Positions 1 through 64,000 of a stretch of DNA of 64,000 nt are shown here, piece after piece. Position numbers and translations under genes: made by a program. The DNA is from Plesiomonas shigelloides (lineage in GTDB: Bacteria > Pseudomonadota > Gammaproteobacteria > Enterobacterales > CAMTGL01): positions 1,674,001 to 1,738,000 of the forward strand of contig NZ_LT575468.1 in the NCBI RefSeq assembly GCF_900087055.1, in the 5' to 3' direction. The notes beneath the pieces are model-generated. The model did no database searches and was not told the origin of the DNA. It saw nothing but the letters and a program-made list of their open reading frames with translations. Position 1 is the stretch's first letter. Each line of letters begins with the position of its first letter.

Positions 1-1482
1 TTGCGCGTATGGGGCGGCGGCATGTATGAGCAGGATATCTTCTACGATCTTTGCGACGAGCTGGGTTTACTGGTGTGGCAAGATTTAATGTTCTCCTGCG
101 CGCTGTATCCCTCAACCCCTGAATTCTTACTCGATGTTGAGCATGAGGTGCGTTATCAGGTGCAGCGTTTAGCCGACCATCCATCACTGGCGTTATGGTG
201 TGGGGATAACGAGGTGATTGGCGCGATTGGCTGGTATCCAGAATCCCGTGAACAGCGCGTTAAATACACGGTGAATTACGATCGCCTTAATCGTCTGTTG
301 GCCAAAGTTGTTGAGCAGGAAGACCCGTCGCGCCGCTTCTGGGCCAGCTCGCCGTGTAATGGGGAGTTAGATTTTGGCGATGCATGGCATGATGACAACC
401 GTGGCGATATGCATTTTTGGGATGTGTGGCACTCCGGTAAATCCTTTGATGCTTACCACAGCGTGAAACCGCGTTTTTGCTCCGAGTTCGGTTTTCAGTC
501 ATGGCCATCGTTGCCCACCGTGAAATCCTTTGCCGAGCCGGATGAGTGGAATATCACTTCGCCAACATTTGAACAGCATCAGAAGAACGGGCGGGGCAAC
601 AGCATTATCACGGAGATGATCACGCGCTATTTTCGCTTCCCGATCAGCTTTGAACAGCAGCTGTACTTAAGTCAGGTGCAACAGGCGCTGGCTATTAAAA
701 CGGCAGCGGAATACTGGCGAGCTTATAAGAATCACTGTCGCGGCATTTTGTTCTGGCAGCTCAATGATTGCTGGCCGGTGAGTTCGTGGTCAAGCATTGA
801 GTATTCAGGGCGCTGGAAATTGCTGCATCACCATGCCCGTCATTTCTTTGCGCCGTTAATGGCGACCTTTATTCATGAACCTTTTGCCCATGAACCTAAT
901 GCGCAAGGCCAGCCGATGTTAACGTTGCATCTGGTTAATGATCGGCATGCCACGCAATCGCTGCATGGGGAAGTATTGCAGATCAGCTGGCAAGGAGATG
1001 TGTTACAGCGGTGGCCGCTAACATGTACCGCTGCGCCAGATAGCTCTGCACCAATTTGGCAAATTCCGCTGCCCGAGCGTAATACACGTAACGCCTCTGG
1101 TAGTACGAATGCGTCAGAAAGCGAGGCGCGACGGGGCTTTTATCATGTGGTTCTGCACTCGGAGTCACCAAACCATCAGGCTAATGAACGCATTGAAAAC
1201 AGCTTCTATCCCGATGAGTTTAAGCGTTTACCGTTGCAACCGGCGCAGATTGAGTACTGTATTAGCGGAGATGATCAAGGTAGCTATATCGAGTTGTGGA
1301 GTCAGCATCCGGCGCTGTTTGTGCATGTCGAATATAGCGGCGAAGGGCGTTTTGAGGATGCAGGGTTTACCTTACTGCCTGAGGCTATAGGAGGGCGTCG
1401 TCGTTTACGCTTTATCGGCTCTGCAAGTTGTGCGGAATTGGCAGCAGGCGTGAAGGTTTACGATTTGCGTTCGACTTACTGA
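1..1482 (+). CDS. Beta-mannosidase, GH2 family (5' end missing)
   Basis: This is the C-terminal part of a glycoside hydrolase family 2 enzyme that should remove terminal beta-mannose from mannosides. The reading frame is open at the window edge, so the start lies outside. The 493 visible residues begin in the TIM barrel. The acid/base Glu is in the WCGDNE motif (about residue 71) and the nucleophile Glu is in CSEFGFQS (about residue 162). The rest is the C-terminal beta-sandwich. The family is usually about 800-850 residues, so a little over half is seen. Beta-galactosidase or glucuronidase is less likely because WCGDNE and SEFGFQS are typical of mannosidases. A hairpin terminator follows at 1633. 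Confidence 0.85.
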   Translation: MRVWGGGMYEQDIFYDLCDELGLLVWQDLMFSCALYPSTPEFLLDVEHEVRYQVQRLADHPSLALWCGDNEVIGAIGWYPESREQRVKYTVNYDRLNRLLAKVVEQEDPSRRFWASSPCNGELDFGDAWHDDNRGDMHFWDVWHSGKSFDAYHSVKPRFCSEFGFQSWPSLPTVKSFAEPDEWNITSPTFEQHQKNGRGNSIITEMITRYFRFPISFEQQLYLSQVQQALAIKTAAEYWRAYKNHCRGILFWQLNDCWPVSSWSSIEYSGRWKLLHHHARHFFAPLMATFIHEPFAHEPNAQGQPMLTLHLVNDRHATQSLHGEVLQISWQGDVLQRWPLTCTAAPDSSAPIWQIPLPERNTRNASGSTNASESEARRGFYHVVLHSESPNHQANERIENSFYPDEFKRLPLQPAQIEYCISGDDQGSYIELWSQHPALFVHVEYSGEGRFEDAGFTLLPEAIGGRRRLRFIGSASCAELAAGVKVYDLRSTY

Positions 1483-1903
1483 GTTGTGATGTCTAAAAAC
1501 GTGATTTATACGCATTTACTCTGAATTGATTACTGCATTCTGAATCGCCACCAATAAACTAGACCCTTCATAGGCTAAGCGCAGAAGTACTTAGCTCGAA
1601 AGAAGGGACACAAGGGATACAAGAAGGGAAGCGCGGCCTGCTCACACAGGCCGCTTTTTTTATGTCCGTCTTTTGTCGCTGTAGCTCCCTTTGGTAGATT
1701 GCTATTGGCTCATTCAGCACTTGGTGAGATAGGTGTTATCCTTGCACTTGATTGAATTATCCCTGCTCATAAAACAATCTATAGATAAAACAAACACCTA
1801 AACGGCAGAATAATTTATTCTTAATTAAACAACCGTTTAAAACGGATTAAGTGCTTAGCTAATTTTCACCATGCCGCACAACTGTGCGGAGTAAAAGACT
1901 GCC
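1483..1903. other. Intergenic region after beta-mannosidase
   Basis: This gap holds a strong terminator at 1633-1661, about 150 bases after the mannosidase stop. A sigma70-like pair (TTGATT near 1527 and AATAAACT further on) could start a short transcript ending there, but it is weak. The right half is AT-rich and carries a small dyad (ccgcaca/tgtgcgg, 1874-1889) just beyond the stop of the TonB receptor gene. I see no protein gene here. Confidence 0.5.
1633..1661 (+). terminator. Rho-independent terminator
   Basis: An 8-bp GC-rich stem (gcggcctg/caggccgc) with a 6-nt loop is followed by seven T residues on the plus strand. It would end transcription of the beta-mannosidase gene or of a short RNA starting after it. 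Confidence 0.85.
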
Positions 1904-4009
1904 TCAAAATTGATAGCTGGCTGAGAGTTTGAGATTACGCCCAGGCTCCAATGTGCCGTATTCCGGTGCGCCCCAGTAGAAACCGAACGCGGTCGGTTCG
2001 GCATAGGCGGCATCGAACAGGTTATCAATGCCCGCCATGAGCTTCAGGCCGTTAATCTGTTGCGGTTCATAACTGGTCCACAAATTGACTACGGTGAAGC
2101 CTTTGCGCTCAACGCGGAAGGTGTCTACGCTACCTTGCTTGTTGCGTTCATGCTGGGTGTAGGCGTTATTGGGGGTAAAGCGCATGTCAGTACCAACAAC
2201 CACACTTTCGGTTAGGGCATAGGCGCCACCCAGCTTCACACTGTGATAATGGGTTTGTGGCAATACCGCTTTCATGCCTTGATGATCGGTGAGTGTGCCG
2301 CTGCTGTAGCTGTAATTGGCATACAGGTCGACACGCCCAAATCCGGCATTAGCACTTAACTCACCGCCCCATACTTCGGCATCGCCTTGGCTGACCAGTG
2401 CAGTGTTTTTGGTCGGGTGTAGGTAGTTATCCAGCGTATAGCGATACAAGGTAAAACCGCTGGAGGCATAATCGGCTTTGGTCAGCGCAGTAAGATCGTA
2501 ATCCGCACCGGCTTCGATGTTGTAGCCTGTTTGCGCTTTGACATCTTTAGGTTTGACCATGTTATCGCTGATCATAAAGGTTTCCGGTAAACCGGGGCCT
2601 TTAAAGATTCGGCCATAACCGGTTCGCACCGACAGATTATCGGTCAGACGATAGCTAGTTTTGAGCTTTGGCGACCATTGGTGGAAATCACCTTCATATA
2701 AACCACCCATCATAATCTGGTCGTAACGCAATCCCGGAGTCAGCGTTAGTCGGCCTAGCGTCATTTTATCTTCCGCATACACGCCGTAACTGGTCATCAA
2801 ACCACGACCTTTGACATCCTCCTGTACCACTTTGCCGTTTTGCGTGCCGCCAATATAGCGGGTCACACCATCGGCTTTTTTGGTTTGTTCAGTACGATAG
2901 GTTTCTACGCCATAGGTCAGCTGATGCTCACCCAAGGGGCCGGTCAGGCGATTGCGGTTTCGCAGATCGGCGCCTGTGGTGGTGTTGTAATAGCTACGGT
3001 TAGGCGCATGCTTTTCTGAGCCTTTCTCTTGAGTAATTTCAGCTTCGCGATCAATGCCTTGCTTGGTCTGATACACATTTAACGTCATGTCTAACGGCGA
3101 GCCGGTTGGTGCAATGCGCAGCTCAGAGCTGTAGGTATCGCGTGTCATGCCGGAATAGCTATAACGACCATCGTCACTAATACCGGCTTTTTCACCGGCT
3201 AGCTGCCGATTACCGCCATCTTCGTAGTGTTGGGCATTGAGCTTCAGCGTGCTGTGCGGCGCCAGCTCGAACACAGCTTTGGCCATGCCGGATTTCAACT
3301 TACCTTGTTTGGACTCAATATCCGTACCATCGCCCAAACGCATGGTGCCATCATCATCGCGATGTCCGTACACCAATAACTGCGTGCTATCGCCAACCTT
3401 ACCGAAGAGGGCGGCACTGCCACTGTTACGGTGATAAGCATCTTGATAGCCACCTTTAACAAAAGCGCCGACTTGCTCACCTTCGCGCAGCAAATCTGAA
3501 GGATCGCGGGTTTCATAGCGGAAGCTGCCGGTGACGGTGCCACCACTGTCGAGTGCTGAGTTAGGGCCAAATTCGATAACGGCACGTTTGAGCAATTCAG
3601 GGTCGATGGTTTGATCGCCTGAGTGGTGGAAGATTTGACCTTCCTGACGAGCGCCATCAATCGTGACCAACGCAAACTTGTCTTCCAAGCCGCGGATCCA
3701 CACTTTGCGGCCATAGCGTTTGCCTCCATCCACGGTAACGCTCGGTAGGGTGTTGAGCACATCTTTGATGTCACTGGCTTGGCGGTTACTCAATTGTTCG
3801 GCATCAATTTGCTGTTGTACATGTACGTCAATCGCTTCACCGGTGACCACGATGGTTTCGCTGGTGGAGGCTGACGCGGCATAGCTGTGAGATACCATGA
3901 GTGGGGAACTCAATAGCGCCGCAACAGCAATAGCCAGTGGTTTGATTGTAAAAGGTGAACAGTCCACGTTGTTTTGTGTTGTTGGCATAGATGCCATTGT
4001 TATTGTCAT
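1904..4009 (-). CDS. TonB-dependent outer membrane receptor (iron-siderophore or heme)
   Basis: A 701-residue outer membrane receptor for TonB-driven uptake. A signal-like hydrophobic segment (about 21-45) precedes a TonB box-like ETIVVTG (51-57). The plug domain has WIRGLEDKFALVTIDGARQ, and the protein ends in a beta barrel with a terminal aromatic residue (SASYQF). The substrate cannot be read from sequence. The plug motif IDGARQ also occurs in heme receptors, but no FRAP/NPNL motif stood out. The gene lies downstream of an ABC transporter for ferric chelates on the same strand, with its own Fur-like site at 4248-4266. The start is uncertain because ATG codons at residues 1, 5 and 8 all lack a good ribosome site. 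Confidence 0.85.
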   Translation of the reverse strand: MTITMASMPTTQNNVDCSPFTIKPLAIAVAALLSSPLMVSHSYAASASTSETIVVTGEAIDVHVQQQIDAEQLSNRQASDIKDVLNTLPSVTVDGGKRYGRKVWIRGLEDKFALVTIDGARQEGQIFHHSGDQTIDPELLKRAVIEFGPNSALDSGGTVTGSFRYETRDPSDLLREGEQVGAFVKGGYQDAYHRNSGSAALFGKVGDSTQLLVYGHRDDDGTMRLGDGTDIESKQGKLKSGMAKAVFELAPHSTLKLNAQHYEDGGNRQLAGEKAGISDDGRYSYSGMTRDTYSSELRIAPTGSPLDMTLNVYQTKQGIDREAEITQEKGSEKHAPNRSYYNTTTGADLRNRNRLTGPLGEHQLTYGVETYRTEQTKKADGVTRYIGGTQNGKVVQEDVKGRGLMTSYGVYAEDKMTLGRLTLTPGLRYDQIMMGGLYEGDFHQWSPKLKTSYRLTDNLSVRTGYGRIFKGPGLPETFMISDNMVKPKDVKAQTGYNIEAGADYDLTALTKADYASSGFTLYRYTLDNYLHPTKNTALVSQGDAEVWGGELSANAGFGRVDLYANYSYSSGTLTDHQGMKAVLPQTHYHSVKLGGAYALTESVVVGTDMRFTPNNAYTQHERNKQGSVDTFRVERKGFTVVNLWTSYEPQQINGLKLMAGIDNLFDAAYAEPTAFGFYWGAPEYGTLEPGRNLKLSASYQF

Positions 4010-4247
4010 AATTAATTACGGTCGTTATCTGAAAAGAGGGTGCACATCAACAGGCGTTAATATCCCCGTTGATGGTGCGGCTCAGTCGACCTTACTCACC
4101 AAAATCAAGTTGCCAAAAGTGATGCTAATGCGCTCTTAATTGAAAGGCTTGATGCGAGACATTGATGACAATGGTGTAAACCACTAATTCATCACTATCT
4201 CAGTAGAATAAGATTTCAATTCGGCGATTAGTCTATTTTGTGTTGCA

Positions 4248-4266
4248 AATGATACCTATTATCATT
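4248..4266 (-). promoter_or_regulatory. Fur box for the TonB receptor
   Basis: The near-palindrome aatgatacctattatcatt closely resembles the 19-bp Fur consensus. A second dyad, gataattatc, lies at about 4279-4288. Both sit about 240-280 bases upstream of the receptor start, which suggests iron repression. Confidence 0.75.
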
Positions 4267-4387
4267 TGTGTGGCAAGTGATAATTATCGCTAAGTGATTA
4301 TTTTTAAATGATATTTCACGATGCTAAATTTAAGGCGTGATGAACCCTTCTGCGTCTTTTAAAACGCAGAATGGAAACGATAAATAG

Positions 4388-4438
4388 CGAGGGAAAAACG
4401 TAAACCCTCGTAGGGCGCGAGGAGTGCAACCCTACGAG
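4388..4438 (-). terminator. Likely terminator of the iron ABC operon
   Basis: On the minus strand, ctcgtaggg/ccctacgag (4407-4415 and 4430-4438) forms a 9-bp stem soon after the ATPase stop. An alternative stem cgaggg/ccctcg (4388-4393 and 4405-4410) shares bases with it and includes a run of five T. Only one stem can form at a time. The T run is not directly next to the longer stem, so termination is likely but not certain. Confidence 0.55.
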
Positions 4439-4459
4439 TTAACCCATCTAAATAACCAT

Positions 4460-5335
4460 CTAAACCAGCATCATCTCGGGATTACGCTCAGAAAGAGGTG
4501 TTAAAAGATGAGCTGAGGTATCGATTCGCGGCAAATGCCGACTCACCGGAACAATCATTGGCGTACCGTAAGCCGGATCGGGAATCACATCGGCATGCAG
4601 ATTAAAGACCTGCTGCAATAAGTCGGCGGACATAATCTCTCTGGGCGTTCCTTGCGCGCACACGTCGCCGTTATGCACGGCAATCAGTTGATCAGCATAG
4701 CGACAGGCTAAATTCAAATCATGCAGCACCATCACAATGGTTTTGCCGTGCTCACGGTTCAGCATCACCAACAAATCCAGCAATTCGACCTGATGGTTAA
4801 GATCGAGATAGGTGGTCGGCTCATCCAGCAGCAGGATGTCTGCATCTTGCGCGAGCGTCATGGCTATCCATACCCGCTGGCGTTGTCCGCCTGACAAACT
4901 TTGTACCGGTTGATGCATCAGCTCATGGGTGTGAGTGAGCGTCAGAGCCCATTCTACTTTTTCTTGATCGTGTGCTGACCACTGGCTAAACCAACGTTGA
5001 TGCGGATAACGGCCTTGTTTGACTAACTGCAGCACCGTCATTTCTTCAGGCGCGACGGGGCATTGCGGCAATATGGCTAGCTCCCGTGCGACATCGGCTG
5101 CTTTCCATTGTGTAAGCGGTTGGCCATCTAAAGTGACCTGTCCTGCCACGGGAGGAAGCAAGCGCGCCAGTGATTTGAGTAACGTTGATTTACCGCACCC
5201 GTTCGCGCCGATAAACACGGTGATCGCACCATCAGGAATCTCCAACGATAAATCATGGATAATCCTACGTGGGGTAGACGCGCGAGGGGCCTGTGGATAG
5301 GCCAATGTCAGGTTGTGAGTCTGTAAGCGGCTCAT
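4460..5335 (-). CDS. Iron-chelate ABC transporter ATP-binding protein (FepC/FhuC type)
   Basis: A 291-residue ATPase that powers import of a ferric siderophore or related chelate. Walker A is GANGCGKST (about 43-51), the signature is LSGGQRQR (about 147-154) and Walker B is ILLLDEP (about 167-173). An upstream in-frame extension to 5485 lies inside the permease gene. I chose the ATG at 5335, five bases after the permease stop, because the protein then begins just before the conserved ABC core (MSRLQTHNLTLAYP). It is the last gene of a four-gene operon. Confidence 0.88.
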   Translation of the reverse strand: MSRLQTHNLTLAYPQAPRASTPRRIIHDLSLEIPDGAITVFIGANGCGKSTLLKSLARLLPPVAGQVTLDGQPLTQWKAADVARELAILPQCPVAPEEMTVLQLVKQGRYPHQRWFSQWSAHDQEKVEWALTLTHTHELMHQPVQSLSGGQRQRVWIAMTLAQDADILLLDEPTTYLDLNHQVELLDLLVMLNREHGKTIVMVLHDLNLACRYADQLIAVHNGDVCAQGTPREIMSADLLQQVFNLHADVIPDPAYGTPMIVPVSRHLPRIDTSAHLLTPLSERNPEMMLV

Positions 5336-5340
5336 AGTTA

Positions 5341-6393
5341 TCACCGGCGTAAAAGAAGATAGAGAAAATACGGAGCGCCTAACATGGCGGTAAATACACC
5401 AGCAGGAATATCCAGCGGGATCATGAGGGTGCGGCCTACGGTATCGGCAATGAGCAGTAATAAGCTTCCTGTCAGCGCAGCGCACACCAACAGAAAACCT
5501 AACTGATTACCTACCCAGCGCCGTGCAATATGCGGAGCCATTAATGCGATAAAGCCAATCCCGCCGACAAACCCCACCGCTAATGCTGACAGCGCAGCGG
5601 ATAACATCAATCCAGCCCATTGCCAGCGCGATAACGCGCAGCCTAAGCTGGTGGTCGTATCTTCGCCCAATAATTGCACGGTTAAGTGCCGCAGCAGGCC
5701 TATCAGGAGTGGAACCAATAGCACTAATGCCCCAGCCAATAACCACACCTGATCAAAGCGGGCACCATGTACTGAACCGGTCATCCACACGGTGCTTTTG
5801 CCCAGCAGCCACGTCGGCGCGTACATCACTAATAAGCTGCGTGATGCATCGAACAACGTGGCACAGCCAATACCGGCCAAGATCATTTGCCCGGGTTTTA
5901 AGCGCAGCAAACGGCTTAAGCCCAGCAATGTCAGCATTATCAGCGCCGCCCCAGTAAAGGCAATGAGCGGAAGCCACACGATAGGGATTTGCTGCTGTGC
6001 GAACAGGAAAAACAGCACCACGGCGGTTGCCGCGCCACTGTTGATACCCAAAATGTCAGGGGAGGCTAAGGGATTGCGGATAATGCTTTGTACCAGCACA
6101 CCAGACATGCCCAGCGCCGCCCCAGCACAGAGCGCTAACAGGATCCGCGGCAGACGAAACTGCCCGACAATGAGTTGTGTTGCGCCATCGGCATCACCCC
6201 GCATCCATTGCCATAACGCTTGCGGCGTAAGCCACTGATTGCCAGCACTGATCGCCATGAGGGTCATGATTGTCAGCAAAACGGCAAGCATCGCGACCAC
6301 GTGGAGTGGATGACGTGGGATCAGCATACTCACTTGACGATGGCGTACGTGCAGGTAGCGATGGCGGTAAGGAGCCATAGAATCAGACATCAT
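5341..6393 (-). CDS. Iron-chelate ABC transporter permease (FecCD family)
   Basis: A 350-residue polytopic inner membrane permease of the BtuC/FecCD family. It has many hydrophobic helices and the family motifs RLPRILLALCAGAALGMSG near the N terminus and GFIALMAPHIARRWVG before the C terminus. The start at 6393 has a purine-rich ribosome site (AAGAGAGA). The N-terminal tail before the first helix (about 35 residues) is Arg/His-rich. It pairs with the upstream permease to form a heterodimer in the membrane, driven by the ATPase downstream. Confidence 0.88.
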   Translation of the reverse strand: MMSDSMAPYRHRYLHVRHRQVSMLIPRHPLHVVAMLAVLLTIMTLMAISAGNQWLTPQALWQWMRGDADGATQLIVGQFRLPRILLALCAGAALGMSGVLVQSIIRNPLASPDILGINSGAATAVVLFFLFAQQQIPIVWLPLIAFTGAALIMLTLLGLSRLLRLKPGQMILAGIGCATLFDASRSLLVMYAPTWLLGKSTVWMTGSVHGARFDQVWLLAGALVLLVPLLIGLLRHLTVQLLGEDTTTSLGCALSRWQWAGLMLSAALSALAVGFVGGIGFIALMAPHIARRWVGNQLGFLLVCAALTGSLLLLIADTVGRTLMIPLDIPAGVFTAMLGAPYFLYLLLRR

Positions 6394-6413
6394 ATTCTCT
6401 CTTTACAGCACAT

Positions 6414-7508
6414 TTACAGAACCGTGCCGCGACGACGGCAAGCCAGATAGATGAAGAACGGCGCGCCCAAGACCGCCATCGCTAACCCTACGGGCACTTC
6501 AGACGGGAAGAATAAAAATCGTGCGCTAATATCTGCGGCAGTGAGTAATGATGCGCCTGTCAAAGCGGCTGCCGGTAGCAACCAGCGATAATCAATGCCC
6601 AACAAGGCGCGGCACACATGCGGCACAATCAGGCCAATAAAGCCAACCGGACCGGCCATCGCTACGGCGCTGCCGGTAAGCAGTACCACCGCAATCAGCG
6701 CACCTAAACGTAAACGACCAAGATTGATGCCCAATCCTTGTGCGGTCTCTTCGCCTAGCGCCAATGTATTTAAACTACGGCTCAGCCCTAGTGCGACTAA
6801 GGCTCCGGCCAAGGCAAATGGCAGCAAAGGTAAGGCATGGGCTAATTTGCGACCTTCAATATTGCCGGTCAGCCATAGCATCAGTTCACTCTGCGCGGCC
6901 TCATTGAGCACTAACAAACCCGACGACCATGACGACAGCAGCGCACTCAGCGCAATACCGGCCAATGTCAGCCCCAATGGGCCTGATACGGTAGCGCTAG
7001 CACCGGCCAATAAGAAAATCAGCGCCGCACTACCAAGGCTGCCGAGAAAGGAAAACCACATTATCTGCTCAGGTGCGCTGATGCCAAACAGGGTATAGGC
7101 CACCACAATGCAAAAACCGGCGCCGGCGGTAATACCTAGCACACCCGGTGACGCCAATCCATTTCGGGTAATACCTTGGGTGAGTACGCCAGCCATACCT
7201 AAACACGCGCCCACCGCAGCGGCAATCGCTGCCCGCGGTAAGCGCAGGTCACGGACCACGCTCAGGAGATTCTGCATTTGTGGATCGGTAACCGCATCGT
7301 CTGACCACAACTTTTGCAGCAATGACCATAAAGGCACGTCGGCCAATGCGGTATAGCCAAAGCGTAGGCTGGCAACAAACAGCATACCCAGCAACGCGGT
7401 CAGCATCAGCAGCAGAACACTTTTATTCCGGAAACTGTTAGGCAGTGAGCTATAGAACTGCGAAGCTGGATTCGCGTCGCGCGTAGAGGTGATTGTCTGG
7501 CTAGACAT
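6414..7508 (-). CDS. Iron-chelate ABC transporter permease (FecCD family)
   Basis: A 364-residue FecCD-family permease, partner of the permease encoded 20 bases downstream. Typical motifs are DLRLPRAAIAAAVGACLGMAG and GFIGLIVPHVCRALLG. About 30 polar residues precede the first membrane helix. The ATG at 7508 has a clear AAGGGAT ribosome site that overlaps the end of the lipoprotein gene, with only six bases between stop and start. This tight spacing supports one operon of lipoprotein, two permeases and ATPase. Confidence 0.88.
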   Translation of the reverse strand: MSSQTITSTRDANPASQFYSSLPNSFRNKSVLLLMLTALLGMLFVASLRFGYTALADVPLWSLLQKLWSDDAVTDPQMQNLLSVVRDLRLPRAAIAAAVGACLGMAGVLTQGITRNGLASPGVLGITAGAGFCIVVAYTLFGISAPEQIMWFSFLGSLGSAALIFLLAGASATVSGPLGLTLAGIALSALLSSWSSGLLVLNEAAQSELMLWLTGNIEGRKLAHALPLLPFALAGALVALGLSRSLNTLALGEETAQGLGINLGRLRLGALIAVVLLTGSAVAMAGPVGFIGLIVPHVCRALLGIDYRWLLPAAALTGASLLTAADISARFLFFPSEVPVGLAMAVLGAPFFIYLACRRRGTVL

Positions 7509-7514
7509 CAGCGC

Positions 7515-8570
7515 TTATCCCTTACTCTGGCTATCACTGCTGTTATTGTGGATATCGTTATCAAATCCGGTCGGCAGTAAGGCGGCGCGCAAATCTTGCA
7601 GAACATAATCGGCGGCTAAAATGCCGTAAGACTTGTTCCATGTTTCGTGGTTTACCTTATGAACGGCGTTATTTTTTACTACCGGCAATTGCTGCCACAG
7701 CGGCTCGGCCAGCCAACTTTGTTCGGCGGCACTCGCTTTCCCATTACCGGTTTCCATCACGAAGTAGAACAGCTGATCGGCATTCACTTCTGGAATGCGT
7801 TCACGCGTCAAACCTTCCGCGAAGCCTTCTTTATCATGCAATGGTGGGCGCGCAAGTCCTACGCGGCGGATAATGTCAGTGGCAAACGAATCATTGTAGT
7901 AATAACGTGCCCCTGAGCTTTGGAAGCGCACTACGGCAATCTGTTGCTGCAATTTACCGGCAGCGTCTAAATCGGCTTTCAATTGTTGAGCATTGGCATC
8001 CCATGCTGCGAGCAGGGCGGTGGCAGCCTCTTTTTGACTCGCGCCGTCAGCATAAGTCAGTAAGTTTTCACGCCATGCGCCCATAAAGGTTTCACTGAAC
8101 ACGGTAGGGGCTACGGCGGATAACTGATCGTAGATTTTCTCCTGACGCTGCTTGATCCCCAAAATCAAATCTGGCTTCAGAGCGGCAATGGCTTCCAAAT
8201 TCACTTGCTCTTCATCGCCTAAATCCACGGTACCCGCATTTTGCAGCGTTTGACCAAAGTGGGAATACCAGACGCCATTATCCTGACCGGCAACCGTCAT
8301 CGAGCGTACGGCACCCACAGGCGTAATTCCCATCGCCAGCATCGCTTCAGTCGCTTCGTTGGTAAGCGTCACAACCCGCTCAGGATGCGTGCGTACCTCG
8401 GTAACTCCCATCGCATGTTGCACGCTGCGGGTCTGTTTATCATTGGTTGCCGAGTCAGCGCGGGTCGCTAGTGCTGAATGGGTTTGTGAGGTTGAGTCGG
8501 GTGTGGCGTTATCGCACCCAGCGAGAATAAATACGGAAACTGCACCTGCAAGGAGTAGAGAATGTCGCAT
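7515..8570 (-). CDS. Periplasmic iron-chelate-binding lipoprotein (FecB/FepB type)
   Basis: A 351-residue substrate-binding lipoprotein. The start at 8570 (MRHSLLLAG) gives a lipoprotein signal ending in LAGC and has GGGATGG upstream. A longer frame from 8609 would put a poor leader before it. The helical-backbone binding-protein signature is visible in PERVVTLTNEATEAMLAMGITPVGAV and in LEAIAALKPDLILG. It should hand a ferric chelate to the two permeases downstream. The ligand is unknown. It is the first gene of the operon, preceded by a Fur-like site at 8655-8677. Confidence 0.87.
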   Translation of the reverse strand: MRHSLLLAGAVSVFILAGCDNATPDSTSQTHSALATRADSATNDKQTRSVQHAMGVTEVRTHPERVVTLTNEATEAMLAMGITPVGAVRSMTVAGQDNGVWYSHFGQTLQNAGTVDLGDEEQVNLEAIAALKPDLILGIKQRQEKIYDQLSAVAPTVFSETFMGAWRENLLTYADGASQKEAATALLAAWDANAQQLKADLDAAGKLQQQIAVVRFQSSGARYYYNDSFATDIIRRVGLARPPLHDKEGFAEGLTRERIPEVNADQLFYFVMETGNGKASAAEQSWLAEPLWQQLPVVKNNAVHKVNHETWNKSYGILAADYVLQDLRAALLPTGFDNDIHNNSSDSQSKG

Positions 8571-8903
8571 AACACCATCCCAGTAAGAGTTATAAAGCCA
8601 ACAATTCAAAATGAAGCGAATGAAATAAAGCGAATCGTAATGTTCAAGTGCTGCGAATGATATTTACTATCATTATCAAATGCAACCAGAGGCACGCGTT
8701 AAAGCAAAAGAAGGGGGGATGAGAAGCACAAAGACACAAAAACGAGAGGGATTAAGAACAAGAAAAAGAACGAGAAAAGCCAAACAACCCAGCGGCATAA
8801 ACTCACCGAGCCGCTAAGTCTGTGATAAAATTCACGACAATTATGGCCGCTATGCATGTTTCCTCGCACAGTCGCGGCCTTCAGAATGAATACGAAGAGC
8901 ATA
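8571..8903. other. Divergent promoter region with a purine-rich tract
   Basis: The gap between the iron operon and hrpA carries a Fur box (8655-8677), a tract at 8701-8790 with only three T in 90 bases, and a hairpin agcggc/gccgct (8791-8815). A likely hrpA promoter (TGTGATAAAAT near 8820) follows. No gene is evident. Confidence 0.55.
8655..8677 (-). promoter_or_regulatory. Fur box for the iron ABC operon
   Basis: Read on the minus strand, GATAATGATAGTAAATATC matches the Fur consensus GATAATGATAATCATTATC at about 15 of 19 positions. It lies about 85 bases upstream of the lipoprotein start, as expected for an operator over the promoter. Confidence 0.82.
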
Positions 8904-11900
8904 ATGAACGGAAACCAGAAAGTACCATCGCCTTTTTCCGCCTTGCTGCCAAAGCTCAACGGCTTGACCCTGCGGGATCGCCGACGTTTGCTGCGCCGTA
9001 TTGAAGGTGCGAAGAAAGTAAAAAATCCCCAGGCTCAAGAAGCCATCGCGCAGGAGTTGGCGGTAGAGATTCAGAGCGCCCAAGCGCGTGTTGACGCCCG
9101 TCGAGCGGCGGTACCAAGTATCAACTATCCAGAAATCCTGCCGGTTAGTCAGAAAAAAGACGAGATCCGACGCGCTATCGAACAGCATCAAGTTGTGATT
9201 GTGGCGGGGGAAACCGGCTCGGGTAAAACAACGCAGTTGCCGAAGATCTGTCTTGAACTCGGTCGCGGGATCAACGGCCTGATTGGCCATACTCAGCCGC
9301 GTCGTCTGGCTGCACGCTCTGTGGCCAACCGGATTGCCGAAGAGCTGCAAGTTCCGATGGGCGGTGTCGTCGGTTATAAAGTGCGATTTAACGATCAAGT
9401 TAGCGATACCACGCTGGTCAAACTGATGACAGACGGTATTTTGCTGGCCGAGATTCAAAACGATCGCATGCTGTCGCAATACGACACTATCATTATCGAT
9501 GAAGCGCACGAACGCAGTCTTAATATCGACTTTATCCTCGGCTATCTGCGTGAGCTGCTGCCAAAGCGTCCAGACCTGAAAGTCATCATTACCTCGGCGA
9601 CTATCGATCCGGAGCGTTTCTCGCGTCACTTTAATAATGCGCCGATTATCGAAGTTTCCGGACGAACCTATCCGGTGGAAGTGCGTTATCGTCCGCTGGT
9701 GAGCGAAGAGGACAACGATCCGGATCGCGATCAGCTACAAGCGATTTTCGATGCCGTCGATGAGCTCTACCAAGAAGGGCGCGGCGACATCCTGATTTTC
9801 ATGAACGGCGAACGTGAAATTCGCGATACCGCTGATGCACTGGAAAAACGTCAGCTGCCGCATACCGAAGTGTTGCCGCTGTATGCGCGTCTTTCTGCTG
9901 CCGAGCAAAATCGCGTGTTCCAACCTGCGGTAGGGCGTCGGATTGTACTGGCGACCAACGTGGCGGAAACCTCTCTGACCGTACCGGGGATCAAATATGT
10001 CATTGACCCGGGTACGGCGCGAATATCCCGCTATAGCTATCGCACCAAAGTACAGCGACTGCCTATTGAGCCGATTTCTCAAGCCTCCGCCAATCAACGT
10101 AAAGGGCGTTGCGGACGGGTTTCCGATGGTATCTGTATTCGTCTGTACTCCGAGCAGGATTTTATGTCCCGTCCGGAGTTTACCGATCCAGAGATCCTGC
10201 GAACCAACTTAGCCTCTGTTATTTTGCAGATGACATCGCTGGGTCTAGGCGATATCGCAGCATTCCCATTTGTCGAAGCGCCAGATAAGCGCAATATCCA
10301 AGACGGCGTGCGTCTGCTGGAAGAGCTCGGCGCGCTCAATCCTGAACAAAATGATCCGAAAAAACGTCTGACCGCGATGGGGCGTAAACTGGCTCAGCTG
10401 CCGGTCGACCCACGTTTGGCGCGGATGGTATTGGAAGCGCCGAAACACGGTTGTGTGCGTGAAGTCATGATCATCACCGCCGCGCTATCGATTCAAGATC
10501 CGCGTGAGCGTCCATTGGAGAAACAACAAGCCTCCGATGAGAAACACCGTCGCTTCCAAGATAAAGATTCCGATTTCATGACTTTCGTGAATCTGTGGAA
10601 TTATCTGCGCGAGCAACAAAAAGAACTCTCGAGTAATGCCTTCCGTCGTCAGTGTAAGAGTGATTTCCTCAATTACCTGCGCATTCGTGAATGGCAAGAT
10701 ATCTATACCCAATTGCGCCAAGTGGTGCGTGAGCAGGGTATGGCGATTAATGATGAGCCTGCCGATTTCCGCTCGGTTCATCTGGCTTTGCTGTCTGGCA
10801 TGTTGTCCCATATCGGGATTAAAGATTTGGAGAAGAACGAATTTCAGGGCGCGCGAAATGCCCGTTTCGCTATCTTCCCAGGCTCAGGTCTTTTCAAGAA
10901 GCAACCGAAATGGACCATGGTGGCCGAGCTGGTGGAAACCTCCCGTTTGTGGGGACGCATTGCCGCGCGTATTGAGCCTGATTGGATCGAGCCGCTTGCC
11001 CAGCATTTGGTGAAACGCAGTTATAGCGAGCCGCATTGGGAGAAAACCCAGAACGCCGTGATGGCGAGCGAAAAAGTCACGCTGTACGGCATTCCGATTG
11101 TTGCCGATCGCAAAGTCAATTACGGTGCGATTGATCCGGTGATGTCGCGTGAGCTGTTTATCCGCTCGGCGCTGGTGGAAGGGGAATGGAATACTCGGCA
11201 TAAGTTCTTCCGTGAAAACCGTAAGCTGTTAGCGGAAGTTGAAGAGCTGGAGCATAAATCTCGTCGTCGCGATATTTTGGTTGATGACGAAACGCTGTTT
11301 GCGTTCTATGACCAACGTCTGCCGCATGACATCGTTTCCGGTCGTCATTTCGATAGCTGGTGGAAGAAAGCTGAGCGATCGCAACCTGATCTGCTGAATT
11401 TTGAAAAGTCGATGCTGATCAAAGAGGGATCGAACAAAGTCAGTGAGCTGGATTACCCGAATTTCTGGCATCAAGGCAACTTCAAGTTAAAACTGTCGTA
11501 TCAGTTTGAACCAGGCCAAGAAGCGGATGGGGTGACGGTACATATTCCTCTGCCGGTGCTTAACCAGATTGAAAATATTGGTTTTGATTGGCAAATTCCG
11601 GGGCTGCGCGAAGAGCTGATTGTGGCATTGATTAAATCTTTGCCTAAGCCGGTGCGTCGTAACTTTGTGCCAGCGCCGAACTATGCGCAAGCATTCTTAG
11701 GCCGTGCTGAAGCCTTGCAAGGCAATTTGCTGGATGCCTTGGAGCGCGAATTTCGTCGTATGTCAGGCGTGACAGTGTCACGTGAAGAGTGGAATCTGTC
11801 ACAAGTGCCTGACCACCTGAAAATCACGTTCCGCGTGGTTAACGAGCACGGTAAGAAACTGTCGGAAAGCAAAGATCTTGATGAGCTCAAATATGGGCTT

Positions 11901-12818
11901 AAAGAGAAAGTGCAGGAGACCTTATCGGCCGTGGCCGATGATGGTATCGAGCAGCGCGATCTGCATGTTTGGAGTTTTGGCGATTTGCCGCAGTGCTATG
12001 AGCAAAAACGCGGTGGCTACGCCGTTAAAGCTTATCCTGCGCTGGTGGATGAAAAAGATTCGGTCAGTATCCGCTTGTTTGAAACGGAGCATGATCAGCA
12101 AAAAGCCATGTTGCAGGGTACGCGTCGCCTATTGCTGCTGAATGTGCCGTCACCGATTAAATATCTGCATGAAAAATTACCGAATAAAGCCAAATTAGGG
12201 TTGTATTTCAACCCATTCGGTAAAGTGTTGGATCTGATTGATGACTGCATTGATGCCGGTATTGATAAGTTAACCGCAGAGTTTGGTGGTCCAGCGTGGG
12301 AAAGCGAGCGCTTCGAAGCACTGCGCGAGCATGTGCGCGCCAACTTGAATGAAACCGTGGTTGAGATCGCCAAGCAGGTCGAACAAATCCTGACTACATC
12401 GCATAACATAAACAAGCGCTTGAAAGGGAAGGTTGACTTCACCATGGCCTTTGCGCTGTCTGATGTGAAAGCGCAAATGGGCGGTTTGATTTACCGTGGT
12501 TTTGTCAGTGACACCGGCTGGCAGCGTTTAGCAGATCTGCAGCGTTATCTGAATGCCATCGAACGCCGCTTGGAGAAGTTACCTACCGATCCGAATCGCG
12601 ATCGCGCGCAGATGCTGAAAGTGGAAAGCGTGCAGCAGGAATACCAACAGCTGTTGGCAAAAATTCCAAAAGGGCAGCCAATTCCAGACAAAGTACAAGC
12701 AATTCGCTGGATGTTGGAAGAGCTGCGCGTGAGCTTCTTTGCTCAGCAACTGGGTACCCCATATCCGGTTTCGGATAAACGTGTGCGCATGGCCATTGAT
12801 GAAGCACTACAGGGCTAA
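8904..12818 (+). CDS. hrpA: ATP-dependent RNA helicase HrpA
   Basis: A 1304-residue DEAH-box RNA helicase, close in length to E. coli HrpA (1300), which helps to resolve stalled ribosomes. Walker A is GETGSGKTT (about 101-109), the DEAH box is about 199-202, SAT follows in IITSATIDPERFS, and motif VI is QRKGRCGR. The long C-terminal DUF3418 region ends LGTPYPVSDKR, as in E. coli. The frame is open from 8856, but the ATG at 8904 has a GAAGAGC ribosome site and aligns best with the family start (LRDRRRLLRRI close to the N terminus). It is a single gene ending in a convergent long-loop dyad at 12891. Confidence 0.96.
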   Translation: MNGNQKVPSPFSALLPKLNGLTLRDRRRLLRRIEGAKKVKNPQAQEAIAQELAVEIQSAQARVDARRAAVPSINYPEILPVSQKKDEIRRAIEQHQVVIVAGETGSGKTTQLPKICLELGRGINGLIGHTQPRRLAARSVANRIAEELQVPMGGVVGYKVRFNDQVSDTTLVKLMTDGILLAEIQNDRMLSQYDTIIIDEAHERSLNIDFILGYLRELLPKRPDLKVIITSATIDPERFSRHFNNAPIIEVSGRTYPVEVRYRPLVSEEDNDPDRDQLQAIFDAVDELYQEGRGDILIFMNGEREIRDTADALEKRQLPHTEVLPLYARLSAAEQNRVFQPAVGRRIVLATNVAETSLTVPGIKYVIDPGTARISRYSYRTKVQRLPIEPISQASANQRKGRCGRVSDGICIRLYSEQDFMSRPEFTDPEILRTNLASVILQMTSLGLGDIAAFPFVEAPDKRNIQDGVRLLEELGALNPEQNDPKKRLTAMGRKLAQLPVDPRLARMVLEAPKHGCVREVMIITAALSIQDPRERPLEKQQASDEKHRRFQDKDSDFMTFVNLWNYLREQQKELSSNAFRRQCKSDFLNYLRIREWQDIYTQLRQVVREQGMAINDEPADFRSVHLALLSGMLSHIGIKDLEKNEFQGARNARFAIFPGSGLFKKQPKWTMVAELVETSRLWGRIAARIEPDWIEPLAQHLVKRSYSEPHWEKTQNAVMASEKVTLYGIPIVADRKVNYGAIDPVMSRELFIRSALVEGEWNTRHKFFRENRKLLAEVEELEHKSRRRDILVDDETLFAFYDQRLPHDIVSGRHFDSWWKKAERSQPDLLNFEKSMLIKEGSNKVSELDYPNFWHQGNFKLKLSYQFEPGQEADGVTVHIPLPVLNQIENIGFDWQIPGLREELIVALIKSLPKPVRRNFVPAPNYAQAFLGRAEALQGNLLDALEREFRRMSGVTVSREEWNLSQVPDHLKITFRVVNEHGKKLSESKDLDELKYGLKEKVQETLSAVADDGIEQRDLHVWSFGDLPQCYEQKRGGYAVKAYPALVDEKDSVSIRLFETEHDQQKAMLQGTRRLLLLNVPSPIKYLHEKLPNKAKLGLYFNPFGKVLDLIDDCIDAGIDKLTAEFGGPAWESERFEALREHVRANLNETVVEIAKQVEQILTTSHNINKRLKGKVDFTMAFALSDVKAQMGGLIYRGFVSDTGWQRLADLQRYLNAIERRLEKLPTDPNRDRAQMLKVESVQQEYQQLLAKIPKGQPIPDKVQAIRWMLEELRVSFFAQQLGTPYPVSDKRVRMAIDEALQG

Positions 12819-12890
12819 CTTGCTCATTACTTGCTTAATTGTTACTACGAACCTCTTGTTACTTTGAGTTCGTGTGTAAGATATAAAATT

Positions 12891-12945
12891 AAGGTCACCA
12901 CAAGATTAAGCACATACTCAGTGTTTATCCTGTGGTGACCTTTTT
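12891..12945. terminator. Long-loop dyad between convergent genes
   Basis: A perfect 12-bp inverted repeat (aaggtcaccaca/tgtggtgacctt) encloses a 28-nt loop, with T residues on the right and A residues on the left. It can act as a terminator for hrpA and for the DUF2860 gene from the other side. Confidence 0.75.
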
Positions 12946-12994
12946 ACATTCTTACCGCGCTTTCAATACGCTATGCGGTAATTAGTTCGATTCA

Positions 12995-14044
12995 TCAAAA
13001 GCGATACAGCAAACCGGTAGTAAAGTTAGTCAGGGTGGTGTTGAAGAAATTCACATCGGAATTAATTTCGCCGTATGCCACGCCTGCATAAGCAGACAGT
13101 TTCTTCACGTCAAAGATATTATTTTTGAACAGTACCACGTTGGCGGCAAAATCAGTGGAATCTGTTTTTTGGCCGAAGACTGGGTTGGCATCTGAATAAT
13201 CGGTTTTGCCTAAATACAGGTTACTTACAATGTTATATTGCGAATCTTCAGAGCGCCAGAAATAACTTAACAAGCCACCGAATTGTGTATTGCTCATCGC
13301 ATCGCCGTCCAGTGAGTTATCGACATAACGAAACTCAGGGATCAGTGATTGGCGTTGATCAATAGCATAGAAGTAGGAGACTTTGCTGGTATGACTCTTA
13401 CCGCTACGCTTGAGCATGTTAACTTCTTGCTGAGTTAAGGTGCGGCCCAGAATTGGGTCGATATTGTTCAGCAAAAATTGGCCGCTGTTCTCGCTGTCGA
13501 CCGAGATATCACGATAACTGTAATCGGCAGAGAAATTGCTGCCCATGATATTTTGCCAGCCCACTTGTACACCGTTGATATCACGGCGCGTGTCGCTGCG
13601 ATCGGTGCCAATGGCGTACGGGTCTTGCCACACTTTATTCGGTAAACCGGAGAATACATACGATACGGAAACAATACCGCTTTGGCCTAAACGTTGACGC
13701 ACTCCCAGTTGCTGAGAGAAGTCCAGACGCACGGTATCTTGGATCAGGTTACCCAGATAGAACTGAGTACCACTGTCACCCAGTGTATAACGCAAGTCGA
13801 GGTTAAACGCAGGGCTTACCTGATTCTTCCCTGAAGGATCACTAGTCAGGCTGTTAACTTGCTTGTTCGCACCATCTTCGCCGCTTGGACCAAGGTACAG
13901 GTTTGAAGAGTTGCGAGTTACGTTTACGCCCGCAGACACAAATCCTGACCAACCACTTTCTGTTGGAATATCAAATGGCCCCGCCGCATTTGCGTAGCCA
14001 GCTATAGTGAGCAAAGGGAGAGTAATTAGCGCTTTAGTCTTCAT
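12995..14044 (-). CDS. DUF2860 family outer membrane protein
   Basis: A 349-residue secreted protein. The signal peptide MKTKALITLPLLTIAGYANA ends in a typical ANA site after residue 20. The mature part alternates polar and aromatic residues and ends in LLYRF, as in outer membrane beta barrels. I recognise it as the DUF2860 family, known mainly from Vibrio and Aeromonas relatives. Its function is not established. The start at 14044 has an AGGA ribosome site. It is a single gene convergent with hrpA. Confidence 0.75.
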   Translation of the reverse strand: MKTKALITLPLLTIAGYANAAGPFDIPTESGWSGFVSAGVNVTRNSSNLYLGPSGEDGANKQVNSLTSDPSGKNQVSPAFNLDLRYTLGDSGTQFYLGNLIQDTVRLDFSQQLGVRQRLGQSGIVSVSYVFSGLPNKVWQDPYAIGTDRSDTRRDINGVQVGWQNIMGSNFSADYSYRDISVDSENSGQFLLNNIDPILGRTLTQQEVNMLKRSGKSHTSKVSYFYAIDQRQSLIPEFRYVDNSLDGDAMSNTQFGGLLSYFWRSEDSQYNIVSNLYLGKTDYSDANPVFGQKTDSTDFAANVVLFKNNIFDVKKLSAYAGVAYGEINSDVNFFNTTLTNFTTGLLYRF

Positions 14045-14454
14045 GATGATCCTGATTATAGTTATTTAGTGAGCCCACTCACGGATATTGCTTTCTCAAT
14101 GTATCGTTAATGCATTGTTTTTCAATGCAATTTATGGGTAAATACATTTTCTTATTATCAGGCGCTTATCTTATACCGGTTAGTCATAGAATACTGTTTC
14201 GATATTGTTTCTCGCGAAATATACAAATACATCTGCAATTAAGTATTTACGCTACCAGCCACTTTGCAACATTAAAGCAAGCTCGTTACGCAAGTTTACA
14301 TGCTGAAATGTGATCTTTGTATGACTTAACACAGATGATCGGGTACACCAAAAGACGGTTTTATTTGCTTATTTGTATTCGGCAGAAAATAACGGATTGT
14401 CCTGCTCAAGTGAATATCAATTCAACATGAAATCTGAATGGTTACCTTATCATT
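14045..14454. other. AT-rich intergenic region
   Basis: This is a divergent gap between the DUF2860 gene and the Bax-like gene. It is AT-rich with several possible -10 sequences and no clear operator or structured RNA. A 67-codon open frame at 14110-14313 lacks a ribosome site and looks spurious. Confidence 0.4.
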
Positions 14455-15411
14455 ATGCCAATGAGTACGATTACCCGATCACGATTGAAAATGATATTTA
14501 TCAGCATGTCGCTGGTATTTTCTTCAGTTACACACGCCGCTGAACATAGTAATGGCTTTCCTTCCTCAGTGATGAGTGAAAGCGCTACCCGTGACAGCAA
14601 TATGCAAGCATGTGCAGAGCGGTTACACTTTGATAGTGTGCAAGATTACATTCACTATCTTGATACCCATAATATTGATATGGATAGTATTACCGAAAAT
14701 GGTGTACCTGCGCTGTATTGCAAAGATTTGCCGTTGGACATGAAAAAAATCAGCGGTGATACCAAGAAAAATACATTTATTATGATCATGCTTCCGGTGA
14801 TCAAAAAAATAAATCAGCAAATTGAAGATGACCGTAGTCAATTAATCAGTTTGCACGCTAAACAAGAACGTGGAACTCCGCTATCACCAGAGCAAAAACT
14901 GTGGTTAGAAAATTTAGCGGATCAATATGACGTAAGCAGAGGGAATTATCGTGAACTGCTACAGCGCGTGAATACTATTCCCGCCTCGTTAGTGTTGGCG
15001 CAAAGTATTCAGGAAAGCGGGTGGGGGACATCTTATACCGCGCGAGCGGGTAATGCATTGTTTGGTCAGCATCGATCGCCAGGCAATCAAAATTACACTG
15101 TTACCGTTGATCGTGGACGAGTGCATCTTGCTGGTTACGATACCATCCATAACGCGGTTTCTGCATATATCCACAACCTCAATATTAATCCAGCATACAA
15201 ACACTTACGCCAAATTCGCGCTGATTTACAAGCGAGGGGAGAGCCGCTGTCAGGTTACCAATTGGCGCAAGGTCTTGTTCATTACTCCACGCGTGGCAAG
15301 TCTTATATCCGCGATTTACACCACTTAATTCGAGGAGCTGACTTGGAACAATATGACGATATCAGTCTGGCGGATAACCCACCGGTCACTGTTAGTTTTC
15401 AGGATGCCTAA
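14455..15411 (+). CDS. Bax-like glucosaminidase (GH73), secreted
   Basis: A 318-residue exported protein of the Bax family, predicted to cut N-acetylglucosaminyl bonds in peptidoglycan. An N-terminal signal (to about THA, residue 28) is followed by a linker. The glucosaminidase domain is about 165-300, with the catalytic Glu in QSIQESGWGTS (about 187), the ALFGQ motif and Y-STRGKSYI near the end. E. coli Bax has the same layout. No good ribosome site precedes 14455; the ATG at 14461 is equally possible. It stands alone ahead of tus. Confidence 0.82.
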   Translation: MPMSTITRSRLKMIFISMSLVFSSVTHAAEHSNGFPSSVMSESATRDSNMQACAERLHFDSVQDYIHYLDTHNIDMDSITENGVPALYCKDLPLDMKKISGDTKKNTFIMIMLPVIKKINQQIEDDRSQLISLHAKQERGTPLSPEQKLWLENLADQYDVSRGNYRELLQRVNTIPASLVLAQSIQESGWGTSYTARAGNALFGQHRSPGNQNYTVTVDRGRVHLAGYDTIHNAVSAYIHNLNINPAYKHLRQIRADLQARGEPLSGYQLAQGLVHYSTRGKSYIRDLHHLIRGADLEQYDDISLADNPPVTVSFQDA

Positions 15412-15440
15412 ACACACAATTCTGTGGTGTTAAAATCAGT

Positions 15441-15484
15441 GTGGATTAGTGATGTTATGCTGATAGATACGTCGTCTAATCCAC
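15441..15484. repeat. Inverted repeat between bax-like gene and tus
   Basis: A perfect 9-bp dyad, gtggattag/ctaatccac, has a 26-nt spacer and is followed by a pyrimidine-rich stretch. It may be a terminator of the upstream gene or an operator upstream of tus. Confidence 0.45.
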
Positions 15485-15580
15485 CCTTTACTCTTTTATT
15501 TATCCTATCTTTTTAGTACCACATCAGGTAATCTTCTATATAGAATACCTTAAGTCATCATACAGTTTATTGATATACCA

Positions 15581-15613
15581 AAAGGGAAACGCTTCGCGTT
15601 GAACTATCCCTTT
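15581..15613 (+). promoter_or_regulatory. Nested hairpin in the tus leader
   Basis: An outer stem aaaggga/tccctt(t) encloses a stable inner stem aacgc-ttc-gcgtt. It ends 20 bases before the tus start codon and is followed by an A/T run. It could limit tus expression by termination or by affecting ribosome access. Confidence 0.5.
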
Positions 15614-15632
15614 AAAAAAGAACTCATCACAA

Positions 15633-16574
15633 ATGACAGATCATCTTAAAGAAACAAAATACCGTATTGACTGCGCGCTCGATGAGCTTGAACATTTTCT
15701 AACGGAAAACCCGCTACAAGCATTATGGTTATACGAGCTACCACAATGGAAAAGGGACGATGAAGGAACGTTACCCGATACTATCCCTGTCACTGAAATT
15801 CATGGTGGTAATGAACTCACGCCGCTACTCATGAAAATCTATCGACAATTTTATGCACCAGAACCGGAGGGAAGGGATGATGAACCTTCGACCAAAATCG
15901 TGCAGCGCTATCCCGGCATTGCCGTCTGCTCCGGTTCACATGAAGAATTAACCGAGCTTATTGGGCAAGTGAATCAAGCCAAAGACGCCTTCGCGGCGGC
16001 AATCAAAGCGGTAGGGAATCCTGATCAGCGTTTCGAAGCCGTGCATTCACGTTTCCCTATGATGATCACCTTGCAGGCAACTCGATATTTAAAAGTGTTA
16101 CCCTGTAACACCACGCGCATCAGCTTTGCGTGGCAAAAACCCATTGCCTCAAAAAGTGATCACGACAAGCTCAACCGCCAGTTATTGCTAGAAAAGCTCA
16201 CTCAAGAAAGGCGCTATCCACCGGTTAATATTGCCATGCAATTAGACGGTGATATTTGGGCGGCTCAAATCGAAGAAGAAATCGCATTGGTCGAAGCGCT
16301 GCCTGAAAATGCACGCTTGCGTTATCGCCGTGTGCTGCGTGAAGTTCCACAGGCCAATTGGGTGTATGAAACCTTTGATACCGAGCTGGGTGAGATCATT
16401 GAATTACGCGGTAACGGTAAGGTCAATTTGCCTCTGCTCACGACGCGAATGCCGGATAAACTCAAAGGGTTACAAAGCTATGATCGGCAAAAAGCCGAAG
16501 CAAAACATCGCCGTCCTGTAGCGAAAGGTAAGATTCTATTGCCGCGATTAGGCATCGAATTAATCCCTCAGTAG
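15633..16574 (+). CDS. tus: Tus, replication terminus site-binding protein
   Basis: A 313-residue homologue of E. coli Tus (309 residues), the protein that binds Ter DNA and blocks forks from one side. The similarity is clear in FEAVHSRFPMMITLQATRYL (E. coli [20 protein letters not shown]), in IALVEALPENARLRYRR and in the end ILLPRLGIELI. Of the E. coli pocket that holds the flipped cytosine (Ile79, Phe140, His144, Gly149), Phe134 and His138 here match, but the Gly position is Met143. E. coli tus also lies near folM and ydgI, supporting orthology. No clear Ter site was found near it. The ribosome site is weak. The channel gene follows after 37 bases. Confidence 0.9.
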   Translation: MTDHLKETKYRIDCALDELEHFLTENPLQALWLYELPQWKRDDEGTLPDTIPVTEIHGGNELTPLLMKIYRQFYAPEPEGRDDEPSTKIVQRYPGIAVCSGSHEELTELIGQVNQAKDAFAAAIKAVGNPDQRFEAVHSRFPMMITLQATRYLKVLPCNTTRISFAWQKPIASKSDHDKLNRQLLLEKLTQERRYPPVNIAMQLDGDIWAAQIEEEIALVEALPENARLRYRRVLREVPQANWVYETFDTELGEIIELRGNGKVNLPLLTTRMPDKLKGLQSYDRQKAEAKHRRPVAKGKILLPRLGIELIPQ

Positions 16575-16611
16575 ACTGAGCTCAGGTTTAATTTTATAAG
16601 GCCCAATCACC

Positions 16612-17745
16612 ATGAGCGATTTACTGGTATTTCTGATCCAGCTGCAAAGCGTGTTTGATGCGCATGCTTGGCTCGCCCAAATCCTGATTGTGGTGATATT
16701 TACCGCGATCTCATTAATTGCTTGGTTTGTCTTTCGTAAGAAAAACCGTAATAGCCGTGACTATCACAAATACTTGTGGCGATTGTTTTGGCAAATCAGC
16801 TCACCGGTAATCTTGTGGAGCATCTTCATTCTGAGCAGTACGCAGCTACTCAGAATTGTCGCCAATGAGTTTATGCCGTCACTTAGCGGTATTATCGGTG
16901 ATATTCGCTTATTTGCCGTGATTTGGGTGATGGTTCGCGGGATTTTCAAATACCTGAACTCGGTTGAGAAAGTGCAAATTATGCACGGCAAAGACTCAAC
17001 TACCGTAAGTGCCATCACCAAGCTCAGCAAGTTCTCAGTGCTCTTGCTATTTTCGCTGATCATCGCCGATTACTTTGGCGTCAGCTTTTCTGGCTTACTG
17101 GCTTTCGGTGGGACAGGGGCCATCATCATCGGTTTAGCCGGTAAAGATATCCTATCGAACTTCTTCAGCGGCTTGATGATCTACATTGACCGGCCATTTA
17201 ATGTCGGAGATTGGGTCAGCTCTCCAGATAGAAATATCGAAGGCACCGTGCAGTCGATCGGCTGGCGATTGACCAAAATCTTTACGTTCGATAACCGCCC
17301 ACTGTATGTCCCCAACTCGGTATTTTCGAACATCAGCGTTGAAAACCCAGGGCGCATGACCAACCGTAGAATCACCGCCACCATTGGTCTGCGCTATGAA
17401 GATGCAGAGAAAATGGATGATGTTGTGAACGCAGTCAGAAGCTATTTACAGCAACACGATGCCATCGATCAAACGCAAGATTTACTGGTTAGTTTCAATG
17501 AATTCGGCGCATCATCACTGAATTTTTCCATCTACTGTTTCACTAAAACCAGCGATTGGGCTGAGTGGTTAGCCATCCAACAACAAGTCTTTTTGCGCAT
17601 TATTGCTTTGATTAAAGAGCAGGGCGCGGCATTAGCATATCCAAGCGAAACCGTGTTTTTACAATCGGTACCGCTAAACCGTCCGGGAAATGCTGGTTCA
17701 GGTTCAAGTAACGGCGGAGGCGGTTCGGTGACTCTTAAATCCTAG
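16612..17745 (+). CDS. ynaI: MscS-family mechanosensitive channel YnaI
   Basis: A 377-residue small-conductance mechanosensitive channel that releases solutes on osmotic downshift. It has about five N-terminal membrane helices. The pore-lining helix is followed by GLAGKDILSNFFSG, and the beta domain has RPFNVGDWV, SPDRNIEGTV and TFDNRPLYVPNS, all nearly identical to E. coli YnaI (343 residues). The C terminus carries an extra Gly/Ser-rich tail. An AAGG ribosome site precedes the start. It is probably co-transcribed with tus, which is not the E. coli arrangement as I recall it. Confidence 0.92.
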   Translation: MSDLLVFLIQLQSVFDAHAWLAQILIVVIFTAISLIAWFVFRKKNRNSRDYHKYLWRLFWQISSPVILWSIFILSSTQLLRIVANEFMPSLSGIIGDIRLFAVIWVMVRGIFKYLNSVEKVQIMHGKDSTTVSAITKLSKFSVLLLFSLIIADYFGVSFSGLLAFGGTGAIIIGLAGKDILSNFFSGLMIYIDRPFNVGDWVSSPDRNIEGTVQSIGWRLTKIFTFDNRPLYVPNSVFSNISVENPGRMTNRRITATIGLRYEDAEKMDDVVNAVRSYLQQHDAIDQTQDLLVSFNEFGASSLNFSIYCFTKTSDWAEWLAIQQQVFLRIIALIKEQGAALAYPSETVFLQSVPLNRPGNAGSGSSNGGGGSVTLKS

Positions 17746-17808
17746 CGTTGCGTTAAAAGATAACTGTCGCTAAAGCAGGCTGAAAATCAGCCAGTAACAT
17801 CAAAGCAA

Positions 17809-17876
17809 AAACGGGTTTACTGGGACATTTTACTGAGCGCGAAACTTAGCACAGTACAAATGCGGTAAACCCGTTT
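17809..17876. terminator. Long-loop dyad between convergent genes
   Basis: A perfect 12-bp inverted repeat (aaacgggtttac/gtaaacccgttt) with a 44-nt loop containing an inner stem tactg/cagta. It lies between the ends of ynaI and folM and may terminate both. T runs are short, so Rho-independent action is uncertain. Confidence 0.55.
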
Positions 17877-17918
17877 CAGTTCGTGATGTGAGTTTTACGG
17901 AAAAACCTCTGGATCAAC

Positions 17919-18650
17919 TCAGCGTATATGACGGCCACCATCAACATGCAATGTGCGTCCGGTAACGTAACGGCTGCTCAGCAAATACGACACCGCCTCT
18001 ATAATTTCTTGTTCGCCCGGCGCGCACTGCATCACTGATTTATCCAAGGCTTTTTGTTTGTACTCGTCTGAGTCTTGCGGATTGAACATAATCAAAGCCG
18101 GAGCAATCGCATTTACCTTAACTGCTGGCGCAAATTTCTTGGCAAACGACAGTGTCATGTTCTCCAATGCCGCTTTACTCGCTGCGTATGCAATGTGCTT
18201 ATCACTGCCTTTTTCCACCACATAATCGGTAAAGTGGATGATGTCCGCTTTTGGTGCAAAAGACTTATCTAACAGATGGTTAAGCAGATAGGGGACTTTG
18301 ACATGAATTTGCATCATCGCATCTAACGCATGTGACAGTGTCACGGCATCATGTCCATCTTTTTCCCATGCCGAGGCATTGTGCACCAATGCGCGAATTG
18401 AGGCATTTCCCCATTCCTTCAGTTGCTGGGAAACCTGTTCTGCAAACTCGTTAATCCCGCGATCTGTACTAAAATCAGCATACAGGCAGCAGACGCCACG
18501 CTCGCGAAGCTCTGCCAATTCAGGGTATTCACTCCGGTAACTGATGATAACGCGTTTAGCTTGCTCGCTAAAAAAGCGGGTCAGCGCATAGCCAATCCGG
18601 CGCGCGCCACCGGTAATGATATAAACCTCATTGCTCATTTCTGACTGCAT
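17919..18650 (-). CDS. folM: Dihydromonapterin reductase FolM
   Basis: A short-chain dehydrogenase that reduces dihydromonapterin and dihydrofolate with NADPH. It closely follows E. coli FolM: the cofactor loop reads ITGGARRIG, then HNASAW, MMQIHVKVPYLLNH, the active-site Tyr and Lys in IAYAASKAALENM, and the end LHVDGGRHIR. The frame extends to 18707, but the E. coli protein begins about nine residues before ITGG. ATG codons at 18650 and 18638 both fit; I give 18650. It is divergent from the next gene and adjacent in order to tus and ydgI, as in E. coli. Confidence 0.92.
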   Translation of the reverse strand: MQSEMSNEVYIITGGARRIGYALTRFFSEQAKRVIISYRSEYPELAELRERGVCCLYADFSTDRGINEFAEQVSQQLKEWGNASIRALVHNASAWEKDGHDAVTLSHALDAMMQIHVKVPYLLNHLLDKSFAPKADIIHFTDYVVEKGSDKHIAYAASKAALENMTLSFAKKFAPAVKVNAIAPALIMFNPQDSDEYKQKALDKSVMQCAPGEQEIIEAVSYLLSSRYVTGRTLHVDGGRHIR

Positions 18651-18788
18651 GACATGTATCTGTTCGGTGAAGGTGATATGCTGTATTGATATCCTGAAAT
18701 GCGCCACAGCTCAACATCTGAATCGGATTTTTGCTTTACCACTCTGATAGATAAGGTCAAAATCAGAGAGAAGGAGGATTATCGGGTT

Positions 18789-19187
18789 ATGGCAATGGTA
18801 GACACTGATACTGTCGAGAGCCGTACAGTAGTGACGTTTGACTACACGGCGTTTTTGGCTGAGTCCTGTAAGAAGAAATGGAGTTTCATTGATGCGATTT
18901 ACAGTGTAATACCATTATTTGGATTTGTGCTTAACAGTCAGATAAATAAAGATAAAAAGACAGAGGATCGTTTACGTGATTTAGCGCTGCAAATTCTGTC
19001 TACGCAAATCAGCGATGAAAACAATATCGCCCGTCTGATCAGACTGGCCAAACAGCAAAAAATTACCCATCTTCGGGTGTGCTTGCCTTATGCGTTGAAC
19101 GCATCTCAGCTTTCATCGATCGAAAAAGAGTGCCCAGCGGCACAACTTCAGCAGCAAGATGAGTTCCTTGATGTGAATATTCACTGA
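18789..19187 (+). CDS. Hypothetical protein, about 132 residues
   Basis: I do not recognise this protein. The start at 18789 is chosen for the strong GGAGG 11-12 bases upstream; the frame is open from 18699, where it would overlap the folM promoter. It has a hydrophobic stretch (AIYSVIPLFGFVL) near residues 35-47, then a charged helical region (NKDKKTEDRLRDLALQIL) and no obvious signal peptide. It may be peripheral to the membrane. It is a single gene ended by the terminator at 19247. Confidence 0.6.
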   Translation: MAMVDTDTVESRTVVTFDYTAFLAESCKKKWSFIDAIYSVIPLFGFVLNSQINKDKKTEDRLRDLALQILSTQISDENNIARLIRLAKQQKITHLRVCLPYALNASQLSSIEKECPAAQLQQQDEFLDVNIH

Positions 19188-19246
19188 ACACGTTGTGTGT
19201 CATTCAGAAGATCAATTCTGAGCATAGAACTTAGATAGCAGCTATA

Positions 19247-19277
19247 AAAAAACCGGCAATATATGCCGGTTTTTTTG
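19247..19277. terminator. Bidirectional terminator
   Basis: Stem aaccggca/tgccggtt with a 5-nt loop, flanked by A run on the left and seven or more T on the right. It ends the hypothetical gene on plus and ydgI on minus. Confidence 0.9.
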
Positions 19278-19309
19278 CTCTCACATCGAGAAATGAAATG
19301 ATGCTAGTG

Positions 19310-20710
19310 TTAGGAAATGCCTTGTGACAGCAACCATGCCGCTGGCAATACACTCAGCAACAGCAGGGAAACCCCAACGCGATCCATTTTCTTCAGTGGC
19401 GTACATTCGCAATCATTACGGCGCGCATAGAAGAAAATCAGCAAGCCTGGAGCATACATCAGCACTGACATCATCAGATGAGTCAGACCTGATGCGTACA
19501 GCAACCAGATCCCATAAATACACGCACCTGCACCAATCGACTTCAGCAGAACGCTTTGCTTTTTAATGGCCAACTTCAGCAGGAAAGCACCGACCAAGAA
19601 GTAGGGAACCAGCACCATCTCTGAGGCAATGGTCAGCAAGGTGTTATAGGTGCCACCGTACATGTAGATCAGCAACAGGGCGATCTGTACCGCACCGTTG
19701 GTCAGCCATAAAGACGCCGCCGGAGAACCGTTGGCATTCATCTTCGACAAGTAGCGCGGAAATGCACCTTGCAGCGCGGCCACGTATGGCACTTCAGCGG
19801 CCAGAATAGTCCAGCTCAAATAAGCACCGCACACAGACACAATCAGACCAAGACTGATGATGATTTTACCCATCGGGCCAATCATCAGATCCAGCATACC
19901 GGCCATAGATGGGTTACGCAGTTCGGCGACTTCGGCACGCGGCATGACGCCAACCGCCAGCAAGGTCACCAACAGGTAGATACCCAGCGCAGAGAGCAAA
20001 CCCAGCATAGTGGCACGGCCGATATCATGTTTGTTCTTCGCACGCGAAGAAACCACAACGGCACCTTCAACACCGATAAACACCCAAACGGTGATCAGCA
20101 TGGTTTCTTTAACCTGCTGCCAGATTGGTGTTTCTAAGGCGGCACCGGTGAAATCCAGATGGAAGGTTTCCCATTTAAAGAAAAACGCCGCCAGTACAAT
20201 AAATGCACACAGCGGGATCAACTTCGCAATGGTCGCCAACATATTGATACTGGCCGCCTGCTGTACACCGCGCAGGATCATGGCATGCACAATCCAGAGC
20301 AGGGCGGATGCACCGATCAATGCCTGCCAAGTATTGCCATCACCGAAAATGACATGACCGGGAGAATCCGTGAAGAAACTAAGCGTCGCAAATACAATCA
20401 CCAGATAAGAAACGTTAGCGATAACAGCACACAGCCAATATCCCCACGCCGAGCAAAAACCAACAAACTCACCGAATCCTTCACGGGCATAAGTAAAAAT
20501 CCCGCCTTCCAGATCCGGTCGCAGCCTCGATAAATGTAGTAATGCAAGTGCTAGAAAAATAATGCCAACACCAGTAATGGTCCAGCCAATCAGTAATGCG
20601 GCGGGACTGGCCACGGCAGCCATATTTTGGGGCAGGCTGAAAACACCGGCACCAACCATGGAGCTAAGAACCAGTGCAGTGAGTGCACCAAGACCAAGTT
20701 TTTTGTTCAA
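19310..20710 (-). CDS. ydgI: YdgI-type arginine:ornithine antiporter (APC family)
   Basis: A 466-residue APC-superfamily carrier with about 12 membrane helices. The sequence runs parallel to E. coli YdgI (KKLGLGALTALVLSSMVGAG at the start, GVFSLPQNMAAVASPAALLIGW, LEGGIFTYAREGFGEFVGF, LITVWVFIGVEGAVVVS). It also belongs with ArcD, which swaps arginine and ornithine. The first codon is TTG at 20710, the position that aligns with the E. coli start, and AGGA lies ten bases upstream. No arginine deiminase genes are nearby. The long upstream region is structured (see 20981-21075). Confidence 0.88.
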   Translation of the reverse strand: MNKKLGLGALTALVLSSMVGAGVFSLPQNMAAVASPAALLIGWTITGVGIIFLALALLHLSRLRPDLEGGIFTYAREGFGEFVGFCSAWGYWLCAVIANVSYLVIVFATLSFFTDSPGHVIFGDGNTWQALIGASALLWIVHAMILRGVQQAASINMLATIAKLIPLCAFIVLAAFFFKWETFHLDFTGAALETPIWQQVKETMLITVWVFIGVEGAVVVSSRAKNKHDIGRATMLGLLSALGIYLLVTLLAVGVMPRAEVAELRNPSMAGMLDLMIGPMGKIIISLGLIVSVCGAYLSWTILAAEVPYVAALQGAFPRYLSKMNANGSPAASLWLTNGAVQIALLLIYMYGGTYNTLLTIASEMVLVPYFLVGAFLLKLAIKKQSVLLKSIGAGACIYGIWLLYASGLTHLMMSVLMYAPGLLIFFYARRNDCECTPLKKMDRVGVSLLLLSVLPAAWLLSQGIS

Positions 20711-21401
20711 TGTGGGGAGATCCTGAAGAATGGTCTAAACAAGCCGGTAGGAGATTACCGGCCCCAAGCATTATATTTTTACGACATAAAGTTTTATCCG
20801 GTGCTTACGCTGCGAAATATTCTTCGATGCCATTGAATACTCGCGAATTTTACGCACATGCTTTGGCATCAGCAAAGTTTTTTTACCCATGAAGGACTGA
20901 TTTCTCAGCAATTAAGTATGAAATCACGTTGTAGCGCAGCAAATGTAATCAGCTAATTAGCAATACGCTCAAAAACGATCGCGTAGCGTAATCAGCTTGT
21001 TGACATTAGGCCATTTACTACAAACCAAGCGCGTCAGAGGTGGCTAAAACAGCCTAAACTTTGGTTTCGCTACGCAAAAATTTGTTGGCACTGTATCAGG
21101 CCGATTTTCAGATTTCACATAGCGCGATCAGTCTAAATCAGTGCATGAGCGAGTTAATAAGATGAGTGAGTTATGTGAAGTGTCGATAACATTAGGCTAG
21201 TTACTCTAGAGCCACCAAACACCCAATCGGCACCACCGCTTAAGTGCGCACAATGTATATTATGTTAAATCGATAATGAAAAAGGAACTTCATGCATTAT
21301 CCGCCAGCCAGACCATGCTAACGGATTCTCTAGATAACAATCTACTAACAATCAACACTCGCCTACTCCACCTATAAATCACTGTGATTTGCGTTCATTT
21401 T
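20711..21401. other. Long AT-rich intergenic region with structure and direct repeats
   Basis: No gene is credible in these 691 bases. They hold a multi-stem element (20981-21075), a 10-bp direct repeat gtaatcagct (20945-20954 and 20988-20997) and a 17-bp imperfect direct repeat acattaggc..ttact (21003-21019 and 21189-21205, 15 of 17 identical). Confidence 0.5.
20981..21075 (-). ncRNA. Candidate structured RNA or leader upstream of ydgI
   Basis: Three stems are nested: outer gcgtagcg/cgctacgc (20981-20988 and 21068-21075), middle aaaccaa/ttggttt (21022-21028 and 21061-21067) and inner ggct-aaaac-agcc (21042-21054). On the minus strand the outer stem is followed after five bases by TTTTT. It could be a small RNA ending there, or part of a long ydgI leader. 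There is no known family match that I can name. Confidence 0.35.
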
Positions 21402-22106
21402 TCACACAGTTCTGTCAGCGATAAAATCCAACCATGGCGTCGGCAACGTTTCACTCAGTAGACGTTGTTGTTCTTCAGTTCGCGAGTTCCAAAATGGCTG
21501 CCAGAAATATTCCCACCAATATGCGAGTTCACCTTGCAGTGATCCGAACTCGTCCGGATTTAACTGCGGAAATGCCTCCATCGGCATTGGCGCTAACCAA
21601 CAACTTTCCGATTGAATACGCTCAACACACTGCGTATCATTAGTCACTACCGTAACTATGATTCCCGCAAATGCTGAGTGCAGACACAGATACATGCTCG
21701 GAGTTTGATCAGATAACGATGACTCACTACCATCCCTAAAACGGTCATTGGCTAAACATGATTTTCGCTGAGAGGTTTGCAATGGCTGAGTCAGTAGCCG
21801 TTGTGCTGTTTGTTCTGGTATGACGGAATCCGTTGCATAGCCCAGCTGACTCAGCAACTCGGTGAGAACCGACATTTGCTCTGACTTGATCAACCAAGAT
21901 AATGTCCAGGCTTGGAACTCAGGTATAGGTGACGCTGTTGCAAGCGGATACCCTACTCTTTCCGGCAAACTTTGCGTGGCATAAGGCATTAGAAATGGCA
22001 GTGCCCATTTAGGATAACGCCGGCGTAAAACATGCAATCTGGCTGCATCACGCATGCGCACTATACGTGAACACCATAACGCCAATATTCCGGTTGCGCC
22101 TTTCAT
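21402..22106 (-). CDS. Orphan hypothetical protein, 234 residues
   Basis: I do not recognise this protein. It starts at 22106 with AGAGAG about seven bases upstream. There is no clear signal peptide. Residues 1-40 are basic (RIVRMRDAARLHVLRRRYPKW) with a short hydrophobic beginning, and the C terminus is rich in Trp and aromatic residues (YWWEYFWQPFW). The middle is Ser/Gln-rich and looks flexible. It is flanked by a 691-base gap and stands alone. Low similarity to known families and its isolation make it a candidate recently acquired or fast-evolving gene. Confidence 0.55.
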   Translation of the reverse strand: MKGATGILALWCSRIVRMRDAARLHVLRRRYPKWALPFLMPYATQSLPERVGYPLATASPIPEFQAWTLSWLIKSEQMSVLTELLSQLGYATDSVIPEQTAQRLLTQPLQTSQRKSCLANDRFRDGSESSLSDQTPSMYLCLHSAFAGIIVTVVTNDTQCVERIQSESCWLAPMPMEAFPQLNPDEFGSLQGELAYWWEYFWQPFWNSRTEEQQRLLSETLPTPWLDFIADRTV

Positions 22107-22204
22107 TACGACTCTCTACATCCCTGCATTCTGAATTTTCTCGATGTATTATCCACTAAACATCTATTGAGCGATGTGCACTCAATCAGTAGTTCGCAAG
22201 CAAG

Positions 22205-22228
22205 AAAAAACCGGCTGAAGCCGGTTTT
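22205..22228 (-). terminator. Terminator after the YxFxxD-type secreted protein
   Basis: Stem aaaccggc/gccggttt with a 4-nt loop flanked by A and T runs, about 55 bases beyond the stop at 22284 on the minus strand. Confidence 0.85.
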
Positions 22229-22283
22229 ATGTAAGCGCCGATTCGCTAAGCGCATTCAACGTATTCATACGATCATCAAACGT

Positions 22284-22661
22284 TCAGTACGGAACAATGT
22301 GCCAAACTTCCTTAATCTTATCGCCGCTTTTATCGCCTTTTGCCTTATCCTGTGCATAGAGATAAAGTGGCTTTCCTTTATAGGCCCACTGATATTTGCC
22401 ATCACCACGCGCCACCAGCGTAAAATCGCCCACCGGTTTACTGCCTGTCACCGCTAAATATGGCGGCCAAATAGCGGCACATGCATCAACGCAAGTGCTG
22501 GCTCCCGGCTTATCCTTATCAAACGTATATAGAGTCATGCCCGTTGCACTGACCATCATACCGTTTTCGGCATAAGCAGGTTTTGTGACACCGTAACCGG
22601 CATGAGCAACACCGGTTAATGACCAAAACAGTGCAAGAATCATTACCATCAGATATTTCAT
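22284..22661 (-). CDS. Secreted protein with repeated YxFxxD-type motif (COG4315-like)
   Basis: A 125-residue exported protein. The signal peptide MKYLMVMILALFWSLTGVAHA is followed by a mature part with MTLYTFDKDKPGASTCVDACAAIWPPYL and WAYKGKPLYLYAQDKAKGD. This pair of motifs is typical of the short secreted family annotated as lipoproteins with a Yx(F/W/Y)xxD motif, though no lipobox is present here. The function is unknown; the Cys pair may form a disulfide. The frame is open from 22688, but the start at 22661 has AAGGGGGAAAG directly upstream. Confidence 0.78.
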   Translation of the reverse strand: MKYLMVMILALFWSLTGVAHAGYGVTKPAYAENGMMVSATGMTLYTFDKDKPGASTCVDACAAIWPPYLAVTGSKPVGDFTLVARGDGKYQWAYKGKPLYLYAQDKAKGDKSGDKIKEVWHIVPY

Positions 22662-23180
22662 CTTTCCCCCTTGCCGTTCACGTTCCAACTAGCCAGATGA
22701 CTAAGCATATCAATCACTCAGTCACCCTCACTTTACCCTGATAACGCTATGCAAAATCTGCTTATCCACACGAGGGTTTATCGTGGCAATTTTCGCAAAT
22801 AACCCTCATATATGACCAAAAAACAGACTAAAAGTTGTTTTTTATCGCCCCATTACGCTATGCAAGCAGTGTTATTCAATCCACCAGCCGATCAAATATA
22901 GCTCAATGCATAGGTATTGCTTATGCCATTAGCTAAAAGCCCTATTTTTACTGGATATAACCCCCGTAAAATTTTATACCTCACCTGAAATTTGTTAGAA
23001 ATCGATTAGTTATGGTTATGCCTGTACGTAAACCAAAATCACGAGATATATTAGTCCCCTGCAGCCGATAACACGCCAGAGTGAAAACAAAGGGAAAACA
23101 AGGAAGCGAAGCTAGGCAAATCACAGAATGCAGATAAAGAAAAACCGCCCGAAGGCGGTTTAAAGATAGAGAGATGAAAC
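22662..23180. other. Intergenic region with two dyads
   Basis: Between two minus-strand genes. It holds the emtA terminator at 23141-23165, a purine-rich tract to its left (23080-23140), and two dyads gagggtt/aaccctc (about 22782-22807) and aaaaaaca/tgtttttt (about 22818-22843). The dyads could belong to a short plus-strand transcript, but no promoter is convincing. Confidence 0.4.
23141..23165 (-). terminator. Terminator of emtA
   Basis: Stem aaaccgcc/ggcggttt with a cgaa loop; the minus strand continues with TTTTTCTTT. It starts about 15 bases after the emtA stop. Confidence 0.9.
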
Positions 23181-23816
23181 TCAAATAGAGTTATACACAG
23201 TCGTGAGCTTATAGATATAACGTCTCGCCTGCGCATCATTATGTTGCTGATTTATATAGCTATAAACCTGCTCTGGCGACATCCGGTTAATCTTCTGAAT
23301 CGCTTTTTTCTTGTCCGGATGGAAAGATCGCAATAGCGCCCCAGCCCCATTACTGTAAGCCGCCATCATCGCATAACGCATGCTTTTCGGATGACGGATC
23401 CCCGCCAACTGCCGATCGCGCAAGATGCTCAAGTACGCTGTGCCAGTATCAATGTTATTGTACGGATTCAATAAGTACGCTTTCGATGGCATCCCCGAAC
23501 TATTTTTGTAGACTCGGAACACTTCTCGTCCGGCGGTATCGCGCTTGATTTGCATCAAACCGATGGCGTTAGAGCGACTAATCGCATTCGGATCAAAACT
23601 GGATTCCACCTGAATCAGCGCCGTAATTAGCTTCTCATCCACATTATAACGGCGGGAGGCTTTCTTAATCGCCGGCATGTATTGTTTCGCACGATAGCTC
23701 AGTACATCACTGGAGTAGTTCGGTTTTGGCCCCCGATGACTCCCCTGTGAACCCGCACAACCGGCCAGAACCAAAGCCACGACTGCAATACCTAACCAGG
23801 ACTGCATTTTTTTCAT
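23181..23816 (-). CDS. emtA: Membrane-bound lytic murein transglycosylase EmtA
   Basis: A 211-residue lipoprotein that cleaves peptidoglycan between MurNAc and GlcNAc to give anhydro products. The lipobox is LAGC (Cys20). The Slt-type domain has the catalytic Glu in ALIQVESSFDPNAIS (about 71), then SNAIGLMQIK, the AAYSNGAGALLRSF motif and RRYIYKL at the end, all as in E. coli EmtA (203 residues). The frame is open to 23951; I chose the ATG at 23816 because it gives a normal lipoprotein leader. The ribosome site is weak for both this and the ATG at 23807. Confidence 0.88.
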   Translation of the reverse strand: MKKMQSWLGIAVVALVLAGCAGSQGSHRGPKPNYSSDVLSYRAKQYMPAIKKASRRYNVDEKLITALIQVESSFDPNAISRSNAIGLMQIKRDTAGREVFRVYKNSSGMPSKAYLLNPYNNIDTGTAYLSILRDRQLAGIRHPKSMRYAMMAAYSNGAGALLRSFHPDKKKAIQKINRMSPEQVYSYINQQHNDAQARRYIYKLTTVYNSI

Positions 23817-24047
23817 TGATAACAACAGATAATCTCCCAGAATATCCCGGCGCAAGAATTTCCGCGTAAGTTTAGCAATCTCAGTAACATGAACCGTATG
23901 CAGAATCCGTAATCTGTGATGACGGTCTGCTATTTTATATTTGTCTGACATGCATAACGCGATCGGGTCATTTTTTCTTTAACAACCAAAGTGTTAGTCA
24001 ATCAGATCTAACAGATGTTCCCTTCGGTGTCAGGAAATCTCTTTTCG

Positions 24048-24473
24048 TCATGCCGGCACAGTTGCAGTACGGGTCAGCTGAGCAAATCGCACCCCTTTTA
24101 GCCCAGAGATAGCATTGCATAACTGCTCAATACGTGTTCCCACACCGCGAATAATGATGGTTTCCAAACAGTTGAAGTGATCGATATGTACATGTGTCGT
24201 GCATAACACATGCACATGATGATCGTGTTGGATACTCACCAGTTTTTCCACCAGCCCAGTTTGGTGATGATCATAAATCAGCGTTAGCACACCCACCAGC
24301 TCACTTTCGCCCTCTTTCCATTCGTCACGAATCATATCTTCACGAATCAAATCGCGGATATATTCGGAACGTGAACTGTATGCGTGACGTTGTAACTTAA
24401 CATCCAAAATATCATTCAGTTGTTTTGGAAGAGAAACCGTAAAGCGCTGAGTTTCCTCGTTAATATTTGCCAT
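24048..24473 (-). CDS. nikR: Nickel-responsive repressor NikR
   Basis: A 141-residue ribbon-helix-helix repressor that shuts off nickel uptake when nickel is plentiful. The N-terminal DNA-binding part is RFTVSLPKQLNDILD and SSRSEYIRDLIRE. The ACT-like C-terminal domain keeps the nickel ligands His83, His94, His96 and Cys102 (QHDHH and HVHIDHFNC), matching His76, His87, His89 and Cys95 of E. coli. I chose the start at 24473 (AGAGAATGGA upstream) over 24497. It is divergent from nikABCDE with a shared operator at 24581-24611. Confidence 0.95.
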   Translation of the reverse strand: MANINEETQRFTVSLPKQLNDILDVKLQRHAYSSRSEYIRDLIREDMIRDEWKEGESELVGVLTLIYDHHQTGLVEKLVSIQHDHHVHVLCTTHVHIDHFNCLETIIIRGVGTRIEQLCNAISGLKGVRFAQLTRTATVPA

Positions 24474-24580
24474 ATTCCATTCTCTGCTGAAACACAATCA
24501 CACATTCAGGTAAATGTGACACCGTCATTTTCGTGACCTGACGCACTAAGTCATCAAATCTGATTTGTTACCATTTCCGC

Positions 24581-24611
24581 CAGTAATACTAAATTAGAAA
24601 AAGTATTACTG
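24581..24611. promoter_or_regulatory. Predicted NikR operator
   Basis: A perfect 10-bp inverted repeat, cagtaatact/agtattactg, with an 11-nt AT-rich spacer, lies between nikR and nikA. NikR sites are long-spaced dyads (GTATGA-N16-TCATAC in E. coli). The arm sequence here differs, which fits the known drift of NikR sites between lineages. The assignment is by position and symmetry. Confidence 0.75.
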
Positions 24612-24710
24612 ACTACTACCCGATGATGCACTTGATGAACCATTTCTAAAATAAAGTTCTTGATGCAGCACGTTGTCTACCACAATAACAATAGCCATAA
24701 GAAAGCACAT

Positions 24711-26324
24711 ATGATCTTACCACACTTACCTTCGAGCTTAACGGCACGGAAAGTAACACCTCTGGCTTCTGTTCTCGGAAGCACCCTACTCGCCATGACG
24801 CTTATCACACCAGCCGCGCCAGTCGAAGCCAGAACATTAACGCTAGCCATTGGTGATGGTCCCACCGAAGGTTTTGATCCAGTGATGGGTTGGTCACATA
24901 CCGGAAACCCACTATTTCAAAGCACGCTAATCCAACGTACCCACGACTTTTCATATGAAAATGAATTGATTGAAAACTACCAGATTAGCCAAGACGGGAA
25001 AACGTGGACGATTACGCTTAAACCTGATCGCCTATTCTCTGACGGCTCGCCTCTTACCTCTAAAGATGTGGCGTATACCTTTAACGCCGCCAAAGCCTCC
25101 GCGGGAAAAGTCAATATGGGGCGCTTTGTCTCGGCAGAAACGCCAGACGCACAAACCGTTGTCCTGCACCTCTCGGCACCACAAAGTACCTTTATTAATG
25201 TACTGGCCTCGTTAGGCATTGTGCCCGCAGGTAAACATGGCAGTGATTATGCTTTCCATCCGATTGGCTCTGGCCCTTATACGTTGGTGAGCTATCAACC
25301 CGGCCAACAAATGATTATGGAAGCGAATCCGCATTATCAAGGCAAGAAAAATGACTTTGATAAAGTGGTGTTGCTGTTTATGGATGAAGACAGCGCTTAT
25401 GCCGCCGCACAAACCGGTCAGCTGGATTTGGTGAAAATTCCACAATCTTTGGCTTCGGTACCCGTATCCGGGATGAAACTGTTATCGCATAAAAGTGCTG
25501 ATAACCGCGGCATTATGTTCCCGATGGTCAAAGCCGGCGCCAAAGATAAAGATGGCAACCCGATTGGCAATGATGTCACTGCCGATGTGGCGATTCGCAA
25601 AGCCATTAACTATGCCATTAATCGCCAACAATTGGCCGACCAATTACTGGAAGGTCATGCCGTTCCTGCATTTAGCGCCGTGTATGGTTTACCGTGGGAT
25701 GCACCGGATGTCGCTTTTAACGACGGTGATGTGAAAAAAGCCATCGATATTCTCGAACAAGCCGGATGGAAAGATACTGATGGCGACGGCGTGCGTGAAA
25801 AAGACGGTGTACGCGCCGAACTGACTCTTTGGTATACCGCCGGTGACACCACGCGCCGCGAAATATCACAAGCGGTGCGCGAAATGGTCAAACCGCTCGG
25901 GATCAGCATGAATCTACGCTCCGGAAGCTGGGATGAAGTCAGCCGCTATATGCATGCGAACCCCGTATTATTCGGCTGGGGAAGCCTTGACCCGAGCGAA
26001 CTCTATAACCATTACCACAGTAGCAAACGGGGCGTGGAATTCTTTAATCCCGGTTATTACAGCAATCCTGCTGTTGATAAACAGCTCGATTTAGCGATGA
26101 ATACACCGGACTGGAAAACCGCGCGCAGTTACTGGCAACAAGTTAACTGGAATGGAAAGGCCGGCGTCGGAATTCAAGGCGATGCCGCTTGGGCATGGCT
26201 GCTGAATCTGCAACATACCTATCTGGCTAACCCATGTTTGGATATGGGGAATGTGCCCACTGAGCCCCATGCCTATTGGAGTGTGCTGGGTAACATCACC
26301 GAGTGGAAATGGACATGTCAGTGA
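24711..26324 (+). CDS. nikA: Nickel ABC transporter substrate-binding protein NikA
   Basis: A 537-residue periplasmic binding protein of the nickel/peptide family (SBP family 5). A long signal peptide ends near APVEA. The mature part shows the family run EGFDPVMGWSHTGNPLFQSTLIQRT, SKDVAYTFNAAK, HPIGSGPYTLVSY and VRKAINYAINRQ-like AIRKAINYAINRQ. Nickel is inferred from the divergent nikR and the NikBCDE genes that follow. The frame is open from 24660 (TTG); ATGs at 24663 and 24711 are possible, and 24711 has AAGAAAG upstream. The sequence differs from E. coli NikA and may be closer to Yersinia YntA. Confidence 0.87.
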   Translation: MILPHLPSSLTARKVTPLASVLGSTLLAMTLITPAAPVEARTLTLAIGDGPTEGFDPVMGWSHTGNPLFQSTLIQRTHDFSYENELIENYQISQDGKTWTITLKPDRLFSDGSPLTSKDVAYTFNAAKASAGKVNMGRFVSAETPDAQTVVLHLSAPQSTFINVLASLGIVPAGKHGSDYAFHPIGSGPYTLVSYQPGQQMIMEANPHYQGKKNDFDKVVLLFMDEDSAYAAAQTGQLDLVKIPQSLASVPVSGMKLLSHKSADNRGIMFPMVKAGAKDKDGNPIGNDVTADVAIRKAINYAINRQQLADQLLEGHAVPAFSAVYGLPWDAPDVAFNDGDVKKAIDILEQAGWKDTDGDGVREKDGVRAELTLWYTAGDTTRREISQAVREMVKPLGISMNLRSGSWDEVSRYMHANPVLFGWGSLDPSELYNHYHSSKRGVEFFNPGYYSNPAVDKQLDLAMNTPDWKTARSYWQQVNWNGKAGVGIQGDAAWAWLLNLQHTYLANPCLDMGNVPTEPHAYWSVLGNITEWKWTCQ

Positions 26325-27412
26325 TGTCCACGCTAAAACAGTGGTCAGCCAAACTGACCGGACTGATTGGTCGTGGCGTGCTGTTACTGTTTACCGTCGC
26401 GCTGGGCAGCTTTACGCTGCTCAGCTTATCGCCGGTGGATCCCGTACGTGCCTATATCGGTATGGATGCGCTACGCATTGACCCCGAACAATACGCTAAG
26501 ATCGCTGCACGTTGGGGGCTAGATCAGCCCGCTTGGAGTCGTTTTCTCCACTGGTTAAGTAATATCCTGCAAGGTGACTTGGGCTTTTCTCAAGTCTATA
26601 ACGCTCCGGTTGCTGAGGTTATCAGTGACCGTTTTCTTACGTCGCTGGGTTTGCTTGCTGGGGCGTGGTTACTTTCCGGTTTGTTCGGCTTTGCGCTTGG
26701 CGTGTTAGCCGGTCGGCGCAAAGATTCTCTGACCGATAAGCTAATTTGTGCACTCGCCTACATTATGGCGTCACTACCCGCCTTCTGGATTGGATTACTT
26801 CTTCTCTCTGTGTTTGCAGTACAACTGGCGTGGGCGCCAGTATGCTGCGCGCTACCAATGGGGATGTTACCCGAACAAGCCACATGGACGATGCGATTAC
26901 AGCACATGATTCTACCGATGCTCACTTTAAGCTTAATTGGTACCGGTAATATTATTCTGCATACCCGCGCGCGTCTTATCGAGATCATGCAAAGTGACTT
27001 TGTTCGCTTTGCCCGTTCGCAAGGTGATAGCGGTTTACCATTATTGCGCTTTCATCTATTGCGTCATATCTCAGCACCAGCACTGTGTTTGCAATTTGCC
27101 TCTTTTGGCGAATTGTTTGGCGGCTCCGTATTGGTTGAAAAAGTGTTTGCTTATCCAGGATTAGGCCAAGCCACCATTGATGCAGGGTTACGCGCGGATG
27201 TCCCCCTACTTTTGGGAATAGCGTTGTTCAGCGCCCTCTTTGTCTTTACTGGTAACCAAATCGCAGAATGGTGGATTCGCTCACTTGACCCACGGCTAGC
27301 CAAATCTCGCCCTCAGCGTGACTCTTACCGAAACTCTTGCAATGAGCACTGCGATACAACACCGCCCCACATTGCAGCACTGCCAAATACACAAGAAGGC
27401 GCGCCACGATGA
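26315..27412 (+). CDS. nikB: Nickel ABC transporter permease NikB
   Basis: A 365-residue inner membrane permease of the peptide/nickel family. It begins with a single helix, then the GLDQPAWSRFLHWLSNILQGDLGFS motif typical of DppB/NikB, and the coupling loop FVRFARSQGDSG. The C terminus has about 45 extra polar residues after the last helix compared with E. coli NikB (314 in all), including Cys and several Pro. The start overlaps the nikA end; ATGs at 26315 and 26324 are both possible. Its stop overlaps the nikC start (ATGA). Confidence 0.85.
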   Translation: MSVMSTLKQWSAKLTGLIGRGVLLLFTVALGSFTLLSLSPVDPVRAYIGMDALRIDPEQYAKIAARWGLDQPAWSRFLHWLSNILQGDLGFSQVYNAPVAEVISDRFLTSLGLLAGAWLLSGLFGFALGVLAGRRKDSLTDKLICALAYIMASLPAFWIGLLLLSVFAVQLAWAPVCCALPMGMLPEQATWTMRLQHMILPMLTLSLIGTGNIILHTRARLIEIMQSDFVRFARSQGDSGLPLLRFHLLRHISAPALCLQFASFGELFGGSVLVEKVFAYPGLGQATIDAGLRADVPLLLGIALFSALFVFTGNQIAEWWIRSLDPRLAKSRPQRDSYRNSCNEHCDTTPPHIAALPNTQEGAPR

Positions 27413-28218
27413 CCCATGATCCACGCCCGGCCATCTGGAAGCTATTTATCGCGGGCGGCTTACTGACGTTGTTACTAGGCTGTGCGACTTACTACCATCA
27501 GGCAGACTTGCCCCTGAATTTATTAGCCAAGCGACAAATTCCTTCAGCCGAATACTGGCTAGGTACTGATAATTTAGGACGTGATTTGCTGATCCGATGC
27601 CTACAAGGGGTTTATACCAGCTGGCAAATTGGGTTGATTGCCTCACTCACCAGTGGCGCGATTGCCTTATGTACCGGCGTATTATCAGCACTAGGCGGCA
27701 AGCGTATTGATATGACGCTGCGCTGGTTAATTGACAGCATGCTGTCTATCCCGCATCTGATTTTACTGCTGCTGCTGTGTTTTACTTTAGGTGGCGGTAA
27801 GCAAGGTGTCATTATGGCCGTCGCGCTCACCCATTGGCCAAAGCTAGCGTTACTCATCCGCGCTGAAGTACTGCGAATCAAAGAAAGTGACTTCATTCGC
27901 TTGGCCGCCAAGCTGGGTAACAGTCGTTGGCATATTCTGCGCGTTCACTATCTACCGCTACTACTGCCACAAATCCTCGTGGGGATCTTGTTGATGTTTC
28001 CGCACGCCATCTTGCACGCCGCCGCGCTCAGCTTTCTGGGATTCGGTTTAGCACAACATGAAGCGTCGCTGGGTTTGCTGTTGGCCGATGCCTTGCGCTA
28101 CCTCAATACTGGCGCATGGTGGTTAGCGTTGTTTCCCGGTTTGTTTCTAGTCGCCTTAGTGATGCTCATTGAACAGTGCGGACAAGCCGTACAACAGCTT
28201 TGGCAGGAGATCCTTTAA
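27409..28218 (+). CDS. nikC: Nickel ABC transporter permease NikC
   Basis: A 269-residue partner permease. The N-terminal part carries YWLGTDNLGRDLLIRCLQG, the hallmark of the DppC/NikC group, and the coupling loop is KESDFIRLAAKLGNSRWHILRVHYLP. Six or so membrane helices follow. The length is near E. coli NikC (277). It overlaps nikB by four bases and shares one base with the nikD start, so translation is probably coupled. Confidence 0.87.
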   Translation: MTHDPRPAIWKLFIAGGLLTLLLGCATYYHQADLPLNLLAKRQIPSAEYWLGTDNLGRDLLIRCLQGVYTSWQIGLIASLTSGAIALCTGVLSALGGKRIDMTLRWLIDSMLSIPHLILLLLLCFTLGGGKQGVIMAVALTHWPKLALLIRAEVLRIKESDFIRLAAKLGNSRWHILRVHYLPLLLPQILVGILLMFPHAILHAAALSFLGFGLAQHEASLGLLLADALRYLNTGAWWLALFPGLFLVALVMLIEQCGQAVQQLWQEIL

Positions 28219-29045
28219 TGTTACAGCTCAAACAGTTTGGTGTAGAGACAGCCTCCTACCGCTGGTTTGGTCGTCCGCGCTGGCAAGCACGCCTACAAGA
28301 CATCAATCTACAACTTCATCCGGGAGAGCTGGTTGCGCTTGTAGGCGCTAGCGGTGCCGGAAAATCATTATTAGTACAGGGATTACTGGAATTACTGCCC
28401 CCTCATACACGCCGCACCGGCAAGATTTGTATCACTGAACTCACAGGCTCCGCTCAATCGCCATCGGGAAAAAGTCCCGTACCACATCGGTTATTCAGCT
28501 ACATACCGCAAAGTGTCGCCGCACTGAACCCCTTACGCACTATCGGTGCACAACTACAACGAGCCGGTGAGCTTGCAGGTATTCCCCCCTCTCAACGCGA
28601 GCCACATATTGCATCGCTACTGCAGCGCCACCAGCTAGACGATGGGATACAACAGCTGCATCCGCATCAGATCTCTGGTGGGATGGCCAAGCGCACATTG
28701 ATTTGCTGTGCCAGCCTGCATCACAGCCGTTATTTACTCGCCGATGAAGTCACCGCGTGGCTGGATGACGATAACGCCAGAGCCACGTTGCGCCATTTAC
28801 GTGAACGTTGTGAAGCCGGATGCGGCGTATTGTGGATCACCCATGATTTAGCGCTCGCCGCGGAATATGCCGATCGCGTCGCGGTTTTGCATGCTGGCCG
28901 CTTAGTCGAAACCCTCTCGAGCACTGAATTGCGCCGTGGCGAAGGCAGTGCTTATGTACAAGCACTGTGGCAAGCCTTGCCACAACACGGTTTTCACGTC
29001 ACCGATCCAGCTCAACTTCAGGAGCTTGCCCGTGCTGCAGGTTAA
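28218..29045 (+). CDS. nikD: Nickel ABC transporter ATPase NikD
   Basis: A 275-residue ATPase. Walker A is GASGAGKSL (about residues 43-51), the signature is ISGGMAKRTLI and Walker B is YLLADEVTAWLDDD. The signature and the D-loop region differ from the common LSGGQxQR and DEPTSALD, but the key Gly, Lys, Asp and Glu are kept. The ATG at 28218 has a strong AGGAG six to ten bases upstream and starts on the last base of nikC. It overlaps nikE by 14 bases. Confidence 0.85.
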   Translation: MLQLKQFGVETASYRWFGRPRWQARLQDINLQLHPGELVALVGASGAGKSLLVQGLLELLPPHTRRTGKICITELTGSAQSPSGKSPVPHRLFSYIPQSVAALNPLRTIGAQLQRAGELAGIPPSQREPHIASLLQRHQLDDGIQQLHPHQISGGMAKRTLICCASLHHSRYLLADEVTAWLDDDNARATLRHLRERCEAGCGVLWITHDLALAAEYADRVAVLHAGRLVETLSSTELRRGEGSAYVQALWQALPQHGFHVTDPAQLQELARAAG

Positions 29046-29622
29046 AAACTTAGGGATTTACCAAGATCAGCGCTGGTTATGGCGTAATTTCAATTTGCAG
29101 ATAGCCGCCGGTGAAGTGGTTGGCATTCAGGCGCCTAGCGGGTACGGCAAAACCACTCTTGGCAGAGTACTCGCCGGGTGGCAAGCCGCGGATGAAGGTG
29201 AGATTCTGTATCAAGACCAGCCGTTGCCATCAAAAGGCTACTCCCCAATACAACTGCTACCGCAACATCCTGAGCAAACCTTTAATCCAGTACGACGCAT
29301 CGCAGACAGTATCCACGATGCGTGGCACCCACCCGTTGAATGGTTAGAACGGTTAGCGATTGACCCCGAATGGCTGCAACGCAGACCTGACCAACTGTCT
29401 GGTGGCGAACTCGCGCGCCTCGCATTACTTCGCGCATTAGACCCACGCACAAAAATTTTAATTGCCGATGAAGCCACTGCACAGCTCGACAGTAATTGTC
29501 AGGCGCTCATTTGGCATACAATTTTGGGCCTTTGCAGGGAAAAAAAATTAAGTTTACTTGTGTTCTGTCACGATAATGCATTAATGACTTGCGTATGTCA
29601 GAGAGTTATCGGCTATACTTAA
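29032..29622 (+). CDS. nikE: Nickel ABC transporter ATPase NikE (short)
   Basis: A 196-residue ATPase, shorter than E. coli NikE (268), and lacking the C-terminal extension of oligopeptide-type ATPases. Walker A is APSGYGKTT, the signature is LSGGELARLALLRAL and Walker B is KILIADEATAQLD. The core is complete, so it should work with NikD. The start is GTG at 29032, with AGGAG nine bases upstream inside nikD; the frame upstream of this is a shadow of nikD. It ends directly before the cold shock promoter region. Confidence 0.82.
   Translation: MLQVKNLGIYQDQRWLWRNFNLQIAAGEVVGIQAPSGYGKTTLGRVLAGWQAADEGEILYQDQPLPSKGYSPIQLLPQHPEQTFNPVRRIADSIHDAWHPPVEWLERLAIDPEWLQRRPDQLSGGELARLALLRALDPRTKILIADEATAQLDSNCQALIWHTILGLCREKKLSLLVFCHDNALMTCVCQRVIGYT
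29614..29619 (+). promoter_or_regulatory. Possible -10 of the cold shock gene
   Basis: TATACT at the very end of nikE, with GGC before it, could be the -10 of a promoter giving a long (about 290 nt) leader for the cold shock gene. The -35 is not clear. Confidence 0.35.
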
Positions 29623-29675
29623 TTTGCAGTGCGCGGAGTGCCGTCCTGTAGTAGTTATGGATTTACGAAAAATTT

Positions 29676-29822
29676 ATGAGAAACCAAGCAAATAAGTATG
29701 TACAAGAGGCTAACCTGTGGTACTATCCATCTCGCCGGCCTGTAAAGCAGACCTTATTTATGCAACAATTTGATTCTGAACGCTTCGCTACACCGCTTAA
29801 CTTTGTTAGTACGTTGTCCTGA
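29676..29822 (+). CDS. Candidate 48-residue small protein upstream of csp
   Basis: An ATG-to-TGA frame of 48 codons lies in the presumed long leader of the cold shock gene. The product begins MRNQANKYVQEANLWYYPSR and has a mix of basic and aromatic residues; it has no membrane segment. The ribosome site is weak (ACGAAAAA). Length alone does not prove it is translated, as frames of this size arise by chance. I do not recognise the sequence. Confidence 0.35.
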   Translation: MRNQANKYVQEANLWYYPSRRPVKQTLFMQQFDSERFATPLNFVSTLS

Positions 29823-29918
29823 AGATTTTCGTTCAATTGGTCATCATAAATATTTCTTTATTCTGGCTAGAACGCGCTATGCGTAATGTTTAACTTTTAA
29901 AGATTTTCAGGAGACATC

Positions 29919-30128
29919 ATGTCTAAATCTACTGGTACCGTTAAGTGGTTCAACGAAGAGAAAGGTTTTGGTTTCATCACTCAAGATAACGGCGGTGCTG
30001 ACGTATTCGTTCACTTCCGCGCTATCCAGAGCGAAGGCTTCAAGACCCTGGCTGAAGGTCAAAAGGTTTCTTTTGACGTTGAACAAGGCCAGAAAGGTCC
30101 TCAAGCAGCTAACGTAATCAAGCTGTAA
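29919..30128 (+). CDS. CspA-family cold shock protein
   Basis: A 69-residue single cold shock domain that binds single-stranded RNA and DNA and melts RNA secondary structure. RNP1 is KGFGFI (about 15-20) and RNP2 is VFVHF (about 29-33). It ends ANVIKL, in line with CspC/CspE/CspA types; the exact paralogue cannot be settled. AGGAGA precedes the start at the right distance. A terminator follows at 30164. The long AT-rich leader resembles those of cold-inducible csp mRNAs. Confidence 0.95.
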
Positions 30129-30163
30129 TTGAGTCCTCCTACGGAACTTCGGTTTCGTAAGAC

Positions 30164-30191
30164 AAAAAGCATCCTTAGGGATGCTTTTTTT
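30164..30191 (+). terminator. Terminator of the cold shock gene
   Basis: An 11-bp stem aaaaagcatcc/ggatgcttttt with a 4-nt loop and a T run. Confidence 0.92.
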
Positions 30192-30657
30192 ATGTCTGTA
30201 ATTCTCATCCCCCCTACTCTTTGTTTCCTTTTCTTTCCCTAGAAAACTTCAATCCGGTCATCAATTTCTTTTAGCTTTCTTACGCTAGTATCCTTAATTA
30301 CACTTTTTCTTAGCCTCTCCTTACCAAAAAGTAATTAGGGATAAAACACTGGCTACGCAATTCAGCATTTACTGCAATATTTACGAGCTTTGTTGAACGC
30401 TCATCCTGAACACAATCATCACGTAATATTATGTAGAACCGAAATTATTACTTATTGATGCGTTACTACACATTGTGTGCATAAATAAAGCAATTAAGAA
30501 TGAAAAGAGATGAAGGAATAACCGAATGTGCACAAAAGCCAAAACACGGAAGAAAATGGGAAGGCAATAAAGATACGAGTATTAGGAATATTCAGCAGAT
30601 GGCGCATTACGGGTAACATGCGCCATTGACTTTCAAAAGCCGAGAATCCTGTAGAAT

Positions 30658-30695
30658 GCTATCTGTTAGGCAGAACGACTCACCAACAGGATAGC
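30658..30695 (-). terminator. Possible terminator of the DUF2960 gene
   Basis: An imperfect stem gctat-ctgtt/aacag-atagc with a one-base bulge lies 10 bases beyond the stop at 30706. It lacks a T run, so it is weak; the perfect stem at 30600-30625 follows. Confidence 0.4.
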
Positions 30696-30705
30696 TACGC
30701 GGCGA

Positions 30706-30948
30706 TTACTCGTCTTTAAGTAGCGTAATGGCCGTAAAACCAAGCTTTAAAAAGTAGTTCCGACGAAAATCCTTCACGGCTTTGGAGCCTTTCGAGGTTG
30801 CTGCGACCTGTTGCTCCATGATGATGAAGCTTTTCAGATCAATGCCTTCTTCTGCTGCCGCAGCCTCAAACATGTCGTGATATTGTGTATAGGCAAATGG
30901 GATTTCTTTCGAGACACCTTTATAGGTGTACGCTACTTTACGGGCCAT
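30706..30948 (-). CDS. DUF2960 family protein
   Basis: An 80-residue cytoplasmic protein that I recognise as DUF2960, a short family seen in Vibrio, Aeromonas and relatives. It begins MARKVAYTYKGVSKEIPFAY and has KGSKAVKDFRRNYFLKLGF near the end. Its function is unknown. The start at 30948 has AGGAG eight bases upstream; the frame is open to 30969 without support. It is a single gene. Confidence 0.75.
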   Translation of the reverse strand: MARKVAYTYKGVSKEIPFAYTQYHDMFEAAAAEEGIDLKSFIIMEQQVAATSKGSKAVKDFRRNYFLKLGFTAITLLKDE

Positions 30949-31121
30949 GATGGGCTCCTGTCTTTTCAATCGTTACCAGTGAGCACTCAGCCCCACTTTC
31001 AGAAGACGCGCACTATAACGAGAATAGCCCCCTAAATTCAACCATTGCGGGCATGTCATCAGCAAGTTCTGCCTTCGCAATAATGGGCATACACACCACC
31101 ATACCTAATCAGGCATAACGC

Positions 31122-31168
31122 ACAAACAAAAACAGCCGTGTTGCACGGGTTACGTACAGCACGGCTGT
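31122..31168 (-). terminator. Terminator of nlpC
   Basis: A 9-bp stem acagccgtg/cacggctgt with a 19-nt loop; on the minus strand it is followed by TTTTTGTTTG. It lies about 70 bases after the nlpC stop. Confidence 0.8.
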
Positions 31169-31238
31169 CAGTGAATCAGTGTTAGCCACTCGCTATTTTA
31201 CGAATGAACTTTGTGCATGAACTAACTGTAGCTACGAG

Positions 31239-31745
31239 TTATAGGCGACGAGATTGCCAATACGCCTGACGCCAGTATTGAGTATTCAGCGATGATTTAA
31301 TCACCCCTGCCGATGTTGAGGCATGAATGAAGCTATCATCATCGGCATAGATCCCAACATGTAACCCATTCGGGCCTCGACCGGTACGGAAAAATACCAA
31401 GTCCCCCGGTTGCAGATCGTTTTTCGGTACTTTCTCACCACGACGCGCCTGCTCACTGGTTGTTCGCGGTAACTTTAGCGCAAAACGATCTTTAAACGTC
31501 ACCGAGACAAACCCTGAGCAATCAACTCCACGCTTACTCATCCCGCCCAAATGGTACGGAGCACCATACCAATCATCCAATTGCTCATGTAGCGCAGCAA
31601 TCACCATAATGGGATCGCCCAGCGAGCCACGAATCGGCGGCCCCTTTACGGTATCCGGTGTCGAGGAACAAGCGGCCAGCAGAGCAGATGCCATTATCAG
31701 TAAAGCAGGACGCCACAACGGGCCCTTCTGAAATATCCTTATCAT
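31239..31745 (-). CDS. nlpC: NlpC/P60 family lipoprotein peptidase
   Basis: A 168-residue lipoprotein predicted to cut peptide cross-bridges in peptidoglycan. The lipobox is LAAC (Cys26). The catalytic Cys is in VDCSGF (about 76) and the His residues are in GLHVGIY (about 129) and FIHAS. It matches E. coli NlpC (154 residues), which also lies next to btuD. About 200 bases separate it from btuD here, so it may have its own promoter. Confidence 0.9.
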   Translation of the reverse strand: MIRIFQKGPLWRPALLIMASALLAACSSTPDTVKGPPIRGSLGDPIMVIAALHEQLDDWYGAPYHLGGMSKRGVDCSGFVSVTFKDRFALKLPRTTSEQARRGEKVPKNDLQPGDLVFFRTGRGPNGLHVGIYADDDSFIHASTSAGVIKSSLNTQYWRQAYWQSRRL

Positions 31746-31946
31746 AGGTCTAACTTATTCTGTTGTAATGAAACACGCGGAATATATGCATCCTGCTCAG
31801 TCTTACTTAAAGATATGCGAGCTAAAGATGCATGCCGTCTGTTTTATCCGCTAAGAGACCTTATGAGCAAGCATTCCCTCAGCAGTAAATCGTAATATTT
31901 CATGTGTCGCTGTACAGCTGCATTTGTTTGTTGCAGGCTCGCACAA

Positions 31947-32756
31947 TCACGGGGTCAGCAATAGCTCTCGCCCTTCTACCTGTACTCGCCGAAATGGAAC
32001 CTGATAAACCGCACTCAATCGCGCCTCGGTCATCACTTGAGCGGTATTTCCCTGCGCCACACAGCGACCATTTTCGATGAGCCAGACCTGATCGGCTTGA
32101 GCCAACGTATGATTTAAATCATGTCCGGTCATCACTATAGTTAAATCCGCGTCTTTAAGTTCACCCAGCAGCGTATTAAATACCGCTTGATAAGCAATAT
32201 CCAGCGCGGTCATCGGTTCATCTAACAATAACAAACGTGGTGCGCCAGATAATGTTGGCCACACTTGTAAAAGAATAGAGACTAACCGGACTCTTTGCCA
32301 TTCCCCACCAGATAAATGTGAAATCATGCAAGAAAGTTTCGGCTCTAACGATAACCGGCGGGTTAATTCACGCACAGCCAACGCCGTCTCTGCAGTTAGC
32401 GGATGGCGTAGATAGGTATGAATATACTGATAGACGGGTAAATCTAACCCAGGATACTGTTGCTGCGGCAAATAGCCACGTAAGCGTGCTAATTGCGCTA
32501 CCGAACAACTTGATAATGGGCGCGGCTTCTCGTAATCCGTATCCAAATGGGGATGACGTGATGTAACCCTTAATGGCGTTACATCATTCAGCAATACTTG
32601 CCCCTGCTCGGGATGTAACATACCCGCCAATATCGCCAGCAGTGTACTTTTACCGGCACCATTAGGGCCAATGAGATGCGTAATTTGCGCTGGCTGGATA
32701 ATGCCCGACACACCGCACAAACGAGATCCAAGGTGTAAATCAGTCGCCTGTAACAT
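31947..32756 (-). CDS. btuD: Vitamin B12 import ATPase BtuD
   Basis: A 269-residue ATPase for cobalamin import. Walker A is GPNGAGKST, the signature is LSGGEWQRVRL and Walker B is RLLLLDEPMTALD. Compared with E. coli BtuD (249) there is an insert of about 20 polar residues before the Q-loop (around TSRHPHLDTDYEKPRP). I chose the start at 32756 (MLQATDL), as the longer frame to 32807 lies deeper in btuC. It overlaps the btuC end by 17 bases, indicating coupled translation. Confidence 0.9.
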   Translation of the reverse strand: MLQATDLHLGSRLCGVSGIIQPAQITHLIGPNGAGKSTLLAILAGMLHPEQGQVLLNDVTPLRVTSRHPHLDTDYEKPRPLSSCSVAQLARLRGYLPQQQYPGLDLPVYQYIHTYLRHPLTAETALAVRELTRRLSLEPKLSCMISHLSGGEWQRVRLVSILLQVWPTLSGAPRLLLLDEPMTALDIAYQAVFNTLLGELKDADLTIVMTGHDLNHTLAQADQVWLIENGRCVAQGNTAQVMTEARLSAVYQVPFRRVQVEGRELLLTP

Positions 32757-33735
32757 GACGTAATAGCATCCATACAAAAAGTGGCGCACCAATACTGGCC
32801 GTAACAACCCCTACCGGCAATTCTGCGGCATTCAGCGACAATCGCGCGACTAAGTCCGCCAGCATCATCGCCGCCGCGCCACACAGACCACAGGCCGGCA
32901 ATAAATAGCGCTGATCCGTAAAGCCGCCAAGACGCAGGAGGTGCGGCACAATCAACCCGACAAAACTAATAATGCCGGCCAATGCCACGCTACTGCCAAT
33001 AATGACCGCAACGGCCAGCACTAACATGATCCGTAATACCCGAGTATTAAGACCTAATTGACGCGCAGCGGTATCACCCAACATCAAAAGATTAAACACT
33101 TGCCCACGGCTTAGCAGCCACAACAACGGAATGACCAGAAGCGGCAGCAGCCACAGTTGTGACCAACTGATCCCGCTAAAGCTACCCATCATCCAGTACA
33201 TGAGCTGGCGCAGACTTAAATCATCACTGAGATACACCATCCACGTCATCAAGGCGCCACTAAGAATACTCAGCGCCACCCCCATCAATAACAGACGTGC
33301 ATTATTCAGTTGTCGATAATGCGCCAACCAGAGAAGAAAGAGAGTGCTGATCAGTGCTCCCATTATGGCCAATACACTGACTAACCATAACGGAGGAAAT
33401 CCCTGATAAGCCCACATGGCGAATACCAGCAAGACCCCCGAGCCATTAGACAGCCCTAATAAGCCAGGCTCTGCCAGTGGATTAGCAAACAGATTCTGCA
33501 TCGCTGCCCCAGCGGTGGCCAGCGCCGCGCCGGTTAAACAGGCCACAATTAAGCGCGGTAGACGCAATTGGAATACCAGCATCTCGGTCATCGGATCATG
33601 CCAGTTTTGCAATGTGACCCATTGCTCACCCGCCGCCAGACTAAATACAAACAACGCCACAACCAACAGCGCCATATAGCCGAGCCGACGTCGGCAGCGC
33701 TGCTGCTGTGCTAACACTAATTGATAAAATGGCAT
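32740..33735 (-). CDS. btuC: Vitamin B12 import permease BtuC
   Basis: A 331-residue BtuC permease with ten predicted helices. The family runs RLPRLIVACLTGAALATAGAAMQN, GLLGLSNGSGVLL and FVGLIVPHLLR are present. Its start codon overlaps the astE stop (TGATG), and its end overlaps btuD. The E. coli operon has btuE between btuC and btuD; that gene is missing here. No periplasmic BtuF is in the window. Confidence 0.93.
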   Translation of the reverse strand: MPFYQLVLAQQQRCRRRLGYMALLVVALFVFSLAAGEQWVTLQNWHDPMTEMLVFQLRLPRLIVACLTGAALATAGAAMQNLFANPLAEPGLLGLSNGSGVLLVFAMWAYQGFPPLWLVSVLAIMGALISTLFLLWLAHYRQLNNARLLLMGVALSILSGALMTWMVYLSDDLSLRQLMYWMMGSFSGISWSQLWLLPLLVIPLLWLLSRGQVFNLLMLGDTAARQLGLNTRVLRIMLVLAVAVIIGSSVALAGIISFVGLIVPHLLRLGGFTDQRYLLPACGLCGAAAMMLADLVARLSLNAAELPVGVVTASIGAPLFVWMLLRHVTGD

Positions 33736-34823
33736 CAGAACATCAAATCACGAGAAGAAACAGGAACGACCGTCAGACAAGCGCGCTGGCCAATAGCCAC
33801 ATTCAGGTTTGGGAACACCACGGTTTCCCCTTCCTGCTCAATGCAGTAGATGGTTTGCCCATCCTGCGCAATCACATCGCCACAACGAAACGCCGAAAAA
33901 TTCGGTAAGTCATCTAAGAAAAGAAAGCGAAAATCATCACTCTGCCGACGGATTTCACGTCGCACCTGATACAGATGGCATTCCGTACTCGCCGCGTTCA
34001 CCTGCTCAAGCGATTGCCAACGCGGCCATACGTATTGACGATCCGACAGTAACGCCATCAATGCTTGTTGTAATGGGCGCAGCGGCGTTAAATCATTCTG
34101 CCCAAATGGACAGGCACGGCCAAGCTCGATGGTAAACGCATGCGCATCAAACTCACGCGCAGTGAAATAACTAAATGTCGTGGTCGGGCAATGCATCAAC
34201 AGCACAGTGCGAATATCACTCGCCGCAAGGAAACCCAGTTGTGCTTGGCTATACGGTTCGCCATGACGAAATGGATAGATAGCAAAGCGTTCATGGCGCG
34301 ACGCGCGTAGCGCGGTATGTAAATCATAATGACAACGTTCGCGAGCTACCATCTCTGACCCATTAGTGGCATCACCACTCTCACGATAGCCCCCTTCACG
34401 AAAGAAGCGATCAACATAGGCTTCCAACTTGGCCGCTCGATCACGTTCGCGCGAACGCCCGCCCAAATGTGCGCCGCTAAACAACCGGTTAAGGTTGTCA
34501 CGAATTTCGCGTACATTGGCATTCAGCGCCGCGGGGTTACCAAAGATAAACATCACCCGCTGCTGTACCGCCCACTCCTCCAGTAACAGCCCCTGCACCA
34601 TCTGCGCCAGTAACTCCACAGGCGCGGTTTCATTACCGTGAATGCCGCAGGACAAAATAATATCGCGCATACCGGGATACGCCGGAGTAAAGACAATCAC
34701 ACCGGTATCCCATACGGAAACCAGTGTGCCATTTTCCAGCTCAAATTCACCGGCAGGCAGGTGCCACTCATGAGCCAGAGTCAGAGCTAAAAAGTCGCCA
34801 TTCAGCAAAGCCGCCTGTCGCAT
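33735..34823 (-). CDS. astE: Succinylglutamate desuccinylase AstE
   Basis: A 362-residue zinc enzyme of the M14 group that releases succinate from N-succinylglutamate, the last step of arginine breakdown by the AST pathway. The zinc motif is SCGIHGNETAP and a third ligand His is in CHYDLHTALR. ELGRACPFGQND near the C-terminal part is also typical. I chose the start at 34823 with GAAGGAT upstream, over 34910. Usually astE ends an astCADBE operon; here it leads the btuCD unit and no other ast gene is in the window. Confidence 0.9.
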   Translation of the reverse strand: MRQAALLNGDFLALTLAHEWHLPAGEFELENGTLVSVWDTGVIVFTPAYPGMRDIILSCGIHGNETAPVELLAQMVQGLLLEEWAVQQRVMFIFGNPAALNANVREIRDNLNRLFSGAHLGGRSRERDRAAKLEAYVDRFFREGGYRESGDATNGSEMVARERCHYDLHTALRASRHERFAIYPFRHGEPYSQAQLGFLAASDIRTVLLMHCPTTTFSYFTAREFDAHAFTIELGRACPFGQNDLTPLRPLQQALMALLSDRQYVWPRWQSLEQVNAASTECHLYQVRREIRRQSDDFRFLFLDDLPNFSAFRCGDVIAQDGQTIYCIEQEGETVVFPNLNVAIGQRACLTVVPVSSRDLMF

Positions 34824-35027
34824 AGCGCTATCCTTCGTATTTCTCTGTTTTGTTTTATGCCGTGTACTGACACTGCGTATCTTACTTAAAAATACCGCAA
34901 ATTCAGGCAAGTGATGCTAAATCCTCGCGGTGAACTAACATATTTTTGCTTTGTAACCGAAAAGCTGTTTTCAGCAGCACACTTATTACGCGATATAACA
35001 AGGCTCGAGGTAAAAACACCAGATATG

Positions 35028-35054
35028 AAAAAGGCTGCCGTCAGGCAGCCTTTT
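35028..35054 (-). terminator. Terminator after ihfA
   Basis: Stem aaaggctgcc/ggcagccttt with a 4-nt loop; on the minus strand it ends in TTTTTC. It closes the pheS-pheT-ihfA unit. Confidence 0.92.
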
Positions 35055-35069
35055 GTGTGATAGGAGGCG

Positions 35070-35366
35070 TTATTCCTTTATTGTGGCATTTTCCACACGG
35101 GCTTTAAGCTTTTGCCCAGGCTTGAATGTCACTACCCGACGGGCAGTAATCGGAATATCCTCTCCAGTCTTGGGATTGCGCCCAGGTCGCTGGTTTTTAT
35201 CACGAAGCTCGAAGTTTCCGAAACCAGATAGCTTAATCTGTTCGCCATTCTCCAAAGCCTTTCTGATTTCCTCGAAAAAAGCTTCAACCAGATCCTTGGC
35301 ATCCCGTTTACTGAGCCCGAGGCTTTCAAACAGATTTTCTGCCATTTCGGCTTTGGTGAGCGCCAT
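35070..35366 (-). CDS. ihfA: Integration host factor subunit alpha
   Basis: A 98-residue DNA-bending protein that pairs with IHF beta. [21 protein letters not shown] begins it, the family signature is [22 protein letters not shown], and the beta arm carries the conserved Pro. The length matches E. coli (99). Only four bases separate it from pheT, as in the E. coli operon. Confidence 0.97.
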
Positions 35367-35370
35367 AGAT

Positions 35371-37758
35371 TTAGTCCCTCAAGGATGCTTGGAATCTTAC
35401 TTTTAACGCTTCCACTATGCCAGACACAGCGTTAGCGATTTCCTCTTCTTCCAGTGTACGGGAAGTGTCTTGTAGAGTCAGACTGATCGCCAAACTCTTA
35501 CAACCATCATTTACACCTTTTCCACGGTACACGTCAAATAAGTTTACGCCAACTAACTGATTTCCGCCAACTTTCCGACATTCATCGATAATATTTTGTG
35601 CAGAAACTGACTCATCGACCACAATAGCAATATCACGACGGTTCGCAGGGAAGCGAGAAATGCTCTGTGCAGAAGTGATGGTACGCTGAGAAATCTTGTC
35701 CCACAGCACTTCAAACAGCATGGTGCGACCATTCAGATCCAGCTTACGCTCCAGTTCCGGATGCAGTGCACCAATGAAACCGATTTGCTCGCCATCCAGT
35801 ACCAGCGCAGCGCTTTGGCCTGGGTGCAGGGCTGGGTTTGAGCAAGCTTCAAACTTCACATCATCCAGACGGCCGGTCAGCTCTAGAACAGCTTCCAGAT
35901 CGCCTTTCATGTCAAAGAAATCAACGGTTTTGCTTTCCTGACCCCAATGCTCGTTGCTGCGGTTACCAGTCAACAAACCGGCCAGCATCACTTCCTGACG
36001 CACACCGTTTTCAGCCGCCGCATCTGGCACAAAGCGCAGACCGCTTTCAAAAATGCGCACACGTGGTTGCTGACGGTTCTGGTTGTAAACCGCAGCACCA
36101 ATCAGACCCGACCACAGAGACAGACGCATTGCAGACATGTCTACCGAAATTGGGTTTGGCAGGATCATCGCCTCTTCACCCGGATGCAGCAGAGCTTGCA
36201 CCTTAGGATCAACGAAGCTATAGGTGATCGCTTCTTGGTAGCCCTTATCAACCAACGCCGCTTTCACACGCTTCAGCGGCAGATTCGCTTCGCGGTGATC
36301 GTTCATACGCAGTTCAGCCAGTGGAGCTTCATTTGGAATATTATTGTAACCAAAGATACGGGCCACTTCTTCGACCAGATCTTCTTCAATTTCCATATCG
36401 AAACGCCAAGATGGCGCTACCGCTGTCCAGCCTTCTGCAGTCTTGCTCACTTGGCAACCCAAGCGAGTCAGGATATCTGTAACCACGTCATCTTCAACAT
36501 GGTAACCAATCAGAGCATCCAACTTGCTACGACGCAGCGTAATGGTCGCCGCTTGTGGCAGATGGGCCGCAGAGGTCACATCAACCACTGGACCGGCTTC
36601 ACCGCCGCAGATTTCCAGCAGCAGCGCGGTAGCACGCTCCATCGCTTTGTTCTGCACCGCGTAATCCACACCACGCTCGAAACGGTGGGAAGAGTCAGTG
36701 TGCAGACCGTAAGCACGAGCTCGGCCAGTGATGCTCAGTGGGCTGAAGAAAGCACATTCCAGCAGAACATCTTTAGTTTCTGCCGTTACGCCAGAGTATT
36801 CACCACCGAAAATACCGGCCATCGCCAATGGACGGCTATGATCAGCCACCACCAGAGTGTCGGCACGCAGGGTCACTTCATTGCCGTCCAGCAGAGTCAG
36901 CTTCTCGCCCTCTTCTGCCATACGCACCACGATACCGCCATCAATCTTCGCGTGATCAAACGCGTGCATTGGTTGGCCCATTTCCAGCAGGATGTAGTTA
37001 GTCACATCCACCACAGGATCGATAGAGCGAATACCGCAACGACGCAGTTTTTCCTGCATCCACAGCGGGCTGGTGGCGTTCGCATCAATACCTTTGATGA
37101 CGCGACCCAAATAGCGTGGGCACGCATCCGGTGCGCTCACCTTGATTGGCATCACGTTGTCGATGCTCGCGGCAACTGGGCTGATTTGTGGCTCAGTCAC
37201 TGGCAGACGGTTCAGTACGCCCACTTCGCGCGCGATACCCAGCATGCCTAAGCAATCAGCACGGTTTGGCGTCAGACCAATTTCAATCGCGTTATCGTTA
37301 AGCTTCAGATATTCACGAACGTCCATACCCACTGGCGCATCAGCTGGCAGCTCGATAATGCCATCTGACTCAACCGGAATCGCCAGCTCGTCGAAAGAAC
37401 ACAGCATGCCTTCTGATGGTTGGCCACGTAGTTTGGCTTTCTTGATTTTGAAGTCGCCCGGTAATACCGCACCCACGGTGGCACAGCACACTTTCAGGCC
37501 CTGACGGCAGTTTGGTGCACCACACACGATATCGATAGGCTCGCCCGCACCGACATCCACTTTGGTCACACGCAGCTTGTCAGCATCAGGGTGCTGAGCG
37601 CATTCCACAACATGGCCAACAACCACCCCCGTAAACGCACCAGCTACTGGCTCTACGGCGTCAACTTCCAGACCGGCCATGGTAATTTGTTCGGACAGTT
37701 CTTCGGTGCTAATCGCAGGATTCACCCACTCACGCAGCCAAGATTCGCTGAATTTCAT
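35371..37758 (-). CDS. pheT: Phenylalanyl-tRNA synthetase beta subunit
   Basis: A 795-residue beta chain, the same length as in E. coli. It begins [17 protein letters not shown], followed by the tRNA-binding (EMAP II-like) domain, the B3/B4 editing domain, B5, and the C-terminal anticodon-binding domain ending [12 protein letters not shown]. It forms an alpha2-beta2 enzyme with PheS, 18 bases upstream. Confidence 0.98.
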
Positions 37759-37776
37759 CGTGTTCGACTCCTGAAA

Positions 37777-38775
<999 letters not shown>

Positions 38776-38951
38776 TTACCCTATTCAGGGAATTGCCCGT
38801 AGCCGTAACCTACCAATAAACAAGGATATTATCGTTTTCCTGTCTATTCACCAAACGCTAATACGGTTCCGAAGACAATACCGGATGCACGTTACAACCG
38901 GATTGTGCTTTTTTCATCGTTTCCGCATGTTTTTCTGACGATAGCACCAAT

Positions 38952-38974
38952 AAAAAAGCCTCCCAGAGGGAGGC
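38952..38974 (-). terminator. pheST attenuator
   Basis: On the minus strand gcctccc-tct-gggaggc is followed by six T. It lies about 50 bases after the Phe-rich leader peptide. An upstream gggagg (38 bases earlier, at 39019-39024) can pair with the cctccc arm and so prevent the terminator. This is the layout of Phe attenuation. Confidence 0.92.
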
Positions 38975-39026
38975 TTTTTCTGCATTCGTCTTTCGTTTCT
39001 TTTCTCAGAGCGAAGCAACCTCCCGA

Positions 39027-39077
39027 TTAACAGGGGCTAAAGAAGAAGAAACGAAAAAAGAATGTATGGACAGTCAT
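39027..39077 (-). CDS. pheM: pheST leader peptide PheM
   Basis: A 16-codon frame reads MTVHTFFFRFFFFSPC, with seven Phe codons in two runs. It lies between rplT and pheS and ends before the attenuator. E. coli PheM (14 residues) has the same role: when charged tRNA-Phe is scarce, ribosomes stall on the Phe codons and transcription goes on into pheST. The sequence is not identical, but the position and Phe runs make the assignment firm. Confidence 0.93.
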   Translation of the reverse strand: MTVHTFFFRFFFFSPC

Positions 39078-39299
39078 TAAGTGCTTACCAAATTGTTTGT
39101 GTTCTACTTTACTGCGCCAGCTTCAAGCTTAGAGCTTCGATTTTCTCAGCGCCGCTTTGACTGGTTTTACCAAACTGCCGATGACTGAGTCAATCACTAC
39201 TGCATTAATACCAATCTACCCGAGACTCGCTCTAACTAACCTGCACTACTGGCCAATATGCTTGCGATAGACCATGTGATACAGGAGCCAGAAATGAAT

Positions 39300-39320
39300 A
39301 AGGGAGGCAATGCCTCCCTT
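39300..39320 (-). terminator. Partial terminator after rplT
   Basis: Stem aagggaggc/gcctccctt with a 3-nt loop, 14 bases after the rplT stop, followed on the minus strand by TTATTCATTTC. The T run is interrupted, so some read-through to pheM-pheST is expected. Confidence 0.75.
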
Positions 39321-39333
39321 ACCCGAGTTCGGC

Positions 39334-39699
<366 letters not shown>

Positions 39700-39728
39700 C
39701 TAATCGTCTTAAACCTGAAAAAAAATTT

Positions 39729-39926
39729 TTATGCGTATGGCAGACAAGCTACAACCAGAACCAAGTCAGATTTAGCAACCATTGACTTGTGGCGCAGATG
39801 ACGCTTACGAGTAGTGGATTTCTTAGTCAGGATATGACGCAGGTGAGACTGCTTACGCTTGAAACCACCAGAAGCAGTTTTCTTAAAACGCTTAGCGGCA
39901 CCGCGCACGGTTTTCATTTTTGGCAT
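39729..39926 (-). CDS. rpmI: Ribosomal protein L35
   Basis: A 65-residue basic protein of the large ribosomal subunit ([20 protein letters not shown]). It lies between infC and rplT. The 87-base gap from infC is where L20 controls translation in E. coli; I did not try to fold it. Confidence 0.97.
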
Positions 39927-40013
39927 GAGTATCTACTCCGCATTGTTAAATACAACGAACCAGCTGGGCGAGTAATAGCGGTGCGAACACCGCTATTGAC
40001 TACTTGTAATGCC

Positions 40014-40556
40014 TTACTGTTTCTTCTTAGGTGCGAGCACCATGATCATTTGACGTGCTTCGATTTTGCTCGGATACGATTCAACCACAGCAATTTCTGC
40101 CAGGTCGTCACGGATACGGTTCAATACCTCAACACCGATCTGTTGGTGAGCCATTTCACGACCACGGAAACGCAGTGTGATTTTGGCTTTATCGCCTTCT
40201 TCAAGAAAACGAATCAGGTTGCGTAGTTTGACCTGATAGTCGCCTTCATCAGTACCAGGACGGAATTTAATTTCCTTAACCTGAATAACTTTTTGATTTT
40301 TCTTCTGTTCTTTCGCAGCCTTGCTCTTTTCATAAAGGAATTTGCCGTAATCCATGATTCGGCAAACCGGCGGCTCTGCGGTAGGACTAATTTCTACCAG
40401 ATCAACGCCTGCTTCTGCTGCTTTTTCACGAGCATCATTGATGCTAACTACACCGATTTGCTCGCCATCGATGCCAATCAGACGGACCTCACGAACGCGA
40501 ATTTCTTCGTTGATACGGTTTGGTCGCGTTGGCTGAACTCGTTTTGCGCCTTTAAT
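40014..40556 (-). CDS. infC: Translation initiation factor IF-3 (AUU start)
   Basis: A 180-residue factor that keeps ribosomal subunits apart and checks the start codon. The frame must begin before the first ATG: codons upstream read [19 protein letters not shown], matching E. coli IF-3, and the first codon is ATT at 40556. The rare AUU start lets IF-3 limit its own translation. The Shine-Dalgarno AGAGGAA lies in the last codons of thrS, four bases before the start. The C-terminal domain ends [11 protein letters not shown]. Confidence 0.97.
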
Positions 40557-40560
40557 AAGC

Positions 40561-42489
40561 TTATTCCTCTAAAAGATTCAAGTTACGGCTGCGAACTTCT
40601 TGCTTCAGATGAGCAATGAATTCGTCAACATTCATGCTGCCTAAGTCTTTACCGCGGCGAGTGCGGACAGCGACTTTGCCGCCTTCCACTTCTTTATCGC
40701 CACAGACCAGCATATACGGCACACGCCGTAAAGTGTGCTCGCGGATTTTAAAGCCAATCTTCTCATTTCTCAAGTCTGATTTTACACGCAGACCTGCTGA
40801 GTGAAGTTTTTCGGTTAATTCGCGAACATATTCGGCTTGGTTGTCAGTGATATTCATCACTACAGCCTGTACCGGAGCCAACCAGGATGGGAAGTATCCT
40901 GCGTATTCTTCGGTCAAAATACCGATGAAACGCTCCAGTGAGCCTAAAATTGCACGGTGAATCATGACAGGTACGTGGCGATCATTGTTTTCGCCAACGT
41001 AAGAGGCACCCAAACGACCTGGCAGCGCGAAGTCGAGCTGGATAGTACCACATTGCCATGCACGATCCAGACAATCATGCAATGTAAATTCAATTTTCGG
41101 GCCGTAGAACGCCCCTTCACCCGGCTGAAGCTCAAACTCCAGACCATTAGCACGCAGTGCTTCTGCAAGCCCCTGCTCTGCTTTATCCCATGTTTCATCG
41201 GAACCGATGCGCTTTTCCGGGCGAGTTGACAATTTTACTGCAATATTCTCAAAACCGAAAGTGCTGTAAACGTCGTAAACCATTTTAATACAATTGGTTA
41301 CTTCAGATTGCACTTGGTCTTCAGTACAGAAAATGTGCGCATCGTCCTGAGTAAAGCCACGCACACGCATCAAACCGTGCAGAGAGCCTGACGGTTCGTT
41401 TCGGTGACAGCAGCCGAACTCGGCCATACGCAGCGGCAGATCACGGTAAGATTTCAGACCTTGGTTAAAGATCTGCACGTGACCTGGGCAGTTCATTGGC
41501 TTGATAGCGTATTCACGGTTCTCGGAAGAAGTGGTGAACATCGCTTCGGCGTATTTTTCCCAGTGACCAGAACGCTCCCACAGGACGCGGTCCATCATGA
41601 ATGGGCCTTTCACTTCCTGATAATCGTACTCACGCAGTTTCATGCGCACGAACGCTTCCAGTTCACGGAAGATAGTCCAGCCATCATTGTGCCAGAATAC
41701 CATGCCCGGCGCTTCTTCCTGCATGTGGTACAGGTCAAGCTGCTTACCGATTTTACGGTGGTCACGCTTAGCGGCTTCTTCCAGACGCTGCAAGTAAGCA
41801 TTCAGCTGCTTCTTGTCTGCCCAAGCAGTACCGTAGATACGCTGCAACATCTTGTTGTTGCTGTCGCCACGCCAGTAAGCACCGGAGATTTTCAGCAGTT
41901 TGAAGTTGTGGCAGAAACGCATGTTAGGCACGTGTGGACCACGGCACATATCAATGTATTCTTCGTGATGATACAGACCCGGTTTATCGTCACGGGCTAC
42001 GTTCTCATCCAGAATAGCGATCTTGTACTCTTCGCCACGCTCAGCGAATGTATCGCGAGCTTCCTGCCAGCTGACTTTTTTCTTGATAACGTCGTAATCT
42101 TTTTTGGCCAGCTCCAGCATGCGCTTTTCGAGCAGATCCAGATCTTCCTGATTCAGGGTACGATCGATATCAACGTCGTAGTAGAAACCGTTGTCGATTA
42201 CCGGACCGATGGCCATGCGGGTATCAGGCCACAGTTGCTTAATGGCGTGGCCCAGCAGGTGTGCACAGGAGTGACGCAGAATTTCTACGCCCTCTTCATC
42301 TTTGGCGGTGATGATAGAGACTGATGCATCGTTCTCAATCGGATCGCAAGCATCCACCAGTTCGCCATTGACGCGACCAGCAATACAGGCTTTGGCCAGA
42401 CCAGGACCGATATCACGCGCGATATCCATAACAGAAACGGCATGATCGAACTGACGTTGACTACCGTCAGGAAGAGTAATAACAGGCAT
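40561..42489 (-). CDS. thrS: Threonyl-tRNA synthetase
   Basis: A 642-residue class II synthetase, the length of the E. coli enzyme. It has an N-terminal TGS domain ([19 protein letters not shown]), the editing domain with [11 protein letters not shown], the catalytic core with MNCPGH and [21 protein letters not shown], and the anticodon-binding domain. It should repress its own translation through the leader hairpin at 42512-42532. infC follows directly. Confidence 0.98.
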
Positions 42490-42849
42490 TATGATTCCTT
42501 ATTCTGCAGTGGTGATCCGCACGAAAGATCACATACAGAGTTAATAATCTTTACTTTTCATATAATTAAGCACTCATCATCCCTTAACAGATTGGTAGTG
42601 ATGTTGAGTACAAGTCGGTACGCGGAGGCTCTCCGGCACACAGCGCATGACACCATTACCTTGATGTCTTACGCTGACAGTTTTCGATGTTATCACTAAC
42701 CAACAGGTAATTGCACCCTTGCGGCACACTGAAACACAGTGATTTGAAAGAGAAATCACGGGTAAATACCCACAAACGACAGATTAACTTACTGGGTTAC
42801 GAGGGAAAGAAAAAAATAAAGGAAAGATAAGGCGGGAAGCGATACTCAG
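42490..42849. other. thrS leader and promoter region
   Basis: The gap holds the thrS operator hairpin (42512-42532), a probable -10 (TATAAT-like near 42560 on the minus strand), a small stem cggag/ctccg near 42625, and a purine-rich tract at 42790-42838. No gene is evident. Confidence 0.55.
42512..42532 (-). promoter_or_regulatory. thrS translational operator (tRNA-Thr anticodon mimic)
   Basis: On the minus strand gtgatc-tttcgtgcg-gatcac makes a 6-bp stem with a 9-nt loop containing CGT, the tRNA-Thr anticodon. It sits about 22 bases upstream of the thrS start, next to the ribosome site. This matches domain 2 of the E. coli thrS operator in place and logic. Confidence 0.82.
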
Positions 42850-43131
42850 CTACAAAATAAAACTCATGACATAAGCAAACGAGAGTACGCACCCTCCCCA
42901 AAGGGTGATGCCAGCGGACGATTGTGTTCTGGACAACAGACAAAAGAGTAAGGCCACCAGCAACATAAGCTCGATGATCACCTGTACTGGAAACGCCAGT
43001 AAGCGGTAATACATCATATAAACGAGGCTCTGACCGGAGAGTGTCTGTTGACGTAATTCATTCTCCACCAGTAAAAATGCGCTGATGTAGAGCAGATGAT
43101 TCAGTGTTAAAAATGACAAAACCTTATGCAT
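42850..43131 (-). CDS. Small inner membrane protein, 93 residues
   Basis: A 93-residue protein with three or four hydrophobic segments (VLSFLTLNHLLYISAFLLV, YRLLAFPVQVIIELMLLVALLFCLL and ITLWGGCVLSFAYVMSFIL). AGGGAG lies ten bases before the start at 43131. I do not recognise the family. It stands alone between thrS and the yniA gene, in a region where E. coli has other genes. Confidence 0.65.
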   Translation of the reverse strand: MHKVLSFLTLNHLLYISAFLLVENELRQQTLSGQSLVYMMYYRLLAFPVQVIIELMLLVALLFCLLSRTQSSAGITLWGGCVLSFAYVMSFIL

Positions 43132-43595
43132 GCCCGCTTCACTCCCTTAAAGCCTGATAGGTTACGCATGAGCGCCTTGCTTGATAACCGGTTCACCCTA
43201 CTCCCCCCTATAATCGCCTCATCCTTGAGTGTGCTATAGCGTTAAAGCGTTAATGATGATCCGAAATGTATGGGTGCAGAACAAAAAACGTACACCTATA
43301 AAGATATAACACTCTCTCTAGATTTTGGGAAATCATGACTCAACGTTACGTAGCTATACAGCCTCTTCTGCGGTGTAGATTCCCATTTTGCGGATTAGCA
43401 GCGCCTCGGAGAAACACGCCAGATAAGGCTCAGCACATTCTGATGGCAAAAACATATTGCGATAGTATGTTTTTGAATTACAGGCAGGTTACACAAGGTT
43501 AAAGATTGTACAACTGTGCGCTATCTCAGGGATTAGACTAGATTTATACGCTAGCGTTAATGGTAGCACTCCGCTAAACCGTAAGGGGTAACTCT
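43132..43595. other. Divergent intergenic region
   Basis: It lies between the small membrane protein and yniA. A 9-bp AT-rich stem aaaaacata/tatgttttt (43448-43474) is the only dyad noted. Several AT-rich promoter-like stretches occur, and no gene is seen. Confidence 0.4.
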
Positions 43596-44465
43596 ATGTG
43601 GCATAGCATTTGTACATTGCTGAGCGAACAGTTTCAGTATGATTACTCGATAACAGAGAAACAGATGCTTCAGGGCGGTGAAGTTCATGAGACTTATCGG
43701 ATCTCTGATGGGAAAAATCCGGTATTCATTAAAGTGAACGATATCTCCCTGCTATCGAAGTTTACCTCTGAGCTGGATGAACTGCGCTTACTGAAAAACA
43801 GTGAGACGATTCAAGTTCCCCAACCTTACGCTGTCGGCTCCTATCGCGATAAGTGCTTTATCCTGATGGAGTTTCTTGAGCTACGTGAATTAAATCAAGT
43901 GGACGCCGCAGAGCTAGGTGCTCAGCTTGCGTGCCTACATCTGTGGGGCGAGCAGCTTAAATTTGGTTTTGATGACGATAATTGGCTTTCAAGCACGCCA
44001 CAGCCAAATGGTTGGATGCCGCGGTGGGATAAGTTTTTTGCTGAACAACGCATCGGTTGGCAGTTACAACTGTGCTTGGAAAAAGGCATTAATTTTGGGC
44101 CGGTCGATGTGATTGTCGATAGCGTGCGTGATTTGTTGGCCGGGCATCATATTGAGCCGTCGTTATTGGTTGGCGATATGCGACTAGCGAATTGTGCGAG
44201 CACGGCACAAGGGCCGGTAATTTTCGACCCAGCATGCTATTGGGGGGATCGTGAATGTGACATTGCCTCCAGTGAGTTGTTTACCCCACTTCCCGATGCC
44301 TTTTATCGCGCCTACGAACGGGTCAGCCCATTGCCGAATGGATATCAGGATCGCAAATCTGTCTATCAGCTCTATCACTTACTGAATTTTTGTAACCTGT
44401 TTGGTGGACACTATCTGGAGCAAACGCAAAAGGCGATTGATGATCTGCTGCAGAACAATTACTGA
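43596..44465 (+). CDS. yniA: YniA, fructosamine kinase-like protein with altered catalytic motif
   Basis: A 289-residue protein of the fructosamine/ketosamine kinase fold. It follows E. coli YniA closely (QGGEVHETYRI, STPQPNGWMPRWDKFFAEQRIGWQLQL, FDPACYWGDRECDIA, VYQLYHLLNFCNLFGG). The catalytic loop, HGDLWSGN in E. coli, reads VGDMRLAN here: Asp and Asn remain, but the His and the Trp-Ser-Gly part have changed. The FDPACYWGDRE metal-binding part is intact. It might have altered activity. The start at 43596 follows GGGGTAA. hxpB lies 207 bases downstream. Confidence 0.88.
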   Translation: MWHSICTLLSEQFQYDYSITEKQMLQGGEVHETYRISDGKNPVFIKVNDISLLSKFTSELDELRLLKNSETIQVPQPYAVGSYRDKCFILMEFLELRELNQVDAAELGAQLACLHLWGEQLKFGFDDDNWLSSTPQPNGWMPRWDKFFAEQRIGWQLQLCLEKGINFGPVDVIVDSVRDLLAGHHIEPSLLVGDMRLANCASTAQGPVIFDPACYWGDRECDIASSELFTPLPDAFYRAYERVSPLPNGYQDRKSVYQLYHLLNFCNLFGGHYLEQTQKAIDDLLQNNY

Positions 44466-44507
44466 TGTCGTGATACGCCGCATGATGATTTGAATAGAGG
44501 TGACATC

Positions 44508-44579
44508 ATGTTTTTAATTGGGGTGACGGGCCGTTATACATTCTCAGTGGGTGACGAAATGGATTATGATGTGCGCTAA
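44508..44579 (+). CDS. Candidate 23-residue small protein
   Basis: A short frame with a strong ribosome site (AGAGGTGA, seven bases before ATG) lies between yniA and hxpB. The product starts MFLIGVTGRYTFSVGDEMDY and is short and acidic at the end. In E. coli yniB occupies this position, but this is not a yniB remnant that I can recognise. Translation is plausible from the ribosome site but unproven. Confidence 0.35.
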   Translation: MFLIGVTGRYTFSVGDEMDYDVR

Positions 44580-44672
44580 AAGTGCGCCATCTCACTAACA
44601 TTATTCGGTTTATTTAGCGGACATCGCCTGTCACATCTGTGGGAGCGCCGCCACTCAGGGAGACGTCATTCC

Positions 44673-45320
44673 ATGCTTAAAGCAGCAATTTTTGATATGG
44701 ACGGTTTGTTGGTTGACTCCGAGCCGTTCTGGCAACAGGCTCAGTTAGATATCTTGCAACCTCTTGGGGTGGAAATCACCCGGCATGACACCACGTTGAC
44801 CACCGGTGTGCGCATCGATCAGATCGTGAATCTCTGGTATAGCCGCTTCCCTTGGCCTGCACCGAGTAAAGAAACCGTGGTTAATCAGATTGTGCAGCGT
44901 GTTGGTGAACTGGTTGCAGAATACAAACCTTTGATGCCGGGTGTGCATGAGGTGTTGGCGCTGTGCCGCAAACGCGAGCTCAAGATTGGTTTAGCCTCTT
45001 CCTCACCGCTGGAGTTAATTCATACCGTGCTTAAAGCACTGGATATGACACAAACTTTCGATGCCATTGAATCGGCTAAGTTTTTAGCTCATGGCAAACC
45101 CCACCCTGAAGTTTACCTGAAGTGCGCGCAGGCACTGCATGTGCAGCCGACACAGTGTATTGCCTTTGAAGACTCATTACCGGGTTTGATTGCAGCCAAA
45201 GCGGCGCGTATGCACACCGTTGTGGTGCCAGAAAAATCGCAGTTAGAAGATCCGCGTTGGAGCATTGCCGATTACTGCTTGGCAAGCTTGCAGCAAGTGA
45301 CTCATGCTCATCTGAATTAA
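44673..45320 (+). CDS. hxpB: Hexitol phosphatase HxpB (YniC)
   Basis: A 215-residue HAD-superfamily phosphatase active on sugar phosphates such as 2-deoxyglucose 6-phosphate and hexitol phosphates. Motif I is FDMDGLLVDSE (nucleophile Asp about 8), motif II is LASSS, motif III Lys is in HGKPHPEVYL and motif IV is FEDSLPGL. A GGGAG lies about 12 bases upstream. The E. coli gene also lies close to yniA. Confidence 0.93.
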   Translation: MLKAAIFDMDGLLVDSEPFWQQAQLDILQPLGVEITRHDTTLTTGVRIDQIVNLWYSRFPWPAPSKETVVNQIVQRVGELVAEYKPLMPGVHEVLALCRKRELKIGLASSSPLELIHTVLKALDMTQTFDAIESAKFLAHGKPHPEVYLKCAQALHVQPTQCIAFEDSLPGLIAAKAARMHTVVVPEKSQLEDPRWSIADYCLASLQQVTHAHLN

Positions 45321-45456
45321 GGTAAATTCGCCTTAGAACAGTAATTTATGAGTCGGATCATCATTTCCACTTATTTCGTGATGAGAATCAAAATTATTCA
45401 CTATATTGAAGTAGAGAACACCGCTTCTCGGATGTTGCCGTAACAAGGAGTTGGTT

Positions 45457-45660
45457 ATGCGTCAATACAGTGAAAAAGTGATTGAATGTCCACACTGTGG
45501 TCATCATATGCGGGTTGCGCTGGATTTCAGCAACGGTAATCAGAGTTTTTACGATGACTGCCCTGCCTGCTGTAATGCGGTACACCTGAACATTGAAGTG
45601 GATGAGCTACATGGCAGCGTTAAACTCTTTGTTGACGCCGATGATGAGCAAATTTTCTGA
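45457..45660 (+). CDS. CPXCG motif-containing cysteine-rich protein
   Basis: A 67-residue cytoplasmic protein with two zinc-type Cys pairs, CPHCG (about 9-13) and CPACC (about 34-38). I recognise the family name but no function is established. The ATG at 45457 is preceded by AAGGAG. It is a single gene ending in the terminator at 45741. Confidence 0.82.
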   Translation: MRQYSEKVIECPHCGHHMRVALDFSNGNQSFYDDCPACCNAVHLNIEVDELHGSVKLFVDADDEQIF

Positions 45661-45740
45661 TTCTAGCCAAGAATTCATTCAGCGCCGAACACCGACAGCT
45701 GACATGAGCGATTGAAATTGAATGAGAAGACTGAATTGCA

Positions 45741-45766
45741 AATAAGGGCCTTGTGGCCCTTATTTT
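45741..45766. terminator. Bidirectional terminator
   Basis: A 10-bp stem aataagggcc/ggcccttatt with a 4-nt loop between convergent genes; it touches the stop of the Dph6-like gene. Confidence 0.9.
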
Positions 45767-46412
45767 ATTGATAACGCTGAAAGTGAAAGCGTTCTTGCCG
45801 TTCAATATGCAAAGACTGCACATCCAAACGCTGAGTGAAGGCCGGCGAATTCACCACCAGTGTATGAAACTCACCGTGCTCGCCACAGGGATCTACATTA
45901 GCCGGTAATTCAGCCAATAACGATGCATCAAAGCGACGGCCACAAAACTCCCCGTTTAGCTGCGTGGTATCCACGCTTATCAGGTAAGTCTCAATCCCGC
46001 GCTGGATAATCTCCTGCGCTAACAAAGAAGTTGGCTCCCCCATCAAGGGGAATAAAGTCTGCCAACCTTGTGGCTCTAAGTAACTACGGCGAAATTCAGC
46101 AATCCCATCCAAAAACAGATCGCCAAACGCCAACGTATCAAACGGTAAGCCACTTTGCTGTAACCCTTGCACCACGCTTTGTTTATAGACTTCATTGCTT
46201 GGCCAATGCGGTAACGCAATGGTGCATAGCGGCAACTGCAAACGCTGCGCCTGTTGTTGCACGATGCGAATTGGTGTGCCTTGAATCGGAACCTCATCAA
46301 CACTGTAAGTGGTAAACAGCCCCACGACTTCCACATCGGACATTTCTTGCAATCGAAGCAAGGTCAGCATGGAGTCTTTACCAGAGCTCCAGCTCAGTAA
46401 TACCCGTTTCAC
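45765..46412 (-). CDS. Dph6-like ATP-binding protein (adenine nucleotide alpha hydrolase)
   Basis: A 215-residue protein of the PP-loop ATPase group related to diphthine-ammonia ligase. The PP-loop is [12 protein letters not shown] (about 7-18), and [17 protein letters not shown] and CGEHGEFHT are family motifs. Bacteria lack diphthamide, so the substrate is unknown. Its start overlaps the ribE stop by four bases (ATGA), so both genes are co-translated. It has no E. coli partner at this position. Confidence 0.82.
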
Positions 46413-47056
46413 TGACCGCTCTCCACATGAGTTACGGCAACATATTGTTTCATCTGCTCGGCCATCACGCGTTCGACGGTATCCACGACCGCTTGGGTTT
46501 GCGGGTCAATCTCCAGATTAACGCGGTCACCCAAGCGACGTTGTCCTAAGGTGGTTCTGGCCAAGGTTTCCGGGATCAAATTGACACAAAACCGTGAACG
46601 GGTAGTTTCACCAATGGTCAGACTGATCCCATCAATGCCGATGTACCCTTTGGTCAGGATATATTTCATCAGTTCTTGGGGGGCGCGAAACCAAATCTGA
46701 CGATTCGTTTCCGAAGTCAAAATCTTCACCACTTCCGCGGTGGCCATTACGTGCCCCGACATCGCATGTCCGCCAATTTCATCGCCAAATCGTGCGGCAC
46801 GCTCAATATTGACCCAGTCACCGACCTTTAACGCCCCCAGATTGGTGATGCGCAAGGTTTCCTTCATGAGGTCTACAGTAATATGTGCACCATCAATGCG
46901 GGTGACTGTCAGGCAGACACCATTATGCGCAACCGATGCGCCTAACGTCAGTCCGGATGACAACTCTACAGGCAATGCCACTTCCATCGTTCTTAACTGA
47001 TCTTTTTCTTCAATCGCGATGATTTGTGCTTTGCCCTGCACTATTCCGGTAAACAT
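46409..47056 (-). CDS. ribE: Riboflavin synthase alpha chain
   Basis: A 215-residue enzyme that converts two 6,7-dimethyl-8-ribityllumazine into riboflavin. It has two similar lumazine-binding halves; the first starts [12 protein letters not shown] and the second holds [15 protein letters not shown] chose the start at 47056 for the ribosome site GGAG and the conserved MFTGIV; the frame is open to 47125. mdtK is divergent upstream, as in E. coli. Confidence 0.95.
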
Positions 47057-47358
47057 GTTCCTACTCCTGACTGATAGCTCGGTAAATGCTGCTCGCAGTG
47101 TGCCTGATTTCTTGGCGTTGGCCAAATATCGCCGTTATGACAGTAGCAGAATTTTGCCTATGCAAATCGTGCCAACCTGTCTAACCTGCTGATTTTTAAC
47201 AGTAGAAAATAGCACCATCCCTCTGAATTTACTGGTAACATATTAACCGTTTCCTTTCTATAAATTACGCAGAGCCTAAAAATGCCTCTGCGAAAGCACA
47301 AAATAAGGGATTGTTCTCCCTGCTGTCGCTTTGCGTTGTTTTTTCTTTCGGAGTTTTT
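47057..47358. other. ribE-mdtK divergent region
   Basis: A 302-base gap with promoters for both genes. No flavin riboswitch could be recognised by eye. A small stem aggga/tccct is near 47315-47330, close to the mdtK start. Confidence 0.4.
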
Positions 47359-48729
47359 GTGCAGAGATACCGTTTAGAAGCAAAAAGCTTGCTTAAACTG
47401 GCAATTCCAGTGCTGATTGCACAGGTTGCCCAAACCTCTATGGGTTTTATTGATACCGTGATGGCGGGTAAAGTCAGCGCGGCAGATATGGCCGCCGTGG
47501 CAGTGGCATCGTCTATCTGGTTGCCGGCGATTTTATTTGGTCATGGTTTACTGATGGCGCTGACGCCAGTGATCGCGCAGCTTAATGGCTCTGGGCGTCG
47601 TGATCGTATCGGTCACAAAGTGCGTCAGGGATTTTGGCTGTCTTGGATCATCTCTATCCCGATCATGCTGGTGCTATATGGCAGCCGGATTATCGTGGAG
47701 CAGATGGATATTGACCCGCACTTGACCGATCTGACGGTGCGTTACCTGCAGGTGATCATGTGGGGTGTGCCGGGCTATCTGATGTTTGCCGTGCTGCGCT
47801 CGTTTAACGAGGGGCTATCCAAAACCAAACCGGGGATGGTGATTGGTTTTGTCGGCTTGCTGATCAACATTCCGGTTAACTATATCTTCATCAATGGTAA
47901 GTTTGGTGCGCCAGCACTGGGCGGCGTGGGCTGTGGCGTGGCGACTGCCATGGTGTATTGGTCTATGTTCTTGATGATGCTGTATTATGTCACGCACGCT
48001 CGCAGTTACCGTGACTTAAAAGCCTTTGATAGTTGGGAAAAGCCTGAAAGCAAAACGCTGGTGAAGTTGACGCGTCTTGGCTTCCCTATCGCGATGGCGA
48101 TGTTCTTTGAGGTAACACTGTTTGCGGTTGTCGCCCTGCTGGTATCTCCATTAGGTACAACTATTGTAGCGGGTCACCAGATTGCGTTGAACTTCAGCTC
48201 GATGGTCTTTATGTTGCCGCTGTCAATGGGGATTGCGGTGACTATCCGCGTTGGTCATCGTTTGGGTGAGAAATCCCCTGATGATGCACGTGTGGCGGCC
48301 ATTACTGGTTTAGTTGTGGGCTTTACGCTGGCGATGTCGACCGCTATTTTGACCATCTTGTTCCGTGAAAGTATCGCCAATATTTACAATAGCGATCCAC
48401 AGGTTATCCATGTTGCCATGCAGTTGATGGTGTTTGCCGGTATTTACCAGTGTTCCGATTCCATTCAGGTGGTCGGCAGTGGCGTACTGCGTGGCTACAA
48501 AGATACCCGCGCTATCTTCGTGATCACCTTCATCTCTTACTGGCTGATTGGTTTACCGATCGGTTATGTACTGGGACGCACCAATTATTTGGTACCTGCA
48601 ATGGGTGCGCACGGTTTCTGGATTGGCTTTATCAGCGGTCTGACTACCGCCGCGTTACTGTTCCTGATCCGCATCCGTTGGTTGCAGCGTCAGGACAAAC
48701 ACAAGATCTTGGAGATGGCCAGCCGCTAA
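47359..48729 (+). CDS. mdtK: Multidrug efflux transporter MdtK (MATE family)
   Basis: A 456-residue, 12-helix MATE exporter driven by ion exchange. [20 protein letters not shown] aligns with the E. coli MdtK start, so I chose GTG at 47359 (CGGAG five to nine bases upstream) over the longer frame from 47311. Family motifs include [16 protein letters not shown] and [12 protein letters not shown]. coli MdtK has 457 residues and the same ribE neighbour. Confidence 0.94.
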
Positions 48730-48785
48730 TCGTTTACTGATTGCTGACAGCTCACCGAGCGGTCAAACAAGAAGTGCTGTCAAAC

Positions 48786-48838
48786 AAAAATCCCGCATCA
48801 ATGTCCGTTGACTGGCCGATGATGCGGGATTTTTTTTA
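48786..48838 (+). terminator. Terminator of mdtK
   Basis: A 15-bp stem aaaaatcccgcatca/tgatgcgggattttt with a 19-nt loop and a T run. Confidence 0.92.
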
Positions 48839-48866
48839 TCGCAGCGAGCTTATAACTATGGCGAGA

Positions 48867-49046
48867 TTATTCCCGACTCACCCTCTTTAGCAGGCTAAAA
48901 GACAGGCCAAGCAACACGCCGAACAATCCCAAGAAAATTAAGAAGGCGTAGCCATGATGCGCCATGGCGTAAAGATCATGTTTCTCAAACCACATCATGA
49001 AAGAGACATTAAGCACTAACGCTACAATAATGAATAAAATCATCAT
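48867..49046 (-). CDS. Small two-helix membrane protein, 59 residues
   Basis: A 59-residue frame on the minus strand encodes two clear membrane helices: one at the N terminus (MMILFIIVALVLNVSFMMWF) and one after a short polar loop with His (HHGYAFLIFLGLFGVLLGLS), then a basic end (LLKRVSRE). The sequence is far more hydrophobic than a random frame and ends just before the mdtK terminator region. The ribosome site is weak. I do not recognise it. Confidence 0.65.
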   Translation of the reverse strand: MMILFIIVALVLNVSFMMWFEKHDLYAMAHHGYAFLIFLGLFGVLLGLSFSLLKRVSRE

Positions 49047-49176
49047 GATAATAATCCATGTAAAAGGCTCGCTTTAATCTGAGTCCGTTTTTTGCCTACT
49101 TTAATCTCTGCCATGTATACAACAGATAAACTACGACAATATTCAGAGCCCGATATTCATTACTGAGTGTAGCTAT

Positions 49177-49443
49177 TCAGCGCAGCAGCAAACTCAAATG
49201 TGCAGAAACGATATGATTACGCTCCTTTTTAGATAAATCCGCTTTTTGATTTTTATTGCTCATCACCGGTTTAACATAGCGTGCCGGCCAGTTGAACACC
49301 GCGCTTTGTTCGGCGATCTGAATCCGTGGCCATGAGTCAGACAGCGTACCGGGCAATCGTGTGGACGTAATGGCTTTGGCTGTCGACAACGTGGATACGG
49401 GCAACAGCAAAAGAATACAAAGCACAGCACTTAACATATGCAT
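49177..49443 (-). CDS. Small secreted protein, 88 residues
   Basis: An 88-residue product with a signal peptide (MHMLSAVLCILLLLPVSTLSTAKA) and a basic, Lys/Arg-rich mature part of about 65 residues. AGGAG precedes the start at 49443 by nine bases. I recognise no domain. It follows the small membrane protein by 130 bases upstream on the same strand. Confidence 0.6.
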   Translation of the reverse strand: MHMLSAVLCILLLLPVSTLSTAKAITSTRLPGTLSDSWPRIQIAEQSAVFNWPARYVKPVMSNKNQKADLSKKERNHIVSAHLSLLLR

Positions 49444-50033
49444 ATCGCCATACTCCTACTTTATACCTGACGTCAACCCCATCCCAGACAGTTAACCTAC
49501 CTCGCTCCACTGCAACTCACTTAAGCTAACGTTGTTAGTGCTAACTTGGCGTTAGCTCACTTTCTAGAAGTACTGGGAGATTACTGTTAGCGTGAGATTC
49601 ACTACGATTTGTTTATCTCTTGTTAATGACTCTAGATGTTTTCTCGCTGACAGCAAGAGCCCCGCACGATTATTATGTGTAACAGTCTTTTGCTATTTAA
49701 TTTCTAGCCGGTTAATTGTTGTTGATTGATTTTCAACGGGTTATTTATTTCATTGACGGATGCCGATGAAATTTATCACCGCACAAAGAAAATCTAGGCG
49801 ATTAAAACAGCAAACCAATATGCACTTACACGCATCACAGAAAATAAAAATAACACATTGCAGCAACTTTCCGCTCAAGCACGGCTCTAACTGAGCGGCA
49901 GGTATGTTATAAAAGCCCTCGACGAAATACACACTGGCACAATAACAATATTAATTTTCATTAAACTTCATGCTATTAGCAGAAAACTACGGGTAGGTAT
50001 CACTTGTTAAGACACAACACTTCAGGTAAACGG
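49444..50033. other. Intergenic region with a GTTAGC motif cluster
   Basis: It holds nested dyads of GCTAAC/GTTAGC at 49524-49557 and a further copy at 49583-49592. AT-rich sequence with TTAA-rich half sites (about 49951-49965) lies near the eptA start. No gene is convincing; a 60-codon minus frame (49750-49932) lacks support. Confidence 0.5.
49524..49557. repeat. Nested palindromes of the GTTAGC motif
   Basis: Outer arms agctaacg/cgttagct (49524-49531 and 49550-49557) enclose an inner gttag-tg-ctaac palindrome (49534-49545). The same hexamer recurs at 49585-49590. This looks like an operator array or a cruciform. Confidence 0.6.
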
Positions 50034-51668
50034 ATGTTCCCGAGGCTGTCTCTTTCGTGCAGTAAGGAAACTGTGACGTTTCTTACCAGCTTATATTTGG
50101 GCACAGTTCTTAATTTTAGTTTTTATGCCCAGCTGGCGGCTATCTTTAAAGAGATGGCGACTGTCCATCCAGCATTTATCATTAGTATTCCCTTTTTTGT
50201 TGTCTTTACCCTCAACCTCGCGCTCAACCTACTCAACTGGCGCTACCTGATTAAGCCGGTCATTATCCTACTGTTAATGAGCTCCGCTGCCGTTTCTTAT
50301 GCCATGATCAAATACAGTGTCGTATTTGATCGCGACATGATTCAAAATATTTTTGAAACCAATGTGGCAGAGGCTCATGCGTATATTAATGCCTCCTCCA
50401 TCACCGCCTTTGCGCTGTTTGTTATCCCTCCGATTTTTTTATTGCTCAATACAAAAATTCAGTACGGTGGGTTTTGGCGTGAACAGGTGCGTCGTTTAGC
50501 TAGCATGGTTGTTTCAGTCGTGGTAATTGCCATTATTGCGCTCTTTTTCTACAAAGATTATGCGTCAGTGGGCAGAAACAACCCGCAATTGCTCTCACAA
50601 ATTGTCCCCACTTATTTTATTCGTAATACATATAAGTACATCAAAAAGGCCCATTTCTCAGCGCCAGTACCTTACACCACGGTAGGTGCAGATGCAGCGC
50701 GAACGCGTGTGCCGACAGAAACCAAACCATCAATTACCGTATTGGTTCTCGGGGAAACCTCGCGTAGCGCTAACCATTCACTGAATGGCTATGCGCGTGA
50801 TACCAACCGATATACCCAACAATTAGGCATGATTTCGTTTAAGAATGTCAGCTCATGTGGCACGGCAACTGCCCTTTCGGTGCCTTGTATGTTCTCCAAT
50901 TTGGGGCGTAGCAATTACAACGAACAACAAGCCAAAAATCAGGATAATGCGTTGAATGTCATTCAACGCGCGGGGATTAACGTAACTTGGCTAGAAAATG
51001 ATGGGGGCTGTAAAGGTGTTTGTGACAAGGTCACCACCATTACTATTAATCCCGCTGAAAAAAATGCCTATTGCAACGGCAAGACATGTTACGACGAGGT
51101 GTTTTTACCTGAGTTAGACAGCCTGCTCAACAAAACCGACGGTAAAGACGCGTTGATTGTCTTACATGTGATTGGTAGCCACGGCCCAACCTATTATCAG
51201 CGCTATCCGGCCGAAAAACGCCTATTTACGCCAGATTGTCCGCGCAGTGATATTGAAAACTGCTCAACAGAGCAATTGGTTAATACCTATGACAATACGA
51301 TCGCGTATACCGATTATGTGATTTCTAAAGTGATTAATCGGCTCGATGCTCCTGCCCTGACACAGAAATACAACACCAGCTTATTGTATATCTCTGATCA
51401 CGGCGAGTCTTTGGGTGAGTCCGGTTTATACCTGCATGGCACGCCATACAGCGTGGCACCAGACACTCAAACTCAGGTTCCAATGATGCTATGGATGTCG
51501 CCCCAGTTTATTGCTCAGCGTGACATCAATGCCGAATGTCTGAAACAAAAAGCAGGCAGCCAAGCATATTCCCACGATAACTTATTCCATACTTTGCTGG
51601 GGATAACTGGCGTGAAAACGCAAGCTAAGAACGGTGAGTTGGATATTCTGGCGGCCTGTCAATCCTAA
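50034..51668 (+). CDS. eptA: Phosphoethanolamine-lipid A transferase (EptA/MCR type)
   Basis: A 544-residue membrane enzyme that adds phosphoethanolamine to lipid A and lowers polymyxin binding. Five N-terminal helices (about 20-180) lead to a periplasmic alkaline phosphatase-fold domain. Visible motifs are VLGETSRSANHSLNGY (metal ligand Glu), the catalytic Thr in SSCGTATALSVPCMF, GSHGPTYYQRYP and SDHGESLGESGLYLHGTPY. The start at 50034 has AGGTAAACGG upstream; TTG at 50004 is less likely. No two-component pmrAB genes lie nearby. A terminator follows at 51700. Confidence 0.9.
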   Translation: MFPRLSLSCSKETVTFLTSLYLGTVLNFSFYAQLAAIFKEMATVHPAFIISIPFFVVFTLNLALNLLNWRYLIKPVIILLLMSSAAVSYAMIKYSVVFDRDMIQNIFETNVAEAHAYINASSITAFALFVIPPIFLLLNTKIQYGGFWREQVRRLASMVVSVVVIAIIALFFYKDYASVGRNNPQLLSQIVPTYFIRNTYKYIKKAHFSAPVPYTTVGADAARTRVPTETKPSITVLVLGETSRSANHSLNGYARDTNRYTQQLGMISFKNVSSCGTATALSVPCMFSNLGRSNYNEQQAKNQDNALNVIQRAGINVTWLENDGGCKGVCDKVTTITINPAEKNAYCNGKTCYDEVFLPELDSLLNKTDGKDALIVLHVIGSHGPTYYQRYPAEKRLFTPDCPRSDIENCSTEQLVNTYDNTIAYTDYVISKVINRLDAPALTQKYNTSLLYISDHGESLGESGLYLHGTPYSVAPDTQTQVPMMLWMSPQFIAQRDINAECLKQKAGSQAYSHDNLFHTLLGITGVKTQAKNGELDILAACQS

Positions 51669-51699
51669 CAGCCATCAGCACACAAAGTTCGTCATACAC

Positions 51700-51726
51700 A
51701 AAAGGGTTCAGCAATGAACCCTTTTC
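51700..51726. terminator. Bidirectional terminator
   Basis: Stem aaagggttca/tgaaccctttt with a short loop, between eptA and the GNAT gene. Confidence 0.9.
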
Positions 51727-51761
51727 ATGTAGAGATGATGATGATGAGTTATGTGGCGTAT

Positions 51762-52193
51762 TCACGCAGAGTGATGCAAAACTTTATGCATTGGGACATG
51801 CAAAATGTCCGCTTCGATAAACTCATCACCACAGGCGGTAAACCCTAAGCGATGGTAAAAATCCACCGCATGGCTTTGTGCGCCTAGAAAGACTCGTGGG
51901 TAGCCCTGCTCTTGTGCAAACTGAGCCAGCGCATTTACCACTTTCGCGCCCATGCCTTTACCGCGACTACTTTTCAGTACAGCCACGCGCCCGATATGGC
52001 CATCAGCCAGAATGCGCCCGGTCGCGACCGGTTGACCATCTACAAACACCAGCGCATGCCATGCTTGTGGATCTTCACCGTCTAAATCCAACGCTCGGGA
52101 GATGTTTTGTTCCTGACCAAACACGGTTTCTCGAATCTGACAAATATGCTGCTGATCCGCTCCTGAGAATGTAACAACCCTGACTTCTTCCAT
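51762..52193 (-). CDS. GNAT family N-acetyltransferase
   Basis: A 143-residue acetyltransferase. The acetyl-CoA loop is VLKSSRGKGMGAKVV (about residues 72-86) and the C-terminal part has YHRLGFTACGDEFIEADILHVPM. The ADILHVPM ending suggests the ElaA/YjcF-like group. The substrate is unknown. The start at 52193 has GGAGAAG upstream; the frame is open to 52283, where it would overlap the next gene. Confidence 0.85.
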   Translation of the reverse strand: MEEVRVVTFSGADQQHICQIRETVFGQEQNISRALDLDGEDPQAWHALVFVDGQPVATGRILADGHIGRVAVLKSSRGKGMGAKVVNALAQFAQEQGYPRVFLGAQSHAVDFYHRLGFTACGDEFIEADILHVPMHKVLHHSA

Positions 52194-52227
52194 TTCTACT
52201 TCTCCGGCGGATGATAATAAGGAGGGG

Positions 52228-52683
52228 TTATCGACGCAATCTGTCGATGACACCACTGATGACGGCAGGCGTAACCAGAACAATCTGTGCGCATAACACG
52301 TAATACGCCAAGCGATAGGGATAGCCCGCCATCCCCGATACTAGCATTGCCAAGATCAGAAACACTAACCCAGACAATAAACCGTTCCTGAACCGTTTTT
52401 TTCTTTGTTTAAAAAAGAACCAGAAATAGACGAGCGCGATTATCGTAAAACAAGCTGTCATCATTGACAGATTCAGCCCCCAACCGACACCACCGCGAAA
52501 ATGGCGACCAAGGGAATGCGCATACTGATGTCCGACCGAGTACAACGCTGATAGCGCCATCGTACTCAACAAAGCACTGATCACTGTAAACAGAATACAC
52601 GGCCACCGCGCTATTGGAGACGCCGTATTGTTTGGCAAGGTATTTATTGACGCGGAGTTTGCGGCAGATTTTTTTACTGACAT
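52228..52683 (-). CDS. Hypothetical membrane protein, 151 residues
   Basis: A 151-residue protein with four predicted helices: CILFTVISALLSTMALSAL, LNLSMMTACFTIIALVYFWF, GLLSGLVFLILAMLVSGMAG and YYVLCAQIVLVTPAVISGV. The N terminus is polar and Ser/Asn-rich. AGAGGA lies about eight bases before the ATG at 52683. It is likely co-transcribed with the GNAT gene 34 bases downstream. I do not recognise the family. Confidence 0.65.
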   Translation of the reverse strand: MSVKKSAANSASINTLPNNTASPIARWPCILFTVISALLSTMALSALYSVGHQYAHSLGRHFRGGVGWGLNLSMMTACFTIIALVYFWFFFKQRKKRFRNGLLSGLVFLILAMLVSGMAGYPYRLAYYVLCAQIVLVTPAVISGVIDRLRR

Positions 52684-52817
52684 CACGGTAATCCTCTGCT
52701 GCATTTCATGACTGAAAGCCCGCACAAAACAGCGATGCAGAGGAAGATAAACGAAGAAAGGGCTTTTGGATATGCGAGAAGACGTATTTTAGAAAACAAG
52801 GGCTAGAAAACAAATAC

Positions 52818-52846
52818 GACAAAGCCTCGCATACCGAGGCTTTGTC
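52818..52846 (-). terminator. Terminator of the tRNA-Val cluster
   Basis: A 12-bp stem gacaaagcctcg/cgaggctttgtc with a 5-nt loop, eight bases after the last tRNA on the minus strand. The T run is broken. Confidence 0.75.
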
Positions 52847-52853
52847 TGAGATC

Positions 52854-52930
52854 TGGTACACCCAAGTGGACTCGAACCACCGACCCCTACCATGTCAAGG
52901 TAGTGCTCTAACCAACTGAGCTATGGGTGT
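52854..52930 (-). tRNA. tRNA-Val (anticodon GAC)
   Basis: A 77-base gene with encoded CCA. The anticodon stem ctacc/ggtag has loop TTGACAT. The acceptor stem ACACCCA/TGGGTGT begins with A1-U72. It is identical to the next copy. Confidence 0.95.
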
Positions 52931-52960
52931 ATGTTGTACAGGTTGCTTATCTGCTGAATT

Positions 52961-53037
52961 TGGTACACCCAAGTGGACTCGAACCACCGACCCCTACCAT
53001 GTCAAGGTAGTGCTCTAACCAACTGAGCTATGGGTGT
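52961..53037 (-). tRNA. tRNA-Val (anticodon GAC)
   Basis: The second copy, identical to the first across its 77 bases including CCA. The spacer between the two is 30 bases. Confidence 0.95.
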
Positions 53038-53048
53038 ATCGCAGATTT

Positions 53049-53125
53049 TGGTGCGTCCTAGTGGACTCGAACCACCGACCCCCACCATGTCAAGGTGGTG
53101 CTCTAACCAGCTGAGCTAAGGACGC
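53049..53125 (-). tRNA. tRNA-Val (anticodon GAC)
   Basis: The third gene, first to be transcribed. Its acceptor stem is GCGTCCT/AGGACGC and its anticodon stem ccacc/ggtgg, so it differs from the other two and is closer to E. coli valV/valW. The spacer to copy two is 11 bases. Confidence 0.95.
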
Positions 53126-53352
53126 TTTGCAACTCGCTTCACGACATGTTGCCGTTGGAAGCGAGGTGAATATTAACGATAGCTCGGGATGCTGGCAAGT
53201 GAGAAAGTGCAAAAAAATCAAATCACTGAACTGATTGGCCTAAATTGCATCAATCCGTTGATTTTTCATGCCAACCAGTTCACAGCTTCACTGCACTCTA
53301 CTGCATGTCCGCACAAAATCACCTCGAGCATCACCGATTGCGCCCCCCGAAG

Positions 53353-54831
53353 CTAATCACCCCGCAGCGCCTGCAAGGTACAAGAGGGAATAATATGCTG
53401 CTTCACATAGCGATTAAAGTCAGATAACTGGCACCAACCCGCCCGCTCACTTGCAGTTTGGCAACCAGGCAGTTGCAGTGTCACCGCATGTGGAGGTTCA
53501 GTTAAGGTTAATGGTGTTTGTTCGCGCATTTGCGCCAAGCTTTGGTACACCACTTGTACCCGTAACCAAGGCGTACCACGGCTATCTCGCCAACGCTCAA
53601 AGACCAACTCGCCTCCTGGCGGGGTATTATCCGGCTGTTGTGGCAATGTCCAATCGGTGCCCAGTAAACCAGAAAGATTTGCCAAATTCGTGTCATGGCC
53701 GGCTAAAAAGACGATACGCGCCTTCGCGGCCGGCGAACCTAATGAATCTGCACCGGCGCTATCATTTAGCGCAGCGGTGATGGTCTGTAATAATGCAGAG
53801 CCTTGATGCGCGGCGATGTATGGCGTGCGAAACGCCAAGTTAAACGCGGCATTATGCAAACTGAGCAGCTTGTTCCACTGTGCCTCAGTGTGAATACGTC
53901 CCCACCCCGGCGCGGCCATGCCTTGGGCTTGTTGCAGTAAGAACATCTCCGCCAAGGTGGAGGACAAACTCAGCGCGCCATGTTGCTGTATCTTTACTCC
54001 ATCACCGATAGTGACTTTTTCCGGCATCGTCGCCGCTAAGGTACAAACACCTGATTGCGGGGCGTTTAACTGGCAATAGGCGGAATCCTCAAAGCGTAAC
54101 ACCTTATCCATCAATGCCAGCGCTGGCGCATGTGCTTGGTTAATTTTGCCTAACGGTATGCCGACCTGCATTTGTACCGCAGCAAGGGCGGTATCGGGAT
54201 CCATTTTGCAAGTGGAGTCCGGCTGAATATGAAATAGCGGATCTTTTTTGCGTACATCAGACTGATGGTGAATAGACAAACCGCAGCCCGGCGCTAAACC
54301 TTGCAAGAAGGCCTCACCGGTTTTACGCGTCCGTTCATCCACATCAGCCCAAACATAGATATCAGCCGGAGCCGGACAGCCTTTGGTGCTATCGGTTTCT
54401 GCCGCAGCTGCTGTCGACGACGCTGTCGCAGCAGCACTCAACAGCCCCTGCTCGCGCCAATACTCTCGGTAATAACGCCCCATCAAGGAGATCAGATGCT
54501 CGCCGCGTGGCGTGATATCCCCCAAGGGAACCGGCCACGCAGGCCACGGCTCAGGCGTGACTTGGTAGAGTAACGGCGGCATTTTTGTTGGTGCACGCAC
54601 ACCATGCCGACTCAAGATCACGACCTTCTCCAACGTCATCTCCGGTATATCAGACGTTCCCGAGGCCGATGATGCGGTAGATTCCGCTACCGCAGACGCC
54701 TGCGCCAACCCACTCCACAGTCCGATCATCGCCAGCGCGAGTCCTGCTAGTCGGCGCTGGCGGTGTTTTGTATATGGTGAACTGAGATAAGTGGCAACGC
54801 GCCTACTCGGGGTAACCTTTAAACTGTGCAT
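53353..54831 (-). CDS. appA: Periplasmic phytase / acid phosphatase AppA
   Basis: A 492-residue histidine acid phosphatase that removes phosphate from phytate and other esters at low pH. A signal peptide ends around AQA (residue 45). The active site is SRHGVRAPTK (about 74-83), and HDTNLANL is the proton-donor motif. ADVDERTRKTGEAFLQGLAPGC and QPDNTPPGGELVFERW match E. coli AppA. Two Ala/Ser-rich stretches are added: after the signal peptide and in place of the short AKKGC loop. I chose the ATG at 54831 (AAGGA eight bases upstream) over 54840. Confidence 0.94.
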   Translation of the reverse strand: MHSLKVTPSRRVATYLSSPYTKHRQRRLAGLALAMIGLWSGLAQASAVAESTASSASGTSDIPEMTLEKVVILSRHGVRAPTKMPPLLYQVTPEPWPAWPVPLGDITPRGEHLISLMGRYYREYWREQGLLSAAATASSTAAAAETDSTKGCPAPADIYVWADVDERTRKTGEAFLQGLAPGCGLSIHHQSDVRKKDPLFHIQPDSTCKMDPDTALAAVQMQVGIPLGKINQAHAPALALMDKVLRFEDSAYCQLNAPQSGVCTLAATMPEKVTIGDGVKIQQHGALSLSSTLAEMFLLQQAQGMAAPGWGRIHTEAQWNKLLSLHNAAFNLAFRTPYIAAHQGSALLQTITAALNDSAGADSLGSPAAKARIVFLAGHDTNLANLSGLLGTDWTLPQQPDNTPPGGELVFERWRDSRGTPWLRVQVVYQSLAQMREQTPLTLTEPPHAVTLQLPGCQTASERAGWCQLSDFNRYVKQHIIPSCTLQALRGD

Positions 54832-55145
54832 GATCAACATCCTTATTCTTAACTCATTGCTATGTTTTCATTGATTCTGCTGCAACGGTAATATTCTACC
54901 TCGCCTATTTTGTAACAAGTAATTTAACTTAACATTCACTTTTATATTCAGATAGATACTCCAAGTCAGCCTGTTTTTTCTCTCTACAATCTACGTGTAA
55001 ACAAACTCGACGTTAGAGGTATAGCGCTATAGATGGCTGTTATGCACAATTCGATATATGTTAAGGTTTTACTGATATTCAATAAGATAATGCATGACGT
55101 TAACATCAGAATCGTTAACGCTTAACCAAATATAGGTATTTAATT
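54832..55145. other. AT-rich divergent promoter region
   Basis: It contains the promoters of appA and the next gene. AT-rich throughout, with no clear operator or structure. Confidence 0.4.
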
Positions 55146-55514
55146 ATGATGATGCAGAAATGCGTATATGGGCTTTCTCTGGCGCTGCTGCTGAGCACTT
55201 CGGCACATGCCAACATCCTCAATCGCGACTGCACCATGGAAAAAGCAACACGCAACGCAGCAATGGAAGCAACACTAGGTGTAAGTGGTAACTGTACTGT
55301 AGAAAAAGCACTCAAAGAACAAGCCGGAAAAGCTGTAGGTTGGGATGAAAAAAAAGATGCGCTAAATAATACCCAAGAGCGTATTAAAGACAGTAAGCAG
55401 GCGCTCAATCACGATATTCGTACGGCAAAAGAGCGAGTGAATAATACTCGTGATTCGATTGAAGATGCCATACAACATCCTGAAAAAGCCATTATCAAGC
55501 AAGCGCTTAAATAA
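55146..55514 (+). CDS. Secreted protein with repeated CTxEKA motif
   Basis: A 122-residue exported protein, signal peptide to about AHA (residue 23). The mature N-terminal part holds a repeat: DCTMEKATRNAAMEATLGVSG and NCTVEKALKEQAGKAVG. The rest is a charged, Ala/Asn-rich helix, likely a coiled coil. I do not recognise it. AGG lies about nine bases upstream of three ATG codons in a row. It ends with the terminator at 55551. Confidence 0.65.
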   Translation: MMMQKCVYGLSLALLLSTSAHANILNRDCTMEKATRNAAMEATLGVSGNCTVEKALKEQAGKAVGWDEKKDALNNTQERIKDSKQALNHDIRTAKERVNNTRDSIEDAIQHPEKAIIKQALK

Positions 55515-55550
55515 GCTTAACCCACTATTAGCTATTTATTATATGCACAT

Positions 55551-55578
55551 AAAAAAACCGCCATCATGGCGGTTTTTT
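55551..55578. terminator. Bidirectional terminator
   Basis: Stem aaaccgccat/atggcggttt with a one-base centre, flanked by A and T runs, between the secreted protein gene and pbpG. Confidence 0.92.
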
Positions 55579-55633
55579 ATTATTCACATTACGCTCGCTA
55601 ATCACTTATTCATCGCTCAGTAATGGAAACCCA

Positions 55634-56509
55634 TTAGCGACGAGCGACGGATGGCACGGCTGCCGGCTTGCCGCCTTCCACCCATTGGCGAATACGATTA
55701 GCATCCCCCACTGGCGTGCGTTTACCCACAGAGTCAAGCAGCACAATGGTCAAATCGTTTTTACCACCAGGCTGAGCACGCATAACCAAACAGCGCCCTG
55801 CTTCATCGGTAAACCCAGTTTTACTTAAGCGCACGTTCCAATTGTCATTTCTAACCAGTGGATTGGTATTCACAAATTGCAACGCATAGGCGGGATTTTT
55901 AAATCGCATCTCATGACTTTCGGTCTGCGTGAACTGACGAATCAGCGGTTTTTGATAGGCCGCTTTTACCAGTTTTGCAAGATCGTTGGCTGTTGATACG
56001 TTATGTGTCGACAGACCGGTTGAATCAGAGAAACGCGTATTTTTCATTCCCAGCGATTTGGCCTTTCGGTTCATCGCTTTAACAAATGCGCTCTTCCCAC
56101 CCGGATAATGACGCGCTAAGGCAGACGCCATGCGGTTTTCTGATGACATTAATGCCAGCAGCAACGCATCGTGACGCGTAATTTGCGTACCAAAGCGGAT
56201 ACGCGAGTGGGTATTTTTTAGTGTGTCGCGGTCCCGTTTATCGACCGTAATCACTTCGTTTAGATTTTGTTTTGCATCCAGAACCACCAACGCGGTCATC
56301 AGTTTTGTCACTGATGCAATAGGAACCACTTTATTGGGGTTTTTCGCATAGAGGGTTTTGCCCTTTCGCGTATCCACCACCAGCGCACTGGCTGACGCCA
56401 ATTTTAATTCTGCTGGTTTAGCCGATGCGTGTACCGGGGTTATGCTTGCCACGAAAAATGAACATGTCAGCGCATAAACAAGACCTAAAATGCGGCTCCT
56501 TTTGCTCAT
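55634..56509 (-). CDS. pbpG: D-alanyl-D-alanine endopeptidase PbpG (PBP7)
   Basis: A 291-residue periplasmic enzyme that cuts peptidoglycan cross-links. The signal peptide ends near VHA (28). The three active-site motifs are SVTK (66-69), SEN (123-125) and KTG (230-232). There is no C-terminal amphipathic anchor of the DacA type, which fits PBP7. I chose the start at 56509 with GGAG upstream. yehS lies 29 bases upstream on the same strand, so they may be one unit. Confidence 0.92.
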   Translation of the reverse strand: MSKRSRILGLVYALTCSFFVASITPVHASAKPAELKLASASALVVDTRKGKTLYAKNPNKVVPIASVTKLMTALVVLDAKQNLNEVITVDKRDRDTLKNTHSRIRFGTQITRHDALLLALMSSENRMASALARHYPGGKSAFVKAMNRKAKSLGMKNTRFSDSTGLSTHNVSTANDLAKLVKAAYQKPLIRQFTQTESHEMRFKNPAYALQFVNTNPLVRNDNWNVRLSKTGFTDEAGRCLVMRAQPGGKNDLTIVLLDSVGKRTPVGDANRIRQWVEGGKPAAVPSVARR

Positions 56510-56538
56510 ACAAACTCCATCCATTTACATATACAGGA

Positions 56539-57033
56539 TCAATGATTTGGTTTTTTATCTGTTTGGGTATTCGGGCGTTTTACCCGAGCTAAGCCTTTTA
56601 AAAAATTGCGCAGAAACTGGTCTCCACAAATCCTGTAGTTTTTATGATCTTTTTGACGAAATAATGCACTGAGCTCTGGTTTAGAAATCCGCAGCTGCGC
56701 CGCTGACAGAATATTGATTATGTCGTCATCCTTTAATTGAAGCGCAATACGGATTTTACGCAACACTAAATTGTTGGAAAAACCTTCTTTTATTGGTGGC
56801 TTTGCGGCACTTTCCGGAGCTGGACCACGAAAATGGGTAATCAGCCCATCCAAAAATGCCATCAATGCCGCATCAGGACACTCGCGAAAATCCGCTTCAT
56901 CCTCTTTTGACAGCCATGAGGTAACGGTTTCGGCCGTGGTTTCATATCCTTCACCTTTCATCAGGTTACGGATTTTAGTTGCACTCAGTTGCAGTGAGTA
57001 ACGTAGGCTTCGCAAAACATCGTTAGTAATCAT
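56539..57033 (-). CDS. yehS: DUF1456 protein YehS
   Basis: A 164-residue protein with two copies of the DUF1456 domain (MITNDVLRSLRYSLQLSATKIRNL and NNLVLRKIRIALQLKDDDIINIL). Function is unknown; the E. coli family member is YehS (156 residues). A basic tail (RVKRPNTQTDKKPNH) ends it. It is followed by pbpG. Confidence 0.9.
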   Translation of the reverse strand: MITNDVLRSLRYSLQLSATKIRNLMKGEGYETTAETVTSWLSKEDEADFRECPDAALMAFLDGLITHFRGPAPESAAKPPIKEGFSNNLVLRKIRIALQLKDDDIINILSAAQLRISKPELSALFRQKDHKNYRICGDQFLRNFLKGLARVKRPNTQTDKKPNH

Positions 57034-57218
57034 GGAGTTCCAAATTCGGTTAAATGTATACCGCAGATTACCCGCGGTAAAAGCGTGCGCATACTAGCAC
57101 AACCACTCTCAGAGGGAATATCAATATTGCGCTCGCTCTGCGCCCAAGTTAGCTGATAAACTGTAAAAAACTTTTTAGACCGTGATACCGCACGGCTTTC
57201 TTTGCAAAAGGCATTGTC

Positions 57219-57431
57219 ATGGACATCTTCCATCTTGAAAACCACCCTTATGTTGAACTGTGTGATTTGCTGAAAATTCAGGGCTGGAGCGAAAGCGGCG
57301 CGGCAGCAAAAGCTGTGATTGCTGAAGGTCTGGTTAAAGTTGACGGACAAGTTGAAACCCGTAAGCGTTGCAAGATCCAATCTGGTCAGGTTGTTTTGTT
57401 CCAAGGCCAGAGTGTTAAAGTCAAAAGCTAA
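57219..57431 (+). CDS. ybcJ: S4-domain RNA-binding protein YbcJ
   Basis: A 70-residue single S4-type RNA-binding domain, the length of E. coli YbcJ. VELCDLLKIQGWSESGAAAK and VKVDGQVETRKRCKI match it well. Its RNA target is not known. It is divergent from yehS and ends in the terminator at 57463. Confidence 0.93.
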   Translation: MDIFHLENHPYVELCDLLKIQGWSESGAAAKAVIAEGLVKVDGQVETRKRCKIQSGQVVLFQGQSVKVKS

Positions 57432-57462
57432 TCGCATGCGAACTTTCACACGGTAACGACTC

Positions 57463-57499
57463 AATGCCATTCCTGCTCTGTTGCAGAATGGCATTTTTA
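57463..57499 (+). terminator. Terminator of ybcJ
   Basis: A 10-bp stem aatgccattc/gaatggcatt with a 13-nt loop, followed by TTTTATTTT. Confidence 0.9.
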
Positions 57500-57547
57500 T
57501 TTTCCCAATTCATGACTGTTGTAGAAGATAAAATCTAAGGAATACTG

Positions 57548-58375
57548 ATGTATAAGTTGCTTGCTCTGGATATGGATGGAACCTTGCTGACTTCACAGGG
57601 TGAGATTTCACCCAACACGCGTGAGGCCATTGCGAAAGCCAGGGCAATGGGCGTGAAAGTAGTGCTAGCCTCTGGCCGACCGCTGGAAGGTATGCTGCCG
57701 TATCTGAACACTCTAGGGCTGAACACCGATGACGATTTTGTCTTGTGCTATAACGGCTCATTGATTCAAAAAGCCGGTAGCCATGACGTGGTTCGTAGCT
57801 GCATTTTAAATGGTTGCGATGCACATGCGCTGCAAACGCTCAGCCGTGAGTTAGGTGTGAATATTCACGCGTTTTCACGCCGGTTAGGATTAATCACGCC
57901 AAAACGCAACCATTACACCGAACATGAAGCGAAACTGAACGGGATCCCGCTGCTGGAGATGGACTTTGCCGAGCTCCCTGCCGATGAAGAGATCCTGAAA
58001 GTGATGTTCATCGATGAGCCCGAGGTGCTCTCCGCGGCCATCGCGCGGCTAACCCCTGACCTGCATCAGCGCTATACCATCGTACAAAGCGCGCCGTATT
58101 TCCTGGAGTTCTTGAACCCATCCAGTAATAAAGGAATTGCTGTTGGCATGCTGGCAGACTATTTGGGATTAGATGCATCAGAGGTGATTTGCGTGGGTGA
58201 CGCCGGTAACGATCGCCACATGATTGAGTTTGCCGGACTCGGCGTTGCGATGGGTAATGCCACTGAGGATATCAAGGCGATCGCTGACTTCGTGACCAAG
58301 AGCAATGATCAAGACGGTATCGCCCACCTGATTGAGCGTTTTATCGTGAACCCTGAGCTGGAAAGCTGTGTTTGA
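57548..58375 (+). CDS. yidA: HAD-type sugar phosphatase YidA
   Basis: A 275-residue Cof-type HAD phosphatase. Motif I is ALDMDGTLLTSQG (about 6-18), motif II is LASGRP, the cap domain is about 85-190 and motif IV is VGDAGNDRHMIEFAG. It acts on sugar phosphates in the E. coli case. AAGGAA lies six bases before the start. The last residues (ELESCV) hold a Cys not seen in E. coli as I recall. Confidence 0.9.
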   Translation: MYKLLALDMDGTLLTSQGEISPNTREAIAKARAMGVKVVLASGRPLEGMLPYLNTLGLNTDDDFVLCYNGSLIQKAGSHDVVRSCILNGCDAHALQTLSRELGVNIHAFSRRLGLITPKRNHYTEHEAKLNGIPLLEMDFAELPADEEILKVMFIDEPEVLSAAIARLTPDLHQRYTIVQSAPYFLEFLNPSSNKGIAVGMLADYLGLDASEVICVGDAGNDRHMIEFAGLGVAMGNATEDIKAIADFVTKSNDQDGIAHLIERFIVNPELESCV

Positions 58376-58432
58376 GTTTGGTTTTTCCGGAACGCTAACG
58401 GTACTGCTACATAGATAAACAGGTTTCAATCG

Positions 58433-58487
58433 GTAGCCGCGACGGCTGTATCATCACGTTATACAGCTGTCGCGGCTACATTGTTTT
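58433..58487 (+). terminator. Strong 19-bp hairpin after yidA
   Basis: Arms 58433-58451 and 58461-58479 pair over 19 positions with one G-U, loop of 9 nt, followed by ATTGTTTTTG. It lies 58 bases after the yidA stop and is probably its terminator. Confidence 0.75.
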
Positions 58488-58540
58488 TGTCTCACCATCG
58501 TTCTTGTATCACCAGCACGGTTTTCCTTGGTTATTGTCCT

Positions 58541-58566
58541 CTGTTTCTCTGTTTCTCTGTTTCTTG
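58541..58566 (+). repeat. Short tandem repeat ctctgttt
   Basis: Three tandem copies of an eight-base unit within the pyrimidine-rich tract. It could vary by slippage. Confidence 0.7.
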
Positions 58567-59041
58567 GTGCCTCTTTGTCTATTTGCCCCTTCTTATTGCC
58601 CTTTTCTCTTTTTAGCCAAGCTGAATATCGACAAAAAATGCGCCCAACAAACATTTCATAATGCTGATGAATGTAACCGAATACATCGAATAAAGAGGCG
58701 AAAAACTTAGCAAGTTGAATAAAATACCCACAGCCAAATCCACGTTCACACTCACCTGATATCTCAGCCATATGAACCGAATTCCCCGTATAACTGGCTC
58801 CCAAATCATATTCGTCATACAAATGAAATGAGTTATTTGAACTGGTGCCGGTTTTGAGCGCCACAAAACATCATTTGATTGTCACAAAATTCGCTTACAA
58901 ACAGATAAATAATCTGCTGATCTTACTTTTCCCTTTAGCGCGTATTTGCGTTACATATTTAAAACCAGAAGTCATTTTCACGTAAAAGAATAAGAAAAGC
59001 GTGTTGTATTTTTAGGATTAAATTCAGAGGGTAAGCCCGTA

Positions 59042-60220
59042 ATGAAAGCGCAAAATACCGAATGTCTTACATCAACAGACGATCTTGAGTGTGCAGAGAT
59101 TAAACCGGATAACTGGACCCGGATTGCCACCGAATTGCTGGATAAAGCCGGTATTATGATTAATGGACCGCGTCCTTTTGATATGCGGATTAAGCATCCC
59201 GACACGCTGATGCGGATCTTGCAAGAAGGTTCATTAGGATTAGGTGAAAGCTATATGGATGGCTGGTGGGAGTGCGACCGGCTAGACGTCTTCTTCGACA
59301 AAGTGTTGACCGCAAAACTTGATCAACAACTGCCCTCTCATCTGAAAGATATTTTGCGTATTGCGCGTGCGCGGCTATTTAATATGCAAACCCGCCACCG
59401 CGCGTGGCAAGTCGGCAAAGAGCATTATGATTTGGGTAATGACCTGTTTAACGCCATGCTCGATCCAAACATGCAATATTCTTGCGCATATTGGAAAGAT
59501 GCCGATACCTTGGCCGATGCGCAAGTGGCCAAGCTGAAGATGATATGCGAAAAACTGCAGCTCAAGCCGGGAATGAAAGTGCTGGATATTGGCTGTGGTT
59601 GGGGCGGCTTAGCAGCGTACATGGCAAAAGAGTATGGCGTCAGCGTGGTTGGTGTGACTATCTCTAAAGAGCAGCAGCAACTGGCGCAAAAACGGTGTGA
59701 AGGCTTGCCGGTACAAATCATGCTGCAAGACTATCGCGATCTAAACGAAGAGTTTGACCGCATTGTATCCGTTGGGATGTTCGAGCACGTGGGGCCGAAA
59801 AACTACCGTACCTATTTCAATGTGGTGAATCGCTGCCTGAAAAAAGATGGCTTATTCCTGCTGCACTGCATCGGCAGTAACACCTCAGGAGTTAAAGCTG
59901 ATGCGTGGATCAGTAAATATATCTTCCCGAACGGCTGCTTACCATCTATTCGCCAGATTGCCGACGAAGCGGAAGGCCATCTGATTATGGAAGATTGGCA
60001 CAACTTTGGCGCTGACTACGATAAAACATTGATGGCGTGGGACGAGAACTTTGTCCGCGCATGGGATTCAATCAAAGACAACTACTCCCCTCGTTTTTAT
60101 CGGATGTTCCGCTACTACTTGAATGCCTGCGCTGGCGCGTTCCGTGCTCGTGATATTCAACTGTGGCAAGTGCTGTTTAGCCATAGCGGCCTGCGCGGTG
60201 GCGTCTATATTACGCACTGA
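59042..60220 (+). CDS. cfa: Cyclopropane-fatty-acyl-phospholipid synthase
   Basis: A 392-residue SAM-dependent enzyme (E. coli 382) that turns membrane cis-unsaturated fatty acids into cyclopropane forms in stationary phase or acid. The SAM site is VLDIGCGWGGLAAYMA; GKEHYDLGNDLFNAMLDPNMQYSCAYW and the active-site FEHVGPKNY are intact. The start has GAGGGTAA upstream. In E. coli cfa lies close to mdtK-ribE; here about 10 kb separate them. Confidence 0.96.
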   Translation: MKAQNTECLTSTDDLECAEIKPDNWTRIATELLDKAGIMINGPRPFDMRIKHPDTLMRILQEGSLGLGESYMDGWWECDRLDVFFDKVLTAKLDQQLPSHLKDILRIARARLFNMQTRHRAWQVGKEHYDLGNDLFNAMLDPNMQYSCAYWKDADTLADAQVAKLKMICEKLQLKPGMKVLDIGCGWGGLAAYMAKEYGVSVVGVTISKEQQQLAQKRCEGLPVQIMLQDYRDLNEEFDRIVSVGMFEHVGPKNYRTYFNVVNRCLKKDGLFLLHCIGSNTSGVKADAWISKYIFPNGCLPSIRQIADEAEGHLIMEDWHNFGADYDKTLMAWDENFVRAWDSIKDNYSPRFYRMFRYYLNACAGAFRARDIQLWQVLFSHSGLRGGVYITH

Positions 60221-60294
60221 TTATGATTGATTCACTGTGATTAATTGGCGGTGAGTGTTAGTTTCACGCTCAATTGCACTGCATCAAGCACAAT

Positions 60295-60321
60295 AAAAAA
60301 GAGGCTTTCGCCTCTTTTTTA
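60295..60321. terminator. Bidirectional terminator of cfa and rmuC
   Basis: An 11-bp stem aaaaaagaggc/gcctctttttt with a 4-nt loop between convergent genes. Confidence 0.93.
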
Positions 60322-60359
60322 TTTACGCATGTATCACGTGTAGTAAACACGCCTTGCGT

Positions 60360-61862
60360 TTACTCCGCGCCGGAGTCTGTCATCATCGCCAAGCGTTCTT
60401 GTTCAAAATCGGCATTTAACGGCTCTAACACCGGCATGCTGCGAGTGATATTGGAAGACAAACGCTGGAAACGCTCAACTTTGCCATGTAAGCCCTGTCG
60501 ACCAGCTAATGCTGTCACCGTTTTATTATAATGGTTGCTGGCGGCTGTCAGTGTGTTGCCTAGGCGCTGTAAGTTTTCGGCGACGACACACACTTGGTTG
60601 TAAATCTCTCCGGCACGCGCCGTGATCTCCTGCGCTTCGCTGTTGCTGCGTTCAATCATCCACAAATTAGAAACCGTACGTAGTACCGGCATTAAGGTAG
60701 TATGCGACACGAGAATCACTTTTTTCTCGTAGCCGTAGTTGAACAAATCACGACCATATTGCAACGCAGCGATATACGCCGGCTCTACCGGCATAAACAT
60801 CAGCACAAAGCCCGGGCTATTAATGCCGCACAGATTGCTGTAATCCTTACTGGCCAAATTATCGATATGATTTCTCACCGCTTTAACGTGATCCTGCAAT
60901 GCTTGCAGACGGCTAGCATCATCGGTGGCGGCCACGGCCTGACTGTAGTCAATCAGTGAGACTTTGCTATCAATAATCAGATGTTTGCCATCCGGTAAAT
61001 TGATCACAAAATCAGGGTAATAGGTTGAGCCATCGGCACTTTTGAATACGGCCTGCGCCTGATAATGTTCATCTCGCAGCAGCCCTGCCAATTGCAGCGT
61101 CTGCTCTAACTGTGCCTCGCCCCAGTTACCGGCCAGTTTTTTATCCCCTTTCAAGGCGCCAGCAAGCATGGATGCTTCTTCAGACATCTTCATGCCGATA
61201 TCAAGCACTTTACGGATCTCAGACTCCAGCACCACATTGCCTTTGAGTGATTCTGCATGGACTTCATTAACCCGGCGCTGAAAACCTTCAATTTGCTCAC
61301 GAAATGGTTGCAGTAAACGGGCTATCGAAACCTGACTTTGCTGATTAAAGACCTGATTTTTCTCATCCAAAATCTGATTAGCAAGATAGTGAAACTCCGT
61401 TTTCAGCTGCTGACGGCTTTGTTCCAGATCCCGTTTTTGCTGCTCTAATACGTGCTGTTTTTCGGTTAATACCGCTTTGAGTTCCGTATGCTCACTGAGT
61501 AAGTAGGTGTAGTTTTCGTTCAGTACACTCAGAGCGTGCTCTTTATCCAACAGCAACTGCTTCACATCTTGCAGATGTTGCTGCGCAGACTCACGTAAGG
61601 TTTGTTGACGTACCAGCTCTTGCTCGGCTTGACGGCATTGCTGTTCACTAAGCTGCAGGGCTTGAGCCTTCTCATTTAAGTGACGTTGTAACTCATCATA
61701 CTGCTGAGCAAATTGGCGCTCAAGGTAAAGACGCTCCTTTTCCCACTCCGCTTCCGCCTGCTCTGCTTGGCGCTGTGCATTTTTGTGATTCAGTATCAAC
61801 AGAAGCAGCGTTAATGCCGATACAGCCGCCAGCACTATCACCAGCGGTGACAATGTGATCAT
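60360..61862 (-). CDS. rmuC: RmuC family protein
   Basis: A 500-residue protein with an N-terminal membrane helix (about 5-24), a long coiled coil (about 28-170) rich in Gln and Glu, and a nuclease-like C-terminal domain. The conserved run KGNVVLESEIRKVLDIGMKMSEEA, NWGEAQLEQTLQLAGL, YYPDFVINLPDGKHLIIDSKVSL and KDYSNL show the RmuC domain; the DSK fits a PD-(D/E)xK type fold. It limits certain recombination events in E. coli. It is a single gene. Confidence 0.94.
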   Translation of the reverse strand: MITLSPLVIVLAAVSALTLLLLILNHKNAQRQAEQAEAEWEKERLYLERQFAQQYDELQRHLNEKAQALQLSEQQCRQAEQELVRQQTLRESAQQHLQDVKQLLLDKEHALSVLNENYTYLLSEHTELKAVLTEKQHVLEQQKRDLEQSRQQLKTEFHYLANQILDEKNQVFNQQSQVSIARLLQPFREQIEGFQRRVNEVHAESLKGNVVLESEIRKVLDIGMKMSEEASMLAGALKGDKKLAGNWGEAQLEQTLQLAGLLRDEHYQAQAVFKSADGSTYYPDFVINLPDGKHLIIDSKVSLIDYSQAVAATDDASRLQALQDHVKAVRNHIDNLASKDYSNLCGINSPGFVLMFMPVEPAYIAALQYGRDLFNYGYEKKVILVSHTTLMPVLRTVSNLWMIERSNSEAQEITARAGEIYNQVCVVAENLQRLGNTLTAASNHYNKTVTALAGRQGLHGKVERFQRLSSNITRSMPVLEPLNADFEQERLAMMTDSGAE

Positions 61863-62286
61863 GTTTCTCTCCTTGATTCGCTCAGCGCGCCTTTCCCTTT
61901 CAAACGATACCGTAGAAGGAAATCGAGCAAGACATTGTTCGTACTCTACCCTAACCGAGTGAGTTAACCATCTGATTATCCCACAGTTAACCCGCTGTTG
62001 GCTTATCTTGTTGAGCTTTATATCTGGCGCGTGATGAGAGTGTGCAGTTTCATTTTCCGCTGATGCGCGGAGCGGCTTAGGTTAAATAATTGGATGATGA
62101 CTTAATTTAAGTGTTTATTTGTCTCATAATGAAAGAGGTTTGTTGATAAGAAACAGGATACTGAAACGAATTAGAGCTTGGTTGTTGGAGATTTACCGCT
62201 TTGCTTTAGTTTGTTCTAGTCAGAGAACACCGCAAATTAAGTGTTCTCTCGTAAGGTTCTTTCTCTTTTAACGTACTTGTATCCGC
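61863..62286. other. Intergenic region between BCCT and rmuC genes
   Basis: AT-rich on the right. The only clear element is a 9-bp hairpin at 62222-62249 beyond the BCCT gene stop. No gene is evident. Confidence 0.4.
62222..62249 (-). terminator. Hairpin after the BCCT gene
   Basis: Stem agagaacac/gtgttctct with a 10-nt loop, about 40 bases after the BCCT stop on the minus strand, with no T run. It may end transcription or stabilise the mRNA end. Confidence 0.5.
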
Positions 62287-63894
62287 TCAATTCCCCGGAC
62301 CAATACGCTCCATGAGGTTGAGATGTGGCGAGCAATCTTGCGCTTGCAAGCGTAGGCGATCGTGTTTGAGATGGTGACGTTCTTCTCGTAAGCCCTTAAG
62401 TAACGCCGCACACATAAAGAGCATGATCACCGAGAACGGTAACGCCGCCAAAATAGACGCCGCTTGCAACGCTTCTAACCCACCAGACAGCAGTAAGATG
62501 GCCGCGACCAATCCCCCACCCATGCCCCAGATGGCGCGATGGATTTTAGGTGGCTCCTGATCGCCAACGGACAATAAGGTGGTCACCACCAAGGTGCCGC
62601 TATCTGACGATGTAATAAAGTAGGTGGCGATCAGCAATGTCATGGCCAGTTTAGCAACGGTGGCCAACGCTGGTACATGCACGCCTAAATCAATGGTGCG
62701 ATACAACGCCGAGGTAATATCCTGATTCACCGCGCCAATCAGATCGCCGCCTTCAAAGAGCTGAATATGCAAGGCGGTGCTGCCAAATACACACATCCAA
62801 AACAGCCCCAATAACGTCGGAACCAGCAAGACGCCCAACACGAACTCCCGTACGGTACGGCCTTTAGAGATGCGCGCGATAAAGATCCCGACAAACGGCG
62901 CCCAAGCAATCCACCATCCCCAGTAGAAGGCGGTCCATGAACTTTGCCAGTTCGAAGCGCCATTGGCTTCGGCGTTTGTCCAGAAACTCAGGCGAATGAT
63001 ATTTTGCAGATAATCCCCGATTCCCTGCACAAACGAATTCATGATGTAGATTGTTGGGCCGGCAAACAAAAAGAAGATTAACATCAGCGCACTCAGGCCA
63101 AGGTTAAACTCACTCAGTAGTTTGACCCCTTTACCTACCCCTGATACCGCAGAAAGCGTTGCGATGGCCGATATCACACCAATCAAAATCAACTGATTTT
63201 GCAGTGAGACACTCATGCCGAAGACTTCGTTAAGACCGGTGTTCATCTGCGCTACGCCCAGCCCCAATGACGTGGCGACGCCAAATACGGTGCCAAATAC
63301 GGCCAGCACATCAACCAGATGTCCCCAGAAGCCATAAATTTTGTCGCCCAACAGCGGATACAATACTGAGCGAATGGCCAACGGCAGTTTTTTGCGATAA
63401 CAGAAAAAGCTCAACGACAAACCAACGATGGAATAGATCGCCCACGGGTGTAATCCCCAATGGAACCAGGTAATGCGCATGGCGACCTTGGCCGCTTCCG
63501 GCGTACCACCTTCGGTGATAAATGGGTTACCTTGCAGATGAAATACCGGCTCGGCAATGCTCCAGAAGATCAGGCCAATCCCCATCCCTGCACTAAACAG
63601 CATGGCAAACCATGCCATGTAGCTGAACTCAGGCTTTTGGTCATCATCGCCGAGGCGTAAATCGCCATAACGGCAAAACATCAAATACAGTGCGAAGCAC
63701 AGAAACAGCGATACCACCAGAATGTAGTACCACTTAAAGCTGCTGATAATGTTATTTTTTGCGCCCTGAAACCACTGGGCGGATAAGTCCGGCGCAAACA
63801 CGCCAAACAATAAGAAGACTGACAGCACGGTAAGTGCCGTAACAGCCATGGTTGGATTAAGTCCACGAAATAGACCGGATTTAGCTCTCAGCAT
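62287..63894 (-). CDS. BCCT family betaine/choline/carnitine transporter
   Basis: A 535-residue, 12-helix transporter of osmoprotectants such as glycine betaine or choline. The family motifs are AWFAMLFSAGMGIGLIFWSIAEP, TWFHWGLHPWAIYSIVGL and FYWGWWIAWAPFVGIFIARISKGRTVREFV. The substrate-binding Trp residues are kept. The C-terminal tail is short, unlike the long osmosensing tail of BetP or BetT. AAGGGAGG precedes the start at 63894. Substrate choice between betaine, choline and carnitine cannot be read here. Confidence 0.88.
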   Translation of the reverse strand: MLRAKSGLFRGLNPTMAVTALTVLSVFLLFGVFAPDLSAQWFQGAKNNIISSFKWYYILVVSLFLCFALYLMFCRYGDLRLGDDDQKPEFSYMAWFAMLFSAGMGIGLIFWSIAEPVFHLQGNPFITEGGTPEAAKVAMRITWFHWGLHPWAIYSIVGLSLSFFCYRKKLPLAIRSVLYPLLGDKIYGFWGHLVDVLAVFGTVFGVATSLGLGVAQMNTGLNEVFGMSVSLQNQLILIGVISAIATLSAVSGVGKGVKLLSEFNLGLSALMLIFFLFAGPTIYIMNSFVQGIGDYLQNIIRLSFWTNAEANGASNWQSSWTAFYWGWWIAWAPFVGIFIARISKGRTVREFVLGVLLVPTLLGLFWMCVFGSTALHIQLFEGGDLIGAVNQDITSALYRTIDLGVHVPALATVAKLAMTLLIATYFITSSDSGTLVVTTLLSVGDQEPPKIHRAIWGMGGGLVAAILLLSGGLEALQAASILAALPFSVIMLFMCAALLKGLREERHHLKHDRLRLQAQDCSPHLNLMERIGPGN

Positions 63895-63906
63895 CTCAGC
63901 CCTCCC

Positions 63907-64000
63907 TTAGACAAAAAACTCTTCACCAACATGCTCACCCGCGCCGCGGATAGCACGCCATGCCACCTGCCCAGCCGGGTTCTCGCGATGATCCACCAGC
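63907..64000 (-). CDS. C-terminal end of an unidentified protein
   Basis: The last 30 codons of a gene upstream of the BCCT gene are visible. They end VAWRAIRGAGEHVGEEFFV and the stop lies 13 bases before the BCCT start, so the two are probably one operon. The fragment is too short for me to name. Confidence 0.55.
   Translation of the reverse strand, partial: LVDHRENPAGQVAWRAIRGAGEHVGEEFFV

Follow-up and report, generated by a model that had tools for sequence, protein, structure and literature searches.

Does the DNA between rplT and pheS in Plesiomonas shigelloides hold an attenuator of known type, and is the peptide that it appears to encode a new one? Enteric bacteria have an RNA switch by which phenylalanyl-tRNA synthetase is raised when charged phenylalanine tRNA is short. 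A first-pass annotation, made from the sequence, had proposed a complete Phe attenuation module with a new leader peptide. We followed up this proposal in the 64,000-nucleotide stretch of DNA that holds the locus (the window), in the rest of the genome, and in loci from other bacteria.

The claim of a complete pheST attenuation module stands: the match to the RNA family RF01859, the surrounding genes and the leaders found in 17 named relatives all agree with it. We conclude that the element is, with high probability, an ordinary pheST (pheMST) transcription attenuator of the PheM type, located on the minus strand and having a locally altered leader peptide. Our confidence is slightly reduced because Thorsellia lacks the leader and because a looser form of our shuffle control is weaker; both points are given below.

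The leader frame and the RNA element

The leader is located directly before pheS-pheT, in the gene order infC-(rpmI)-rplT-leader-pheS-pheT-IHF-type gene. The genes that frame it are as follows.

35070..35366, minus strand: HU/IHF-type DNA-binding protein gene (PF00216, 112.9 bits)
35371..37758, minus strand: pheT, phenylalanyl-tRNA synthetase beta chain (TIGR00472, 936.8 bits; cut-off 402.65)
37777..38763, minus strand: pheS, phenylalanyl-tRNA synthetase alpha chain, the presumed regulated gene (TIGR00468, 397.9 bits; cut-off 237.45)
39334..39690, minus strand: rplT, the upstream neighbour (TIGR01032, 174 bits; cut-off 65.65)

We take the gene between infC and rplT to be rpmI and, by its position, the HU/IHF-type gene at 35070..35366 to be ihfA. 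The same gene order is found in E. coli. The infC frame (40014-40556, minus strand) has no in-frame ATG, GTG or TTG in its first 67 codons and is compatible with an ATT start at 40556-40554, after AGAGGAATAAGCTT; E. coli infC has an AUU start. Farther away in the window, there is an Rfam match to the cspA thermoregulator on the plus strand (29779-30192, 111.5 bits), and three consecutive tRNA-Val (GAC) genes occupy 52854-53125 on the minus strand.

The putative attenuator and its promoter consist of these parts.

38949..39078, minus strand: Phe_leader RNA element (Rfam RF01859), the whole attenuator (71.1 bits, model positions 1-125 of 125)
38952..38980, minus strand: intrinsic terminator hairpin, arms 38980-38968 and 38964-38952, with 13 pairs and a T tract
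38983..39064, minus strand: protector hairpin, in which the Phe-codon strand pairs with the segment preceding the terminator (minimum-energy structure)
39018..39024, minus strand: antiterminator 5' strand GGGAGGT, whose partner is GCCTCCC (38974-38968) in the terminator
39027..39077, minus strand: pheM-type leader frame, from ATG at 39077 to TAA at 39029-39027
39164..39193, minus strand: putative promoter, found by eye, with TTGACT, 18 bases and TAAAAC, and a TG one base before TAAAAC

The seven-Phe leader of the first-pass annotation is indeed present: on the minus strand, 39077-39027 runs from ATG to TAA and encodes MTVHTFFFRFFFFSPC. This peptide has 16 residues, and its seven Phe codons are arranged in two runs (39062-39054 and 39050-39039) with a single Arg codon between them. 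When all short-ORF starts of the 64-kb window were counted (8-30 aa; ATG, GTG or TTG; both strands), one of 2736 had at least seven Phe, and this was the leader frame itself. Dinucleotide shuffling of the whole window, carried out 20 times, produced 2 such starts in total. The coding pattern F-F-F-R-F-F-F-F (Arg = CGN) is present as a single copy in the 3.4-Mb genome, at the leader. An NCBIfam search, for which the leader peptide was padded because it falls below the tool's minimum length, gave no match.

Upstream of the frame, a Shine-Dalgarno-like GGTAAG is weak as judged by eye, and a consensus promoter/terminator scan listed neither a promoter nor a terminator at the leader. We infer that in Plesiomonas shigelloides a promoter serves this region, that the leader is transcribed and translated, and that it responds to Phe. 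An 11-base palindrome, TGACTCAGTCA (39182-39192, minus strand), overlaps the possible -35 element TTGACT; it is missing from the compared stretch in all eight aligned relatives.

At the RNA level, the match to RF01859 at 39078-38949 scored 71.1 bits against a curated cut-off of 55 (E = 4.7e-10 in the 64-kb window), and a scan of 38700-39340 with Rfam found no other family at its cut-off. The 130-nt fold has a z score of -6.24, and none of 200 shuffles was equally stable. The GGGAGG (39024-39019) and CCTCCC (38973-38968) strands and the terminator that had been proposed are all in place, with CCTCCC lying within the terminator 5' arm and the 3' arm continuing into the T tract. One detail of the proposal was wrong. 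The stop codon had been said to overlap the start of GGGAGG; it is at 39029-39027, 2 nt away from that strand. The overlap may have been meant in the sense that GGGAGG would lie under a ribosome positioned at the stop.

Just after rplT, the minus strand also carries an inverted repeat, GGGAGGCATTGCCTCCC (39318-39302), which occurs once in the genome and in which the arms of the pheST terminator recur in reversed order. In its place, a GAGGGAG/CTCCCTC-like hairpin follows rplT in the eight aligned relatives. We considered the GGGAGGCATTGCCTCCC hairpin as a part of the switch and rejected it, given its single genome copy and the different hairpin of the eight relatives; a role as the rplT terminator or as an RNA end is more probable.

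Leaders before pheS in related bacteria

To place the leader among its relatives, we took the best 80 named loci from a PheS search of a species-representative collection and ran Rfam on 36 of these 80. A match to RF01859 before pheS was present in 17 of the 36 scanned loci (L003-L019, among the best 80 listed), from Dickeya, Superficieibacter, Enterobacter, Proteus, Serratia, Pantoea, Erwinia, Tatumella, Samsonia, Buttiauxella, Photorhabdus, Xenorhabdus and Providencia. The 19 scanned loci that lacked a match came from Aeromonas, Pasteurellaceae, Shewanella, Vibrio and others, including Thorsellia (L046). For Enterobacterales, this amounts to an RF01859 leader with an FRFFFYF core in 17 of 18 scanned pheS loci (among the best 80 listed), where we assume the placement in this order of every scanned locus other than Thorsellia. 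Thorsellia, which NCBI assigns to Enterobacterales, had neither the RF01859 match nor the combination of frame and hairpin before pheS. One Enterobacterales MAG (L020), with 104 bases upstream of pheS, was kept outside the 18-locus tally.

A simpler test was applied to all 80 loci, in which up to 420 bases before pheS were searched for a 7-32 aa frame containing four or more Phe and for a GCCTCC..GGAGGC hairpin. Both were present in the same 17 loci of 80. L020 had the hairpin only, and thirteen other loci had the frame without the hairpin. When RF01859 was searched in 247 sampled genomes of the order, with pheA and pheST leaders pooled, 134 had a match and 81 were over the cut-off.

An alignment of leader peptides in relatives, which the first-pass annotation had named as a check, yielded 17 leaders with an FRFFFYF core. 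The core is found in 17 of 17 relatives' leaders, so Tyr is present in all of them. Eleven of these leaders have 14 codons with 5 Phe, and two, L016 and L018, have 8 Phe. The alignment of 18 leaders yielded a consensus structure that shows almost no covariation: the covariation term was 0.12 kcal/mol, with a two-sided change in 5 of 31 pairs. The leaders are too alike for more.

Computed switching and its alternatives

In the mechanism that we propose, the transcript through the region would carry the short frame for the 16-residue Phe-rich peptide. With plentiful Phe-tRNA, a ribosome would get to the stop and cover GGGAGG, the terminator would form, and transcription would end before pheS. 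With scarce charged Phe-tRNA, the ribosome would wait at one of the seven Phe codons, where it would break the protector hairpin and leave GGGAGGU free. The freed strand would pair with the terminator 5' arm ahead of the synthesis of the 3' arm, allowing RNA polymerase to continue into pheS-pheT. If the leader is not translated, the protector hairpin would form and lead to termination.

We modelled these states on nascent RNA by masking the bases covered by a ribosome and folding the transcript up to the terminator 5' arm, with a footprint assumed to extend 12 bases beyond the first base of the codon in the A site. For the window, an A site at any of the seven Phe codons gave an antiterminator pairing of 0.98-0.99, and the upstream partner of the terminator 5' arm in the minimum-energy structure was GGGAGGU. 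The pairing was 0.02 at the last sense codon (Cys) and 0.04 both at the stop and in the absence of a ribosome, the last value being low because a long hairpin holds GGGAGG. Stalls at Thr5, Arg9 and Ser14 also gave 0.97-0.99, and a stall at Pro15 gave 0.82. Since non-Phe stalls free the antiterminator strand as well, the Phe specificity would come from the codons and not from the fold. In the relatives, the stalled value exceeded the value at the stop in 17 of 17 leaders (0.82-1.00 versus 0.01-0.33), and the no-ribosome value was at least 0.49 in six of the 17 (L003, L011, L013 with 0.99, L017, L018 and L019).

As a control, the segment from the stop to the terminator was shuffled 1000 times. 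Thresholds fitted to the window (stalled at the last Phe codon 0.95, stop 0.1, no ribosome 0.1) were passed by none of the 1000 shuffles and by none of the 17 relatives. The stalled threshold of at least 0.95 alone was passed by 62 of 1000 shuffles, but none of these also kept to 0.1 or less in both the stop and the no-ribosome states. Because these thresholds were fitted to the window and no relative passed them, we added a looser control. All 17 relatives reached a stalled value of at least 0.8 with a stop value of at most 0.35, and so did 11 out of 1000 new shuffles; when a no-ribosome value of at most 0.65 was also required, 15 of 17 relatives passed, along with 10 of the 1000 shuffles.

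When the full RNA is folded at equilibrium, the terminator of the window wins in all ribosome states (P = 1.00). Three of the 17 relatives (L004, L015 and L017) behave like the window, their terminator reaching at least 0.99 in each of the two stalled states, whereas the other 14 keep the antiterminator to some degree in at least one stalled state. Since the terminator wins on the full RNA, the switch must act during transcription, with the antiterminator forming first.

The same equilibrium result could be read as the sign of a weakened attenuator, one that has lost its Tyr codon, has a moved stop and, with a 13-pair terminator, mostly terminates with little regulation. In 14 of the 17 relatives the full leader does not show the window's terminator dominance (P = 1.00) in every ribosome state. 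However, the nascent-chain calculation switches cleanly, and in the canonical leaders L004, L015 and L017 the terminator likewise stands at 0.99 or above when stalled; we consider a weakened attenuator very unlikely. It is still less probable that the hairpin is a plain terminator between rplT and pheS, with the Phe-rich frame being no sensor and arising by chance from a strand rich in pyrimidines. The strand is indeed of this kind and pairs with a purine-rich one, a terminator by itself would account for the hairpin and the T tract, and short frames with seven Phe do arise by chance, if rarely (2 starts in 20 shuffled windows). However, a frame with Arg and Phe codons and an antiterminator strand are common to 17 relatives, and the whole matches RF01859. 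The least probable alternative, to which we give almost no weight, is that the RNA structure is mainly an RNase III processing site before pheS: passages of PMC5371410 report that the E. coli pheM attenuator RNA is cut by RNase III and that transcript decay is affected, but they treat this cleavage as an addition to attenuation, and the Phe-rich frame would be left unexplained.

Comparison with known Phe leaders

Besides the pheST leader, a scan of the window's own genome with RF01859 found only one other leader, which precedes a chorismate mutase/prephenate dehydratase gene.

G000:C1:2526781-2526915: pheA (PheL-type) leader of the window's own genome (54.9 bits, just below the Rfam cut-off)

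This leader is also Phe-rich (MPLFFMVFFFSFFSRPH from ATG) and shows the same computed switching; it belongs to a different operon. In the pheA-type protein encoded after this leader (L119 238-2280; 680 aa), the chorismate mutase and prephenate dehydratase parts precede a diverged DAHP-synthase-like region, which spans residues 438-647 (PF00793, 59.2 bits, far under the DAHP synthase NCBIfam cut-offs). The genus and family samples are the same two genomes, the window's own and that of a congener. The congener's best match to RF01859 also lies before a chorismate mutase/prephenate dehydratase gene; two weak matches (35.9 and 35.5 bits) occur there as well, and pheS is absent from its assembly, which is 75% complete.

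The closest known type to the pheST leader is the Phe-rich PheM peptide of E. coli. Compared with its PheM relatives, the window leader has 16 codons with 7 Phe, and Tyr is absent. Three Phe stand before Arg, where the commonest form in relatives has one. The stop is TGA in 16 of 17 relatives and TAA in L006; the window has TGT at this place and TAA one codon later, so that the spacing from stop to antiterminator is 2 nt in the window and 3-5 nt in the 17 relatives. Alternatively, the window peptide may be described by a Tyr-to-Phe change together with a one-codon shift of Arg. Among the 247 genomes sampled from the order, the pattern F-R-F-F-F-F-S(AGY) was found in a single one, that of the window, and the canonical F-R-F-F-F-Y-F-(S/N) in 14, all in one family of the sample (exact matches, Arg = CGN).

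These changes might mean that the leader was re-tuned in this lineage, to a Phe-only sensor and a purely kinetic switch with a threshold unlike that of most enterobacterial forms. Such a reading draws on the Tyr loss, the two Phe beyond the commonest five, the stop one codon nearer the antiterminator, and the terminator that outweighs at equilibrium; we regard it as possible but rather unlikely. An ordinary PheM-type attenuator remains our preferred reading. As to the peptide, what had been called new does differ in sequence, having no Tyr and a later stop, but it is a PheM orthologue that shares the core FRFFF-FS. By eye and by alignment, this core occupies the same place in the structure as that of the relatives, in a peptide too short for statistics. 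We therefore reject a new peptide type, because the core is common to the relatives' leaders, and the word new is weakly justified for this leader peptide.

Attenuation of pheST is reportedly covered by a 1983 E. coli paper and by surveys of 2001 and 2004. PMC5371410 and PMC9291695 describe E. coli pheM as a Phe-rich leader through which the phenylalanyl-tRNA synthetase genes are attenuated, and its RNA as subject to an RNase III cut and a transcription pause. According to a citation in PMC1262725, pheST attenuators have been observed in gamma-proteobacteria. PMC2965389 is a survey of attenuators, and the available part of its main text has no mention of pheM, pheS or pheA. The novelty here is limited to sequence variation in a known family, and no new question is raised. 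The window adds one divergent case, with Tyr absent and the stop moved, to the classical attenuator, and it illustrates how an RNA family and operon context identify a leader even when ordinary gene calling passes over so short a peptide.

Relative to the RF01859 model, the match is full-length, with a few extra bases in the window after the antiterminator strand and before the terminator; a few bases are likewise inserted relative to eight aligned relatives. With the PheM/pheMST type of Enterobacterales, the window shares the position between rplT and pheS, the Phe-rich core FRFFF-FS, the protector hairpin, an antiterminator strand of GG(A/G)GG type immediately downstream of the stop, and a terminator with GCCTCC/GGAGGC. 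Judged by its sequence, the window peptide is a lineage-specific wording of a known device, with small changes to PheM.
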